Part shown: piece by piece, positions 1 to 64,000 of the stretch
Layout: each line of letters starts with the position of its first letter
Numbering within the stretch: the stretch's first letter is position 1
DNA from: Primorskyibacter sedentarius
GTDB taxonomy: Bacteria; Pseudomonadota; Alphaproteobacteria; Rhodobacterales; Rhodobacteraceae
Reading direction: 5' to 3'
Assembly (NCBI RefSeq): GCF_004342065.1
Contig: NZ_SLZU01000002.1
Location: 248,001-312,000, forward strand
DNA length: 64,000 nucleotides
Translations under genes and position numbers: made by a program
Notes under the pieces: model-generated
What the model was told of the DNA's origin: nothing
What the model saw: only the letters and a program-made list of their open reading frames with translations
Database searches by the model: none

Positions 1-840
1 ATGTTGCAGGAACAGTTGCAGCACCCGTTCGCTCAGCACGCGGCGATCATGCCCTGCGGCGTCGATGGCCTGATTGTCCCCCATCGGAACACCTTCGGCC
101 CATCCCAGCGTCATGACGCGGCGACCGGACAGGGACCACTTCACCTGAGGCAGCTCGAACCCCTCGTCCTTTTCGGTATTGGCTGCGAATTCAGATGCGG
201 AAGCGGACTCCAGACGCAGGTCCAGCTCTCCCATCACGACGCCTTCGAAATGGGCGATCACATCCATCGGGCGAAGCCGCCGCGAGGCGGGTGACAGCAA
301 TTCGATCATCCGGGCGGCAAAATAGAACGCGTCGATATCGGTGCGGAAAGCCCGCTCGATGCCGGGGCGAAGCACTTTCACGGCCACGGTTTCGCCGGTT
401 TCGGCAATACGTGCCTTGTGAACCTGCGCGATGGAGGCCGCGGCCACCGGCTCTTCAAACTCCGAGAAGATCTGATCGGCGGGAATTTCCATTTCCCGTT
501 CGACCTCTGCCTTGGCAAGCACGGTCGGAAAGGGGGGCAGCTTGTCCTGCAACACGCGCAGCTGAACGGCCAGCTCGTCACCCACAACATCCGGCCGGGT
601 CGAAAGCACCTGCCCGAACTTGATATAGGCCGGCCCCAGCGCGGTGAGCGCACGGGTGGCGGGGGGCATAGACGGATCGCCCTTGTAGCCCAGCCACTTG
701 AAGGGCCAGCCCAGCGTGCGCGCCGCGATCCGCAGCGATGGTGGCGCGTCGAAAGCATCCAGCACGACGCCCATGGCGCCAGTGCGTTCAAGCGTGGCGC
801 CGGTTCGGATCAGCCGCCAGATGTTGTGAGGTCCGCGCAT
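1..840 (-). CDS. ubiB: UbiB, ABC1-family atypical kinase (3' end beyond window)
   Basis: Membrane-associated ABC1/ADCK-family kinase-like protein required for ubiquinone synthesis. The reading frame is open from an ATG at 840 to the left edge, so about 280 N-terminal residues are visible and the C-terminus is missing. Visible family motifs are the KxGQ element (YIKFGQVLSTRPD), the Ala-rich loop AAASIAQVHKA and the VAVKVLRPG lysine strand. It starts 3 nt after the ubiE stop and so is the second gene of a ubiE-ubiB operon. The family is known to support ubiquinone lipid handling; the exact catalytic role is not shown by the sequence. Confidence 0.93.
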   Translation of the reverse strand, partial: MRGPHNIWRLIRTGATLERTGAMGVVLDAFDAPPSLRIAARTLGWPFKWLGYKGDPSMPPATRALTALGPAYIKFGQVLSTRPDVVGDELAVQLRVLQDKLPPFPTVLAKAEVEREMEIPADQIFSEFEEPVAAASIAQVHKARIAETGETVAVKVLRPGIERAFRTDIDAFYFAARMIELLSPASRRLRPMDVIAHFEGVVMGELDLRLESASASEFAANTEKDEGFELPQVKWSLSGRRVMTLGWAEGVPMGDNQAIDAAGHDRRVLSERVLQLFLQH

Positions 841-843
841 CCC

Positions 844-1596
844 TCAGATTTTCCAGCCCGAGTGCAGGCAGGCCACGCCCATCGTCAGATTGCGATATTT
901 TGCCTGCTCAAACCCCGCTGCCTGAACCATGCCCAGAAAGGTCTCCTGATCGGGGAAGCGGCGAATGGATTCGACCAGATATTGGTAACTGTCGCGGTCC
1001 CCGGCAATCGCCTGCCCCAAACGCGGAATGATGTTGAAGGAATAGAGATCATAGATCTTCTGCATCATGTCATTCGGGATCTGGCTGAACTCCAGCACCA
1101 TCAGGCGCCCGCCCGGACGCAGCACGCGGAACGCCTCTGCCAGCGCATCCTGCGGGCGTGTCACGTTCCGGATCCCGAAGGAAATCGTGTAGACGTCGAA
1201 ACTGTTGTCAGCGAAGGGCAGGGACATGGCGTCGCCCACGACCCAGTCCAGACTGTCGGCCATTGCCTCAGCCTCTGCCCGTTTCCGGCCTTCGATCAGC
1301 ATGGGTTCGGTCAGGTCCAGCACCGTCGCATGCCCGTGCCCGGCGCGTTTGAGAAACCGGAAAGAGATGTCACCCGTCCCGCCGGCCACATCCAGCAATT
1401 GCTGTCCGGGCCGTGGCGCAAGCCAGTCCATCATCGCATCTTTCCAGATCCGGTGGATGCCCATCGACATGGCGTCGTTCATGACGTCATATTTGGAGGC
1501 AACGGAATTGAAGACGCCCTGAACGCGTCCGGCCTTTTCGTCTTCGGGAACGGTCTGAAACCCGAAATGCGTGGTTTTCTCAGTGTCGTCGGTCAT
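844..1596 (-). CDS. ubiE: Demethylmenaquinone/2-methoxy-benzoquinol C-methyltransferase UbiE
   Basis: SAM-dependent C-methyltransferase of ubiquinone (and, in the family, menaquinone) synthesis; 250 residues, the usual length. The N-terminus has the family signature [17 protein letters not shown], followed by the SAM-binding [13 protein letters not shown] and the later motif ISFGIRNVT. The C-terminus LHSGWKI is typical. It is transcribed away from mutM, with about 85 bp of shared promoter region, and toward ubiB. It acts with UbiG, whose gene lies 13 kb away in this window, in the same pathway. Confidence 0.95.
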
Positions 1597-1682
1597 CGGG
1601 TCTTGTGATCCTCGTGTGTGACCCTTCTTATAGAGCGCCGTTCCGCCGTTACAATGCGACCCAGCCGTCAGGAGGCTCTCCA

Positions 1683-2534
1683 GTGCCCGAATTGCCAGAA
1701 GTCGAGACAGTCCGTCGCGGGCTGGCGCCGGTCATGGAGGGGGCGCGGATCGCGCGCGCGCTGATCAACCGCCCGGATTTGCGCTGGCCCTTTCCCCCGG
1801 ATATGTCCGCCCGGCTGACCGGGGCCAAGGTGGAACGGCTCCGGCGACGCTCGAAATACCTTCTCGCCGATCTGGATCGCGGCGAGTCGCTCTTGATCCA
1901 TCTCGGCATGTCGGGGCGGATGCTGGTTTCGGGCGATCCGCTTGGTCGGTTCGTGCACGCGCATCCGGCGGCCGAGAAACACGACCATGTCGTGCTGGAT
2001 ATGGATAACGGTGCGCGCATCACCTTCAACGATCCGCGCAGGTTCGGAGCGATGGATCTTCTGCCAACAACCGGTGCCGAGGCGCATCCGCTGCTGGCCA
2101 AGCTGGGGCCGGAACCGCTGGGCAATGAATTCTCGCAAAGCCATCTTGTCGAGGCGCTGCGCGGTCGGAACACCCCGATAAAATCGGCGCTTCTGGATCA
2201 GAGAATCGTTGCGGGGCTGGGCAATATCTATGTCTGCGAGGCGTTGTTTCGCGCCGGAATTGCGCCCACGCGAAAGGCGGGACACATCGCAGAGGCGCGG
2301 GTGGCCGGGCTGGTGCCGATCATTCGCGATGTCCTGTCAGAGGCGATAGATGCCGGGGGGTCATCGCTGCGCGATTTTCGTCAGGCAGATGGCGAATTGG
2401 GCTATTTTCAGCATAGTTTCGATGTCTATGGCCGCGAGGGGGATGCCTGCAGACGAGAGGGGTGTAACGGGCAAATCCGACGAATCGTTCAGGCCGGAAG
2501 ATCGTCTTTCTACTGTAGGCAATGCCAAAGATAA
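1683..2534 (+). CDS. mutM: Formamidopyrimidine-DNA glycosylase MutM/Fpg
   Basis: Bifunctional DNA glycosylase/AP lyase that removes 8-oxoguanine and other oxidised purines. The start is the GTG at 1683: it gives [14 protein letters not shown], in which the Pro exposed after Met removal is the catalytic nucleophile, and it is preceded by an AGGAGG-like site near 1670. The alternative upstream ATG would bury this proline. Other landmarks are the [11 protein letters not shown] loop, the [13 protein letters not shown] helix-two-turn-helix and the C-terminal four-cysteine zinc finger (CRREGC...CRQC). 283 residues. Divergent from ubiE. Confidence 0.96.
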
Positions 2535-2598
2535 CTTGATCGGGCGCGCTCAGGTGGTAAGGAATCGGGTTTGTACGGAACAACCGAAAGCAGGTTTC

Positions 2599-3375
2599 AT
2601 GGCCTATGAGACGATCATCGTCGACGTAGAAGACCACATCGCAACCATCACGCTGAACCGGCCGGACTCGCTGAACGCGTTGAATTCGCAGCTGTTGGCC
2701 GAACTGGCAAAGGCGCTGAAGGAAGCTGATGGGAATGATCGGGTGCGCTGCATCATCCTCACCGGCAATACCAAAGCCTTCGCTGCCGGCGCGGACATCA
2801 AGGAGATGTCCGAGAAGTCCTTCGTTGACATGTACCTGTCAGATTTCTTCGGTGATGAGCATGAAGCGATCACCCGTATCCGCAAGCCGATCATCGCCGC
2901 TGTGGCGGGATATGCGCTGGGCGGCGGATGTGAATTGGCGATGATGTGCGATTTCATCATCGCTGCCGAAAACGCGAAATTCGGCCAGCCAGAGATCAAC
3001 CTCGGCGTGGTTGCAGGGATTGGCGGGACGCAGCGGCTGACCCGGTTTGTCGGGAAATCCAAGTCGATGGACATGCATCTGACCGGGCGTTTCATGGATG
3101 CAGAAGAGGCAGAGCGGTCCGGGCTTGTCAGCCGGGTGGTGCCCGCCAAGAAGCTGATGGAAGAGGCGCAAGGCGCTGCGTCAAAGATCGCGGAAAAGTC
3201 GATCCTGACGGCGATGGCGGTCAAGGAATCCGTTAACCGCAGCTATGAGACGACGCTGGCAGAAGGCATCCTGTATGAACGCCGCCTGTTCCAGTCGCTT
3301 TTTGCCACGGACGATCAGACCGAGGGCATGGCGGCTTTCCTGGAAAAGCGCGCGGCCCAGTTCCGCGACAAGTGA
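2599..3375 (+). CDS. Enoyl-CoA hydratase (crotonase family)
   Basis: 258-residue crotonase. It hydrates 2-trans-enoyl-CoA in beta-oxidation; the chain-length range cannot be read from sequence. The oxyanion-hole element [11 protein letters not shown] is present, as are both catalytic glutamates: E112 in GGGCELAM and E132 in [10 protein letters not shown]. Start ATG at 2599 is chosen because the crotonase fold begins there ([10 protein letters not shown]) and the frame upstream belongs to mutM. The Shine-Dalgarno is weak. This gene sits between mutM and rpsT/dnaA in many Rhodobacteraceae. Crotonases are functionally diverse, but both Glu residues argue for a true hydratase. Confidence 0.9.
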
Positions 3376-3399
3376 CAGGCGATTACGGGAGGGTCGAGC

Positions 3400-3429
3400 G
3401 GCGCTGTTCCGGCCTTGCCGGAAGGCGCC
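3400..3429. terminator. Hairpin between convergent echA and small hypothetical
   Basis: GGCGC-TG-TTCCGG, a CCTTG loop, then CCGGAA-G-GCGCC forms a long interrupted stem just after the enoyl-CoA hydratase stop. There is no T-tract, so it is either a weak terminator or an mRNA 3'-end stabiliser. Confidence 0.45.
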
Positions 3430-3450
3430 CCGCCCGCCATCCCGTCGCGG

Positions 3451-3636
3451 TCAGGCCTGGCCCGGCCCGCGCAGCTGTGAAATTGCCTGTCGGATCCGGC
3501 GCCAGTTCTCGGCCTCGTCCTGATTGCCGGTCTGTTCGCTTTGTCGCAGGCGCGATGCCGCTTCGGCTTCGGCTTTGTTGCCATGGGCGCGGTAGAGTGC
3601 GCGGGCATATTCAGAGATCTTAAGTGGATCGAGCAT
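3451..3636 (-). CDS. Small conserved hypothetical protein (61 aa)
   Basis: A 61-residue, hydrophilic, helix-rich protein beginning MLDPLKISEYARALYRAHG and rich in Ala, Glu and Arg. The start at 3636 is fixed by a consensus AGGAGG about 6 nt upstream; the longer reading frame to 3771 has no comparable ribosome site and composition that looks like promoter DNA. No membrane segment or known motif was recognised. It is convergent with the enoyl-CoA hydratase and divergent from rpsT. I recall similar short proteins in this place in other roseobacters, without a function. Confidence 0.7.
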   Translation of the reverse strand: MLDPLKISEYARALYRAHGNKAEAEAASRLRQSEQTGNQDEAENWRRIRQAISQLRGPGQA

Positions 3637-3765
3637 TGCTTCCTCCTCTTCTGATCCCGGATCCAGTGGGCCGAGATCCGTTTCGGCCTCGTGCTCCGGG
3701 AGTCGCACTATACCCGAAGCGGCGTTTGCATTCCATAGCAAGGGCGCCAGCCTGGAATTTGGGCT

Positions 3766-3793
3766 TTGCATTGCCGGGCAAACTCTTTATAGG
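3766..3793 (+). promoter_or_regulatory. Candidate rpsT promoter
   Basis: TTGCAT at 3766-3771 and TATAGG at 3788-3793 with a 16-bp spacer, about 115 bp before rpsT. This is the best sigma70-like pair in the 3637-3907 gap and would give a long rpsT leader. Confidence 0.4.
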
Positions 3794-3907
3794 ACGCCGC
3801 TACATGCGCGTGATGCCCGCTTTGGCAAGATTCGACAGGTTCGGCTGAACCCTGTTGCGGGTTTCATGGTGCGAGAGATTTGAAACTTGCAAACTGGGAA
3901 TACGAAC

Positions 3908-4171
3908 ATGGCAAATACGCCGCAGTCGAAGAAACGTGCAAAGCAGAGCGAGAAGCGCTTTCTGGTAAACAAGGCGCGCCGCTCGCGCATCCGGACCTAC
4001 CTGCGCAAGGTCGAAGAGGCGATTGCATCCGGCGACAAGGATGCTGCAACCGCCGCCCTGCGCGCAGCCCAGCCAGAGCTGATGCGCGGCGTCACCAAGG
4101 GCGTCTTCCACAAGAACACCGCTTCGCGCAAGATGTCGCGCCTGACGGCACGCGTGAAGGCGATCGGCTAA
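3908..4171 (+). CDS. rpsT: 30S ribosomal protein S20
   Basis: Ribosomal protein bS20, which binds 16S rRNA early in small-subunit assembly. The protein is 87 residues, starts [17 protein letters not shown] and is very basic and helical. The start at 3908 is chosen over an upstream in-frame ATG at 3887 because the family begins MAN(T/I)xSAxKR. The end [21 protein letters not shown] is characteristic. It is followed by a strong terminator, so it is monocistronic. Confidence 0.96.
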
Positions 4172-4191
4172 ACCGATCTAACTGTTTGATG

Positions 4192-4223
4192 AAAAAGGCA
4201 TCGCCGCGGGCGGTGCCTTTTTT
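4192..4223 (+). terminator. rpsT Rho-independent terminator
   Basis: AAAAAGGCATCGCC, a GCG loop, then GGCGGTGCCTTTTTT: a GC-rich stem with one G-U pair, followed by T6, 20 nt after the rpsT stop. Confidence 0.85.
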
Positions 4224-4683
4224 GCGTTGTGGCATTCCTGCATGGGGGCCAGAGATTCTTTTTCCGATTAATGAGAGTCAAGATCGAAGATCAGTTGCCG
4301 CTCCGCAGGCGCAATTGATAGTTTGAGCCTGCGAGTCACATCGCTGGGGGGACAGGCGAAGGCAGAACCGCATCTGGGCCGAATTAATGGCCCGTGTTTT
4401 CTGCACCTCTACGCTGGCTGCCAAATGGTGGCGTAGAGTAGTTGGGGGTTATACCCCCTTGCCAGTCCATTATTTACGCGCTTGTCGCGGCCATGGCATT
4501 TTGCGTCGTCGGATTGGGACTCCGTCGGGGCTTGCCGTGCCTGTCACATGCCCGTGGATGACATCCGCTCTCCGTTGCTGTTGCGGCAACGGTGCAAGGA
4601 GTGTTTGCCTGGTCGATCTGGCCGCCCGCCGCTGCCGCGGTTGGTAGACGTTGGGAGAATGGCATGAAATGGGGCCGATTTAA
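4224..4683. other. 460-bp rpsT-dnaA intergenic region with two inverted repeats
   Basis: No supported gene. It contains CTCTACGC (4407-4414) paired with GCGTAGAG (4431-4438) across a 16-nt loop, then GGGGGT (4444-4449) paired with ACCCCC (4453-4458) across only 3 nt. No T-tract follows either. I found no good DnaA box (TTATNCACA) and no AT-rich 13-mers, so I do not call this oriC. It most likely holds the dnaA promoter and leader. Confidence 0.6.
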
Positions 4684-6057
4684 ATGACACTGGAACAATG
4701 GGGCGCGTTGCAGGACAGTCTTTGCCAGACTGTGGGCAAGAATAACTATACGAATTGGCTGAAACCGCTGAAGTTTTCTGGTGTCGAGGATGGCGTGGCG
4801 AAGTTCCACGTGCCGACGCATTTTCTGGGCAGCTACGTGTCGCAGAATTTTGGGGAACTGCTGCTGGCAAAGATCTCTGAGGGCACGAAATCCGTGCGTC
4901 GATTGCAATTCGACGTACCGTCGCAAGCGGGTGCGGCCGCTGCCAAACCGGCGCATGCGCGGCCCGAACCTGTCGAACCGGTCAGGGATGTTGCGGCACC
5001 GGCCTCTGCCGACGCTCTGCCGGGCGCACCGCTTGATGCGCGGTTCACCTTCGATTCCTTCATCGTCGGCAAACCGAACGAGCTGGCCCATGCCGCCGCA
5101 AGACGGGTGGCCGAAGGTGGCCCTGTCACCTTTAACCCGCTGTTTCTCTATGGCGGCGTTGGCCTTGGTAAGACGCACCTGATGCACGCGATCAGCTGGG
5201 AATTGCGCGAGCGCAGCCCGCAGCTGAACGTGCTTTACCTTTCGGCCGAACAGTTCATGTACCGCTTTGTCCAGGCGCTGCGCGATCGCAAGATGATGGA
5301 CTTCAAAGAGATGTTCCGCTCTGTCGATGTGCTGATGGTGGATGACGTGCAGTTCATTGCCGGCAAGGATTCCACCCAGGAAGAGTTCTTCCACACGTTC
5401 AATGCGCTGGTGGATCAGAACAAGCAGATCATCATCTCGGCGGATCGTGCCCCGGGCGAGATCAAGGATCTGGAAAACCGCATCAAGTCGCGTCTGCAAA
5501 GCGGTCTGGTGGTGGATCTGCACCCCACCGATTACGAATTGCGGCTGGGCATCCTGCAATCCAAGGTCGACGGTCACCGGCTCCAATACCCTGATCTGGA
5601 GCTTGAATCGGGCGTGTTGGAATTTCTTGCGCTGCGGATCTCGACCAATGTGCGTGTGCTTGAAGGGGCGCTGACACGGCTTTTTGCCTTTGCGTCGCTG
5701 GTTGGCCGTCCGATCACCATGGACCTGACGCAGGATTGCCTGTCGGATGTGCTGCGCGCGTCCGAACGCAAGATCACCATCGAGGAGATCCAGCGCAAGG
5801 TGTCCGAGCATTACAACATTCGTCTCAGCGACATGATCGGCCCGAAGCGGGTGCGCAGCTTTGCCCGTCCGCGGCAGGTGGCCATGTATCTGTGCAAGCA
5901 GATGACCAGCCGTTCCCTGCCAGAGATCGGCCGCCGGTTTGGCGGGCGCGACCACACCACTGTCATGCACGGGGTGAAGCGCATCGAAGAGCTCAAGCAA
6001 CAGGACGGCCAGATTGCCGAGGATCTGGAGCTTCTGCGCCGGGCGCTAGAGGCCTGA
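4684..6057 (+). CDS. dnaA: Chromosomal replication initiator DnaA
   Basis: AAA+ initiator protein that binds DnaA boxes and opens the origin. 457 residues. N-terminal domain I (MTLEQWGALQDSL...NNYTNWLKPL) is followed by a short low-complexity linker at about 75-120. The AAA+ domain has Walker A GGVGLGKT at 157-164 and Walker B aspartates at 220-221. The C-terminal DNA-binding signature GGRDHTTVMHG lies at 420-430. ATG at 4684 gives the usual alphaproteobacterial N-terminus. First gene of the dnaA-dnaN-recF-gyrB block. Confidence 0.98.
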   Translation: MTLEQWGALQDSLCQTVGKNNYTNWLKPLKFSGVEDGVAKFHVPTHFLGSYVSQNFGELLLAKISEGTKSVRRLQFDVPSQAGAAAAKPAHARPEPVEPVRDVAAPASADALPGAPLDARFTFDSFIVGKPNELAHAAARRVAEGGPVTFNPLFLYGGVGLGKTHLMHAISWELRERSPQLNVLYLSAEQFMYRFVQALRDRKMMDFKEMFRSVDVLMVDDVQFIAGKDSTQEEFFHTFNALVDQNKQIIISADRAPGEIKDLENRIKSRLQSGLVVDLHPTDYELRLGILQSKVDGHRLQYPDLELESGVLEFLALRISTNVRVLEGALTRLFAFASLVGRPITMDLTQDCLSDVLRASERKITIEEIQRKVSEHYNIRLSDMIGPKRVRSFARPRQVAMYLCKQMTSRSLPEIGRRFGGRDHTTVMHGVKRIEELKQQDGQIAEDLELLRRALEA

Positions 6058-6078
6058 AGTCGCAACAGTTCGGTAGCA

Positions 6079-6107
6079 AAGGGCGTCTTCTTGTGGAAGG
6101 CGCCCTT
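6079..6107 (+). terminator. Hairpin between dnaA and dnaN
   Basis: AAGGGCGTCTTC (6079-6090), TTGTG loop, GAAGGCGCCCTT (6096-6107): 12-bp arms with one T-G pair. No T-tract follows, so partial termination or an mRNA processing site is more likely than full termination. Confidence 0.5.
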
Positions 6108-6205
6108 GACGCCCCGAAAAATCCAATGGACAAACCAACAAAGCGCTTGGAACCGCCTTTGGCTGCGGCTACCGTGTGTGTCCCGGTAAATCGGAGGGTC
6201 GAGGG

Positions 6206-7324
6206 ATGAAGTTCAGCATGGAACGCGGCACGTTGCTTAAGGCAGTGGCGCAGGCGCAATCGGTTGTGGAGCGCCGCAACACGATCCCAATCCTTGCAAA
6301 CGTCCTGATCGAGGCCGAGGGAGACACCGCATCCTTCCGCGCGACGGATCTTGATATCGAGGTGGTGGACAAGGCGTCGGCACAGGTCGAACGCGCAGGC
6401 GCCACGACGGTTTCCGCCGTCACGCTGCATGAAATCGTTCGCAAACTGCCGGATGGCGCTCTGGTCACGCTGACCGAGGAAAGCGCGTCCGGGCGGATCA
6501 CGGTCGAGGCGGGCCGGTCCAACTTCAGCTTGGCCACCCTGCCCAAAGAAGACTTCCCGGTGATGGCGTCTTCGGAATATTCAGCGAATTTCTCGGCTGA
6601 TGCGAAAGTGTTGCGGCGGCTGTTCGACAAGTCGAAATTCGCGATTTCGACCGAAGAAACACGGTATTACCTGAACGGCGTCTACATGCATGTCGCCGAT
6701 GGCGAAGATGGCAAGGCGCTGCGCTGCGTGGCGACCGATGGCCACCGCCTTGCCCGGATCGACGCGCCCCTGCCGAAGGGCGCCGAGGACATGCCCGGCA
6801 TCATCGTGCCCCGCAAGACCGTGGGCGAACTGCGAAAGCTCTTGGAAGACGACGACATGCAGATCGCCGTTTCGGTTTCGGAAACAAAGGTGCGCTTTGC
6901 CACGCCGGATATCACGCTGACCTCCAAGGTGATCGACGGTACGTTCCCCGATTACACACGCGTGATCCCGCAGGGCAACACCCGCCGGATGGAGGTGGAC
7001 GCCGCCGATTTCGCCAAGGCGGTGGACCGCGTGGCAACCGTGTCTTCGGAACGTTCGCGCGCCGTCAAGCTGGCCCTGGACGAGGATCGGCTGATCCTGT
7101 CGGTGAACGCACCGGACAGCGGCGCGGCAGAGGAAGAACTGGCCGTCGCCTATAGCGACGAACGGCTGGAGATCGGGTTCAACGCGAAATACCTGCTGGA
7201 GATTGCCAGCCAGGTGGACCGCGAGAATGCGGTGTTCCTGTTCAACTCCTCCGGGGATCCCACGTTGATGCGGGAAGGCAACGACACCAGCGCCGTCTAC
7301 GTGGTCATGCCGATGCGCGTTTGA
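6206..7324 (+). CDS. dnaN: DNA polymerase III beta subunit (sliding clamp)
   Basis: Ring-shaped processivity clamp for DNA polymerase III; 372 residues, the normal size for three clamp domains. Start ATG at 6206 (MKFSMERGTLLKAVAQAQSV) follows a GGAGGG..GAGGG purine run. Family landmarks are ERRNTIPILANV, KFAISTEETRYYLNGVYMH and the C-terminal VVMPMRV, which forms part of the peptide-binding pocket. It lies 148 bp after dnaA, with a hairpin between them, and is followed by recF 49 bp later. Confidence 0.97.
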   Translation: MKFSMERGTLLKAVAQAQSVVERRNTIPILANVLIEAEGDTASFRATDLDIEVVDKASAQVERAGATTVSAVTLHEIVRKLPDGALVTLTEESASGRITVEAGRSNFSLATLPKEDFPVMASSEYSANFSADAKVLRRLFDKSKFAISTEETRYYLNGVYMHVADGEDGKALRCVATDGHRLARIDAPLPKGAEDMPGIIVPRKTVGELRKLLEDDDMQIAVSVSETKVRFATPDITLTSKVIDGTFPDYTRVIPQGNTRRMEVDAADFAKAVDRVATVSSERSRAVKLALDEDRLILSVNAPDSGAAEEELAVAYSDERLEIGFNAKYLLEIASQVDRENAVFLFNSSGDPTLMREGNDTSAVYVVMPMRV

Positions 7325-7373
7325 CGGCGCGGGCCGCACCAAACCTGCCCGCCGCCGGGGCTGCGGACCTTTC

Positions 7374-11028
<3,655 letters not shown>

Positions 11029-11030
11029 AT

Positions 11031-11066
11031 TCCGGCGCCGTGACAGGCTGCACCCTTGGCGCCGGA
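11031..11066 (+). terminator. Hairpin downstream of gyrB
   Basis: TCCGGCGCC (11031-11039) and GGCGCCGGA (11058-11066) are perfect 9-bp arms directly after the gyrB stop; a third GGCGCCGG lies at 11075-11082. There is no T-tract. Confidence 0.45.
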
Positions 11067-11191
11067 TGACATGTCGGCGCCGGGGTGGTCTTCAGGAAAA
11101 CGTATGTGGGACTGACCGGGCTTGTGTCTGGCGTTTTAGACCGGGAGGGGCCGTGCCATGCGGCCCGCATTTTGGCGGGGGCAGGGGGCGT

Positions 11192-11788
11192 TCACCTCTC
11201 CGTGCCATAAAAGGCAAGGAACATGTCCACGCAATCCGTGATGACCGTGTCATTGTCCAGTTCGGCCTTCGCGCCCATGAGGAACAGCGGCCAGACGAGG
11301 AAATGCTTGACCATCGACAAGAGCTGACCGGCCGCGAAACCGGGATCGGCCTGCCGCAGCGCACCGGCCTGCATCGCCCCTGAAATCAGCGCCTTGATCG
11401 GGCCATCCTGCATCGCCGCCTTTGACAGAAATGCCCGCGCCAGATCCTGATCGCGCAGCAGTTCAGACATCACAAGCCGGTTCAGCCCCATATAATGCTC
11501 GCCATTCAGATGGCTGACATAGTCGCGCACCGCTGCGACCAGCTGATCGCGCAGCGGCGCATCGGGTCGATAGCTTAATTTCGGCGCGGCCGCGATCTGT
11601 TCCAACAGGATGTCGGTGATCGCCTGAAACAGCAGCTCCTTGCTTTCGAAATGCTTGTAGAGGGTCCGCTTGGAAACGCCCGCCAGCTCTGCAATCCGGT
11701 TCACCCGTGCGGCCGGGAAACCCTGCTCGCGGAACTCCTCGATGGCTGCATCCAGAATATCTTTTCGTTTCTTTTCAGTCAGTTTCAT
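11192..11788 (-). CDS. TetR/AcrR-family transcriptional regulator
   Basis: A 198-residue one-component repressor. The N-terminal helix-turn-helix is clear (RVNRIAELAGVSKRTLYKHFESKELLF, about residues 28-54); the C-terminal ligand domain is less conserved. Start ATG at 11788 (MKLTEKKRKDI) is preferred because the in-frame ATG at 11824 lies inside a GTAAAC-N6-GTTTAC operator. The gene diverges from an SDR gene, with two identical palindromes between them, so it probably controls both. Ligand unknown. Confidence 0.88.
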   Translation of the reverse strand: MKLTEKKRKDILDAAIEEFREQGFPAARVNRIAELAGVSKRTLYKHFESKELLFQAITDILLEQIAAAPKLSYRPDAPLRDQLVAAVRDYVSHLNGEHYMGLNRLVMSELLRDQDLARAFLSKAAMQDGPIKALISGAMQAGALRQADPGFAAGQLLSMVKHFLVWPLFLMGAKAELDNDTVITDCVDMFLAFYGTER

Positions 11789-11816
11789 CGATCCAGCCTC
11801 ACTCCGCGCGACAAAA

Positions 11817-11834
11817 GTAAACATTTGGGTTTAC
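11817..11834. promoter_or_regulatory. TetR-type operator 1 (GTAAAC-N6-GTTTAC)
   Basis: Perfect inverted repeat GTAAAC (11817-11822), spacer ATTTGG, GTTTAC (11829-11834). An identical-arm partner lies 39 bp away. It lies between divergent tetR and SDR genes. Confidence 0.75.
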
Positions 11835-11855
11835 AAGCGCGCCTTCCATCCATAT

Positions 11856-11873
11856 GTAAACCCCGGAGTTTAC
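11856..11873. promoter_or_regulatory. TetR-type operator 2 (GTAAAC-N6-GTTTAC)
   Basis: Perfect inverted repeat GTAAAC (11856-11861), spacer CCCGGA, GTTTAC (11868-11873). Arms are identical to operator 1 while the spacers differ, as expected for a protein-binding site. Confidence 0.75.
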
Positions 11874-11907
11874 AAACGCAAGCGCCACGGCGCCAGAGGA
11901 TCACCAG

Positions 11908-12861
11908 ATGAAAGACACGCAATTCGGACCCAAGGGCTGGACTCCAGACCGCCTCGGCACCCTCGCAGGCAAGACCTATGTCATCACCGGCGCCAATGCC
12001 GGGGCGGGGTTTCAGGCCGCGCGCATCCTGCTTAGCAAGGGCGCGAAAGTGGTCATGCTGAACCGAAGCGCCGAAAAATCGGCCGCTGCGATACAGGAAC
12101 TGACGCAGGAATTCGGCCCGGATGCCGAGGTCAGCTTCATCCGCATGGACCTTGCCGAACAGGCCTCTGTCCGCAGGGCCGCTGCGGAGGTGCTGCAAAC
12201 CGTGCCGCGCATCGACGCGCTGATCTGCAACGCCGCCATCGCGCAGGTGCCGACCCGCAAGCTGACGCCTGATGGTTTCGAAAGCCAGCTGGGCACCAAC
12301 CATTACGGCCATTTCACCCTTTGCGGAATGCTGTTCGACCGGATCGAGGCGTCGCAGGGCCGGATCGTCGTCGTGGCCAGCCTTGGCTACAATATGGGGC
12401 TGAAAACGATCCGCTTTGACGACATGAACTGGGAAACGGATTACGGCCCCAACACTGCCTATTCGCAAAGCAAACTGGCGCAGATGATGTTCGCCTACGA
12501 GCTTCAGGACAGGCTGGTCGCCGCAGGCCGCACCGGGGTCGAGGTCTTTGTCTGTCATCCCGGCTCTTCGGCGACCTCTCTGATTTCCACCAGCGGCAGC
12601 CGGACGATGCGGCTTATCTGGTGGCTGATGACCAAGACGCCGATGGTCCAGACCGCCGAGCAAGGCTCCTACCCCGAGGTGATGTGCGCGACCGAAGAGG
12701 CGCTGACCGAACAGCGCGCGCTCTACGGCCCCACCGGGACAAGGGAATTTGTCGGCCCGGTCGGCAAGGGCACGCTGAACGCCCATGCCTATGACAAGCA
12801 AGTCATGACCCGGCTTTGGGAGCGGTCCGAAAAGGACACAGGCTTCACCTGGGCGCTTTGA
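11908..12861 (+). CDS. Short-chain dehydrogenase/reductase (retinol-dehydrogenase-like)
   Basis: NAD(P)-dependent SDR oxidoreductase of 317 residues, longer than a minimal 250-residue SDR and resembling the retinol dehydrogenase/WWOX-like subgroup. Visible motifs: cofactor-binding TGANAGAGF, structural NAAIA, catalytic Ser in VVVASLGYN and the catalytic YSQSK. Substrate cannot be predicted. It is divergent from tetR across two matching operators, so it is likely induced by the unknown ligand of that repressor. Confidence 0.87.
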   Translation: MKDTQFGPKGWTPDRLGTLAGKTYVITGANAGAGFQAARILLSKGAKVVMLNRSAEKSAAAIQELTQEFGPDAEVSFIRMDLAEQASVRRAAAEVLQTVPRIDALICNAAIAQVPTRKLTPDGFESQLGTNHYGHFTLCGMLFDRIEASQGRIVVVASLGYNMGLKTIRFDDMNWETDYGPNTAYSQSKLAQMMFAYELQDRLVAAGRTGVEVFVCHPGSSATSLISTSGSRTMRLIWWLMTKTPMVQTAEQGSYPEVMCATEEALTEQRALYGPTGTREFVGPVGKGTLNAHAYDKQVMTRLWERSEKDTGFTWAL

Positions 12862-12936
12862 CCCGCCTGGATACCGGGGGCGTCTCAAACGCAACGGGTC
12901 GCCCTCGGACCGGATATTCGCTAGAAAGGCCGCCTT

Positions 12937-13437
12937 ATGGATATCGTGAAAACTGCCAGTGACTGGGCGCGGTTCGAAATGCACGCCGCCTTGGTCTTCG
13001 CGGGCTTCGGGCTGGCCTTCCTGCTGTCAGGTCTGGGCTTTCGCCAGCTTGGCAGCACCGATCTGGCCCGCGCATTTGTCATCCCGATGCTGGTGGCGGG
13101 CGTCTTGCTGTTGATCCTTGGGGTCGGTCTGTTCCTGCCTGCCCAGACCCGGCTTGCCTCCCTGCCGACGACCTATGCCAGCGACAGCACCGCCTTCCTG
13201 ACCGCCGAGCTTGCCCGCGCCGACAAGGTGCTGAACGATTACCGTTTCGCGGTGTTTCGGCTCTTCCCGGCGATCATCGCGCTCTGTGCGCTGGCGCTCC
13301 CGTTCCTTACCGGCCCCTATTGGCGGGCAAGCCTGATCACCGCGATCGCCATGTTCACCGCGCTTATCCTCGTCGACAGCAACGCCAATGCGCGCCTGCT
13401 CGCCTATAAGGCCGAACTGACCAGAGCACCCGATTAG
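12937..13437 (+). CDS. Uncharacterised membrane protein, four predicted TM segments
   Basis: 166 residues. Hydrophobic stretches at roughly 17-37, 47-67, 105-125 and 128-148 suggest four membrane helices, with a polar loop (residues 70-103) between the second and third. No enzyme motif was recognised. It starts 75 bp after the SDR gene on the same strand and is followed by corA 121 bp later, so a shared transcript is possible. Function unknown. Confidence 0.7.
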   Translation: MDIVKTASDWARFEMHAALVFAGFGLAFLLSGLGFRQLGSTDLARAFVIPMLVAGVLLLILGVGLFLPAQTRLASLPTTYASDSTAFLTAELARADKVLNDYRFAVFRLFPAIIALCALALPFLTGPYWRASLITAIAMFTALILVDSNANARLLAYKAELTRAPD

Positions 13438-13558
13438 GCGCGCCGACGCGATCCAACCTTGCCTTTGATACGCGCCAAAGGCATGTCGGAAGGGTGTGAA
13501 AGGGGCGCGCCCGCGCTGGATCGCACGCAGCAGTTTACGGCACGGATGGTCACGGCAC

Positions 13559-14512
13559 ATGCTGAAACGATACGGACATTCCGACAAAACCGGCCCGGAC
13601 GGCCGGCCCACAGGCGGGTGGATCGACGTCGTCTCGCCCACGCCTGCGGATGAGGCAGAGGTCGAAACGCTGCTTGGCATCGACATCCCGACCCATGACG
13701 ACATCCGCAGCATCGAACCCTCCAGCAGGCTTTACCGCGACGGTGATGGCGTCTTTGCGGCGGCCCAGATCGTCCTTCGCGGCGACAGCCCCTCCCCGCG
13801 CACCATGAGCGTGGCCTTCGTGCTGAAGCGCCAGACGCTTCTGACCGTGCGCTATGATGACAGCAAGGTGTTCGATCTCTTCGCCGCAGATTGCATCCGA
13901 ATGCCCGATACCGCCCGCTCCGGGGAGCACGGGCTGATCGGCCTCCTCGAAGCCATTGTTGACCGCACGGCAGAGCTTCTGGAGACGGTTGGCGACGCGG
14001 TCGATGACATGCCGGAACGTATCCACCCGGCGGCGGGCGAGCTGGGCAAGCGCCGCGATGTGGCAGAGCTTCAGACCGTACTGGCCGAAATCCAGCTCAT
14101 GCATCGGCGCACCGCGAAGGCGCGCGAAAGTCTGGTGTCGCTGGGGCGGATGATCGGCTACCTGATGGTGCAGCCCGAATTTCAGGGCGCAGAGATCGGG
14201 CCGCGCGCCAAAAGCGTCGCAAGCGACATCGTTTCGCTGTCGGATCATGCAAGCTTTGTCGCGCAGAACATCCAGTTTGTCCTCGACGCCGCCCTGGGCA
14301 TGGTCGGGATCGAACAGAACGCCATTGTGAAGTTCTTCTCCATCGTTGCGGTCGTGCTGCTGCCGCCGACGCTGATCGCCGGAATCTACGGGATGAATTT
14401 CACGGCCATGCCAGAACTCTCCTGGCCCTGGGGTTATCCCCTGGCGTTGCTGGCCATGACCTCTTCGGCGATTCTGCCCTATCTCTGGTGTCGCCGTCGC
14501 GGCTGGTTGTGA
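13559..14512 (+). CDS. CorA-family divalent metal ion transporter
   Basis: Inner-membrane Mg2+/Co2+-type channel with a large N-terminal cytoplasmic domain and two C-terminal membrane helices. The selectivity signature YGMNF lies between the two helices and is followed by the acidic/aromatic MPELSWPWGYPL loop. Start ATG at 13559 (MLKRYGHSDK) gives 317 residues, the normal length; an in-frame ATG at 13496 adds Arg-rich sequence unlike the family. The specific metal cannot be read from sequence. Confidence 0.9.
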   Translation: MLKRYGHSDKTGPDGRPTGGWIDVVSPTPADEAEVETLLGIDIPTHDDIRSIEPSSRLYRDGDGVFAAAQIVLRGDSPSPRTMSVAFVLKRQTLLTVRYDDSKVFDLFAADCIRMPDTARSGEHGLIGLLEAIVDRTAELLETVGDAVDDMPERIHPAAGELGKRRDVAELQTVLAEIQLMHRRTAKARESLVSLGRMIGYLMVQPEFQGAEIGPRAKSVASDIVSLSDHASFVAQNIQFVLDAALGMVGIEQNAIVKFFSIVAVVLLPPTLIAGIYGMNFTAMPELSWPWGYPLALLAMTSSAILPYLWCRRRGWL

Positions 14513-14626
14513 TCGCCCCCGAAACGACGCGATCTTTCCCGAACGAGGCGGCGCAAAGCCCCTGCCGAACCCGCCGCCTGTCAGCCTCGGATCGGTCGGA
14601 TTCTGGCGGATCTGCGGGGCTACAGG

Positions 14627-14656
14627 GCTTTTGTACCAAACGGGGGTACAAAAAGC
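14627..14656. terminator. Bidirectional terminator between corA and ubiG
   Basis: GCTTTTGTACC (14627-14637) and GGTACAAAAAGC (14645-14656) pair nearly perfectly around a 7-nt loop, with T and A runs inside the arms. It lies between convergent genes. Confidence 0.6.
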
Positions 14657-14672
14657 ACAAAAGGCCCCAAAC

Positions 14673-15422
14673 TCAGGCGTCGGGTCGCAGGCTGGCGGTG
14701 ACGTAATTGACGCTCAGATCCCGGTCAGACAGGCTCCATTGCCACGAGATCGGGTTGAAGACAAAGCCCTTGCGATCCACCGGGTCCAGCCCCGCCTCGC
14801 GCAACAGCGCGAAAAGCTCCTCCGGCGTGATGAACTTGGACCATTCATGCGTGCCCTTGGGCAGCCAACGCATGACGTATTCCGCGCCAACGATCGCCAC
14901 GGCAAAGCTCTTTGGGTTACGATTGATCGTCGAACAAAGGTGTAACCCACCGGGTTTCAACAGATTTTTGCAGGCGGTAAGATAGGTGAGCGGATCGGCC
15001 ACATGCTCGACCACCTCCATGTTCAGCACCACGTCGAACTGTTCACCCGCCTCTGCCATCGCCTCTGCCGTGGTGTGGCGATAGTCGATTTCCAGCCCGG
15101 ATTGCTGCGCATGGACCTGTGCGACAGGGATGTTCCGCTCTGCCGCGTCCGCGCCGATCACCTTGGCCCCAAGACGCGCCATGGGTTCACATAAAAGCCC
15201 GCCACCACAGCCGATATCCAGAATGCGCAAGCCTTCGAAGGGACGCAACTCCTTGAGATCACGATCAAATTCCGCAGCGATCTGCGAAGTGATGTAATCC
15301 AGCCTGCACGGGTTGAGCATATGCAACGGCTTGAACTTGCCGTTCGGGTCCCACCATTCGGCAGCCATCGCTTCGAATTTGGCAATTTCCGACGGGTCGA
15401 CCGTTGTCTGTGTTGCCTGCAT
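14673..15422 (-). CDS. ubiG: Ubiquinone biosynthesis O-methyltransferase UbiG
   Basis: SAM-dependent methyltransferase that performs both O-methylations in ubiquinone synthesis. 249 residues. It starts [26 protein letters not shown], the typical N-terminus. SAM motif I is [20 protein letters not shown], followed by [12 protein letters not shown] and the post-motif [11 protein letters not shown]. The GTHEW(S)KFITPEEL segment matches the UbiG membrane-contact region. It diverges from proline iminopeptidase, with a TATAAT on its strand at 15455-15460. Confidence 0.95.
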
Positions 15423-15470
15423 TGCGAAGTTCCTGTGTTCTTTGTCCGTGCACGATTATATAGAACTGAT

Positions 15471-16442
15471 ATGGACAAATTCTCGGGCCAAAAGCGCGCA
15501 GTGCAGCATCTTTATCCCCCCGTCGATCCTTTCGACCAACGCATGATGGAGGTCGGCGGCGGCCACACCATCTATGTCGAGCAGTGCGGCAACCCGGACG
15601 GCATTCCGGTGATCGTGCTGCACGGTGGCCCCGGCGGCGGGTGCAGCCCGGCGATGCGGCGCTATTTTGACCCCAAAGCGTTTCGGGTGGTGCTGTTCGA
15701 TCAGCGCGGATGTGGCCGTTCAAGACCCCATGCCAGCGTGGTGAACAACACCACATGGGACCTCGTCGCCGACATTGAACGCATCCGGGACACGCTGGAA
15801 ATCGAGCAATTCATCGTCTTTGGCGGCAGCTGGGGCGCCACGCTTGCGCTGATTTATGCAGAGGCCCATCCGGAACGTGTCAGCAATCTTGTGCTGCGTG
15901 GCGTCTTCATGATGACCCAGGCAGAGCTTGACTGGTTCTACGGTGGCGGAGCCGGGCTTTTCTGGCCTGAACCGTGGGCGCGGTTTTCGGATCTGATCCC
16001 CGAGGAAGAGCGCGGCGACATGATCGGCGCCTATCACAAGCGACTCTTCTGTGGCGATCTCCGGATCGAGACGCAATATGCAAAGGCTTGGTCTGCTTGG
16101 GAAAATGCGCTTGCGTCGGTTTATTCCAGCGGATCCGGCGGCGATGCCCCCGGTGAATATGCGCGCGCCTTTGCGAGGTTGGAAAACCACTATTTCACCA
16201 ATGCCGGTTTCCTTGATTTCGACGGACAGATCTTGGCGCAGGTCGACCGGATCGCGCATATTCCGGGCGTCATTGTTCAGGGGCGTTATGACATGATTTG
16301 CCCGCCCGCGCGCGCCTGGCAGCTGGCAGAGGCCTGGCCCAACGCCGAGATGCGGATGATCCGCAACGCAGGCCACGCCCTGTCCGAACCCGGCATCAGT
16401 GCAGAACTTGTGCGCACGATGGATCAATTGGCCGCGCGTTGA
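15471..16442 (+). CDS. pip: Proline iminopeptidase (alpha/beta hydrolase, S33)
   Basis: Cytosolic aminopeptidase that releases N-terminal proline. 323 residues. HGGPGGGCSP forms the oxyanion/substrate loop, GGSWG holds the serine nucleophile, GRYDMICPP carries the acid and NAGHALSEP the His. Start ATG at 15471 (MDKFSGQKRAVQHLYPPVDPF) fits the family. There is no visible Shine-Dalgarno, and a TATATA element lies only 9-14 nt upstream, so a leaderless message is possible. The gene is divergent from ubiG. Confidence 0.93.
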   Translation: MDKFSGQKRAVQHLYPPVDPFDQRMMEVGGGHTIYVEQCGNPDGIPVIVLHGGPGGGCSPAMRRYFDPKAFRVVLFDQRGCGRSRPHASVVNNTTWDLVADIERIRDTLEIEQFIVFGGSWGATLALIYAEAHPERVSNLVLRGVFMMTQAELDWFYGGGAGLFWPEPWARFSDLIPEEERGDMIGAYHKRLFCGDLRIETQYAKAWSAWENALASVYSSGSGGDAPGEYARAFARLENHYFTNAGFLDFDGQILAQVDRIAHIPGVIVQGRYDMICPPARAWQLAEAWPNAEMRMIRNAGHALSEPGISAELVRTMDQLAAR

Positions 16443-16535
16443 GTCAATATCACCTTTGATAACCAAAGGGCTTTACAGATCGCGTTCAGCCGTTAGGCTT
16501 TGATGCTCTGATAGCAACCGAGCGAAAGAGGTCAG

Positions 16536-17534
16536 GTGTCGCAAGTACTCCGCATTATCCTGCAACGTATCGCCTTGGGTATTCTGACCCTGTTCATCGT
16601 TTCCATCGTCATTTTCACCGCGGTAAACATGCTGCCGGGGGACTTCGCTCAGGCGATCCTTGGGCAGGGCGCCACGCCGGAGGCCATCGAGTCGATCCGC
16701 CGGGACCTCGGGCTCGACCAGCCGCCGATACAGCGCTACTTCGCCTGGCTCGCGGGAGCTGTGCAGGGCGATCTGGGCACATCCTTTGCCCAGGCAAACT
16801 TTTCCAGCTTTGTCGGCGCTGACAGCGGGGGGAGCGATGTCACCGTCGCCACGCAGATTGCCCCGAGATTTGCCAACACGATGTTTCTGGCCGGGGTAAC
16901 CGCCTGTATCGCCGTGCCTTTTTCGATCATGTTGGGCGTGCTGGCGGCGCTTTACCGGAACTCTGCCTTTGACAGGGCGGCGAACATCTTCACGCTCAGC
17001 TCGATCTCCAGCCCGGAATTCTTTCTGGCCTATGTGCTGATCCTGTTCCTCGCGGTGCTGAACCCGGTGCTTCCGTCCCTGTCCAATATCTATGACGGCA
17101 TGGAATTCGGCGAACGCCTGCAAAAGACCCTGCTGCCCGCGCTGACCCTGACGCTGGTCGTGACGGCACATATGATGCGCATGACACGCGCCGCGATCAT
17201 CAATCTGCTCGCCTCCCCGTATATCGAGATGGCGCGCCTCAAAGGTCTGTCGCCGCTGCGGGTCATCGTGAAGCACGCCCTGCCGAACGCGCTGGCGCCG
17301 ATCATCAACGTTGTCGCGCTGAACCTGGCCTACCTGATTACCGGCGTGGTCGTGGTCGAAGTGGTCTTTGTCTATCCCGGCATTGGGCAGCTCTTTGTTG
17401 ACGGGGTCAAAACGCGGGATATCCCGCTGGTGCAGGCTTGCTGCCTGATCTTCGCGGGGGCCTATATTCTTTTGAACCTGACCGCGGATATCCTGTCCAT
17501 CCTTTCCAATCCGCGGCTGAGGCACCCGAAATGA
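16536..17534 (+). CDS. Peptide-type ABC transporter permease (DppB-like)
   Basis: First membrane subunit of a family-5 (dipeptide/oligopeptide/nickel) ABC importer. 332 residues with about six membrane helices. The N-terminus LRIILQRIALGILTLFIVSIVIF and the EAA loop EMARLKGLSPLRVIVKHALPNAL, which contacts the ATPase, are typical. GTG at 16536 follows AAAGAGG. The stop overlaps the next gene's ATG (ATGA at 17531-17534), indicating translational coupling. Substrate not determinable. Confidence 0.9.
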   Translation: MSQVLRIILQRIALGILTLFIVSIVIFTAVNMLPGDFAQAILGQGATPEAIESIRRDLGLDQPPIQRYFAWLAGAVQGDLGTSFAQANFSSFVGADSGGSDVTVATQIAPRFANTMFLAGVTACIAVPFSIMLGVLAALYRNSAFDRAANIFTLSSISSPEFFLAYVLILFLAVLNPVLPSLSNIYDGMEFGERLQKTLLPALTLTLVVTAHMMRMTRAAIINLLASPYIEMARLKGLSPLRVIVKHALPNALAPIINVVALNLAYLITGVVVVEVVFVYPGIGQLFVDGVKTRDIPLVQACCLIFAGAYILLNLTADILSILSNPRLRHPK

Positions 17535-18703
17535 GCGTCATTCTCTGGATTCTGGCAGCGCTCGCCGCGATTTCCCTGAGCGGCTGGGTCTTTCGACTTG
17601 CCGGGCAGAAGATCACCGGAAACAGCCCGCGCTTTCGGGACATGCCCTTCGCCGTCGCTTTCGGATACGCGCTGGCCGCCGCAGCCGTGTTGGGCGGTGT
17701 CTGGCTGTGGTTTCAGCCGGGGGCGACCTTTTTCCGCTGGGCGGTGCAAGGCTTTGTGATCTTTGCCATCGCGGCGTGGCTGTTCCGCCTTCTGGGGCGC
17801 GCGGTCGGCACGGCGGGTACGAGAAAGCTGTTCCGACAAATGCCGCTGACGGCGAGCTTTGGTATTCTGGTCATCCTGATCTACGCCGTCCTGTCGATTT
17901 TCGCAGGCGTCATCGCGCCCTATGGGCAGGCAGAGGTGTTTGACCAGGTCAACGCGCTGCCCGGCGGCAACGCTGCCACGGGGGGCAATCCCGATCACCT
18001 TCTGGGCACGGACCAGATTGGCCGCGATCTGCTCTCCCGCCTGATCTACGGCGCGCAGAATACCGTGGGCATCGCCTTCGTAACGACCTGTATCGCCTTC
18101 TTTCTGGGCGGCTCTCTGGGGTTCCTCGCCGCGACGTTGCAGGGGTGGCTCGATCAGGTGCTCAGCCGGGCGGTGGATGTGCTGATGGCCATTCCGTCGC
18201 TGATCTTTGCCCTGCTGCTGATGACCATCGCCAGCGCCTGGGCCGGGTCGGAAAAATGGCTGCTGACGGTCTACATGGTCCTCATCATCGCCGTGATCGA
18301 TTCCACCCGGGTGTTCCGACTGGCCCGCGCGGTCGGGCTGAACATCGTTGTGATGGATTATATCGAGGCCGCCAAGCTGCGCGGCGAAGGGCTGAGATAC
18401 CTTATCTTCAAGGAGATCCTGCCCAACGCCTACGCGCCTTTGCTGGCGGAATTCGGGCTGCGCTTCTGCTTTGTCTTCCTGACCATCGCGTCGCTCAGTT
18501 TTCTGGGTGTCGGCATCCAGCCACCGCTGGCCGATTGGGGCACGATGGTGCGTGACCTTGCGCAGTTCATCAACTTCGCGGCGTTCTCACCGCTGACTGC
18601 CGCGCTTCCCCTGATGGCCGCAGGTGCCATCGCGCTGTTGACCGTGGCGGTGAATTTCGTGGTGGACTGGATGCTTCACCGGACCTCCGGGCTGAAGGAT
18701 TGA
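17531..18703 (+). CDS. Peptide-type ABC transporter permease (DppC-like) with N-terminal membrane extension
   Basis: Second permease of the importer. The DppC-like core begins near residue 112 (ASFGILVILIYAVLSIFAGV) and has the EAA loop EAAKLRGEGLRYLIFKEILPNAY and the typical ASLSFLGVGIQPP. The protein is 390 residues, about 90-100 longer than usual; the extra N-terminus contains about three hydrophobic segments (about 3-22, 40-62, 70-92). Start ATG at 17531 overlaps the previous stop, so the extension is probably real and not a start-site error. The ATPase gene follows after 4 bp. Confidence 0.88.
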   Translation: MSVILWILAALAAISLSGWVFRLAGQKITGNSPRFRDMPFAVAFGYALAAAAVLGGVWLWFQPGATFFRWAVQGFVIFAIAAWLFRLLGRAVGTAGTRKLFRQMPLTASFGILVILIYAVLSIFAGVIAPYGQAEVFDQVNALPGGNAATGGNPDHLLGTDQIGRDLLSRLIYGAQNTVGIAFVTTCIAFFLGGSLGFLAATLQGWLDQVLSRAVDVLMAIPSLIFALLLMTIASAWAGSEKWLLTVYMVLIIAVIDSTRVFRLARAVGLNIVVMDYIEAAKLRGEGLRYLIFKEILPNAYAPLLAEFGLRFCFVFLTIASLSFLGVGIQPPLADWGTMVRDLAQFINFAAFSPLTAALPLMAAGAIALLTVAVNFVVDWMLHRTSGLKD

Positions 18704-18707
18704 TACA

Positions 18708-20357
18708 GTGACCGACCTCTTGTTGAAAATCCGCGGGCTGAAGATCGAGGGCCGGTCGGATGAAATTTGGAACCCGATCATCAACGGCGTGGATCTTGAT
18801 CTGCGCAAGGGCGAGGTTCTGGGCCTGATCGGTGAAAGCGGCGCGGGCAAATCCACCATCGGGCTGGCGGGGATGGGCTTTACCCGCGACGGGGTGCGCA
18901 TATCCGGCGGGTCGGTGGAATTTGACGGCATCGATCTGGTCAACGCCTCGGCCGAGGTCAAACGCAAGTTGCTGGGCAGCCGCATCGCCTATGTCGCGCA
19001 ATCCGCCGCTGCCAGCTTTAACCCGGCCCACAAGCTGATTGACCAGCATACCGAAGCACCCGTGCAGCACGGGGTCATGTCGCGTGCCGAAAGCGCCGCC
19101 GACGCGGTAGAGCTATACCGGCGTCTGCGCCTGCCAAACCCCGAAGAGATCGGCTTTCGCTACCCCCATCAGGTTTCGGGCGGGCAGTTGCAGCGGGCGA
19201 TGACGGCGATGGCGATGTCCTGTCGGCCCGATCTCATCATCTTTGACGAGCCGACAACTGCGCTGGACGTGACCACGCAGATCGAGGTTCTGGCCTCTAT
19301 CCGTGACATCGTGGAGCAGTTCGACACGGCGGCAATCTACATCACCCATGATCTGGCGGTGGTGGCGCAGATGGCCGACCGCATCAAGGTTTTGCTGAAG
19401 GGTGACGAGGTCGAAGAGGCCGAGACCCGCGAAATGCTGTCCCATCCCAAAGAGGATTACACCAAGAGCCTTTGGGCCGTCCGCGAATTCAAGCGCCCGC
19501 AGAAACCGGCCGTCGCCGCGGGCGCTACCCCCGTCGTGTCCGTCCGAAAGGTGACTGCGGCCTACGGCAAGGTGAAGGTGCTGCAGAATGTCAGTTTCGA
19601 CATTCACGAGGGCCGGACCGTCGCCGTTGTGGGAGAGAGCGGGTCCGGCAAATCCACGACCGCGCGCTGCATCACCGGATTGTTGCCGCCGCTGAGCGGG
19701 TCGATCCAGTTCGACGGGGTCGAGATGCCCGCCGATTACCGCAAGCGCAGCAAGGACCAGCTTCGGCAGGTGCAGATGATCTACCAGATGGCCGATACCG
19801 CGCTGAACCCGCGCAAGAGCATCGGCGAGATTATCGGCCGACCGGTCCAGTTCTACATGGGCCTTCGCGGTCGCGAGAAACGGCGCCGGGTAGAGCAGCT
19901 TCTGGACGAGATCGAGCTGCCCGCAGATCAGTATTTCGACCGGTTGCCATCGGAACTGTCCGGTGGCCAGAAACAGCGCATCGGCATCGCACGCGCACTG
20001 GCGGCAGAGCCGCGATTCATCATCTGCGACGAGGTCACCAGCGCGCTGGACCAACTGGTTGCCGAGGGTATCCTGAAACTGCTTGCGCGTTTGCAGGATG
20101 ACCTGAAGCTTAGCTACATGTTCATCACGCATGACCTGGCCACCGTAAGGTCCATCGCCGACGAGGTGGTCGTGATGAAAGAGGGCAAGGTGATCGAGCA
20201 GGGCCCGAAGGCCGAAATGTTCCGCCCGCCGCATCACGCCTATACCGATCTTCTGCTCAGTTCCGTACCGGAGATGGACCCGGATTGGCTGTCGAATCTG
20301 CTGAAAGAACGTGGAGTTGATAACATCGGCGACGCGGCTGTTGATAAGATGGGATGA
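18708..20357 (+). CDS. ABC transporter ATP-binding protein, DppD-DppF fusion
   Basis: A 549-residue protein with two complete ATPase domains in tandem. NBD1: GESGAGKST, signature VSGGQLQRA, Walker B IIFDEPTTALD. NBD2: GESGSGKST, LSGGQKQRIGIARAL, IICDEVTSALD. It powers the peptide-type importer; the fused form replaces separate DppD and DppF proteins. GTG start at 18708 is 4 bp after the permease stop. The substrate-binding protein follows in the same operon. Confidence 0.92.
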   Translation: MTDLLLKIRGLKIEGRSDEIWNPIINGVDLDLRKGEVLGLIGESGAGKSTIGLAGMGFTRDGVRISGGSVEFDGIDLVNASAEVKRKLLGSRIAYVAQSAAASFNPAHKLIDQHTEAPVQHGVMSRAESAADAVELYRRLRLPNPEEIGFRYPHQVSGGQLQRAMTAMAMSCRPDLIIFDEPTTALDVTTQIEVLASIRDIVEQFDTAAIYITHDLAVVAQMADRIKVLLKGDEVEEAETREMLSHPKEDYTKSLWAVREFKRPQKPAVAAGATPVVSVRKVTAAYGKVKVLQNVSFDIHEGRTVAVVGESGSGKSTTARCITGLLPPLSGSIQFDGVEMPADYRKRSKDQLRQVQMIYQMADTALNPRKSIGEIIGRPVQFYMGLRGREKRRRVEQLLDEIELPADQYFDRLPSELSGGQKQRIGIARALAAEPRFIICDEVTSALDQLVAEGILKLLARLQDDLKLSYMFITHDLATVRSIADEVVVMKEGKVIEQGPKAEMFRPPHHAYTDLLLSSVPEMDPDWLSNLLKERGVDNIGDAAVDKMG

Positions 20358-20393
20358 GAATCACCCCCCGCCTGACGGTACGGGTGCAAAAAT

Positions 20394-20410
20394 TCGCGGG
20401 AAATCCGCGA
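20394..20410 (+). other. Intercistronic hairpin before the substrate-binding protein
   Basis: TCGCGG (20394-20399), GAAAT loop, CCGCGA (20405-20410) in the 80-bp gap before the binding-protein gene. Similar hairpins in transporter operons stabilise the binding-protein mRNA segment; that role is inferred here. Confidence 0.35.
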
Positions 20411-20437
20411 TAGGAAATAACAGGGAGACTACGAAAG

Positions 20438-21982
20438 ATGATGAGTATTAGTAGACGCGGACTGCTCAAGACCGGTGCAGCTGCGGGTGTGCTGGCGGCA
20501 ACCGGCCTGCCCCTTCGGGCGGAACCCAAACGCGGCGGCATGCTGCGCCTTGGTATCGCGGGCGCGAATACGTCCGATTCCTGGGACGGCCGTACCCATT
20601 CAGACAGCTACATGATCATGACCGCTCATGGCGCGGTATTCGACTGCCTGACAGAGGTGTCCGCGAGCGGCGAGCTTGTCGGCGAGCTGGCCGAAAGCTG
20701 GGAAGCCTCGGCAGATGCGAAGACCTGGACGTTCAAGCTGCGTCAGGGTGTGACATTCCACAACGGCAAGGCCTTCGGCGCGGATGACGTCATCGCCTCG
20801 CTGAACATGCACACGGCCGAAGGGGCGAAATCCGCCGCCAAGCCGCTTGTTTCCGCGATCACAGAGATCAAGAAGGTCAACGATCACGAGATCGTCTTCA
20901 CCCTCGCCGCCGGAAACGCAGACTTCCCGTTCCTGATGTCGGATTACCACCTGCTGATGTTCCCGGCGGGCCAGATCGACGAGGCCATCGCAAACGGCAT
21001 CGGCACCGGTCTTTACAAGGTCGAATCCTTCGATCCCGGTGTGCGCACGCTGCTTAGCCGCGTCGACGGGCATTACAAGGATGGCAAGGCCGGCTGGTTC
21101 GATCAGATCGAGGTGATCGCGATCAACGATTCCTCGGCCCGCATGAACGCGCTGATGACCGGACAGGTCGACGCCGTGAACCGCGTCGATTTCAAGACCG
21201 AGGCGTTGCTGAAGGCCAACCCGAACGTCGAAATCCTTGAAGTGACGGGCAACCAGCACTTTACCTTCCCGATGCTGACCAAGCTGGATCCGTTCAGCGA
21301 TCTTAAGGTCCGTCAGGCGCTCAAGCACGCGATCAACCGGCAAGAGATGGTCGACAAGATCCTGCTTGGCCACGGTGCGGTTGGCAACGACCACCCGATC
21401 GGCCCTGCCAACCAGTATTTCGCCTCTGATTTGCCGCAGAACGATTATGACCCGGACAAGGCCAAGGCTCTGCTGGCCGAAGCGGGGCTGGACGGTCTCA
21501 GCGTCGATCTGTCTGCATCTGATGGCGCCTTCCAAGGGGCCGTGGACGCGGCGCAGCTGTATCAGGCATCGGCCAAGGCCGCTGGCATCAACATCAACGT
21601 CGTTCAGGAGCCTGCGGATGGGTACTGGTCGAATGTCTGGCTGAAGAAGCCGTGGTGTGCCTGCTACTGGTCCGGCCGTGCGACCGAGGATTGGATGTTC
21701 TCCTCTGCCTATGAGAAGGGCGTGCCGTGGAATGACACAGGCTGGGAGAATGACCGCTTCCAGGAGCTTCTGCTCATGGCACGTGCCGAGCTTGACAGTT
21801 CCAAGCGCAAGGAGATGTACACGGAGATGCAGATGCTGTGTTCCTCCGAAGGCGGCACCGTGGTTCCGATGTACGCCAACTATGTTGACGCACATTCGAC
21901 CAAACTGGCGAATTCCGGCACCATCGGGAATGTTTTCCAGATGGACGGCAGCCGCATGATGGAACGCTGGTGGATGGCGTAA
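20438..21982 (+). CDS. Family-5 extracellular substrate-binding protein (peptide ABC importer)
   Basis: Periplasmic receptor of the importer, 514 residues. The N-terminus carries a twin-arginine type signal (SRRGLLKTG then a hydrophobic run ending near LPLRA), so export in folded form through Tat is likely. SBP_bac_5 features include LAESWEASADAKTWTFKLRQGVTFHNGK and VRQALKHAINRQEMV. Either ATG 20438 or 20441 could start; GGGAG lies about 10 nt upstream. A strong terminator follows. Ligand unknown: peptides, amines and opines are all possible. Confidence 0.9.
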   Translation: MMSISRRGLLKTGAAAGVLAATGLPLRAEPKRGGMLRLGIAGANTSDSWDGRTHSDSYMIMTAHGAVFDCLTEVSASGELVGELAESWEASADAKTWTFKLRQGVTFHNGKAFGADDVIASLNMHTAEGAKSAAKPLVSAITEIKKVNDHEIVFTLAAGNADFPFLMSDYHLLMFPAGQIDEAIANGIGTGLYKVESFDPGVRTLLSRVDGHYKDGKAGWFDQIEVIAINDSSARMNALMTGQVDAVNRVDFKTEALLKANPNVEILEVTGNQHFTFPMLTKLDPFSDLKVRQALKHAINRQEMVDKILLGHGAVGNDHPIGPANQYFASDLPQNDYDPDKAKALLAEAGLDGLSVDLSASDGAFQGAVDAAQLYQASAKAAGININVVQEPADGYWSNVWLKKPWCACYWSGRATEDWMFSSAYEKGVPWNDTGWENDRFQELLLMARAELDSSKRKEMYTEMQMLCSSEGGTVVPMYANYVDAHSTKLANSGTIGNVFQMDGSRMMERWWMA

Positions 21983-22003
21983 GCCACACTGCTTCCACAA
22001 AAG

Positions 22004-22031
22004 AAAAGCCCCGCATCACGCGGGGCTTTTT
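22004..22031. terminator. Bidirectional Rho-independent terminator
   Basis: AAAAGCCCCGC, ATCAC loop, GCGGGGCTTTTT: perfect GC stem with T-runs on both strands. It ends the ABC operon (+) and serves hslU (-). Confidence 0.9.
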
Positions 22032-22078
22032 GCTGTCTCGGGGTAGGTATCTGGCGCCCAACCCCTGCCGACATGCTG

Positions 22079-23386
22079 TCAGAGAACGTAGCGGCTCAGA
22101 TCGGTGGAACGTGTCAGCTCGCCCAGATGTTTCTCGACGAAATCGGCATCAACCGTGACGCTGAGGCCGGACTTGTCCGGCGCCTCAAAGGAAAGTTCCT
22201 CGAACACCCGTTCCATCACCGTGTAAAGCCGCCGGGCGCCGATATTCTCGATCGTCTGGTTGACCTCGGCCGCGATCTTGGCCAGCGCGGAAATCCCTTC
22301 GTCCGTGAAATCGACGCTGACCTCCTCTGTGGCCATCAGGGCGGTGTACTGGCGTGTCAGGGCGTTGTCGGTCTCGGTCAGGATCCGGACGAAATCAGCC
22401 TCGGTCAGGGCGCGCAGGTTGACCCGGATCGGCAGGCGCCCCTGAAGTTCCGGCAGAAGATCCGAAGGCTTGGCGATGTGAAACGCGCCGGAGGCGATGA
22501 ACAGGATATGGTCGGTCTTGACCGACCCGTGTTTTGTGCTGACCGTCGTGCCCTCTATCAGCGGCAGAAGATCGCGCTGCACCCCTTCGCGGCTGACATC
22601 GCCACCACGGGCGTCACTGCGGGCGCAAACCTTGTCAATCTCGTCAAGGAAAACGATGCCGTTCTGTTCAACGGCTTCCAACGCTGCGGTCTTGACCGTT
22701 TCATCGTCCAAGAGCTTGTCAGCCTCTTCGGATATGAGCGCCTCATAACTTTGGGCAACAGTCAGGCGTTTACGCGTCGTCCGGCCCTGGAAGGCTTTTC
22801 CAAACAGGTCGCCAAGGTTCATCATGCCCATATTGCCGCCGGGCTGACCGGGAATGTCCAGCATCGGCATCGGGTTGGAAGTATCGAGCAGGTCCAGCTC
22901 GATCTCGGTGCCGTCCAACTCGCCCGAGATCAGCTTCTTGCGGAACATGTCCCGCGTGCCTTCGCGGGCATCTTCACCGGCAATGGCGGTGATAACGCGC
23001 TCTTCGGCGGCATGGTGGGCGGCTGCCTTGACGTCCTCGCGCATGTTTTCACGCGTCATGGCGATAGAGGCATCCACAAGATCCCGGATGATCTGTTCCA
23101 CGTCGCGCCCGACATAGCCCACTTCGGTAAATTTCGTGGCCTCCACCTTGATGAACGGCGCACGCGCAAGCTTTGCAAGGCGGCGGCTGATCTCTGTCTT
23201 GCCCACACCGGTCGGGCCGATCATCAGGATGTTCTTGGGATAAACCTCGTCGCGCAGATCGTCAGACAGTTGCTTGCGCCGCCACCGATTGCGCAGGGCC
23301 ACGGCCACGGCGCGCTTCGCATCGTTCTGACCGATGATGAACCGGTCAAGCTCGGAGACGATTTCGCGAGGGGTCAGGTCAGTCAT
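22079..23386 (-). CDS. hslU: HslU, ATPase subunit of HslUV protease
   Basis: Clp/Hsp100-family AAA+ unfoldase that feeds substrates to HslV. 435 residues. N-terminal [17 protein letters not shown], Walker [10 protein letters not shown], the pore loop GYVGRDVE, Walker [12 protein letters not shown] and sensor-2 [11 protein letters not shown] are all present. The C-terminus ends LSRYVL, the tail that docks into HslV. It lies 65 bp after hslV on the same strand. Confidence 0.97.
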
Positions 23387-23451
23387 TGCGGTTCCTTTTG
23401 AAACAGGCAGGCCGGGTTGGATTTCGTGGGACAGGTGGCGGGACGTCGGCG

Positions 23452-24018
23452 TTATGCGTCCTGGCCACTGATGCTTTCGACCGTGAGGTTCCCGTTGGTA
23501 TAGACGCAGATATCAGCCGCAATCGCCATGGCGCGGCGGGCGATACTTTCGGCGTCGAGTTCGGATTCCATCATGGCGCGCCCGGCGGCAAGCGCGTAGT
23601 TCCCGCCCGACCCGATCGCGGTCACGTCATGTTCGGGTTCAAGCACGTCGCCTGCACCGGTGATGACATAAAGCTCTGTCCCGTCGGTCACGATCAGCAT
23701 CGCTTCGAGCTTCTGGAGGTATTTGTCAGTCCGCCAATCCTTGGCGAGTTCGACGCTGGCTCGCTGCAACTGGCCCGGCGTTGCTTCCAGCTTGGTTTCC
23801 AGACGCTCCAGCAGGGTGAAGGCGTCGGCGGTGGATCCGGCAAAGCCCGCGACAATATCGTACCCGCCCGGCGAAATGCGCCGCACCTTGCGGGCAGTGC
23901 CCTTGATCACGGTTTGGCCAAGGCTGACCTGCCCGTCGCCTGCAATCACGACCCGGCCGCCCTTGCGGACGCCGATGATTGTCGTTCCGTGCCAACCGGG
24001 AAAGTCGTTCTCTGCCAT
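23452..24018 (-). CDS. hslV: HslV, peptidase subunit of HslUV protease
   Basis: Proteasome-related N-terminal threonine peptidase. 188 residues with an 11-residue propeptide: Thr12 in [10 protein letters not shown] becomes the catalytic N-terminus. Other landmarks are [10 protein letters not shown]-like [14 protein letters not shown] and [16 protein letters not shown] at 24018 follows a GGAGG-type site. Forms an operon with hslU. Confidence 0.97.
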
Positions 24019-24110
24019 GTCGGGCCTCCGTTCCTTCTCCGGGGTATATGGCGGGCAAGGCGGCGTGGTGCAAGGGTGGCCGCATCAACGCAACGCGGCG
24101 CGCCAAGAAA

Positions 24111-24133
24111 AAGGGCACCGCGAGGGTGCCCTT
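24111..24133 (-). terminator. trxA terminator (minus strand)
   Basis: AAGGGCACC (24111-24119), 5-nt loop, GGTGCCCTT (24125-24133); on the minus strand the stem is followed by TTTTTC. It closes the long operon that ends with trxA. Confidence 0.8.
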
Positions 24134-24159
24134 GATCGTTCAGTTTCTGAAGTAGCCGA

Positions 24160-24480
24160 TCAGATCGACTCTTTGATCCAGCTTTCCAGCGCGGCCTTGG
24201 GTGCAGCGCCAGCGCGGTTGGAGATGACCTGCCCGTCCTTGAAGATGAACAGGGCGGGGATGCCGCGCACGCCCATTGCAGCAGCTGCATTGGGGTTGGA
24301 ATCGACATCGACCTTGGCGATCTTGACCTGGCCGTCCATCTCTGTCGCCAGCTCTTCCAAAGCCGGACCGATCTGTTTGCAAGGACCGCACCATTCGGCC
24401 CAGAAATCCACGACAACGGGGATTTCGGAATTTTTCACTTCGGCGTCGAACGTGTCGTCGGTCACTGCCACGGTTGCCAT
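24160..24480 (-). CDS. trxA: Thioredoxin
   Basis: Small thiol-disulfide reductant of 106 residues with the active site WCGPC (C31, C34), the buried Asp (VVVDFWAEW) and the cis-Pro loop RGIPALFIF. Start ATG at 24480 ([11 protein letters not shown]) follows AGGAGA; the longer upstream frame is not needed. It is the last gene of the PAS-tsaE-amgK-murU-addB-addA-trxA cluster, 71 bp after addA. It is often found next to addA in alphaproteobacteria. Confidence 0.96.
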
Positions 24481-24551
24481 TGAATGTCTCCTAGGGGGAT
24501 TCGAGGGGGTTCTGTCTTGGGGGAGAAACCTAGGTAGCCCGGCGCATGGCG

Positions 24552-27500
24552 TCAAGATGTGGCGGTCATACGCAGCGCCATACTCACCATATCGTTAGGT
24601 AGGGGCATATACCGTGCGGTCTGGGTCCAGAGAATTCCAGTCTCGATTTCGCGATCAGGATAGATCTGCGCAAGTGCGGCCGCATAAGCCCCCATCTGCC
24701 GCAAAAGCCCGTCCGGGCAAAGCGCGGGGCCGTCGGGCACCGTCCGGTTCGATTTGAAATCCACGGCCGTTACCTTGGTGGGCGTCACGATAAGGCGATC
24801 AATGATGCCGTGGATCCGCCGCCCCCCCAGTTCCGTGAGCGACGCGCTGACAGGCACCTCGGCAAGGCTGCCTGCGGCGAAGAAATGCCTCAGCTCCGGC
24901 GTCTCAAGGACGTGCAGCGCCTGTTCGACCAGCTGATCACGGGCAGTAACCGGAAGATCGCCCCCCATCCGCGTCAGCAAAAGGTCCGCTCGTGCCGCGC
25001 GCAGATCCGGGGCCACGGGCGGCAGATGTTCCAGCAACAGGTGAAGCGCGGTGCCCATTGCCTTCGCGGTGTCTTCGTCCAGCCCGGCATCCCCCGGCAT
25101 CGCCTTTGCGCCGCCCAGATCCGAAGGCTTCAACGTTTCGACAAGGGCAGGGGCGTCCGGGGCGGGGTGCCGCATGAAGGCCGGCAACTCTGGCGAGGTG
25201 ACAGCGGGGTGCGCCTTTTTGGGCCGCGGCGGGCTGTCCCAGTCACCCGTCTGGAGGCGAAGCCCCGGCCCCGACCCGTGCTCGCCAAAGTCGAATCCGT
25301 GTTCGGCTGCGCCGACCCGCACCATACCGGCCCGGACCCTGTCGTGCCAGGCCTCCCCATCCTTGCCCAGCTCTCCGGCGGCTGCGACGATCAGCCATTG
25401 CTCTGCGCGGGTCATCGCCACGTAAAGCAACCGGTCGCGTTCGTTGCGCTGTGCCGCGCGTTCCGCCTCTTGAGCCTCGGTCTGAAGGGGGGGGCTTTGC
25501 GTGGCGCCCGATGGCCAGATGACCGTATCACCGCATTGCATCAGGCCGCGGGTCGAACGTTCGATACGTTGGGCGCAATCGGGCAGGATGACGATGGGTG
25601 CCTCCAGACCTTTCGCGCCATGGACGGTCATCACTCGGATCCTGTCGCCCGCGCTGTCAGCCTGCCGCTTGATCTCGAAATCGTCGGTCTGCATCCATTC
25701 CAGAAAGCCCGTCAGGCTGGGGATGTCCGATTGCTCGTAGCCAAGCGCTTGCGACAGAAGCGCGTTGATCCCGTCTTCGGCCTCTTCGCCCAGCCGGGAC
25801 AGCAGCTTTCGCCGGCCGTCGTGACGGGTCAGGATGCGTTCGATCAGGTCGTAGGGCCGCAGGAAATCGGTCTTGCCCATCAGGTCGTTCAGCACGGCCC
25901 AGACGTCTGGAAACTCGTCGCGGCGGCGGCGCAGTGCTGTCCAGAGGAACGGGCTGTCACGGCGATGGGCAAGGTCAAAGACCTGTTGTTCGGACCAGCC
26001 GAATAGGGGAGATTTCAGCGCCTCCGCCAGCGACAGGCTGTCCTCGGGCGTCGCCAGAACTTTCAGCACGGCGGCGAGGTCTCGCACCGCCAGTTCCGCA
26101 CCGACCTTCAGCCGGTCGGCCCCTGCGATGGGCAGCCCGGCGGCCTTGCAGGCGCGAATGATCTCATGAAACAGCGGCCCGCGGCGCTGGACGAGGATCA
26201 GGAAATCCCCGGCATGGATCTGGCGCGGCACGTAATGCCCGGTATGGCCAACCTCACTGCCGATCGCTTTCCCCAGCTGGTCGCGAATGAAATCAGCGAT
26301 CCGCGCGGCCAATGTCACCGTGTGGTGGCGCGTTCCGGGCCGGTCAAGCGGGTCGTACCACGGCGTGTCGTCCTTTTCGGTGCTGCGCTCGACAACGGGC
26401 CAAAGATCGACGCGGCCGGGCATCTTTTCCTTGAAGGCGCGGTGTGTCTCTGCGCTGCCAAAGCCGGCGTCGTCACGTCCGGCAAAGGTTTCATCCACCA
26501 GCCGCAGCACGGGCGAGGCCGACCGGAACGAGAATTGCAGCGTCAGGTCCTGCAGAGGCGTCGCAGAGGCCGCGAGCCTTGTCGCGAATTCATCGCGCAT
26601 CCGGTCGAATTCCCGCGGGTCGGCGCCCTGAAAGGAATAGATCGACTGTTTCTTGTCCCCCACGACAAAAACCGTGCGCACATGGTCCGACCGGGCCGTT
26701 TCGCCCGCGGTGAATTCCTGCGCCAGCCGTTCGATGATCTGCCACTGCACGGGACTGGTATCCTGCGCCTCATCGACAAGGATGTGATCAATCCCGCCAT
26801 CCAGCTTATACAGCACCCACGCCGCGACCTTGGGGTCATTCAGCAATGCGCGCGCCTTGAAGATCAGGTCGTCGAAATCAAGCCACCCCCGGCGCTGCTT
26901 GGCGGCATCGTAGCGGGGCAGGAACTGCACGGCGAACCGGTGCAGCGCGCTGGTCTTTTCAGCAGCCAACAGCCCGAGCCGCTCGGTCCGCGCGCTCTCG
27001 ACCCGGTGCATCAGATCTTCGAGCCGTGGCATCAGATGCGGGATGGCTTTTTGCAGGCCCTTGGTGGGAAAGCTCCCGATCTTGGCCGAGAAGGGTTCGG
27101 CGGCCTTGGCGCCGGTCAGGAAAACGGTTTCCAGCACCGGCAGCGCGTCTATATCCAGCTGCCCTATCCCGCCAAGCGGCCCGCTGGCCCGGATATCCAT
27201 GGCGCTGCTGGCCTTGAGCGCGGGCACAAGCTCTGCCAGCAGCTCTGCCTCGCCGCCCAGAAAGACCTTGCGGACAATGCTGTCGCGGGTCACGTCCGGC
27301 GCAAGCCCGTAAAGCGATTTGATCTCCGCCTCCGTCAGGGGATCGGCCAGCACGGTCCGGTGCTGCACGATGTTCTGGGTCAGCCCGTCAAGATCATCGT
27401 CGCTGGAAAAATGCCAGGCCACAGCAGTGACTTCCTTAGGATGGGAGACCGACAGCTCATCGACCACTTCAGCCTGAAGCAACGTCGCGGCGCGGCCCTC

Positions 27501-27941
27501 CATCTCCTTGAATTGCGGGCTGATGCCGGCCTCCAGCGGGAAACGCCGCAAAAGCGCCGCGCAGAAAGAGTGGATCGTCTGGATCCGCAACCCGCCCGGC
27601 GTTTCAATCGCGCGGGCAAAGAGCGTGCGCGCCTGTTGCAGGTAGCTCTCGCCCAGCGTGGCCTCGACACCCAGCTGGTCCAGTTCGTTGCTAAGTGCGG
27701 CATCGTCAAGCATGGCCCATTCGCCAAGCCGCTTGAAAAGGCGGTTTTGCATCTCGCTGGCGGCGGCCTTGGTATAGGTCAGGCAAAGGATGTGCGATGG
27801 GTCGACCTTGTTGAGCAGCAGCCGCGCAACGCGGTCGGTCAGAACCCGCGTCTTGCCAGAGCCCGCATTGGCCGAAAGCCACGTGGACTTGGCCGGGTGC
27901 GCTGCGCGAACCTGCGCCTCGGTCGCGTCATCCCGGATCAT
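24552..27941 (-). CDS. addA: AddA, helicase-nuclease subunit of the AddAB recombination complex
   Basis: UvrD-like 3'-5' helicase with a C-terminal nuclease, functional equivalent of RecB; it processes double-strand breaks for RecA. Start ATG at 27941 gives 1129 residues and overlaps the addB stop (ATGA). Walker A is [14 protein letters not shown] near residue 25; [13 protein letters not shown] is the Walker B/DEAD-like motif; [12 protein letters not shown] is motif VI. The nuclease motif [10 protein letters not shown] is near the C-terminus. Confidence 0.94.
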
Positions 27942-30868
27942 TCCAGCATCTCCCTGACGGCTTCGTCGGCGACGTCCCATTCGCCAAAACGGCTAAGCTG
28001 ATCGTAGTCCGAGCCCAGCCTGTCCTCGCGCATGGCGCGGCGCGCGGTAAAGCCCTGATCCTCGGTCAGGTAGGCGGCGATCAGGGCGGTGAAGTCCTCC
28101 CACACCTTTGCGGGCGGTTCCTTGTCAAGCGGCGCGGCCACCTCGCGCGGCGGTGCGGTCAGCCCGATGAAAAGCGCCTGGGCCACCTCTGCCGGGGCAA
28201 GGTCGGCAAAGGCGCCCTGTTCCGCCATTGCTGCCTCCAGCAGTAGCTGCTTGTCGAACTTGGCCTGTTCCGAGGGGCTGGGCGGCGTCCCGGTCTTGTA
28301 GTCGAAAATATGCAGCCGGCCTTCGCCATCACGGTCGATCCGGTCGGCTTTGGCGGTCAGGGCGAACCCCAGCGCAGGGATTTCGGCAACGCCGCGGCGC
28401 TCTTGCGCGACAGGCTTGGCGACCTGCTGTCGCTGCGCCTCATTCGCCACGAAGCCATGCGCGGCGCGGTCCAGCCGCGCCTGCCAGATCCGTCGGGTGG
28501 ACGGCCATGGCACATCCTGTTCCAGCGTTTCCTTCGCGATTGTGGACAGGTGCCGTGGCGACAGGAGCGCGTTGTCCTCGGTGGCATCGCGCACGAACCG
28601 CTCCACCACGCTGTGCAGCAGGATCCCGCGCAACAGTGCGTCGGGTGCGCGTTGCAGCGGGTCCAGCGGGCGCAGGCGCAAGACATGGCGTGCGTAGATC
28701 GCGTAAGGGTCGCGGATCAGCCGCTTGATCTCTGTCACCGACAGCTTCCTTGGCCGGGAAAGAACTGGCGGGCAGGGCGATGGACGCGGCGCAGGGGCGA
28801 CGGTTTCGGTTGCTTCCAGGGCGCGGGCATGGGCCAGCCAGGTCTCACCACGCGCCTTCATCTGGCGCAATGCCTCGTCACCATTTCGGCCATGCAGGCC
28901 GTTCATCAGGTTTGTCAGGCGGTTGAGCCAGCGCGCCGCGACAGTCTCCGCGTCATCGGACCTCAGCGACCGGGTCAGCCAGACCTCTGGCGCGGCGGCG
29001 GCTTGCTGGAAATCATGCGCCGCAAGCCCGATACGGCGTTCGGGCAGCAGCAGCCCGGCGTCGTGGCGCATTTTCCGGTTAAGCCACGGGTCCGCGCCGG
29101 GAAGCTCCGGCCAGCTGCCTTCGTTCAACCCGCCAAGGATCAGCAGATCTGCCCCCTGAACACGGGCCTCCAACGTGCCCCAGATCAGGATATGCGGATG
29201 TGGTGCATCGCGGTCGCGCAAAGGTTCGGCCGAGACCAGGATGCCAGATACAAGCGCATCGTAATCCGCAGCATCGACTTCTCCGCCATGGGCGGCTTCG
29301 TTGGCGAGCTCCTGCATGGTCTTGAGCGCCCCGCGCCCGGCGGCCTGTTCCCACAGGATGCCGCTGCCCAGCCCGACCGGACCAGCAGCAATTGCTTCGG
29401 CCCGCGCCATGTGGTCTGACGCCCAGTCGGCCAGAGGACGTTTGCCCGGAACCGGATCGGCCATCAGGCAGGCGCCCAGCCAGTCAAGCCATTCCTGCGC
29501 CTCGAATTTTTCGGCCCATTCCTGCAACGCCGCGACAGTCGGGAAGGGGATGCCGTGGCGACGAATGTAAAGCTCCAGCTCGCGCGTCAGGATCAGGTGC
29601 CGGTTGCGGTCTTGCCCGGAATGCGTCAGCGGATGCTTGAGAAGCGTCAGCAGCATTTCGGCCGTACAGGTCCGCTGAAAAAGGTCGACCACGTGCCGCA
29701 GGAACCGGCCCGGCGGGGTCAGTTGCAACGGCGTGCCCGCGCTGTCATCGGGAACAATATCCCATCTGTCGAGCGCCGAGGTGACCTGCCGGGTGAGCAT
29801 GCGGTCGGGTGTGATCAGCGCGGCGGTCTGGCCGTCCTCTGCCGCCTGTCGCAGCCGCATCGCGATGGCCAGCGCTTCGTCCCGGCGGGTTGGGGCCTCG
29901 ACCAGCGTGACATCCCCGGTTGCGCCGACCAGATCCGGCAAGGTCGGGCCGTCGGTCAGCCATTGATCCGTGACGGGGGCGGGCCGCAACGCGAGCGACA
30001 GCAACCGGTTGCGATCCGGCGAGGGCGCGGGTGTCTCTGACCAGGGCGGCACTTGCGACGGGCCAAGCTCCAGCTGCTGCATCAGTCGGGCAAAGCGGTA
30101 TTGCGGGTGATCTTCGCTGGTCAACCCGTCGGTAAGCGCGCCCCAGACATGATCGGGCATGTCATAGTCAAACCCGGGCAGGACCACCGCCCCCTGCGGA
30201 AGCTGCGCAACCGCCCGCATCAACAGCGCGGTCGTTCCGCGCGATCCGGTGGACCCGGCGAGGATGATCGGGTGAGAGGGCGGCGACAGCTCCCACTCCC
30301 TGATCAGGCGCAGCGTCGCCCGCCTTTGCCAGGCGGCCATGTCAGGCGGCTCTGCCTCTGCGTCGAAATAGGTCTGGACGATGCTGATGAAGCGCTGTGT
30401 GCGTTCCCAATGCCCGCTGAGATCCGAGACATCCAGCCCGGCGATGGCTTCGGGGGGCACGCCTTCGCCCTGCATTTCATCCATCAGGGTGGCAAGGCTG
30501 TCGGCAAGATCGAACAGGGAGCTGCGCGGCGCTAGGTCGGGTTGCTGGTCCAGCAGGCGCGTGATCAGTTGCGACAGTTCCAGCCTGCGCCTCAGCGATG
30601 GAACAGGCTGCGGCAGATCCGGCATTTGCGTTCCATCCGCGAGCGAGGTGAGCAGGCGGACGCGCGGCAGCAACCTCGGCGGGCCTTCATCAAACAGCGT
30701 GCGGATGCGGCGCGACATGCGGCGGGTGTTCACGATCAGCTCGACCTGCGCCCAGTCCTCTGGGGTGGCGTCTGCCATCCGTTTCGTCAGCCCGTCGATC
30801 AATGCCGCCGGAAAATCCACACCGGGGGCGAGGCCGAACAGGCGCGGCGCGGGCGAGCCATCAAACAT
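27938..30868 (-). CDS. addB: AddB, nuclease subunit of the AddAB recombination complex
   Basis: Second subunit of AddAB, with an inactivated helicase fold and a C-terminal PD-(D/E)XK nuclease (ADRIDRDGEGRLHIFDYKTG). Start ATG at 30868 (MFDGSPAPRLFGLAPGVDF) gives 976 residues and lies inside the murU stop region, an 8-nt overlap. The longer frame upstream is the murU gene in another frame. It is coupled to addA by an ATGA overlap. Matches the alphaproteobacterial double-strand break repair protein AddB type. Confidence 0.92.
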   Translation of the reverse strand: MFDGSPAPRLFGLAPGVDFPAALIDGLTKRMADATPEDWAQVELIVNTRRMSRRIRTLFDEGPPRLLPRVRLLTSLADGTQMPDLPQPVPSLRRRLELSQLITRLLDQQPDLAPRSSLFDLADSLATLMDEMQGEGVPPEAIAGLDVSDLSGHWERTQRFISIVQTYFDAEAEPPDMAAWQRRATLRLIREWELSPPSHPIILAGSTGSRGTTALLMRAVAQLPQGAVVLPGFDYDMPDHVWGALTDGLTSEDHPQYRFARLMQQLELGPSQVPPWSETPAPSPDRNRLLSLALRPAPVTDQWLTDGPTLPDLVGATGDVTLVEAPTRRDEALAIAMRLRQAAEDGQTAALITPDRMLTRQVTSALDRWDIVPDDSAGTPLQLTPPGRFLRHVVDLFQRTCTAEMLLTLLKHPLTHSGQDRNRHLILTRELELYIRRHGIPFPTVAALQEWAEKFEAQEWLDWLGACLMADPVPGKRPLADWASDHMARAEAIAAGPVGLGSGILWEQAAGRGALKTMQELANEAAHGGEVDAADYDALVSGILVSAEPLRDRDAPHPHILIWGTLEARVQGADLLILGGLNEGSWPELPGADPWLNRKMRHDAGLLLPERRIGLAAHDFQQAAAAPEVWLTRSLRSDDAETVAARWLNRLTNLMNGLHGRNGDEALRQMKARGETWLAHARALEATETVAPAPRPSPCPPVLSRPRKLSVTEIKRLIRDPYAIYARHVLRLRPLDPLQRAPDALLRGILLHSVVERFVRDATEDNALLSPRHLSTIAKETLEQDVPWPSTRRIWQARLDRAAHGFVANEAQRQQVAKPVAQERRGVAEIPALGFALTAKADRIDRDGEGRLHIFDYKTGTPPSPSEQAKFDKQLLLEAAMAEQGAFADLAPAEVAQALFIGLTAPPREVAAPLDKEPPAKVWEDFTALIAAYLTEDQGFTARRAMREDRLGSDYDQLSRFGEWDVADEAVREMLE

Positions 30869-31541
30869 GCAGCATGTCCTCGGCCAGCGCGATGCCTTCG
30901 GGGTGGCCGACATCGCACCATTTGCCGTCATATGGCAGACCGTAAAGCCGGCCGCTTTCCGCGATCCGGTTCCACAGCAGATTGAGCGAGAAGGCCCGTT
31001 CGGGAATGTCATGCAGCCCGTCCGTCCGGATGATCTGCACGCCGCTATAAACCAGCCCGGGCCCGCGGGTCAGCTGCCCGTCGGGCGCCAGGGTGAAATC
31101 GCCGCTGCCCTTGTGGCCCACCGCGTTCTGAAGGGGCACGCAGAGCAGTAGCGCGTCCATCTCCTCCGGTCGCCATGCCGCGGCCAAAAGCTCGAACGGG
31201 TTCGGCCCGCGCCAGACAGCATCCGTGTTCGTGGTGAAGACCGGGTTCGACTGCAAAAGCGGCAATGCCTGCCGCAACCCGCCGCCAGTGTCGAGGATTT
31301 CGGGCGTCTCGTCGCTGAGGTGGACGTCAGTGTTTGATAGATGGGCGCGCAAAAGGTCCGGCAGGTAATGCAGGTTGACCACGCGGCGCAGGCCGGGAAG
31401 CGTCTGTGTCAGCTCCAGCGCATGGTCGATCAGGGGGCGCCCCGCGACCTCGATCAGGGGTTTCGGACGGGTGCGGGTCAGCTCCTTCATCCGCGTGCCA
31501 AAGCCTGCGGCAAAGATCATTACGGCTTGCGGGTCGGACAC
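30861..31541 (-). CDS. murU: Nucleotidyltransferase, N-acetylmuramate-1-phosphate uridylyltransferase MurU-like
   Basis: 226-residue nucleotidyltransferase with the motif IFAAGFGTRMKELTRTRPKPL. In Pseudomonas, MurU converts MurNAc-1-phosphate to UDP-MurNAc in the MurNAc recycling route that bypasses de novo synthesis. The assignment rests on fold plus the upstream AmgK-like kinase gene, with which it overlaps by 22 nt. Other sugar-1-phosphate substrates remain possible. Confidence 0.8.
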   Translation of the reverse strand: MSDPQAVMIFAAGFGTRMKELTRTRPKPLIEVAGRPLIDHALELTQTLPGLRRVVNLHYLPDLLRAHLSNTDVHLSDETPEILDTGGGLRQALPLLQSNPVFTTNTDAVWRGPNPFELLAAAWRPEEMDALLLCVPLQNAVGHKGSGDFTLAPDGQLTRGPGLVYSGVQIIRTDGLHDIPERAFSLNLLWNRIAESGRLYGLPYDGKWCDVGHPEGIALAEDMLHV

Positions 31542-32518
31542 TGCGATTTAAGCCTTTCAAGGGTCGAGATTTCAGGGGATGGCAGCAGCGGCAGCAGCTT
31601 TTCGGCAAGATCTGCCAGTGCGGGATGCCGCAAGTTGTCTTGCAGATGGGTCCATACCCGAGGGATCAGATCGATGTAATGCGATTTGCCCGCCGAGATG
31701 CATAACCGGGTGAAGACCCCCAGAATGCGCAGGTTTCGTTGTGCGCCAAGCGTGGCGGCAGCAGCAGAAAACTGGTCCGGATCATGTCCGGTCAGGGTCA
31801 GGAAATGCGCCGTCGTGTCCTCCGCAATCGTCTGCGGCACGTCGCGACGGGCGTCTTGCAGCAGCGACACAAGGTCATAGGGCGAATGGCCCAGCATGGC
31901 ATCCTGAAAGTCCAGAAGACCGGCGCGGGCGCTGCCTTCGCGGTCCGGCAACCAAAGCAAGTTTTCGGCATGAAAGTCGCGCAACATGGTCACTGACGGC
32001 GCACCGGCATGGGCTTCGAGTGCGGCCAGCAAGGCGTCCATCGCCTCTGTCTTCGCCGCCTGCGGCACATCGTGGCCTGCGCGTGCGGCGTACCAGTCAA
32101 AGGCAAGATCCGTGGCCTGTGCCAGCATCACCGGTGTCGCCCGCGGCAGATCCGCAGGGGGTGGGAGTCGATGGAGCCTGGCCAGAACCTCTGCCGCCGT
32201 ACGATAAAGTACGGGCTCCAGCGAGGGCTGCTCGATCGCCAGTCGCGCGAATAATGCGTCACCCAGATCCTCCAGCAGCAGCAAACCGTTCTGCGTGTCG
32301 GCGGCCAGAATGCGCGGTGCGCTCAGCCCATGCGCCACGAGGTATTCCGCGAGCGATTGGAAAAGGCCCGTGTCGCCGGTCGGATCGATCATCAGGATGG
32401 CAGAGGCCGTCTGCTTCGTCAGGCGTTGATAGGCCCGCGCCGAAGCGTCCCCTGCAAGGGCCGTTCTCTCGGCGTCGGCCCAGCCCGCGCGCGCAAGGAA
32501 TGTGTCTTGCGCCGTCAT
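31520..32518 (-). CDS. amgK: Phosphotransferase, N-acetylmuramate/N-acetylglucosamine kinase AmgK-like
   Basis: 332-residue aminoglycoside-phosphotransferase-fold kinase. The catalytic loop is MLRDFHAENLLWL and the metal-binding loop LLDFQDAMLGHSPYDLVSLLQD. In AmgK/MurU pathways it makes MurNAc-1-phosphate for the next enzyme. The ATG overlaps the tsaE stop (ATGA) and the end overlaps murU, so the three are translationally coupled. Substrate is inferred from the pair. Confidence 0.82.
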   Translation of the reverse strand: MTAQDTFLARAGWADAERTALAGDASARAYQRLTKQTASAILMIDPTGDTGLFQSLAEYLVAHGLSAPRILAADTQNGLLLLEDLGDALFARLAIEQPSLEPVLYRTAAEVLARLHRLPPPADLPRATPVMLAQATDLAFDWYAARAGHDVPQAAKTEAMDALLAALEAHAGAPSVTMLRDFHAENLLWLPDREGSARAGLLDFQDAMLGHSPYDLVSLLQDARRDVPQTIAEDTTAHFLTLTGHDPDQFSAAAATLGAQRNLRILGVFTRLCISAGKSHYIDLIPRVWTHLQDNLRHPALADLAEKLLPLLPSPEISTLERLKSQCPTRKP

Positions 32519-32988
32519 GTGGCCACCCCTTCAAGACGCGTTTCCCATTTCGGGTCAGTCCAGGATAATTCCAGGGCGCGCGCACCTTCCGTGCCGGTCG
32601 CGGCAAGGGTGATCGTCAACGCCCCGACCGGCGCCAGTGACCCAAGCCTGTCTGGCCATTCAACAAGGCAGATCGCGGTGTCAAACGCGTCTTCCAACCC
32701 CAGTTCGATGCATTGCGAAGGATCCGAAAGCCGGTAGAGGTCGCAATGCCAAATCTCGCCGGGCGCGGCATCATAGACCTGCACCAGCGTGTAAGTGGGC
32801 GAGGGCACATCTTCTGGCACAAGCAGAAGCGACTGGATCAGGTGGCGCGCGAAAAAGGTTTTGCCCGCGCCGATGCCCCCCTCCAGCAGCACAGTGTCAC
32901 CGGGCCGCAGCCCTGCGCCAAGCGCCTCGGCAATATTGCCGGTCGCCTGTTCATCAGGGCAGGAAAGGGTCTTTGATCTGCGAGACAT
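32515..32988 (-). CDS. tsaE: TsaE, ATPase for tRNA threonylcarbamoyladenosine synthesis
   Basis: P-loop ATPase that cycles the TsaB-TsaD complex making t6A at position 37 of ANN-decoding tRNAs. 157 residues. Walker A GGIGAGKT at 37-44, then SPTYTLVQVY and HCDLYRLSDP, and the conserved VEWPDRLG. No strong Shine-Dalgarno was seen at ATG 32988. It lies 40 bp after the PAS gene. Its partner gene tsaD is also in this window. Confidence 0.93.
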   Translation of the reverse strand: MSRRSKTLSCPDEQATGNIAEALGAGLRPGDTVLLEGGIGAGKTFFARHLIQSLLLVPEDVPSPTYTLVQVYDAAPGEIWHCDLYRLSDPSQCIELGLEDAFDTAICLVEWPDRLGSLAPVGALTITLAATGTEGARALELSWTDPKWETRLEGVAT

Positions 32989-33028
32989 GCGGCGACATTA
33001 ACGCCCGTGCCTGCGGCTGCAAGCGGGT

Positions 33029-34543
33029 TCAGACCCCCTCAGTGTTCAATTGCCGCTGGGGCAATGCAGGTGTTTCGCAGTTGAAGCTGACCAGCGTAGA
33101 CCCCCCTGCGACGGGTGTGACCCGGCACAGAATCCGCATGTTGTTCTTGTGTTCGACATGCATCTCCCATGCTGCGCGGTCGTGCCCCTGAACAACGAAG
33201 TCGCGCAGCTCTCCCCAGATGGGGGAGGGTTTGCACATTTCCTGCCACTGGCGCGTTGCGTCCACGACGGTCAATTCGGCAAAGCTGCTGTCGGGATCGG
33301 ATTTCCACAAGGTGCGGTATGCCGCGTTGGAGAATGTCAGCACCCCATTCTGGGAAAAGATCGCAATGGCATCATCCAGCGTGTCGATCACGCATTGGCT
33401 GAGTTCCAGTTCGGACCGGAAGCGCCGCGTCAGCGAGATCTCGGCGCTGATATCCTCGATCAGAAAGGCGATGGCCCCGTCGGGATGCGGCCGCCCGGTC
33501 ACCTTGTAGGTCAGTCCCGATGGCAGGGACCAGGTCTCGGAATAACGGTCGTCACTGGCGGCGGCGACAAGATCGGCCATCTGTTCGCGCCAATCGTTGT
33601 AATTCTTCGGCTCCGGCATCATGCGGCCTTCGCGCAACCGGTCAAAAAATGAAAGCAGGTTAGGCCGCCCGGACAGGAATTCCGCCGAAAGCTGGGTCAG
33701 GTCGATCATCGCCGGATTGAACAGTGCAAGCTGCCTGTTCCTATCAAAGATGGCGAGGCCAATGGGCAGATGTGCAAACGTCTTTGTCAGGGTCTGGACG
33801 AAATTGCGCTGCGCGATCTCTGCGCGGACCACGGCGGTAACGTCGATTCCGTAATGCAGCCACGCGTTGCCCTGCTGCGCCGAGGTAATATCGAACCAGC
33901 GCTGTGCGTCGCCCTTTGGCGAGGCGAGGCAGGTGCGCCGCGTCCGCATATGTTCCGGCCCGCCCGGTGGCATGTCGAAGATTGGTGCGCCGGGTTCGGG
34001 CGATGCGACATCTGCAGCCAGCGACTCGTAGGCCTTGTTGCTCCAGTCCGTCCGGCCCGTTTCGTCGCTTTTCCAGATCGGGTTCGGTGCTGTGCCCAGG
34101 GCCGTTCGCAGCACTTCCAACTCTGTCTGTGCGGCACGAAGCTGGTGGAGGTCGGCAGAGTTCGCGGGTCTGTCACATAGCGACAGCCGCATCCGGCTGC
34201 CCACCTGTTCAAGCTCCAGATAGCCGTCGTCGCCCGGGCTGCCGGATGCAAACAGGCGCCGCTCCGTGGGCGCCTTTCTGGGCAGCGACGGAAACCGAGG
34301 GCGCAACGCAGCAGAGAGTTCAGCCCAGGTCTCTTCAGAACCGGTGATCAACGCGCGGGCCTCGTCGGTGGCGTCCACGATGTCCTGACCCCTGAACAGG
34401 GCCGAGATGGCGGGTTCGGCATCCGAAGCGGGTCGGCCTGCATGCGGGGTCTCACCCCCGGCCTTTCCCAGCAGCGCCAGAATGACAAGCGCGGTGACGA
34501 GAGCTGCGGCGCAGACAATCAGAATATTGTAGATGTCGATCAT
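33029..34543 (-). CDS. Membrane-anchored PAS-domain protein without kinase domain (DivL-like candidate)
   Basis: 504 residues. One N-terminal membrane helix (about 7-26), then a linker and three PAS-like repeats (roughly 140-230, 245-355, 375-490; for example GLAIFDRNRQLALFNPAMIDL and AIAIFSQNGVLTFSNAAYRTL). The protein ends after the last PAS domain: no H-box, HATPase or GGDEF is present. In alphaproteobacteria the position upstream of tsaE is commonly occupied by DivL-type genes, and a PAS-only DivL is described in Rhodobacter. A perfect CtrA box (34595-34610) precedes it. The DivL assignment is an inference. Confidence 0.7.
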   Translation of the reverse strand: MIDIYNILIVCAAALVTALVILALLGKAGGETPHAGRPASDAEPAISALFRGQDIVDATDEARALITGSEETWAELSAALRPRFPSLPRKAPTERRLFASGSPGDDGYLELEQVGSRMRLSLCDRPANSADLHQLRAAQTELEVLRTALGTAPNPIWKSDETGRTDWSNKAYESLAADVASPEPGAPIFDMPPGGPEHMRTRRTCLASPKGDAQRWFDITSAQQGNAWLHYGIDVTAVVRAEIAQRNFVQTLTKTFAHLPIGLAIFDRNRQLALFNPAMIDLTQLSAEFLSGRPNLLSFFDRLREGRMMPEPKNYNDWREQMADLVAAASDDRYSETWSLPSGLTYKVTGRPHPDGAIAFLIEDISAEISLTRRFRSELELSQCVIDTLDDAIAIFSQNGVLTFSNAAYRTLWKSDPDSSFAELTVVDATRQWQEMCKPSPIWGELRDFVVQGHDRAAWEMHVEHKNNMRILCRVTPVAGGSTLVSFNCETPALPQRQLNTEGV

Positions 34544-34594
34544 AGTGCCGTTTCCGTCGCTCCACTTGGTCGTGTGAACAATTCCTTACCCGCG

Positions 34595-34610
34595 TTAATA
34601 ACTCCTTAAC
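34595..34610. promoter_or_regulatory. CtrA-binding motif TTAA-N7-TTAAC
   Basis: TTAA (34595-34598), TAACTCC, TTAAC (34606-34610) matches the full CtrA consensus and lies 52-67 bp upstream of the PAS-protein start, in the 79-bp gap after regB. Confidence 0.65.
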
Positions 34611-34622
34611 CGAGATTTCGTT

Positions 34623-36020
34623 CTACGCCTCGATCGGGGTGTTCTCTCCGATAGGTTGGGTCTGTTTGCCCAGGTCGGTTTCGATCTTGCTGCGCGGCCA
34701 GACGACCTCGACAATCGCGCCGCAGCGTTCAGTCTGGCTGCGCTGGGGGCCATGCGCGTCCGACCCGTTCGCAAAGCTCAGCTGCGCGCCCGTCCGTTCC
34801 AGCAGCGTCTTGGCGATGAAGAGGCCCAGCCCCATGCCTTCGTATTCAGGCCGCGCCTTGCGATCACGGTCAGACCGTCTGTTGCGCACGAAAGGGTCGC
34901 CGATGCGTCCGATCAGATGCGGCGGGTAGCCCCGCCCGTCATCGATGATGCGGACCGTGACGTTGCTGTCTGTCCACATCGCCTCGATCCAGACGGTGCT
35001 GCGGGCAAAATCGACGGCGTTCTGCACCAGATTGCGCAGGCCGTGAATGATTTCCGGCTGACGCAGGATATTGGGCTGTTCTTCTTCTCCGCCTGGGCCG
35101 GGCCCTTCGTCGAACAGGATGTTCTTGCCGCGCCCCTCATGCGGCTCGGCCGCTTCTGCGATGATCTGGGCCAGAGGCGCCTGACGCATGTGCAGGTCTT
35201 CTTTGCCCGCCCGCCCCATAGACCGCAGGATATCGCGGCAGCGATCGGCCTGTTCGCGGATAAGGCGCGCATCTTCCTGACGCTCGGGCTGGTCGCTCAG
35301 ATCCTCGATCAATTCGGAAGAGGTCAGCTTGATCGTGGCAAGAGGCGTTCCAAGCTCGTGCGCGGCTGCCGCCACGACCCCGCCCAGATCATTCAGTTTC
35401 TGGGCGCGCGACAATGCCAGCTGGGTAGCGGCCAGCGCGTCATCCATGGAATGCATCTCTTTCGCGATCCACCGCGAATAGACCGAAAGGAAAAGCAGCG
35501 CGATGGTGATCGCCACCCAGTTTCCGTAAAGAAACGTGTCCGGGATTCGCAGGATGAACCCCTGATCGGTGCGCAGGGGAAGGTGGTATTCGATCAGCAG
35601 GGTCACAAGTACAAAGGCGGTGATGCCCAGAAAAGCCGTCGAGCGCAGCGTCAAGACAGACGCCGAGATCGTCACCGGCCCCAGCACCAGCAACGAGAAC
35701 GGATTGTGCAACCCACCGGTCAGATAGAGCAGGAACGACAGCTGCAACACGTCGAACAACACCATCAGGAAATTTTCGGATTCGCTGAGGCGTTTGTTCT
35801 CGGGAAAAATGAACAGGGCGATCAGGTTGCCGATAACCGACACGCCGACCGTCATCAGGCACAGGCCGAGTTCAAGCGACAGGTTGAACATCCGCTGCGC
35901 GACGAACAGCGCAACAAGCTGTCCGATAATGGCCATCCAGCGGATCAGGATCATCGTGCGCAGACGGATCCAGTTGCCGCGGTTGCGACCGCCGTGGAAT
36001 ATGGTGTCGGCGTGGCTCAT
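34623..36020 (-). CDS. regB: Redox-sensing histidine kinase RegB/PrrB
   Basis: Membrane sensor kinase of the RegB/RegA global redox system. 465 residues. About six membrane helices in residues 20-185 contain the quinone-site motif GGLHNPF at 102-108. The H-box is AHELGTPLATIKL with phosphorylated His221, and the redox-active cysteine of the family is C261 (DRCRDILRSMGRAGKED). ATP-binding motifs NLVQNAVDFA, DDGRGYP and GLGLFIA are present. It is divergent from senC-regA, the classic arrangement. Confidence 0.94.
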   Translation of the reverse strand: MSHADTIFHGGRNRGNWIRLRTMILIRWMAIIGQLVALFVAQRMFNLSLELGLCLMTVGVSVIGNLIALFIFPENKRLSESENFLMVLFDVLQLSFLLYLTGGLHNPFSLLVLGPVTISASVLTLRSTAFLGITAFVLVTLLIEYHLPLRTDQGFILRIPDTFLYGNWVAITIALLFLSVYSRWIAKEMHSMDDALAATQLALSRAQKLNDLGGVVAAAAHELGTPLATIKLTSSELIEDLSDQPERQEDARLIREQADRCRDILRSMGRAGKEDLHMRQAPLAQIIAEAAEPHEGRGKNILFDEGPGPGGEEEQPNILRQPEIIHGLRNLVQNAVDFARSTVWIEAMWTDSNVTVRIIDDGRGYPPHLIGRIGDPFVRNRRSDRDRKARPEYEGMGLGLFIAKTLLERTGAQLSFANGSDAHGPQRSQTERCGAIVEVVWPRSKIETDLGKQTQPIGENTPIEA

Positions 36021-36072
36021 CTGCGGCTATTGATCCCTTGCAAAACGTCCGTCAATTGTTAGGTCTGCGGCG

Positions 36073-36094
36073 GCCCCGGATCAAGCACCGGGGC
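36073..36094. other. Inverted repeat in regB-senC intergenic region
   Basis: GCCCCGG (36073-36079) and CCGGGGC (36088-36094) around an 8-nt loop, flanked by GTCT/AGAC. It lies 30 bp before senC and could be a leader hairpin or operator. Confidence 0.35.
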
Positions 36095-36123
36095 AGACAT
36101 CCCTTTGTCCCGGAGCGCCCAGA

Positions 36124-36741
36124 ATGATGAAAACAGCCTTGTTCGCCGCAACCATAGCAGGGGCCGCAGCTCTGGGTGTTGTCTATTTCAACTTGCAGAC
36201 CGGCTCTGACGACAGGTTTGCCCAATGCCGGGCGACTGCTGTTGCAGGTGGCGCGGACGAAATCGGCGGGCCGTTCACGCTGATGAATTCGGCGGGCGAG
36301 ACGGTGACCGATGCTGACGTCATCACCGAACCGTCGCTGATCTACTTTGGATACACGTTCTGCCCCGATGTCTGCCCGCTGGATGTGGCGCGCAATGCCG
36401 ATGCCGTTGATGTTCTGGCAGAGCATGGCAAATCCGTGACACCTATCTTCATCTCGATCGATCCCAAGAGGGACACGCCCGAAGCGGTGGGCGATTTTGC
36501 CTCCAACATGCATGAGCGCATGATCGGGCTGACGGGCACGCCGGAACAGGTCAAGGCTGCGAGCCAAACCTATCGCACCTATTACAAGGCGCATGACGAC
36601 GGCTCTGACTACTATCTCGTGGACCATTCGACCTTTAGCTACCTCGTGCTGCCAGAGCACGGTTTCGTTGAATTTTTCCGCCGGGAACTGGCCCCCGAAG
36701 AGATGGCAGACAGGATTGCGTGCTTCATCGACAACGCCTGA
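36124..36741 (+). CDS. senC: SCO1/SenC/PrrC copper chaperone
   Basis: Membrane-anchored periplasmic thioredoxin-fold protein that helps assemble the CuA centre of cytochrome oxidase. 205 residues: N-terminal anchor (about 4-22), copper-binding CPDVCP (C80, C84) and the third ligand His168 in VDHSTFSYLV, so all SCO ligands are present. It is the first gene after regB on the other strand, followed by regA. In Rhodobacter the same gene is called senC or prrC. Confidence 0.94.
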   Translation: MMKTALFAATIAGAAALGVVYFNLQTGSDDRFAQCRATAVAGGADEIGGPFTLMNSAGETVTDADVITEPSLIYFGYTFCPDVCPLDVARNADAVDVLAEHGKSVTPIFISIDPKRDTPEAVGDFASNMHERMIGLTGTPEQVKAASQTYRTYYKAHDDGSDYYLVDHSTFSYLVLPEHGFVEFFRRELAPEEMADRIACFIDNA

Positions 36742-36752
36742 TTTCATATGGT

Positions 36753-36781
36753 TTGACCACTCCTTGCCCGCAGGATAGGTA
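36753..36781 (+). promoter_or_regulatory. Candidate regA promoter
   Basis: TTGACC (36753-36758) and TAGGTA (36776-36781) at 17-bp spacing, inside an AT-rich TATATATATA stretch, about 40 bp before regA. Confidence 0.45.
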
Positions 36782-36819
36782 TATATATACAACGGCATAC
36801 AAGCCCGGAGGAAAGTCGA

Positions 36820-37374
36820 GTGGCAGAAACGAAGCTACAGGAACTGGGAGACGACAAGAGCCTCCTGCTTCTGGATGATGACGAGGCTTTTCTCAGACGA
36901 CTGGCCAAGGCGATGGAAAAGCGCGGCTTCGAGGTCGAGATCGCAGGCTCTGTCGCGGCTGGCAAAGCAATCGCCACCGCCCGTCCGCCCGCTTATGCCG
37001 TCTGCGACCTGCGGCTGGAGGACGGAAACGGCCTGGACGTGGTCGAAGTCCTGCGTGAGAAACGCCCCGACTGCCGCATCGTCGTGCTGACGGGCTATGG
37101 CGCAATTGCCACGGCAGTTGCCGCTGTAAAGATCGGGGCGACGGATTACCTGTCAAAACCTGCGGATGCGACGGACATTACCAATGCGCTTCTGGCCACG
37201 GGCGACGACATGCCGCCGCCGCCGGAAAACCCGATGAGCGCCGACCGGGTGCGTTGGGAACATATTCAGCGCGTCTACGAGCTTTGTGACCGGAATGTAT
37301 CGGAAACCGCGCGTCGGCTGAACATGCACCGGCGGACATTGCAGCGAATTCTGGCAAAGCGGTCTCCGCGCTGA
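36820..37374 (+). CDS. regA: Response regulator RegA/PrrA/ActR
   Basis: Two-component response regulator, 184 residues. Receiver domain with acidic pocket LLLDDDE, phosphoacceptor D63 (VCDLRLEDGNG), and Thr/Lys switch residues in VLTGYGAI and LSKPAD. A Pro-rich linker (DDMPPPPENP) and a Fis-type helix-turn-helix (SETARRLNMHRRTLQRIL) follow, exactly the RegA layout. GTG start at 36820 with GGAGG upstream. Partner of RegB in redox control of respiration and carbon/nitrogen genes. Confidence 0.96.
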   Translation: MAETKLQELGDDKSLLLLDDDEAFLRRLAKAMEKRGFEVEIAGSVAAGKAIATARPPAYAVCDLRLEDGNGLDVVEVLREKRPDCRIVVLTGYGAIATAVAAVKIGATDYLSKPADATDITNALLATGDDMPPPPENPMSADRVRWEHIQRVYELCDRNVSETARRLNMHRRTLQRILAKRSPR

Positions 37375-37389
37375 CAGAACGCTGTACCT

Positions 37390-37986
37390 TCAGGTCATCG
37401 CGGCCAGAAGGACGGTGTGCCTGCGGGTGAATTCGGCGCGCGTTTCTGACGGCGGACGCAACCGAATTGTCAGCTCTCGTGTTATCGCCGGATCGGGTGC
37501 GCCAAAAAGGCGGTCCGCCTCGCTTTTCGAGAAGCCCGCAATCTGGACAGCCTCCATCCAGGCGCTGATCTTGTCGGCCTTCTTGATCTGCCGTTTGATC
37601 TTTACCGGAATGGTCGCGGGCAGACCGAAGCGAAGGTGGATTGCAGCGGTCAGCCGTTCATCCAGCGCGCCATAGCCCGGCCCCACAGCGGCCTTCACCG
37701 GAGAGATCATGTCGCCGATCACATATTCGGGCGCGTCGTGCAGAAGCGCCGCAAGTTGCCATTTGACCGGCGCTTCGGGACAGATGCGGGTGAATAGCGT
37801 CTCAACCAGAAGCGAATGCTCGGCGACGGAGAAGGCGTGTTCGCCGCGCGTCTGACCATTCCACCGGGCGACAAAGGCGAGGCCATGCGCGATGTCCTCG
37901 ATCTCTATATCAACTGGAGTCGGATCCAGCAGGTCGAGCCTGCGCCCCGACAGCATCCGTTGCCATGCGCGTGGTTGTTTTGGCAT
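37390..37986 (-). CDS. HD-domain phosphohydrolase (YfbR-like)
   Basis: 198 residues, start ATG at 37986 (MPKQPRAWQRM) with AGGAAGG upstream. HD metal ligands are visible: His in HAFSVAEHSLLVE, HD in LLHDAPEYVIGDM and the distal Asp in KKADKISAW. This pattern resembles the YfbR/YedJ-type 5'-deoxynucleotidase or phosphohydrolase group. The substrate is unproven. It is convergent with regA, only 15 bp apart. Confidence 0.82.
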   Translation of the reverse strand: MPKQPRAWQRMLSGRRLDLLDPTPVDIEIEDIAHGLAFVARWNGQTRGEHAFSVAEHSLLVETLFTRICPEAPVKWQLAALLHDAPEYVIGDMISPVKAAVGPGYGALDERLTAAIHLRFGLPATIPVKIKRQIKKADKISAWMEAVQIAGFSKSEADRLFGAPDPAITRELTIRLRPPSETRAEFTRRHTVLLAAMT

Positions 37987-38097
37987 CTCGCCTTCCTGTG
38001 CTTTGCAATGGGCACTGCCTAAGCCGTCCGGATTCCGGTGTAAATCCCGGCAGAGCCGGATGGGACGCACAGATGCCCGGAAGTGCGCGCCGCGCGC

Positions 38098-38805
38098 TCA
38101 GTCCAGCGTTATCGGCCTTGTGGCATAGACGAAATTTCCATGCAGTTTGCCGATCTTGGAATAGTTCAGCCCCCGGAAAGTGCGGCTGATCCATTGCGCC
38201 TGCCCAAGATATTCCAGGATCAGTATTGGCTGCCAGCGGTGGATCAGGTGCCACGCGCCCTTGAGGGCCTGCTTTTCATGGCCTTCGACATCAAGCTGCA
38301 AGATCGACAGTTTGCGATCCAGCGGGACGGTATAGTCGAGCATCACCGCCTTGACCGGCTCCACCCCCGGGCCATCCTCGGTCACGAATTTGCTGAGCCC
38401 GCCAAGCGAGCGCCCCTCTTCATCGCGTGTCTGGAACAGCACCTCGCCGTCGCGGTTCGACAGGGCGGCATTGGTCAAAGTGACGTTTGACAGGTCATTC
38501 AGCGCTACGGTCTGGCTGGCAGCGGCATGGTTGCCGGGGTTGGGTTCGAATGCCCAAAGCCGCGAGTCCGGCGCAAGCGCCGTGGAAAGCGCGGGTATGA
38601 AGTCGCCGAAAAAAGCGCCCGCGTGGATGATGTCACCATCGCCCGCGTGTTTGCGCATGAAGCGGATCGTGTCAGGCTCGTACACCTTGCCTGCCAAAAC
38701 GGCGCGCGAGGCCGGTCGCCGCTCCAGCCCCTCGGGTACGCAATATCTTCCGTATTCGTTTTCGGGCACGTCCTTGCCCGGGGCCGAAGCCTTTGCAGTT
38801 GCCAT
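38098..38805 (-). CDS. FkbM-family methyltransferase
   Basis: 235 residues. A SAM-binding region is visible (DGDIIHAGAFFGDFIPAL, then LWAFEPNPGNHAAASQTVALN) and the C-terminal LSILQLDVEGHEKQALKGA is a signature of FkbM-type methyltransferases, which often methylate sugars or glycans. No signal peptide. It is divergent from ahcY, whose product removes the SAH made by such enzymes. Specific acceptor unknown. Confidence 0.82.
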   Translation of the reverse strand: MATAKASAPGKDVPENEYGRYCVPEGLERRPASRAVLAGKVYEPDTIRFMRKHAGDGDIIHAGAFFGDFIPALSTALAPDSRLWAFEPNPGNHAAASQTVALNDLSNVTLTNAALSNRDGEVLFQTRDEEGRSLGGLSKFVTEDGPGVEPVKAVMLDYTVPLDRKLSILQLDVEGHEKQALKGAWHLIHRWQPILILEYLGQAQWISRTFRGLNYSKIGKLHGNFVYATRPITLD

Positions 38806-38935
38806 TACTCAATACCCGCCCTGAACCGGCCGCATCACCCCGGCCCTGACGGCGCAAACCTTGATCTACGTTGCTTGGGAAATCAAGGGATGGTACGGGC
38901 ATGGCAAACCTATCAGGAATTTCCGGAGAACTGGC

Positions 38936-40330
38936 ATGGCCACCGACTATATCGTCAAAGACATCTCTCTCGCCGAATATGGGCGCAAAGAGCTGAACAT
39001 CGCAGAAACCGAGATGCCGGGGCTTATGGCCCTGCGCAAGCAATACGGCGAATCCAAGCCGCTGAAGGGTGCGCGCATCGCGGGCAGCCTGCACATGACC
39101 ATCCAGACTGCCGTCCTGATCGAGACGCTCGTGGAGCTTGGCGCTGATGTCCGCTGGGCGTCGTGCAACATCTTCTCCACGCAAGACCACGCCGCAGCAG
39201 CGATTGCCGCAGGTGGGACGCCGGTTTTCGCGATCAAGGGCGAAACGCTGGAGGAATACTGGGACTACGCCGACCGTATCTTCATGTTCGAAGAAGGCGG
39301 CGCCAACATGATCCTGGATGACGGTGGCGATGCCACGCTCTACATCCTGATCGGGGCCCGGGTTGAGGAAGGCGAGGAAGACCTGATCGCCACCCCGACA
39401 TCCGAAGAAGAAGTGGCCCTGTTCGCCCAGATCCGCAAGCGGATGAAGGAAAGCCCCGGCTGGTTCGTAAAGCAGCGCCATATGATCAAGGGCGTGTCCG
39501 AAGAAACCACCACCGGTGTGCACCGTCTGTACAAGATGATGGAAAAGGGCCATCTGCCCTTCCCGGCGATCAACGTGAACGACAGTGTCACCAAGTCGAA
39601 ATTCGACAACAAATACGGCTGCAAGGAATCTCTGGTCGACGGCATCCGCCGCGCCACGGACACGATGATGGCGGGCAAGGTTGCCGTTGTCTGCGGTTAT
39701 GGTGACGTGGGCAAAGGGTCTGCGGCGTCGCTGCGTGGCGCAGGCGCCCGCGTGAAGGTGACAGAGGTCGATCCGATCTGCGCGCTTCAGGCCGCTATGG
39801 ACGGGTTCGAGGTTGTCTTGCTGGAGGATGAGGTCGCCAATGCCGACATCTTCATCACGACCACGGGCAACAAGGACGTGATCCGGATCGAGCATATGCG
39901 CGAAATGCGCGACATGGCCATCGTGGGCAACATCGGTCACTTCGACAACGAGATCCAGATCGCGAACCTGAAGAACCACAAATGGACCAATATCAAGGAT
40001 CAGGTCGACATGATCGAGATGCCTTCGGGCAACCGCATCATCCTGCTGTCCGAAGGCCGTTTGCTGAACCTGGGCAACGCAACGGGCCACCCGTCTTTCG
40101 TGATGTCGGCAAGCTTCACCAACCAGGTGTTGGCGCAGATGGAGCTGTGGACCAAGGGCGACAATTACAAGAACGAGGTCTACGTTCTGCCCAAGCATCT
40201 CGACGAGATGGTCGCGCGGCTGCATCTTGAACGCATCGGCGTGAAGCTGACGCAACTGGATGCCGAGCAGGCCGACTATATCGGTGTGAAACCGGAAGGT
40301 CCGTTCAAGCCCGAGCATTACCGGTACTGA
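38936..40330 (+). CDS. ahcY: Adenosylhomocysteinase
   Basis: NAD-dependent S-adenosylhomocysteine hydrolase that recycles SAH to adenosine and homocysteine. 464 residues. Start ATG at 38936 ([20 protein letters not shown]) follows CGGAG. Motifs: [26 protein letters not shown], the NAD-binding [13 protein letters not shown] and the C-terminal [13 protein letters not shown] with the lysine/tyrosine that reach the neighbouring subunit. It is followed 4 bp later by panE. In Rhodobacter capsulatus this gene lies just after the regA cluster, as here. Confidence 0.98.
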
Positions 40331-40334
40331 TCTG

Positions 40335-41312
40335 GTGGCCCGCGTCGTCGTATACGGAGTCGGGGCGATCGGGGGCGTGGTGGCTGCCGCGCTTTCGACC
40401 AGCGGAAGCGACGTCGCGGGCATCGCCCGCGGCGCCCAGTTGCAGGCGATCCGCGACGGGGGGCTGCGGCTTCTGTCGCCCGACACGGACACGACGGCGC
40501 ATTTTGCCTGTGTCGGCGCACCTTCAGAGATTGACTGGCGCGAAGACGATCTGATCCTTCTTTGCATGAAGTCTCAGGACACGCTGGGCGCGCTGGAACA
40601 GCTTCGCGCTGCCGGCGTCGAGAACCAGCACATCTTCTGTTTGCAGAACGGCGTGACGAACGAACGCTTTGCGCTGCGCCGCTTCCCGAATGTGCATGGT
40701 GCCACGGTAATGTTGCCCGGCACGTTCCTGAAACCCGGAGAGGTCGTATCGCACAGCTCGCCGCGCTACGGCATGCTGGACATCGGCCAGTTTCCGCGCA
40801 GCCATAACGCCGCGGACGAGACGCTGGCAAAAGCGATGGAGGCCGCGAATATTGCGGTCTTCGTGCAGGAGGATGTGATGGCCTCCAAATACGGAAAGCT
40901 TCTGATGAACCTTGGGAACATCACGCAGGCGGCTCTTGGTTCCGGTGTCGGTCAGGGGGAGCTTCCCGCGCTTTTGCGGGCCGAGGGGGAGGCCGTGCTC
41001 GACGCCGCAGGCATCGCTTGGTCCGATGTCGGGAAGGATGATCCCCGGCGCAAGAAATTTATGCAGATCAAGGATGTAGACGGCGTCCCGCGCGCTGGGG
41101 GATCGACTGCGCAAAGCTTGCTGCGCGGGGCCGCCTCGCTGGAGACCGAGTATCTAAATGGCGAGATCGTCCTGCTTGGCCGGCTGCACGGGGTGCCGAC
41201 GCCGGTGAACGCTGCGATGCTGCGCGTCGCCACGCGATTGGTGCGCGAAGCTGCGAAACCCGGTCAGACCACGCTGGCGGATCTGATGGCAGAGATCACC
41301 CCGGCAAGTTGA
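40335..41312 (+). CDS. panE: 2-dehydropantoate 2-reductase family protein
   Basis: NADPH-dependent ketopantoate reductase-type enzyme, 325 residues. N-terminal GxGxxG is VYGVGAIGGVVAA; the Lys of LLCMKSQDT corresponds to the catalytic/binding lysine, and LMNLGNITQAALG matches the family helix. GTG start 4 bp after the ahcY stop, probably by translational coupling, with little Shine-Dalgarno of its own. Family members often act on other 2-oxo acids, so a role in pantothenate synthesis is likely but not certain. Confidence 0.8.
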   Translation: MARVVVYGVGAIGGVVAAALSTSGSDVAGIARGAQLQAIRDGGLRLLSPDTDTTAHFACVGAPSEIDWREDDLILLCMKSQDTLGALEQLRAAGVENQHIFCLQNGVTNERFALRRFPNVHGATVMLPGTFLKPGEVVSHSSPRYGMLDIGQFPRSHNAADETLAKAMEAANIAVFVQEDVMASKYGKLLMNLGNITQAALGSGVGQGELPALLRAEGEAVLDAAGIAWSDVGKDDPRRKKFMQIKDVDGVPRAGGSTAQSLLRGAASLETEYLNGEIVLLGRLHGVPTPVNAAMLRVATRLVREAAKPGQTTLADLMAEITPAS

Positions 41313-41450
41313 CGTTGCGGAGCCTCCGCCCGGCGGGGAATTCCGGACCGCCTTTTCCATTGTCTTGTGTACAATTCCCGCTAACCTGTCGACGTGCTGG
41401 ACGTGGGACAAGTGAAGCCAGGCACAAGACCTGACATTTGGGAGAATATA

Positions 41451-41792
41451 ATGGGACGACGCGACGAACTTATCGAAAAATATGCCGAGGATCTGAAGTC
41501 CAAGTGCGGCATGGATCCCGACATGGATCTGCTGCGCAAGGTGACGATCGGCTGTGGACCGGCGATTTACAATGCCGATGCCTCCACGGTTGCGGGAAGC
41601 CAGCCGGACGAGTTGGAAACCGTGAAGCAGAACTTTTTGATCAAGAAGCTTGGCCTTGCCGATAGCGCCGAACTGGACGATGCGATCCAGTCTGTGATCG
41701 AAACCTATGGCCGTTCCGAGCGTAACAAGTATCGCGCCGTGATCTACTACATGCTGACCAAGCATTTCCGCAAGGAATCCGTCTACGGCTGA
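41451..41792 (+). CDS. DUF2853 family protein
   Basis: 113-residue acidic/helical protein beginning MGRRDELIEKYAEDLKSKCGM and ending YYMLTKHFRKESVYG. I recognise the strongly conserved core KVTIGCGPAIYNADASTVAG as the DUF2853 family, common in marine alphaproteobacteria and Bacteroidetes. ATG at 41451 has GGGAGA upstream. Function unknown. Stand-alone gene, followed by a small hairpin and a probable sRNA. Confidence 0.82.
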   Translation: MGRRDELIEKYAEDLKSKCGMDPDMDLLRKVTIGCGPAIYNADASTVAGSQPDELETVKQNFLIKKLGLADSAELDDAIQSVIETYGRSERNKYRAVIYYMLTKHFRKESVYG

Positions 41793-41803
41793 TCCTTGCT
41801 GTC

Positions 41804-41825
41804 GGGGGCGTTCCTTGGCGCCCCC
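41804..41825 (+). terminator. Hairpin downstream of DUF2853 gene
   Basis: GGGGGCG (41804-41810) and CGCCCCC (41819-41825) around an 8-nt loop, 12 bp after the stop. No T-tract. Confidence 0.5.
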
Positions 41826-41864
41826 ACCTGCAATGGATTGAAAACAAGATAAATTTTAAGCTTA

Positions 41865-42013
41865 GAATGTTTGCCCCGTCCGCCCGGATGGGGTAATTTC
41901 GTCTTGTCTGGCCAGTATGGCCGGAACCTAATTCAGTTCACGTGTGGTGCGTAGGGAGCACGTGGGGTGGCGGAGGGTTCTGGCTATGAGTCCAGAACCC
42001 TCCGTTTTATTTT
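41865..42013 (+). ncRNA. Candidate small RNA
   Basis: About 150 nt without an open reading frame, ending in a very strong terminator that has no gene in front of it. Possible stems: CCCCGTCC/GGATGGGG around 41875-41894, CACGTG (41940-41945) with CACGTG (41960-41965), then the terminator. Upstream lie TTGAAA (41838-41843) and TAGAAT (41863-41868), a promoter-like pair with a long 19-bp spacer. I do not recognise it as 6S, SRP, RNase P or tmRNA. The 5' end is approximate. Confidence 0.5.
41972..42013 (+). terminator. Strong Rho-independent terminator of the candidate sRNA
   Basis: GGAGGGTTCTGG (41972-41983), 8-nt loop, CCAGAACCCTCC (41992-42003), then GTTTTATTTTC. Twelve perfect base pairs plus a T-tract. 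Confidence 0.88.
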
Positions 42014-42081
42014 CAACCTGTGACCGGGCGTCGATTTCGGCACCCGGACATTCGGCAAGAGAGCATGCCTAAAGCCCGGGG

Positions 42082-42119
42082 CATCGGGCGAGGGTTAAAA
42101 CATCGGGTGGGGGTTAAAA
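42082..42119. repeat. Tandem 19-bp direct repeat (2 copies)
   Basis: CATCGGGCGAGGGTTAAAA (42082-42100) and CATCGGGTGGGGGTTAAAA (42101-42119) differ at two bases. The second copy includes the stop codon of the DUF1761 gene, so the duplication has copied that stop region. Confidence 0.7.
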
Positions 42120-42509
42120 CAACGTCAGGACAGCACCGATTATCAAGCATCCGAATGTTGCATACCCGCCATCGATCAGCGTCAGGCGCATCGGTTTGCC
42201 GGTGAATCCGTAATTCGTGGCGATCCAGGGTGTTGCCAGAAACGCGCCGATGCCAAACCCCGCAACCACGCCTCCGCCGAAACTGTCGATGCCGCTAAGC
42301 GCAAAGGTGTGGCGCATCATACCGGCGACGATCACCACGGACACGAAGCTGATGATATAGGGTTTGGGATCGGACCGGTTGGCAGGTTTGCCATCGGCAT
42401 CGACCGCGATGCCGGTATCCTGCATCCACGGCTTTGCCCATATGCCATACCAGATCGCGCCGAACATGAATGCCGCGACCGCGGCAACGATTACGCTGAG
42501 AATGCCCAT
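42114..42509 (-). CDS. DUF1761 family membrane protein
   Basis: 131 residues, ATG at 42509 (MGILSVIVAAVAAFMFGAIWYGIWAKPWM) with a near-consensus AGGAGG upstream. Four hydrophobic segments and the W-Y-G/W-K-P-W pattern in the first helix and loop match DUF1761. Function unknown. It lies 73 bp after the EVE gene on the same strand and may be the last gene of that transcript. The final residues overlap a tandem repeat. Confidence 0.78.
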   Translation of the reverse strand: MGILSVIVAAVAAFMFGAIWYGIWAKPWMQDTGIAVDADGKPANRSDPKPYIISFVSVVIVAGMMRHTFALSGIDSFGGGVVAGFGIGAFLATPWIATNYGFTGKPMRLTLIDGGYATFGCLIIGAVLTLF

Positions 42510-42582
42510 CTGTTTCCTCCTGGTCGATTCGCCACGATTATGGCGTCTGTGCCCGCGCGCTGACCAGAAAAACCGGTTGGGT

Positions 42583-43002
42583 CTAAGGATCGGTGCCTGC
42601 AAGCTCGCACAGGATGCGCCATTCCTCTTCTGTAACGGGCTGTACGGACAGGCGCGAATTTTTCACCAGTATCATCTCTGCCAGCCGCGCATCGGCCTTG
42701 ATCTCGTCAAGTGTCACCGGCCGAGGGAGCGACTTCACCGCCTTGACGTCCACGCAGTCCCAGCGCGGATCATCAGTTGTGCTGTCGGGATGGGCCTCGG
42801 CCATCACCTCGACGATCCCGACAAGCGCGCGTTCCTTCTGACTGTGGTAGAAGAAACCGCGGTCGCCAATTTCCATCTGGCGCATGAAGTTGCGCGCCTG
42901 ATAGTTGCGCACCCCGTCCCATTCCTCGCCTTCGTCGCCCTTCGCCAACTGGTCGTCCCAGCCCCAGGTCGAAGGTTCGGATTTGAACAGCCAGTAATTC
43001 AC
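42583..43002 (-). CDS. EVE-domain protein (thymocyte nuclear protein 1-like)
   Basis: 139 residues consisting of one EVE domain (PUA-like fold), a family thought to recognise modified bases in RNA or DNA. Typical start NYWLFKSEPSTWGWDD and core GVRNYQARNFMRQMEIGDRGFFYHS. The GTG at 43002 overlaps the stop of the preceding yciI-like gene (GTGA), giving translational coupling; a GTG six codons upstream is less likely. Target modification unknown. Confidence 0.85.
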   Translation of the reverse strand: MNYWLFKSEPSTWGWDDQLAKGDEGEEWDGVRNYQARNFMRQMEIGDRGFFYHSQKERALVGIVEVMAEAHPDSTTDDPRWDCVDVKAVKSLPRPVTLDEIKADARLAEMILVKNSRLSVQPVTEEEWRILCELAGTDP

Positions 43003-43271
43003 TCGATCACCCGGTTCCACTGTATCAGCTCTACGGATTCAAACAGGCCCGCTGCCGCGTAGGGATCGCCTGCCGCCCAGGATTTTGCCGTCGCCATGTC
43101 GGGCACTTCGAGGATGATGAGAGAGCCCATCATCTCACCCGCGTCGTTCAGCAATGCTCCGGCCTGTTCGACGATGCCGGTCGCATCGATGTAGTCGAGA
43201 TGTTTCTGCCGGTTTTCCTTGCGGGTGGGCAGGGCGCCGGGTTTGTCGCGGGCGATCAGGGCAACGAGCAT
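42999..43271 (-). CDS. YciI-like protein
   Basis: 90-residue dimeric alpha-beta barrel protein. The conserved His (RQKHLDYI) and Asp (AAGDPYAAAGLFESVEL) of the YCII family are present. The family is generally of unknown function. It starts 2 bp after gpsA and overlaps the EVE gene, so it belongs to the tsaD-gpsA-yciI-EVE operon seen in many Rhodobacteraceae. Confidence 0.85.
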   Translation of the reverse strand: MLVALIARDKPGALPTRKENRQKHLDYIDATGIVEQAGALLNDAGEMMGSLIILEVPDMATAKSWAAGDPYAAAGLFESVELIQWNRVIE

Positions 43272-43273
43272 GT

Positions 43274-44230
43274 CTATTCCTCTTTCAGGGGCCGGGACAA
43301 AAGGGCGTCCATAGCCTCGTGTAAATTCGTACCATCCAGAAGCCGGACCACGGTTTCAGTGATCGGCATGTCAATGTCGCGCGCCCTTGCCTGTTCAAGC
43401 GTTGCGCGGGCGGTGGCCGCACCTTCGACGGTGATGGTGGCGTCAAAGGCTTCACCGCGCCCGAGCGTCAGGCCCAGCCTGAAATTCCTCGAAAGCTCTG
43501 ACGTGCAGGTCAGCGCAAGATCGCCCAGACCGGACAGTCCTGCAAGGGTTTCTGGCCGCGCGCCCAGCCGAAGCGCCATGCGTTGCATCTCGGCGAAGCC
43601 ACGGGTCAGCAGGGCGGCGCGTGCGCTGTCGCCCAAGCCTGCGCCAATGGCGGCACCGCAGGCGATGGCCATGACGTTCTTGAGGGCCCCGCCAAGCTCT
43701 GCCCCCAGCGTATCCGAGGTGTAATAGAGCCTGATATTCTGCGTCGACAGCCTGTGTTGCAGCGCCGTGCCCGCGGCCGGATCGTCGCAGGCAAGCGTCA
43801 GGGCGGTGGGCAGCCCATTGGCGATGTCATGGGCAAAACTGGGGCCCGTCAGAATGGCGACGGGGTTGGGTTTCTGCGCACGGATCAGCTGCACAGGGCC
43901 CAGCCCGGAGGACAGTTCGATGCCCTTGCAGCAGGCAACGAGGGGCAGTTCGGGCGGCAGATCCAGTGTGCCCAGAAGCGCCCGCAACTGTTGCATCGGG
44001 ACGGCCAGCAGCAGCACGTCACAGGTCAGGGCGCGGGCCAGATCGGGTGTTGGATGCAAGTTGGTGGGGTAGGTGACGTCCGGCAGATATCGCATGTTCC
44101 GCCGCAACAGTGTCTGTTCCTGCATTTCTTCGCCTGAACGTCCCCAAAGATGCACCTGAGTTCCGCCCGACGCTATGGAGATCGCCAGAGCGGTCCCGAA
44201 GGCGCCTGCGCCCAGAACACCCACACTCAT
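43274..44230 (-). CDS. gpsA: Glycerol-3-phosphate dehydrogenase [NAD(P)+]
   Basis: Cytosolic enzyme that reduces dihydroxyacetone phosphate to glycerol-3-phosphate for phospholipid synthesis. 318 residues from ATG 44230 ([16 protein letters not shown]), which overlaps the tsaD stop (ATGA). NAD motif [17 protein letters not shown], the catalytic-lysine segment [12 protein letters not shown] and the C-terminal MPITETV are present. The longer frame upstream is tsaD sequence in another frame. Confidence 0.95.
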
Positions 44231-45324
44231 GCTTTTGCCCCCTTCTTGCCGCTGCCAATCAGCGGTGCCACGCTGCGGTCCAAGGGCCAGCGGGGCCGGG
44301 CGGTCAGTGTCATGTCGTCCCGATGCCCCGCAATGAATTGCTCCATCCCGGCATAGGCGATCATCGCTGCATTGTCGGTACACAGCCGCAAGGGGGGCGC
44401 TGTGAAACGGACGTCATGCTCTGCGCACAGCGCCTTCAGGCTGGCGCGAATTGTCTGGTTTGCCGACACGCCGCCCGCGATGGCAAAGGCCGGTTCGGCC
44501 GGGGACTCGTTCAGGTAGGTCTTTAGCGCGCGGCGGGCCTTCACGGTCAGAACATCGCACACTGCGGCCTGAAAGCTCGCGCAAATATCGGCGCGGTCGG
44601 ATTGCCGAAGCCCGCCCTCTGCCTCGACAAGCTGATCACGTTGCCGCAACAGCGCGGTCTTCAGCCCTGAAAAGGACATGTCGCAACCGGGGCGGTCCAA
44701 GAGCGGGCGCGGCAGGGCGAACCGTTCGGGATTTCCCGACAGCGCGGCCTCTTCCACGGCGGGGCCTCCGGGCTGGGGCAGGGCCAGCAGGCGGGCGGTC
44801 TTGTCGAACGCCTCGCCGGGGGCGTCGTCAATCGTGCCGCCCAGCCGGGAAAAGCTGTCCGGGCCGCGCACGATCAGGAACTGGCAATGCCCGCCAGAGG
44901 CAAGCAGCATGAGATAGGGGTAAGGCAACCCGTCGGTCAGCCGTGGCGTCAGCGCGTGCCCGGCCAAGTGGTTCACGCCAATCAGGGGCCTGCCCAGACC
45001 GGCCGACAACCCCTTGGCCAGCATGACGCCGGACAGCACGCCGCCAATCAGGCCGGGGCCGGCAGTTACGGCGATGGCGTCTATATCGCTCAGCGACACG
45101 CCAGCCTCGCTTAGCGCGTCCACCACGCAACCATCCAGTTTCACCGCATGGGCGCGGGCGGCAATCTCTGGCACCACGCCGCCGAAATCGCGGTGCAGGG
45201 CTTCTTGCCCGACCACAACAGAGGACAGGATTTGGGTGTCGCCGTCAGGCTCGCGCCGCAGCACGGCCGCGGCGGTATCGTCGCAGCTGCTTTCAATCCC
45301 GAGAATTGTCAGACGGTCCGTCAT
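44227..45324 (-). CDS. tsaD: TsaD, tRNA threonylcarbamoyltransferase
   Basis: Catalytic subunit of t6A37 synthesis (Kae1/Qri7/YgjD family). 365 residues from ATG 45324 ([21 protein letters not shown]). The metal site is NHLAGH, with [11 protein letters not shown] and the nucleotide-binding [10 protein letters not shown]. The extra N-terminal frame upstream overlaps hemD and is not part of the protein. Coupled by ATGA to gpsA; divergent from hemD. TsaE, its partner, is encoded at 32.5-33.0 kb. Confidence 0.96.
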
Positions 45325-45396
45325 GAGCCTAGCCGTTGCCTGTATGCTGTTTGGCAGGTAACACTCTGGGCTGTTTCTCACAATCCCGGTGTTTGC

Positions 45397-46125
45397 ATGT
45401 CCCGGCATTTGCCAGTGCTCTTGATGACAAGGCCCGCGCCGGAATCGCGTGCCTTTGCCAAGAGCGTGCGCGGTGACTTCGAACTGGTGATTTCGCCACT
45501 GTTTCGGGTCGAAACCGCCGCATCCTTGCCACAGCTGCCGGGGAAATTTGGCGTCATTTTCACCTCGGCAAATGGTGTTCGGGCGTGGATGTCGCTTGGC
45601 GGGCCGGTTTCTGCTCCGTGTTTCGCGGTAGGTGAGGCAACAGGGCGGGAGGCGCGCGCCGCCGGGTTCACACCAGAAATTGCGAAGGGAAACGCCGATG
45701 ACCTTGTCGCCAGGATCGCGCGGACGCGTCCCGGCATTCCGCTTGTTCATGCGCGGGGTCATCATGCCCGCGGCCGGGTTGCCGAACGGCTGTCTTCGGC
45801 TGGAATAGAGACGCATGAGGCGGAAATATATGACCAGCACGCGCTGCCGATGTCTGGTGAGGCCCAAAAGGTGCTGAACAGCGACCAGCCGGTCATCGCC
45901 CCCCTGTTCTCGCCACGATCTGCCGCTCTTTTCAGCAAGCAGGGCAAGGTGCATGCGCCCTTGGCCGTGGTGGCAATGAGCGAGGCTGTCGCGGGGCAGA
46001 TTGGCCCAATTGCGCCACGACATGTCGTAATCGCGAATCATCCTTGCGCAGAATCTATGCGCAGCGCGGTGGAGAGACTGTTGGACGCAGACAGGTGGGT
46101 TGAGAGGTGCGGGGACGCACAGTAA
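45397..46125 (+). CDS. hemD: Uroporphyrinogen-III synthase
   Basis: Closes and inverts ring D of hydroxymethylbilane in heme, siroheme and cobalamin synthesis. 242 residues. The family is poorly conserved, but [26 protein letters not shown] and [15 protein letters not shown] are characteristic. ATG at 45397 ([20 protein letters not shown]). hemC is not adjacent here. It is the first gene of hemD-mic60-hemY, a gene order conserved in alphaproteobacteria. Confidence 0.88.
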
Positions 46126-46176
46126 GCTGACTTGCAAATCCCTAGTGGGAAACGAGAATCGAAAAGGTGGTTTCAC

Positions 46177-47700
46177 GTGGCAGACGATGACAACTCGGTC
46201 GAGGCGGACAAGGTCAAGAAATCTCCGGAGCTCGACGAGCTAGAGGACGCCGCAAGCGGCGAAGACAGCTCTGCTGATGTTGAAACCGATCCTCAGGACA
46301 TCCCCGACGAAGGCAATTCCGTCGTAGAGGCCGTGCCAGGTGACGACGCCGAGGATGCGGTCGAACTCCCTGATGGTGAGGTGACAGACGACGATGACGG
46401 GGCTGCCGTTGTCGAGGCCGTCCCCGAAGCCGACGAGGAGCTGATTGAAGAAGACGACCTTGAGGACGACCCGGACGGCGAGGCGATTGAAGACGTAGAG
46501 TACCTGAACGACGATGAACTCGTCGAGGATGAGGAGGCGCTCGACGAAGAAGAAGTCACCTACGATCCGACGCCGTTCGAAGATCCGGCGCCGCCACGGG
46601 ATGGCGGTTTTGCCGCCGCCGCGGTCGGGCCTGGCCCTGCGGCAGGTGGGGCTGCGGCCGCGATGGCAGGCGCCGCGCCGCAGGTTACGCAGACCATCGT
46701 CAAGAAAGCCGGGTTTGTGCCATTGGTTCTTGGTGGTGCGGCTGCTGCAATCATTGGGTTTGCCGCCGCGCGCTACGTCGTACCCGAAGGCTGGCCGTTC
46801 CCCGGTGTGCAGACCGAAGAAGACCCGTTTGTCGTCGACACGCTGGCCACGTTGGAAACTCACGGTGCGGCGCTTGCCGAGCTCGACGCCCGGACGACCG
46901 CGGTTGAACAAAGCGTCAGCGGGATAGATGCCGAAGCGCTTATGGCCCAATCCGGCGAAGCGGCTGCGGCCGCAAAGGATGCGGGCGAACGTCTTGAGGG
47001 GCTGTCTGCCAATCTCGACGCGCTTGACGAGCGCCTGACGGCTCTGGAAAAGCGGCCCGTCGAGGAAAGCGTGTCGCCCGAAGCGATCCAGGCCTATGAG
47101 CGCGAGCTGGAAGCGATGGGTGCCGCGATGCAGGAGCAGCGCGCAGAGATCGAAGCCATGGTCGCCGAGGCGACCGCAAAGGAAGACACGGCGAAAGAAA
47201 CCGCGCAGCTAAGCCAGGCCCGCGCGGCGCTCGCCCAAATCTCCAGCGCGCTGACGGAGGGCAAGCCCTTTGCCGATGCAGCCGCACAGCTGCAACAGGC
47301 AACCGGAAGCGTCCCGCAGGCGCTCGCAAATGTTGCCAATGAAGGGGTCGCCACGCAATCGGACCTTTCGGACGCATTCCCCGGCGCATCGCGCGCGGCG
47401 CTTTCCGCAGCCCGTGACGCGGGTGCCTCTGAGGAAGGTGGCGGCAAGCTGACCAGCTTCCTGCGCGAACAACTGGGTGCCCGGTCTGTCGTGCCAAGGG
47501 AAGGCGACGATGTTGATGCCGTCCTGTCGCGGGTAGATGCCGCGCAGCGTGCGGGCGACCTTGATACGGCACTGGCCGAAATCGAAGCCCTGCCAGAGCC
47601 CGCGCAGGAGGCATTGTCCGTCTGGACTGCCCAGGCGCAGGCGCGTCGTGATGCCCTGGCCGCCCTTTCGGCGGCTTCGCAGGAACTGAACACCCAGTAA
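46177..47700 (+). CDS. Mitofilin/Mic60 homologue (COG4223)
   Basis: 507 residues from GTG 46177 with an AAAAGG site upstream. Residues 1-145 are extremely Asp/Glu-rich. An Ala/Gly-rich linker follows, then one membrane helix (about 179-202), a long coiled coil (about 225-390) and a C-terminal mitofilin-like domain ([25 protein letters not shown]). Alphaproteobacterial Mic60 proteins shape intracytoplasmic membranes and are homologues of mitochondrial MICOS Mic60. The position between hemD and hemY is the known family context. Confidence 0.86.
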
Positions 47701-47710
47701 GGAACCCGTA

Positions 47711-49261
47711 ATGCTTTGGTCGTTAATCAAGATACTGATCTTCGTCGCCATTGTGGCGGCTCTGACACTGGGAGCGGGTTACCTTCTGGAAACCGACGGC
47801 GGTATCCAGATCACCGCCGGGGGCGAGGAATATACGCTCGGCCCCCTGCAATCCGTGATCGGCGCGCTGCTGCTGATCCTTGTGGTCTGGGTGTTTCTCA
47901 AGCTGTTTTCGCTGCTGATCGCGACCTTGCGGTTCCTTAACGGCGATGAAACCGCGATTTCGCGGTATTTCGACCGCAACCGCGAACGCAAGGGATTTCA
48001 GGCGCTTAGCGAAGGGATGATGGCCTTGGCCTCGGGCGAAGGACGGTTGGCGATGGCCAAGGCGTCCAAGGCAGAGCGGTATTTGCAAAAGCCGGAACTG
48101 ACCGACCTCATCACCGCGCAGGCGGCCGAGATGTCCGGGGACAAGGCCAAGGCGGAGCAGGTCTACAAGAAGCTGATCCAGAACGACACCACGCGGTTCA
48201 TCGGCGTGCGCGGTATCATGAAGCAGAAGCTGGCCGCGGGCGAGACGGATGTCGCGCTGAAGCTGGCAGAGCGTGCCTTTGCCATCAAGCCCAAGCACGA
48301 GGAAACCCAGGACGTTCTGTTGCAGCTTCAGGCGCAGAAACAGGACTGGGCCGGTGCCCGCAAGACGCTGAATGCCAAGCTCAAGTCCGGCAGCCTGCCA
48401 CGCGATGTGCATAAACGGCGCGATGCCGTCCTGGCGCTGTCCGAAGCAAAAGGCGTGCTGGAAGACGGCAATACGATCGAGGCCCGCGAAGCTGCGATCG
48501 AGGCCAACCGCCTGTCGCCCGACCTGATCCCGGCAGCGGTGCTGGCCGCGCAAGGCTATATTGAACAAGGCAAGCCCCGCTATGCTGTGCGCGTGCTGAA
48601 AAAAGCGTGGGAGATGCGCCCCCATCCCGAACTGGCGGGGGCCTTCGCGGCCATCGCGCCGGACGAGACGCCGCAGGAACGGCTCAAACGGTTTCAGCAG
48701 CTGGTCAAACTTCAGCCGGACCACCGCGAGACCAAGCTGCTTCTGGCAGAGCTCAACATCGCGGCCGAGGATTTTCCAGCGGCCCGCCGGGCCTTGGGCA
48801 ATCTGCACGAAACGGATCCCGATGCGCGCGTGCTGACGATCATGGCTGCGATCGAACGCGGCGAGGGCGCCAGCGACACCGTCGTCAAGGGATGGCTCGC
48901 CAAGGCCGTGACAGCCCCGCGTGGCCCGCAATGGGTCTGCGACAACTGTAATTCCATCCATACGGGCTGGGCGCCGGTTTGCGAGAATTGCAACAGCTTC
49001 GATACGCTGTCGTGGAAAATCCCGCCGGAATCCCACATGGCGGCGCCCACCGGCGTTGGCATGTTGCCCTTGATCGTGGGGGCGCTGGAGGACAAGAGCG
49101 ACGAGCCTGAAATGCCCGATGCCGAAGTGGCTGCCGATGTCCCCGAAGCAGAGGTTGTTGCCGAAGACGCAGAGGTGATCCCGCCGGAAGCTTCTGGCGC
49201 AGAGCCCGGGCCTGAAACCGGCGCCCCCCCGGCGGAGGCACTGGCCGAGGAACGGCGCTAG
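47711..49261 (+). CDS. hemY: HemY-like TPR membrane protein with C-terminal zinc-ribbon
   Basis: 516 residues. HemY N-terminal domain with two membrane helices (about 5-27, 47-70), then TPR-type helical repeats (about 95-390). Near residues 409-428 there are two CxxC pairs (CDNCNS...CENCNS), forming a rubredoxin/zinc-ribbon-like knuckle as in LapB-type proteins. The tail is acidic and Pro/Ala-rich. HemY here is the tetratricopeptide protein of heme operons, not protoporphyrinogen oxidase. It starts 10 bp after mic60. Confidence 0.85.
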   Translation: MLWSLIKILIFVAIVAALTLGAGYLLETDGGIQITAGGEEYTLGPLQSVIGALLLILVVWVFLKLFSLLIATLRFLNGDETAISRYFDRNRERKGFQALSEGMMALASGEGRLAMAKASKAERYLQKPELTDLITAQAAEMSGDKAKAEQVYKKLIQNDTTRFIGVRGIMKQKLAAGETDVALKLAERAFAIKPKHEETQDVLLQLQAQKQDWAGARKTLNAKLKSGSLPRDVHKRRDAVLALSEAKGVLEDGNTIEAREAAIEANRLSPDLIPAAVLAAQGYIEQGKPRYAVRVLKKAWEMRPHPELAGAFAAIAPDETPQERLKRFQQLVKLQPDHRETKLLLAELNIAAEDFPAARRALGNLHETDPDARVLTIMAAIERGEGASDTVVKGWLAKAVTAPRGPQWVCDNCNSIHTGWAPVCENCNSFDTLSWKIPPESHMAAPTGVGMLPLIVGALEDKSDEPEMPDAEVAADVPEAEVVAEDAEVIPPEASGAEPGPETGAPPAEALAEERR

Positions 49262-49288
49262 GTTACGGGTTTCGGTCACAGTCAAATG

Positions 49289-49320
49289 CGCGCAGGTCTC
49301 AGCGGCCTGCGCGTTTTATT
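49289..49320 (+). terminator. Terminator of hemD-mic60-hemY operon
   Basis: CGCGCAGG (49289-49296), 9-nt loop, CCTGCGCG (49306-49313), then TTTTATT. Confidence 0.78.
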
Positions 49321-49472
49321 ATGCTAAGGGAGCATCGGGTCGCGGTTTGTCCGAGGGGTGCCGGGCTGCGCCCGCGAAAACGGCCTCCCGTTTCACTGCT
49401 GCGCGTGAGCAATGCAGCGCCCCTTGCCAAGACCCGCTCTGTGTAGATCGGAGGCGCGGCAGCCGGTTGGTC

Positions 49473-50411
49473 TCAGGCCCGCGCTGCGCCGTAATAGAGC
49501 ATCGACACATGGGTTGCTTCTGCGAAGAACAACCAACGTTCAAAAACCAGACCCACACCGGCCAAGACACAGCTGAGCAGGTAGATCAGGGGCATCGGTA
49601 TGCCGACGACCAACCCAAGCAAAACCAGCGCCAGTGGTCCGGCAAAGAGGCAGAGCAAGGCCAGCCAACGCAGCCGCAATGCATGGCGCCGCGCCACATC
49701 ATAGCCCATTTCGCGCATCACGTAGTTCGGGCGCGTATGCGGCGGATCGATCTGGCGGATGCCATGCGTTCCCATGCCAAGGGCTTGCGCCGCGGTGTAC
49801 TTGCCCTCGTCATTATCGATATGACGATAATAGGCGAGTTTCAGGGCCAGGGCCGTGGCGAGCGCAAGAACGATCACCACATTCAGCCAGACCTGCCCCG
49901 GACCCGCAAGGGACGTCGCAAGCCCCATGAGCAAGCCACCGGAGGCTGCGGAGAGTGCCAGATAGATCGGGGGCACCAGCCCTACATTCCATTCCCTGAT
50001 GGTGCGCAACGAGGCGTAGATCATCCCGGTGCACCAGACGGTCGCGACCGCGCCCACGGCAGAAAGAAGCGCCAGAACAGGCTCCAGCCCCGTTGTGAGC
50101 TTGAACAGGGACAGCAGCGCCAGAAGCCCGGCGGGCACATAGGTGGCGACTGCGGCGACGCCTTCGCGTGACAGCCACGACGACCGCCACTGCGACAAAG
50201 CCCGCCATGCGCGTTCAGGATGGCCAAGGTGAAAAGTCGAAGCCAGCAGGCCCAGCGTGATCAGGGCCAGGGCCAGCGCCAGCGTGAAGAAAAAGGACCA
50301 ATGCGTGTGTGACGTGCTGCCAAAGATCTGCGCGAGAGACAGCCAGAACAAAAGGCCATAGCCCGCGCCCGAGGAGGTGGTGAAGAGGATGACGGAATAG
50401 GCTGGATGCAT
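49473..50411 (-). CDS. soeC: SoeC, membrane anchor of cytoplasmic sulfite dehydrogenase
   Basis: DmsC/NrfD-like quinone-reactive membrane subunit, 312 residues with about eight helices. It starts MHPAYSVILFTTSSGAGYGLLFWL; STFHLGHPERAWRALSQWRSSWLSREG is the conserved DmsC-type loop. It is last in the soeA-soeB-soeC order. In Allochromatium and roseobacters, SoeABC oxidises cytoplasmic sulfite to sulfate and passes electrons to quinone. DMSO or tetrathionate/polysulfide reductase relatives share this fold; the subunit sizes favour Soe. Confidence 0.82.
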   Translation of the reverse strand: MHPAYSVILFTTSSGAGYGLLFWLSLAQIFGSTSHTHWSFFFTLALALALITLGLLASTFHLGHPERAWRALSQWRSSWLSREGVAAVATYVPAGLLALLSLFKLTTGLEPVLALLSAVGAVATVWCTGMIYASLRTIREWNVGLVPPIYLALSAASGGLLMGLATSLAGPGQVWLNVVIVLALATALALKLAYYRHIDNDEGKYTAAQALGMGTHGIRQIDPPHTRPNYVMREMGYDVARRHALRLRWLALLCLFAGPLALVLLGLVVGIPMPLIYLLSCVLAGVGLVFERWLFFAEATHVSMLYYGAARA

Positions 50412-50423
50412 CTTGCGTCTCCT

Positions 50424-51161
50424 TCAGCGGCTAAGCGCCCGGTCGGCCCAGGCAAAGAGTTTCTCGATAGGAGCGCCGGTGGTCTTGGCGGGCGCAGTGG
50501 GCAAATCCGGCGCTTTGTCCGACCCTTTTCGCGGGGGCAGGTACTTGTTCACAGGCTTGTAGCCGAACTCTTCCAGCAGGTTGAACCCGCCGCGATCCTC
50601 CACCGATTGCGACACGGCGCTGGCCGGATCGCCCAGATCGCCAAAGGCCCGCGCGCCGGTCGGGCAGGCGCGGACGCAGGCGGGCTGGCGGTCTTCTTCG
50701 GGCAGCGTCTCGTTATAGATACGGTCAACGCAGAGCGTGCATTTCTTCATCACCCCGTCGTCCTGATCGTATTCGCGGGCACCATAGGGGCAAGCCCAGG
50801 AACACAGTTTGCAGCCGATGCAGGTGTCCGGGTTGACCAGAACTATGCCATCTTCGGCACGCTTGAAACTGGCACCCGTGGGGCAGACGGTGACGCAGGC
50901 GGCATCTTCGCAATGCAGGCAGGAGCGTGGGAAATGCACCGTGCCTTTCCAGTGATCATTGTCGATCTCGTAGCTGTGGACGCGGTTCAGCCACGCGCCA
51001 TCCGGCTCTGCTCCGTAGGGATCGAAATCCGACAGCGGGGCGGAATAGCCACCGGTGTTCCACTCCTTGCAGGAGGTCACGCAGGCCTGGCAACCCACGC
51101 AGATATCCAGATCAATGACGAGGCCGAGCTTTTTGTCGGTCTTTTCCGGCAAGCAGGTCAT
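50424..51161 (-). CDS. soeB: SoeB, four-cluster iron-sulfur subunit of sulfite dehydrogenase
   Basis: 245-residue ferredoxin-like protein with four cysteine groups for four [4Fe-4S] clusters: CVGCQACVTSCKEW, CLHCEDAACVTVCPTGA, CIGCKLCSWACPYGA and CTLC...CVRACPTGA. No Tat signal, so it acts on the cytoplasmic side. Its ATG overlaps the soeA stop (ATGA), and soeC starts 12 bp after it. It transfers electrons from SoeA to the membrane anchor. Confidence 0.86.
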   Translation of the reverse strand: MTCLPEKTDKKLGLVIDLDICVGCQACVTSCKEWNTGGYSAPLSDFDPYGAEPDGAWLNRVHSYEIDNDHWKGTVHFPRSCLHCEDAACVTVCPTGASFKRAEDGIVLVNPDTCIGCKLCSWACPYGAREYDQDDGVMKKCTLCVDRIYNETLPEEDRQPACVRACPTGARAFGDLGDPASAVSQSVEDRGGFNLLEEFGYKPVNKYLPPRKGSDKAPDLPTAPAKTTGAPIEKLFAWADRALSR

Positions 51162-54025
51162 GTTGTCTCCTTCCGGAATTGAACACCGTAGGCGAGCTTT
51201 TCGGGCGACGGTGGCTGGCTGTCGTGGCCCAAAGGTTCAAACATCGGTTCCGTCTCTCCGGTATTTTCGGCCCTCTCTATGGCGACGCGCAGATCGAACC
51301 ATGCGGCCTGACCAGTAATGGGGTCGGAGTTCGAGTAGCGGTAGCCGCCGCCCTTGGGTAGCAATTCGGAGATCAGGTGATTGAGCAGGAAGCCTTCGGT
51401 GCTTTCCGGCGCGTCGTCATCCAGCCCCCACGCGCCTTTGCGTTTGCCGATTGCGTTCCACGTCCAGACGGTGTGTGGGTTGACGCCGTCCATCAGCCGG
51501 ACCTGACATTTCACCCGGCCCAGATGCGACGACAGCCAGACCCAATCGTCATCCTTCGCGCCGATAGAAGCGCCGACGCTGGTGTGGATATACAGCCGGT
51601 TCGCCGCCGTGATCTGGCGCAGCCACGCGTTTTGCGACCCCCAGGAATGGTACATATGCATCGGGCGCTGCGTGATCGCATTCAGCGGATAGGCGCCCGT
51701 ATCGACCATCGTGCCTTCAAGCGGTTCATACCAGAAGGGCAGCGGATCAAAATACCGGTTGATGCGCTCGCGCGCCCGCTCTGGCGGTTGGCGGTCGCCA
51801 TGGCCCATCGCGGCGAGGCGGAATTTTTGCAGCGGTTCAGAGTAGAGCTGGAATATCGTGGGCTCTGCCGACATGCGAATGCCCTTGGTGATCCCCCAAT
51901 CCAGATAGCCGCGATTGGCATGTTTGAAATACGCGTGCTCTGGCGCAAGGTGATGGGCGTGGAAGGCCCCATTCTCGACGTATTTCTTCAGTTGATCGGG
52001 GTTGGGCGCGCCGGTGCCGAACTCTGTCCCATCCTCGCCGCGCCACCCTGCAAGCGGGCCGATGCCGGGCTTGCGCTGATGGTTGACGATGTAATCGGGA
52101 TAGCCGCCGGGAAACTTCGGGCTGCCATCTTCGTTGGTGAAGGCCGGGAATTTCATCCGGTGCGCGAGGTCGATCAGAACCTCCTGAAAGCCGCGCACGT
52201 CGCGGTCGGGCTTGACCACGGGATGACGGATCGCATCGGCCACCATTTCTGGTTCCGAAATGGGCCGGTCCAGCAGGCTGATGCAGTCCCAGCGTTCCAG
52301 ATAGGTCGTGTCTGGCAGGATCAGATCAGCGAAGGGCACGGTTTCGGAATAATAGGCGTCGGAATAGATGATCTTGGGGATCACATAGTCGCCATTGTCA
52401 TCCTTGGCCGTCAGTGCATCCAGCGTGCCGGGCACGTTCATCGACGAATTCCACGCCATGTTCGCCATATACATGAACAGCACGTCGATGCCGTAGGGGT
52501 CTTTCTTGGCCGCGTTGTTGATGACCATATGCATCAACCCATGCGCAGACATGGGGGCGTCCCAGCTGAACCCCTTGTCCAGCCGCGAGGGGTTGCCTTC
52601 GCCGTCCAGCAGCAGGTGTTCGGGCCCATGCGGAAACCCAAGATGCGGCCCGCCCAGAGGCATTTCGGGCTTGATATCGCCCGTCGCGCCATGAGGAAGC
52701 AGGTTGGGCGGGGTCTGTTTGGGATAGGGCGGTTTGTAGCGGAACCCGCCGGGGCAATCGATGCTACCCAGCAGGATTTGCAGGATATGGATCATCCGGC
52801 AGGTCTGGAACCCGTTGGAATGCGCAGAAATCCCGCGCATCGCATGCATCGAGATCGGCCGCCCGATCATCTTGTCATGTTTGCGCCCGGCCCAATCCGT
52901 CCAGGGCTGGTCGAGCACGATTTCTTCCTTGAAGGCCACATGCGCCAGTTCGGCGGCGATCCGGCGGATTTCATCGGCGTCCAGCCCGGTCGGCTCTGCC
53001 ACGGCGTCCGGGGTGTAGTCCTCCGACAGGTAGCGCTCTGCCATCAGTTCGAAAACCGGACGGGCCGTGCGACCATCGGGCAGGGTGCGCGTGCCGGTCA
53101 GCGCGGGCTGGATGTCTGCCGCCTTGCCGTTGCCAAACGCGTCCACAGCTTTGTCCCAGACCAACGGGTTGCCATCCGCGTCACGAGCAAACAGCCCGTC
53201 CTGATCCGTGCCGGGGGCGTCGATCACCAGCCAGGGCGCGTTGGTATAACGCACGAGGTAATCCAGATCGATCTGCTGGGTACGGAAGAGCTCGTGTATC
53301 AGCGCGCCAACAAACAGCCCGTCCGTGCCGGGGCGCACACCGATCCATTCATCCGCGACGGCGTTATAACCGGTGCGCACCGGGTTCACCGAGACAACCT
53401 TGGCCCCGCGTGCTTTCAGCTTGCCGATGCCGATCTTGATCGGATTGCTGGCATGATCTTCGGCCACGCCAAACAGCATGAAATATTTGGTCAGATCCCA
53501 ATCGGGATCGCCAAATTCCCAAAATGCGCCGCCAAAGGTATACAGACCACCCGCCGCCATGTTGACCGAGCAGAACCCGCCATGCGCGGCAAAATTCGGC
53601 GTGCCGTATTGCATCGCCCAAAAGCCGGTCAGCGATTGGCTTTGATCGCGCCCGGTGAAAAAGGCCAGCCGTTTGGGATCGGTCTTGCGGACCGTGCCCA
53701 GCCAGTCAGTGGCGATGTCGAGCGCCTCTTCCCAGCTGATTTCCTCGAACTGGCCGGACCCGCGTGGCCCCACCCGTTTCATCGGGGCGCGCAGCCGGGC
53801 GGGCGAGTAATGTTGCATGATCCCCGCGCTGCCCTTGCCGCATAGCACACCCTTGTTGACCGGATGATCGCGGTTCCCTTCGATATAGCGCACCTGCGGT
53901 GTGCCGTCGGGACCGTCCTTGAGATGCACATTGATCCCGCAGCGACAGGCGCACATGTAGCATGTGGTCTGTTCAACGCGGTCGCCGACAGGCTGGGAAA
54001 GCGGGATCTGAGGCTCTCTGGTCAT
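51158..54025 (-). CDS. soeA: SoeA, molybdopterin catalytic subunit of sulfite dehydrogenase
   Basis: Mo-bisPGD oxidoreductase of the DMSO-reductase superfamily, 955 residues. ATG at 54025 (MTREPQIPLSQPVGDRVEQTT) has AAAGGA about 8 nt upstream. The N-terminal [4Fe-4S] motif is CYMCACRCGI...VLCGKG. No twin-arginine signal is present, which separates it from periplasmic tetrathionate, thiosulfate and DMSO reductases and fits the cytoplasmic sulfite-oxidising SoeA. Its promoter region contains repeated ATTTGCGAAA elements. Family-level assignment is firm; substrate is inferred. Confidence 0.85.
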   Translation of the reverse strand: MTREPQIPLSQPVGDRVEQTTCYMCACRCGINVHLKDGPDGTPQVRYIEGNRDHPVNKGVLCGKGSAGIMQHYSPARLRAPMKRVGPRGSGQFEEISWEEALDIATDWLGTVRKTDPKRLAFFTGRDQSQSLTGFWAMQYGTPNFAAHGGFCSVNMAAGGLYTFGGAFWEFGDPDWDLTKYFMLFGVAEDHASNPIKIGIGKLKARGAKVVSVNPVRTGYNAVADEWIGVRPGTDGLFVGALIHELFRTQQIDLDYLVRYTNAPWLVIDAPGTDQDGLFARDADGNPLVWDKAVDAFGNGKAADIQPALTGTRTLPDGRTARPVFELMAERYLSEDYTPDAVAEPTGLDADEIRRIAAELAHVAFKEEIVLDQPWTDWAGRKHDKMIGRPISMHAMRGISAHSNGFQTCRMIHILQILLGSIDCPGGFRYKPPYPKQTPPNLLPHGATGDIKPEMPLGGPHLGFPHGPEHLLLDGEGNPSRLDKGFSWDAPMSAHGLMHMVINNAAKKDPYGIDVLFMYMANMAWNSSMNVPGTLDALTAKDDNGDYVIPKIIYSDAYYSETVPFADLILPDTTYLERWDCISLLDRPISEPEMVADAIRHPVVKPDRDVRGFQEVLIDLAHRMKFPAFTNEDGSPKFPGGYPDYIVNHQRKPGIGPLAGWRGEDGTEFGTGAPNPDQLKKYVENGAFHAHHLAPEHAYFKHANRGYLDWGITKGIRMSAEPTIFQLYSEPLQKFRLAAMGHGDRQPPERARERINRYFDPLPFWYEPLEGTMVDTGAYPLNAITQRPMHMYHSWGSQNAWLRQITAANRLYIHTSVGASIGAKDDDWVWLSSHLGRVKCQVRLMDGVNPHTVWTWNAIGKRKGAWGLDDDAPESTEGFLLNHLISELLPKGGGYRYSNSDPITGQAAWFDLRVAIERAENTGETEPMFEPLGHDSQPPSPEKLAYGVQFRKETT

Positions 54026-54076
54026 GGGCATCCTTTGGCGGCGCGGCGCGGTGGCCGCTCGATTCGCAGGCACGGT

Positions 54077-54137
54077 CGCATAAAATGTCGCAAATCCGAA
54101 ACACGGTTTATGCGTTTCGCAAATTTTCGCAAATTAG
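54077..54137. promoter_or_regulatory. soeA regulatory region: inverted repeat plus three TTTCGCAAAT-type repeats
   Basis: CGCATAAA (54077-54084) and TTTATGCG (54107-54114) are a perfect 8-bp inverted repeat. TTTCGCAAAT occurs twice in tandem (54115-54124, 54125-54134), and a third variant TGTCGCAAAT is at 54086-54095. TTTCGCAAATTAG at 54125-54137 recurs exactly, on the other strand, in the nqrA/cytochrome intergenic region. Confidence 0.6.
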
Positions 54138-54184
54138 TTTCGATCTTGACGTGGGGGCGGGGCGGTTGGCGGCGGGTGGCAACG

Positions 54185-54577
54185 CTAACCGAATGCGAGA
54201 AAGGCCCGCAGCAGATCCGCGCGGTCGATCATTCCGTGGAACTGGCCGTTCTGCAAAACCGGAAAGGCGCGGTACGGCATGGTGCGAAACATCTCGGCCG
54301 CGGTGACAAGGTCGGTGTCGGCGTTCAGCGTCGTCACTTCGGTTGTCATGTGCTGGCGCACGGTCCCCGACCAGCTTTGGTAGTAGGCAGAGTGGAGCGC
54401 GGCCGCGAAACAATCCTTTTGCGATATCACGCCGATCAATGCGCCTTGCTCATCCAGAACCGGCGCGGCGGAGGCGTCAGCCTCGATCAGTTTTGTCACG
54501 GCGTCGCGCATCGGGGTGTCCGGTGTCAGGGTTAGCCCATGCTTGCGCATCAAGGCGCCCACGGTTTGCTCAGTCAT
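54185..54577 (-). CDS. CBS-domain pair protein
   Basis: 130 residues, two CBS motifs (about 8-62 and 72-128: VGALMRKHGLTLTPDTPMRDAV, VRQHMTTEVTTLNADTDLV) and little else. Such pairs usually bind adenine nucleotides or SAM and act as regulatory modules. ATG at 54577 overlaps the nqrM stop by 8 nt, so it is the last gene of the nqr operon and may sense energy charge for this locus. This role is inferred. 160 bp separate it from soeA. Confidence 0.82.
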   Translation of the reverse strand: MTEQTVGALMRKHGLTLTPDTPMRDAVTKLIEADASAAPVLDEQGALIGVISQKDCFAAALHSAYYQSWSGTVRQHMTTEVTTLNADTDLVTAAEMFRTMPYRAFPVLQNGQFHGMIDRADLLRAFLAFG

Positions 54578-54749
54578 CCGAGGCGGCCTCCTGCCGTTTT
54601 CGCCGTTTGGGGCAGCCATCGCAGCGGATGCCGCCCAGACATTTCATCCCGTGGCAGCTTGTTTCCAGTCGCTTTCCACCCAGCATCAGCCCGGCGGAAA
54701 GCCCCAGCACACACAGAAGGACGATGGGAACGGCGATCAGGATCTCCAT
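54570..54749 (-). CDS. nqrM: NqrM-like Na+-NQR maturation protein (59 aa)
   Basis: A 59-residue gene easily missed by length filters: MEILIAVPIVLLCVLGLSAG is an N-terminal membrane helix, followed by four cysteines C32, C37, C43, C46 (SCHGMKCLGGIRCDGCPKR). This is the pattern of NqrM (DUF539), needed to place iron in NqrD/NqrE. It starts 4 bp after the apbE stop and overlaps the CBS gene, the usual apbE-nqrM order. Shorter than the roughly 70-80 residues of gammaproteobacterial NqrM. Confidence 0.85.
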   Translation of the reverse strand: MEILIAVPIVLLCVLGLSAGLMLGGKRLETSCHGMKCLGGIRCDGCPKRRKRQEAASDD

Positions 54750-54752
54750 CGC

Positions 54753-55739
54753 TCAGGTCACCTTCAGGTCAAACGCGCCGGTGGTCACCTGCCGCAGGCC
54801 GCGCGCGTCCGCGATCAGCAGCAAAGCATTCACGCCGTGACGATGCGCAAGCTTCACCGCTTGATCCTCTCCGGCAGCCATCAGGCCGGTGGCCCACCCA
54901 TCCGCCTGCATGGCGGTTTCGGCCTGCACCGTCACCGAGGCCAGCGCGCCGGTAACGGGCGCCCTTTCAACAGGGTCGACGATATGCGAATAGCGCCGGT
55001 CCCCGAGCATGAAGCTGTTGGCCTTTATGCCCGAGGTCGCCAGTGCCGCATTGTCCAGCGTGACGTGACCGATCAGCCCGGTATCGGTGGGCAAGGGGGC
55101 CTCAACCCCGACTTGCCAATGCCTGCCAGAGGGGTGCCGACCCAGCGCCAACACCTCTCCGCCGATTTCAACCAGTGCATCCGTCATGCCGCGATTGCGC
55201 AGCAGCTCGCCCAGCCGGTCGAGCGCGCGACCTTTGGCGATCCCACAGAGATCAAGCGTCGCGTCGGGCGCAGGTTTGATCAGATGCGCGCTATCCAGCC
55301 GGAACCCCTGCCACGGGCCAGCCCCGCCCTTGATGGGGCCAAACCCCCATTGTGCAACGGTTGGCCCCACGGTCGGATCGAAAGCGCCACCAGTCTGCTG
55401 GGCAAGCATCAGGGCGCTTTCGGCCACCCGTTCGAACTCTGCCGTGATGGCGACCGGCACGCCTTCGGTGCGGTTGATGCGGCTGAGCAGACTGTCGGGG
55501 CGCCAGGGCGACATCTCGGCATCAATCTCGGCCAGAAGCGCCTCGACAGGTGCCCGCAGCGGGCCCATGTCGGCACTGCTCGGCAGGACCACCCGCCAGG
55601 TGGTGCCGAAGGCGCCTCCCGAAAGCGTTTGGGTCGCCTCTGCCCCGCTTGCCAGCGCCGGGCAGGCGGCGGTAAACATCGTTGCGCAGCCTGTTCCAAG
55701 AAAGGCGCGTCTTCCAAGATCCATCCGTGTGTTCGCCAT
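54753..55739 (-). CDS. apbE: ApbE, FMN transferase for Na+-NQR
   Basis: Periplasmic flavin transferase that attaches FMN to Thr in S/TGAT motifs of NqrB/NqrC. 328 residues from ATG 55739. The signal region MDLGRRAFLGTGCATMFTAACPALASG has a twin Arg and a hydrophobic run. Motifs: GTTWRV, MSPWRPDSLLSRIN, DLCGIAKG, VEIGGEVLALG and SHIVDP. It starts 3 bp after the nqrF stop. Its only clear target in this operon is NqrC, since NqrB lacks the site. Confidence 0.93.
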   Translation of the reverse strand: MANTRMDLGRRAFLGTGCATMFTAACPALASGAEATQTLSGGAFGTTWRVVLPSSADMGPLRAPVEALLAEIDAEMSPWRPDSLLSRINRTEGVPVAITAEFERVAESALMLAQQTGGAFDPTVGPTVAQWGFGPIKGGAGPWQGFRLDSAHLIKPAPDATLDLCGIAKGRALDRLGELLRNRGMTDALVEIGGEVLALGRHPSGRHWQVGVEAPLPTDTGLIGHVTLDNAALATSGIKANSFMLGDRRYSHIVDPVERAPVTGALASVTVQAETAMQADGWATGLMAAGEDQAVKLAHRHGVNALLLIADARGLRQVTTGAFDLKVT

Positions 55740-55741
55740 GG

Positions 55742-56962
55742 CTATGCTCCGAAATCGTCGTTGAAGATCGACCCCCGCTCCACCCCAAGCGAGAGCAGCG
55801 TGGCAATCACTGCCGAGATCATCACCGGGGGGCCGCAAAGGTAGTATTCGCATTCCTCCGGCGCGGGATGATGGCGCAGATGCGCGCGCACCGTTTCATG
55901 GATGAACCCGGTGGCACCCGTCCAGCGGTCGCCCGGTGCCGGGTCCGAAAGCGCCGGGATGAAGGTGAAATCCGGGTATTGCGCGGCGATCGCGTCGAAT
56001 TCCTCGGTATAGAACAGATCGATCGCAGATCGCGCGCCGTAGAAATAGGTCATCTTGCGCGGCACGCCCATCGCCGCTTGTTCATGGATCATGGCGCGGA
56101 GGGGGGCCATACCGACCCCGCCGCCGATGAACACCATCTCGCGCGTGGTGGGTTGCGCATGGAATTCGCCATATGGCCCGGACAGATCGAGCTGATCTCC
56201 GGGTTTCAGGGCGAACAGGTGCGATGACACGATACCGGGCGGGATATTCGCCTCCTGCCCCGGCGGCGGGACGGCGAGACGGATGTTGAACACGACCTTG
56301 CCCCGATCCTCGGGCCTGCTGGCGATGGAATAGGCGCGCGAGACAGGCTTTGACGACTGTGCAACCAAGTCCTGCCAGCCGGAATCGCGCCATGTCTCTG
56401 CAAACCGGTCCGGCATCTTGATCTGCGAGAAATTGAGCCGGTAGGGCGGTGCGGTGATCTGCATGAAGCTGCCGGCGTGAAAGTCGATCTCGTGTCCATC
56501 GGGCAGGGCAACGACAAGTTCTGTGATCAAAGGCGCCATCATCCGGTTGGACAACACGCGGCAGGACAATGTCTCGACCGATAACAGATCATCGGGCAGG
56601 GCGACATCCACAGGGCCGCGCAAGGTTAGCTGACAGGCAAGCCGCACATGCGCCCGCCGATCGGCTGCGGAAAGAACACCGCGTTCGGTGGCCTGCGCCT
56701 CCCCGGCGCCCGGCCCGGTGGCTGTGACCCTGCACAGCCCGCATGTGCCGTTGCCGCCGCAGCCTGCGGGTATCGCGATGCCCGTGCGGTGCAGGGCCGA
56801 AAGCAGGGTCTCGCCCCGCTTCGCCTCGATTTTCGTGTCCTCGTTCACCGCGACGGTGACGCCGCCTTGCGGGATCAGGCGGGACCGCGCGGCCAGCAGC
56901 GCCAGCGTCAACAGCAGCAAAAGCGCGATGATGATGCCTGATCCAAGCGCAATCTCTGTCAT
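55742..56962 (-). CDS. nqrF: NqrF, NADH-oxidising flavin/2Fe-2S subunit of Na+-NQR
   Basis: Entry point for NADH electrons, 406 residues. N-terminal membrane helix (about 7-24). The plant-type [2Fe-2S] cysteines C68, C74, C77 and C110 are all present. FAD-binding RAYSIAS and the NADH-binding GGGVGMAPLRAMI and YLCGPPVM complete a ferredoxin-NADP reductase-like module. The ATG overlaps the nqrE stop (ATGA). The subunit looks complete and functional. Confidence 0.95.
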   Translation of the reverse strand: MTEIALGSGIIIALLLLLTLALLAARSRLIPQGGVTVAVNEDTKIEAKRGETLLSALHRTGIAIPAGCGGNGTCGLCRVTATGPGAGEAQATERGVLSAADRRAHVRLACQLTLRGPVDVALPDDLLSVETLSCRVLSNRMMAPLITELVVALPDGHEIDFHAGSFMQITAPPYRLNFSQIKMPDRFAETWRDSGWQDLVAQSSKPVSRAYSIASRPEDRGKVVFNIRLAVPPPGQEANIPPGIVSSHLFALKPGDQLDLSGPYGEFHAQPTTREMVFIGGGVGMAPLRAMIHEQAAMGVPRKMTYFYGARSAIDLFYTEEFDAIAAQYPDFTFIPALSDPAPGDRWTGATGFIHETVRAHLRHHPAPEECEYYLCGPPVMISAVIATLLSLGVERGSIFNDDFGA

Positions 56963-57570
56963 GGCGCCACCATCTGGGTGAAGGACGAAAAGCCCAGTGA
57001 CATCATCCCCGCCAGCATGAAGGTGATGCCCAGCCCCCTGAGCCCCGCTGGCAGGTCAGCATAGCTGAGGCGCGACCGGATGGCTGACAGCATGATGACG
57101 GCAATCGCAAAGCCCGCGCCGCTGCCCAGGCCAAAAACAAAAGCCTCGTCCAGCGCATAGCGGCGTTCGACCATGAAAAGACTGCCACCAAGGATGGCGC
57201 ATTGGACGGTCAGCAGGGGCAGGAAGACGCCAAAGGCGGCGTGGATGGCGGGAAAGAACCTCTCCAGCAGCATCTCGATCATCTGGACCGAGGCCGCGAT
57301 GAGGCCGATGAAAGCCAGAAGGGACAGGTAGGACAGGTCGAGTTCCGGCATGCCCGCCCAGGCCCATGCACCCGGTGCCAGAAGGGCGGTGTAGATGATC
57401 TGGTTCAGCGGCACCGTCACGCCCATCACGCCGATCATGGCGATCCCAAGCCCCACCGCCGTTTCCGGGCGTTTCGACAGCGCGAGAAAGGTACAAAGCC
57501 CCAGAAAGAAGCTGAGCGGCATGTTCTCGACGAACATGGCCCGCAGGAAAAGGGCGAAGAGGTCGCTCAT
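56959..57570 (-). CDS. nqrE: NqrE, membrane subunit of Na+-NQR
   Basis: 203-residue integral membrane protein with about six helices. Typical FVENMPLSFFLGLCTFLA at the start and TVQCAILGGSLFM in the middle. C26 and C124 correspond to the cysteines that, with two from NqrD, hold the intramembrane iron centre. ATG at 57570 overlaps the nqrD stop and its own stop overlaps nqrF, showing tight coupling. The longer frame upstream is nqrD sequence in another frame. Confidence 0.95.
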   Translation of the reverse strand: MSDLFALFLRAMFVENMPLSFFLGLCTFLALSKRPETAVGLGIAMIGVMGVTVPLNQIIYTALLAPGAWAWAGMPELDLSYLSLLAFIGLIAASVQMIEMLLERFFPAIHAAFGVFLPLLTVQCAILGGSLFMVERRYALDEAFVFGLGSGAGFAIAVIMLSAIRSRLSYADLPAGLRGLGITFMLAGMMSLGFSSFTQMVAP

Positions 57571-58229
57571 CGGCGGGCCTCCTCTGGGATGGGCGGGGTG
57601 GTGTCGGGTGCTTCGGCCTGATCCGGCCAGATGCTGCGCACCGCCCAAACCAACCCGCCAAGCAGGAAAAATGCGCTGGGGGCCAGCAGCATCAGGCTGA
57701 GCGGGGTGAACCAACCGCCTTGCTCCACGAGTGGCAGAACCTGCGCGCCGAACAGCTTGCCCGTGCCGAACAGCTCGCGCAGCGCACCGATCAGGATCAG
57801 CACAAGCGAATAGCCCAGCCCGTTGCCAAGCGCATCCGCTGCCGACACCAAGGGCGGGTTGGAGCGGGCAAAGCTCTCTGTCCGGCCCAGCACAAGGCAG
57901 TTGGTGGTGATAAGCCCGACGAAGACCGAAAGCCGTTGGCTGATATCGAAGAAGAAGGCTTGCAGGAACTGGTCGATCACGATCACCAGCGACGCAACGA
58001 TGACGATCTGCACGATCAGCCGGATGCTGTCGGGGATATGTCTGCGGATCAGGCTGACAATGACAGTGGACAGCACCAGCACCACGGTCAGCGACGCCGC
58101 CATTGTGACGGCGGTATCCAGCGAGGTCGTGACTGCCAGAGCCGAGCAAATGCCAAGGATCTGCAGCGTGATCGGGTTTTGATCAATCAGGGGACGTGTC
58201 AGTGCAGACCAGAGGCGCCCGGCAGCCAT
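57567..58229 (-). CDS. nqrD: NqrD, membrane subunit of Na+-NQR
   Basis: 220-residue integral membrane protein. It starts near LIDQNPITLQILGICSALAVT and contains TTNCLVLGR; C28 and C111 match the iron-ligating cysteines of NqrD. About six helices. It starts 3 bp after the nqrC stop. A Pro/Glu-rich C-terminal tail (QAEAPDTTPPIPEEARR) is slightly longer than in Vibrio. Confidence 0.94.
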   Translation of the reverse strand: MAAGRLWSALTRPLIDQNPITLQILGICSALAVTTSLDTAVTMAASLTVVLVLSTVIVSLIRRHIPDSIRLIVQIVIVASLVIVIDQFLQAFFFDISQRLSVFVGLITTNCLVLGRTESFARSNPPLVSAADALGNGLGYSLVLILIGALRELFGTGKLFGAQVLPLVEQGGWFTPLSLMLLAPSAFFLLGGLVWAVRSIWPDQAEAPDTTPPIPEEARR

Positions 58230-58232
58230 GGC

Positions 58233-59033
58233 TCAGAACTCCCCCCGCTTGACCGCGTCGATCAGCGGGCCATAGCCCAACGGCCCCAGCCAGAACCGCA
58301 CCATGCGGGTCACGGCGTTGCTGGTCCGGGTGGCGCCGGTGATGCCATCAACCTCGTATTCGCTGTTGGAGGGGCCGTGGGCGACGGCGAATTTCAGCTC
58401 TCCACTGTCATCAGCATAGCGGGTGCCCGCAAAACTGGCCTGCCATGCGGGCTCTTCAATGCGCGCGCCAAGGCCCGGCGTTTCGGATTGGCTGGTCACG
58501 GTCATGCCTGCGATGGTCTGCATGTCGCCGCGCAGCGCGATCATCGCCTCGATCGTGCCGTTATAGCCCGCCCCTGCGATTGGCAGCACCAGAAGCTCTA
58601 CCTTGTCATCGCGACGCAGCAGGTAGATCTGGGCAATGTCGGGCCGGTTGCCGATCCCCGCGACATCATCTTCGGGCTGCAGCGCGGTCCAGTTCGCCGT
58701 ATCCAGCAGGGCCGTTTCCAACGTCTCGGGTGTCACGTCTTTGGCGGCGGCGCCTTCATCCAGATCAATCACGACGGCGGCCAGTTGCGCCCCTTCGGCG
58801 CCGTCCAGGATTTCCTGCATGCCGGGCACGGCGGATAGCAGCGCCTCCAGCCGCAGCTGGGTTTCTGCGGCGCGGTTTGCGGCCTGTATCGGGCGCAAGA
58901 TCACCGTGGCGGTACTGACGAAGACCGCGCAGATCGCCGCCGTCAGAAAGGCGATCGCAATGGTCTTGCCCCGGCTGTCATTGGGCAGCGCAAGCAGCCG
59001 TTTCCACGCCGTTATCGGGTTGAGGTCAGCCAT
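58233..59033 (-). CDS. nqrC: NqrC, FMN-binding subunit of Na+-NQR
   Basis: 266 residues from ATG 59033. N-terminal membrane helix (about 25-47), then a periplasmic FMN-binding domain. The covalent flavin site is TGAT with Thr235 (DGITGATRTSNAV), intact. ETPGLGARIEEPAWQASF is the family segment. The ATG lies inside the nqrB stop region (8-nt overlap). It is the expected substrate of the ApbE encoded downstream. Confidence 0.93.
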   Translation of the reverse strand: MADLNPITAWKRLLALPNDSRGKTIAIAFLTAAICAVFVSTATVILRPIQAANRAAETQLRLEALLSAVPGMQEILDGAEGAQLAAVVIDLDEGAAAKDVTPETLETALLDTANWTALQPEDDVAGIGNRPDIAQIYLLRRDDKVELLVLPIAGAGYNGTIEAMIALRGDMQTIAGMTVTSQSETPGLGARIEEPAWQASFAGTRYADDSGELKFAVAHGPSNSEYEVDGITGATRTSNAVTRMVRFWLGPLGYGPLIDAVKRGEF

Positions 59034-59802
59034 GGCGTTTTCTCCGTCGCAGAAGCCAGAGCGAGATGGCGATTTCATCGAAAAGCGGCGCGGCGAGCGA
59101 CGCAAGAAGTGCGGCAGACACCGCCATCTGTACCGGGGCTGCGTCCTGCCAGTGGAGTGTGAAGAGCAACCCAAGCCCCCCGTAGAGCGCCCCGTTCAGC
59201 CACCGGCCAGGGCGCGTGCTGGCACTGGCCACGGGGTCACAGACGAGCAAGGCCAGCACGACCGCAAGCGCGGTTCCCGTCTCGGAAAAATCGATGCCCC
59301 AAAGATGTGCGCTGACAAGGACGACGCCTGCCCCCAGTACCAGCGGGGCAGCCGTGACCCCCAGCGCCACGCCAAGCAACAGGGCGGGGGCCACCGCCCA
59401 TCCCAACTGCACCGCAAGGTCTGGCCAGGGGGCTGCCGGGAACCCGAACCCCATGAACGCCAGGGCGACTGTCGCGGGGTTAAGCACATTGCGCCCCCAA
59501 CCGCCAAAGGCGAGATCGGCAATGACGACACCGAAGCTGGTCGAGACCAGCAGTGCTGTCAGCCCCAGATCTTCGGGGGCAAGTATAGCGAGGCAAAGCG
59601 CCGTGATCGCCCCGGCAAAAGACGGCGGCTGGGCCCGCGCCAGCATCCACAGGATATGCCAGATCCCGGCGACCAGCAGGAAAAACACCAGCCGGAACAC
59701 GCCCTCCAGGCCTTCGGCCAGCAGCCAGGTCGCGGCGATCGGGAAGACAGAGGCCAGAAGGGCCAATGCCACGGTTTCGCGGTCCCAGATGCCCCGGATC
59801 AT
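59026..59802 (-). CDS. nqrB: NqrB-like subunit, short form lacking the covalent FMN site
   Basis: 258 residues, against about 410 in typical NqrB. The core is recognisable: FGVVIADLAFGGWGRNVLNPA (about 90-110) aligns with the family's FGGTGRNFLNPA, and CDPVASASTRPGRWLNGALYG with TDPVSAS...KWAYG. The usual N-terminal cytoplasmic region is missing, and after FGFP (about 119-122) the roughly 60-residue segment that carries the SGAT flavinylation motif is absent. Flanking genes overlap normally, so this is not a sequencing frameshift. Function may be altered. Confidence 0.85.
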   Translation of the reverse strand: MIRGIWDRETVALALLASVFPIAATWLLAEGLEGVFRLVFFLLVAGIWHILWMLARAQPPSFAGAITALCLAILAPEDLGLTALLVSTSFGVVIADLAFGGWGRNVLNPATVALAFMGFGFPAAPWPDLAVQLGWAVAPALLLGVALGVTAAPLVLGAGVVLVSAHLWGIDFSETGTALAVVLALLVCDPVASASTRPGRWLNGALYGGLGLLFTLHWQDAAPVQMAVSAALLASLAAPLFDEIAISLWLLRRRKRHG

Positions 59803-61064
59803 GCGGCCTCCTCTGCAGCGATGTCGCGTAGCATGGCATGAAGCAGGTCGGACAGGCGCGGCTCTGCACAGGTGACGTAATCGGCCAGAGAGAGGTCTTC
59901 GTCCAGCAGGGACAGCGCACCAAGCCGCACCGCGCCCTCCCGATCCCCGGCAGAGATCGCGCGCAACAGTGACAGGGCCGGAAACGCCCCGCCAAGCGCC
60001 TGATCAACCGAGGCGCACGGGATCAGTGGCAAGGGCCGCGAGGCCCGGCGCAGGGCCGACAGGAACCAATGTCCGCGATGCGGTGACTCGGCCGGGTCCA
60101 GAACCGATACTTGCCGATCGCGCTCATGCAGCCAGCGCGACGGGCGCCCTTCGAGAGGGGAGCCGGAGAGAATGCTGTGCTGGCCGGGTTTCAGATGCCC
60201 GCGGCTCAGCCCTCGCAGGTCGGCCCATGGCTGGCACCGAACCAGCCGCGGCTCGCGAAGGCCCGATCCCGCCACGCCGACAAGCCGGGTTTCGCGAAGA
60301 TAGCCGGTTTCGAGCAATTCCCCGATGGCGGCCACATCTTCTGCTGCGATGTCCCAGACAGCCCTTGTGGGGCTGGCCGGAAGATGTTCGTGGATCTGAA
60401 ACCCGGCGAGCCCCCAGGGATGCAGGGGTTTCGAGCGTATGACCGTGATGTCGAGGCTTTCGGAAGGCTCCGCCATCACAGGCCCACGGTCCTGACAGAG
60501 AACAAGCTTCTCAGAGGCCAGTTGCCGCAACGCATGAAGCCCCCGCTCGAATGCTGTTTCAGAGCCCGCGATGGCCTGCCGCGGATCCGGCGCGTAGGGC
60601 CGTGTATCAAGTGCCATGACGAAGATCGCGGCCGGGGTCTCGTCCGTTCGGGGAATGCGCCCATATGGGCGGGAGCGTAGCTGGCGCCAAAGCCCGCTTC
60701 CCAGCAAGGCCTGCCGGATATCCTGCGGCGAGGAGGCCGAAAGCGCGCTGTCGTGGCGATGGCGCCCGGCGTCTTCCTCGTGAAAGATCGCCACGCGGGA
60801 CAGCCGATGACCCGGACCAAGCTCCAGATGCCCGACCCGCCCGCCGACAGGTGCCGTGATCACCATTTCCGGGTGACGGCGAAGTTTCAGGATCGGGGCG
60901 CCTTGCGCAACTGTCGCACCTTCCTCGACCAGCGCATCGACGCGCATATCGTCCTGTTGCGCAAAGCTGAGCGCAGCTTCTGCGGTTAGCGCATGTTCAA
61001 TCTTCACGCCAGACCAAGACGCTTTCGGGGCGATATCAAGCCCGGAAGTCATAAAACTCGGCAC
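59799..61064 (-). CDS. nqrA: NqrA-like subunit of Na+-NQR
   Basis: Peripheral cytoplasmic subunit, about 421 residues (typical 446). Recognisable but divergent: GLDIAPKASW at the start, the biotinyl-like ITAPVGGRVGHLELGPGHR, and LLGSGLWRQLRSRPYGRIPRTDETPAAIFVMALDTRPYAPDP matching the family core. Start is uncertain: GTG 61064 has AGAGA upstream, ATG 61052 gives MTSGLDI. The nqrB ATG overlaps its stop. Divergent from the multiheme cytochrome gene, with about 104 bp between. Confidence 0.86.
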   Translation of the reverse strand: MPSFMTSGLDIAPKASWSGVKIEHALTAEAALSFAQQDDMRVDALVEEGATVAQGAPILKLRRHPEMVITAPVGGRVGHLELGPGHRLSRVAIFHEEDAGRHRHDSALSASSPQDIRQALLGSGLWRQLRSRPYGRIPRTDETPAAIFVMALDTRPYAPDPRQAIAGSETAFERGLHALRQLASEKLVLCQDRGPVMAEPSESLDITVIRSKPLHPWGLAGFQIHEHLPASPTRAVWDIAAEDVAAIGELLETGYLRETRLVGVAGSGLREPRLVRCQPWADLRGLSRGHLKPGQHSILSGSPLEGRPSRWLHERDRQVSVLDPAESPHRGHWFLSALRRASRPLPLIPCASVDQALGGAFPALSLLRAISAGDREGAVRLGALSLLDEDLSLADYVTCAEPRLSDLLHAMLRDIAAEEAA

Positions 61065-61094
61065 TTTTTGGTCTCTTTCGACAGAGAGTCAGAT

Positions 61095-61107
61095 CTAATT
61101 TGCGAAA
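61095..61107 (+). promoter_or_regulatory. Shared 13-bp motif CTAATTTGCGAAA between nqrA and cytochrome gene
   Basis: An exact copy (reverse strand) lies at 54125-54137 upstream of soeA. Here it sits in the 104-bp divergent region, where it could serve both the nqr operon and the cytochrome gene. Confidence 0.55.
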
Positions 61108-61168
61108 TGTGTACCGACTTGATACGCTCATGTTTGCGCGGACGTCAATTCTATCGAGAGAAAGAGCC

Positions 61169-62356
61169 ATGTCCCGATTTTCGATACAAAGATATCCCTC
61201 AAATGTCCTTTTAGCCTTGGCCGGGGCCGCGATCTTGTTCGTTAGCGGGGCGCAAGATGCCGCCGCACAAGCCTCCAACACCGTGGAGTCGACGCAAGGC
61301 CTGCCAACATTCGTGATGCCGCCATCTGGCCCCTTTTCGCCCAACCGGATCGAAATCCCCAATGCCCGGGCCATAGCGTCCTGGATGCGAGGCGGGCATT
61401 CCGATTCCGCCTCTGAATCGTTCAGACATTGGGACGAAGAGGGCGCCATCCCGCCGGTTTGTGCCACCTGCCATTCCGGTCAGGGGTTCCGCAGCTTTCA
61501 CGGCCTGGACGGCAGTGAGAAAGGGCCGCCGGAACAGCCCGTTCCGGTTGGTGGAGTGGTCGATTGTGAAACCTGCCACAATGCAAATCTGGGCAGTGTG
61601 ACCGAAATCAGCCTGTCCTCCGGCGTCAATCATCCCGTGATCGTCGGAGAGGCGGCCTGCGTGACCTGCCATCAGGGGCGGGCAGCCGGTGCGACCGTCA
61701 CCCGTGCCGTCGGGGAAAAGCCCGATGATCAACCCGACCCCGAACTGCGCTTCATCAACCCGCATTACGCTTTGGCCGCAGCCACGGCGCTGGGCGGGTA
61801 TGGCGGGCTTGGCTACCAGTACCCGGACCAGACCTATTCTGGCCGCTTCCTGCATGCAAAGCCGGTGCAAACCTGCCTGTCCTGCCACGACCCGCATAAC
61901 CTTGAGGTCGTCGCGGATACCTGCCTGATGTGTCATACGACCGGCGACCCCGACCTGATCCGCATCACGCGGCAAAGCCATGATGGCAGCGGCGACACCT
62001 CCAAGGGCATCAAGCACGACATCGCGGCAAATGCCGCGCGTCTGAAATCCATGATCTTTGACTATGCGGCCGAAGTTGCGGGCACGCCGGTCGTCTATAA
62101 CGGCGAGGGCTATCCCTACTTCTTCACCGATGCCAATGGCGACGGTCTTGCCGACGAAGGGGATGGCGGCCCGATAGCCTATAATGCCTGGACGCCGCGA
62201 CTGCTGAAGGCCGTTTACAACTACAAATTCGTTACCTCGGATCACGGCATTCACGTCCACAACCCGCATTACGCGCTGGAGCTGCTCTACGATTCGATGA
62301 AGGATCTGTCAGAACCGCTTGGCGTGGATTTTGCGGCGCTCGGTCTGCTGCGGTAA
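61169..62356 (+). CDS. Secreted pentaheme c-type cytochrome
   Basis: 395 residues from ATG 61169 (MSRFSIQRYPSNVLLALAGA), with GAGAAAGAG upstream. A Sec signal peptide ends near DAAAQA (about 34). Five CxxCH heme sites lie at 98-102, 133-137, 164-168, 236-240 and 252-256. The C-terminal part has no CxxCH but contains HGIHVHNPHYALELL, which recalls the C-terminal helix region of multiheme nitrite/tetrathionate reductases. Redox partner and substrate unknown. It is divergent from nqrA. Confidence 0.85.
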   Translation: MSRFSIQRYPSNVLLALAGAAILFVSGAQDAAAQASNTVESTQGLPTFVMPPSGPFSPNRIEIPNARAIASWMRGGHSDSASESFRHWDEEGAIPPVCATCHSGQGFRSFHGLDGSEKGPPEQPVPVGGVVDCETCHNANLGSVTEISLSSGVNHPVIVGEAACVTCHQGRAAGATVTRAVGEKPDDQPDPELRFINPHYALAAATALGGYGGLGYQYPDQTYSGRFLHAKPVQTCLSCHDPHNLEVVADTCLMCHTTGDPDLIRITRQSHDGSGDTSKGIKHDIAANAARLKSMIFDYAAEVAGTPVVYNGEGYPYFFTDANGDGLADEGDGGPIAYNAWTPRLLKAVYNYKFVTSDHGIHVHNPHYALELLYDSMKDLSEPLGVDFAALGLLR

Positions 62357-62411
62357 ACGTGTCGCTTTGCGCGGGCTGGGGTACGCCCGCAAGCGTGAGT
62401 GCATAAACAAA

Positions 62412-62445
62412 AAGGCGGCGTTCCGGTCATTCGGAACGCCGCCTT
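62412..62445. terminator. Bidirectional terminator between cytochrome and katG
   Basis: AAGGCGGCGTTCCG (62412-62425), 6-nt loop, CGGAACGCCGCCTT (62432-62445): 14 perfect pairs. On the minus strand it is followed by TTTGTTT, so it is a good katG terminator; T-richness on the plus side is weaker. Confidence 0.85.
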
Positions 62446-62466
62446 CGTGTTTCAAGCGGGGTGGCT

Positions 62467-64000
<1,534 letters not shown>

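Follow-up and report, generated by a model that had tools for sequence, protein, structure and literature searches.

Control of divL by CtrA, a regulator of the cell cycle and of gene transfer, has already been published, a point missing from the earlier note on this DNA, and the site described here is a further member of that known circuit. Brilli et al. (2010) predicted, in the Rhodobacterales with a kinase-less DivL, that CtrA controls ctrA, cckA and divL; these bacteria, 'cluster B', share with the present case the kinase-less DivL and predicted CtrA sites before ctrA, cckA and divL, the three promoters which have full or near boxes in P. sedentarius (PMC2877005). That work was a weight-matrix prediction on the genomes then available, whereas the present analysis finds the exact footprint in 126 genomes out of 146 and adds a promoter architecture and a pattern of co-loss. 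Experimental data come from other genera. A CtrA site in the divL (Dshi_3433) promoter of D. shibae, the feature which that genus shares with our locus, was reported by Wang et al. (2014), with lower divL expression in the ctrA, cckA and chpT mutants; the divL assignment was termed weak, and the section consulted quotes no binding assay for divL (PMC4046655). In the same species the rise of divL was reported to come ca. 2 h after autoinducer and to lag behind that of ctrA and chpT (PMC6473078), a delay which fits a delayed loop.

Similar observations were made in two further relatives: divL is down in ctrA knockouts of R. capsulatus (Fogg 2019; PMC6363796), and a 2025 paper describes divL1 as repressed in the ctrA and cckA mutants of P. 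inhibens (PMC12363192). The DivL of R. capsulatus (rcc00042) is described as a short PAS DivL that modulates the phosphorylation of CtrA and the output of the gene transfer agent (GTA) (PMC6363796, PMC6473078). In P. sedentarius, by comparison, a GTA gene was found. The study behind the characterization of rcc00042 is reportedly that of Westbye et al. (2018).

A comparable loop, from CtrA to Osp, is found in Cereibacter sphaeroides, where a CtrA-activated gene likewise encodes a product that acts on CckA and where the box lies near -35, 54 bp before the osp start codon; Osp, which is receiver-like, inhibits CckA in a negative loop, whereas DivL is a PAS protein for which the expected sign is positive (PMC9430884). 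That study also placed short DivL and DivK loss on a tree; in the sections consulted, CtrA sites are marked for osp and none was seen for divL (PMC9430884). What is new here is the family-wide footprint, the promoter architecture, the appearance of the box on the branch that lost the kinase domain, and the co-loss with ctrA.

The divL locus and its product

The locus was found in Primorskyibacter sedentarius, in a stretch of 64,000 nucleotides of contig NZ_SLZU01000002.1 (hereafter the window), between a regB-type and a tsaE gene. The coordinates of its features are listed in Table 1; the gene order regB-divL-tsaE is conserved (53 loci).

Table 1. Features of the divL locus, in coordinates of the window
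Feature	Position	Strand	Remarks
tsaE, conserved downstream neighbour	32515..32988	-	Pfam PF02367, E 4.5e-34; 49/53 loci
divL, short form, 504 aa	33029..34543	-	PAS array behind a single N-terminal membrane helix; kinase domain absent
regB/divL intergenic gap, 79 bp, with box	34544..34622	-	
-10-like element GAATTGTTC	34576..34584	-	position conserved in relatives (A27, T31, T32 of the family pattern)
CtrA box (putative), palindrome GTTAA-N7-TTAAC	34594..34610	-	predicted functional direction into divL, TTAAGGAGTTATTAAC
regB-type redox sensor kinase, conserved upstream neighbour	34623..36020	-	51/53 loci; stop at 34623
senC/prrC-type SCO1 protein, reg cluster	36124..36741	+	
regA-type response regulator, reg cluster	36820..37374	+	

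In the divL product hydrophobicity peaks at residues 7-25 (Kyte-Doolittle mean over 19 residues, 3.14). A single PAS_7 domain exceeds the cut-off (residues 257-369, Pfam), and a Pfam search at E<=0.001 yielded no match to HisKA or HATPase. An earlier note on this DNA had described a kinase-less PAS protein adjoining tsaE, and both parts of this description were borne out by the Pfam results. The P. sedentarius genome was compared with the PAS regions of long DivLs from a member of the same family (G005) and from another family of the class (G044). Each region had one match, which in both cases was the PAS protein of the divL locus (E 1.2e-50 and 2.6e-29, respectively). Both long proteins had 4q20, 'Sensor protein DivL', as their best PDB match. 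Elsewhere in the class, outside this family, most of the matching proteins occupy open frames of 650-960 residues.

In a profile comparison (hhalign), residues 107-494 of the short protein aligned to residues 218-615 of a long DivL, with a probability of 100% over 384 columns. On this template the DivL kinase structure is matched from residue 616 onwards, just past the point (615) at which the alignment of the short protein stops; an alignment which ends at the kinase border indicates that the short protein corresponds to the sensory half of DivL. This profile comparison took the place of a fold comparison with Caulobacter DivL, since the AlphaFold2 model of the short DivL (two sequences; mean pLDDT 35.8, pTM 0.25) was too poor for a fold search; a direct sequence search of the short protein against the PDB gave no match at E<=0.1. 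Judged from the reciprocal single match and the profile alignment, the window PAS protein is the sole DivL orthologue in the genome. The homology to DivL proposed in the earlier note is thereby upheld, and a second clear DivL elsewhere, which that note had named as an observation that would speak against it, was not found.

Conservation of the box upstream of divL

The gap between regB and divL contains TTAATAACTCCTTAAC on the plus strand (34595-34610) and TTAAGGAGTTATTAAC on the minus strand (34609-34594), which together form one palindrome, GTTAA-N7-TTAAC, that satisfies TTAA-N7-TTAAC on both strands and lies 51-67 bp upstream of the divL ATG (34543). The box had been called perfect. The exact TTAA-N7-TTAAC is indeed present in the gap; its first half-site, however, reads TTAAG instead of TTAAC, the form found in 69% of the 117 relatives aligned (C after the first TTAA in 81/117), a difference which counts against its reading as a CtrA-activated promoter.

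Within the window a chance origin of the box is unlikely: TTAA-N7-TTAAC was matched twice, as opposed to 0.02 matches expected, and in shuffled versions of the window one match to TTAA-N7-TTAA was reached in only 3 of 100 shuffles. A count over the genome, which had been proposed as a check, yielded no enrichment: the 5.07-Mb genome has 19 matches (11+8) to TTAA-N7-TTAAC, at 14 distinct places, and likewise 19 (9+10) to the backwards pattern. Over-representation across the genome was consequently dropped as support for the box, and in the absence of an excess over the control a single box taken alone is weak evidence, so that the case depends on conservation.

To this end the upstream DNA of divL orthologues was compared in 146 genomes from this family, almost every one from a different genus. 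In G010, G111, G118, G141 and G186 the divL frame is split in two or contains stop codons, which may reflect recent loss or sequencing errors. The 146-genome set was derived from the 147 DivL-positive genomes by removing the first four of these, along with G164, where divL meets a contig end, and by adding G001, G009, G022 and G023; G029, a fragment, was excluded. A contig scan for named relatives gave one locus, from Primorskyibacter flagellatus.

TTAA-N7-TTAA was found upstream of divL in 126 of the 146 genomes, as compared to no more than 6 for each of the other spacings tested as controls (TTAA-Nk-TTAA, all other k from 0 to 20). In the 53 loci for which ca. 1.5 kb on each side were searched, the remaining 212 kb contained no further TTAA-N7-TTAA away from the divL promoter. 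The exact site is missing from 20 genomes, six of which have a long DivL with HisKA; among the other 14, in which DivL is kinase-less, eight display a site with one mismatch in nine and six have no good candidate. The conservation of spacing 7 settles that the box is real: a CtrA-site footprint before divL is conserved across a large family.

Promoter architecture and alternative readings

To characterize the promoter, 117 sites were aligned. The second TTAA is followed by a C in 99 of them and by a further C in 70%, while the flanks upstream of the box are unconserved. A -10-like element appears ca. 11-17 bases beyond the box, 26-32 from the box start; counted from box base 1, the most frequent bases are A27 (63%), A28 (56%), T31 (56%) and T32 (55%). 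The distance from box to start codon in the relatives is mostly 50-110 bp. The presence of a -10-like element at a fixed distance downstream places the box over the -35 region of a promoter reading into divL, and a box near -35 is the arrangement described for CtrA-activated promoters (PMC9430884). In the window, transcription would be predicted to start near 34571. The conserved orientation of the box, as far as the aligned bases tell, is that of the minus strand, into divL. The site had previously been read on the plus strand; the match there exists, as the box is palindromic, and it is the relatives that support the minus strand.

We read this box as a CtrA-activated promoter of divL, with a probability of roughly 0.85, by which a positive, delayed loop would run from CtrA through DivL and CckA to CtrA~P. 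The feedback loop suggested in the earlier note is thus largely supported as a proposal. The same site could in principle be one to which CtrA binds in order to repress divL or only to modulate it, in a negative loop limiting DivL when CtrA is high; its proximity to divL (51-67 bp upstream of the ATG) would allow for this, as would the different actions of CtrA and CtrA~P in R. capsulatus (PMC6363796). We consider it improbable, in view of the -10-like element downstream, which leaves the box over -35 in an activating position, and of the fall in divL expression in the ctrA mutants of three relatives (PMC4046655, PMC6363796, PMC12363192).

Less probable still is a role of the box at the 3' end of regB or in a joint redox control by FnrL or RegA, in place of a promoter dedicated to divL. 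The regB gene adjoins the box in 51 of 53 loci, the palindrome in this genome may be read both ways, and in R. capsulatus ChIP and in silico data suggest that FnrL binds next to divL (PMC7232146); across the family, however, divL is the gene indicated by the flanking C and by the -10-like element, and a 5' G, which the reverse reading would need, occurs in only 42 of the 117 aligned sites. Finally, a chance AT-rich match bound by no regulator, with divL merely co-transcribed with the co-directional regB gene 79 bp away, would agree with a genome count no higher than that of the backwards-pattern control, yet it is refuted by a footprint which combines one preferred spacing with divergent flanks and is confined, within the 212 kb of the same loci, to the divL promoter, so that we give it next to no weight, even though co-transcription with regB could still contribute.

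The proposed circuit

To place the divL promoter in its pathway, the other components were sought in the P. sedentarius genome. Its CtrA is 75% identical to Caulobacter CtrA, and ChpT and a GTA gene (PF13547) are present. An exact TTAA-N7-TTAAC box lies just upstream of a gene for a 790-aa hybrid kinase (G000:C12:52670, L211), which from its sequence, CckA motifs and domain order we take to be CckA. The ctrA gene is preceded, at 66 bp, by an imperfect box with 8 of 9 bases matching, and none was found near chpT. On this assignment of CckA, boxes of one kind precede both cckA and divL in P. sedentarius.

In the circuit as we envisage it, CtrA would bind the predicted box and activate divL; the membrane-anchored PAS array of the short DivL would then raise the kinase activity of CckA, a step whose sign and strength are taken by analogy from Caulobacter and from the phenotypes of R. 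capsulatus, and ChpT would pass the signal on to yield more phosphorylated CtrA. The second CtrA box, upstream of cckA, would join the same loop, and a promoter of its own would allow divL to be driven separately from the redox gene regB. Such a loop could time the switch from CtrA-dependent to CtrA~P-dependent functions such as motility and GTA maturation.

For the many Rhodobacteraceae that have CtrA and a DivL lacking the pseudo-kinase, this would close the question of how the two are wired. A likely control point over motility, quorum-sensing outputs and gene transfer agents is the dose of DivL that CtrA would set, and the footprint supplies defined bases to mutate along with a family-wide expectation.

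Evolution of the divL promoter

The exact box is absent upstream of divL in all six family members whose DivL keeps HisKA, and is present in only two of 27 long-DivL loci of other families, as opposed to 126 of the 140 genomes that remain of the family sample. The class sample consisted of 27 long-DivL upstream regions, from 92 genomes with a match, and 21 of the 27 were included in the tree. Among the long-DivL genomes of other families, G270 (L183, GTTAACCTTGCATTAAC) and G311 (L185, GTTAACGCGCCCTTAAC) have a similar box upstream of divL; these are perhaps independent gains.

In a tree of 81 DivLs (G081 having been left out), there is a single change of kinase state, and the box was gained on that branch; its exact form was later lost several times, with nine changes in all. 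An independent-pairs test of the box against the kinase loss provided one pair only, which means that their association is a single event, beyond statistical testing. Three early-branching genomes (G002, G016 and G147) encode a DivL of 650-750 residues with no Pfam HisKA and have the box, an indication that it arrived with or before the full truncation. A PDB search for remnants of the kinase half in the G147 protein gave nothing meaningful, and we therefore make no claim of proven kinase remnants there.

The joint occurrence of the two genes was tallied in 160 genomes of the family: CtrA and DivL were both present in 147, CtrA only in three and neither in ten, and no genome had DivL only. This nested co-loss, in which no DivL-only genome occurs, indicates that DivL is tied to CtrA. 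The three CtrA-only genomes, G061, G093 and G136, retain ctrA (87-90% identical) with no DivL match; the assemblies of G093 and G136 are fragmented, whereas that of G061 is not.

A scenario to which we would assign even odds is that transcriptional feedback replaced the post-translational control of DivL in one step within the Rhodobacteraceae. The box would have been gained on the branch that lost the recognisable pseudo-kinase half, the part that binds DivK, and would have been kept family-wide since, DivL having become so dedicated to the loop that divL is missing wherever ctrA has been lost (10/10). As such it would be a concrete case of a regulatory site gained as a signalling domain was lost.

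Other boxes in the genome

Several of the other boxes in the P. sedentarius genome adjoin genes with no Pfam match or no obvious link to the circuit. One exact box is flanked by a CHASE-GGDEF gene and the gene of a chromate transporter (G000:C12:146728, L015), and another lies upstream of a LuxR-type autoinducer regulator (G000:C2:463695, L003). A palindromic box also precedes the gene of a 131-aa single receiver protein (G000:C9:49025, L009), which is followed by a membrane protein with a sensor-like start. Unlike in Osp, the acidic pair and the lysine of this receiver are intact, and it is possibly a CtrA-controlled receiver.
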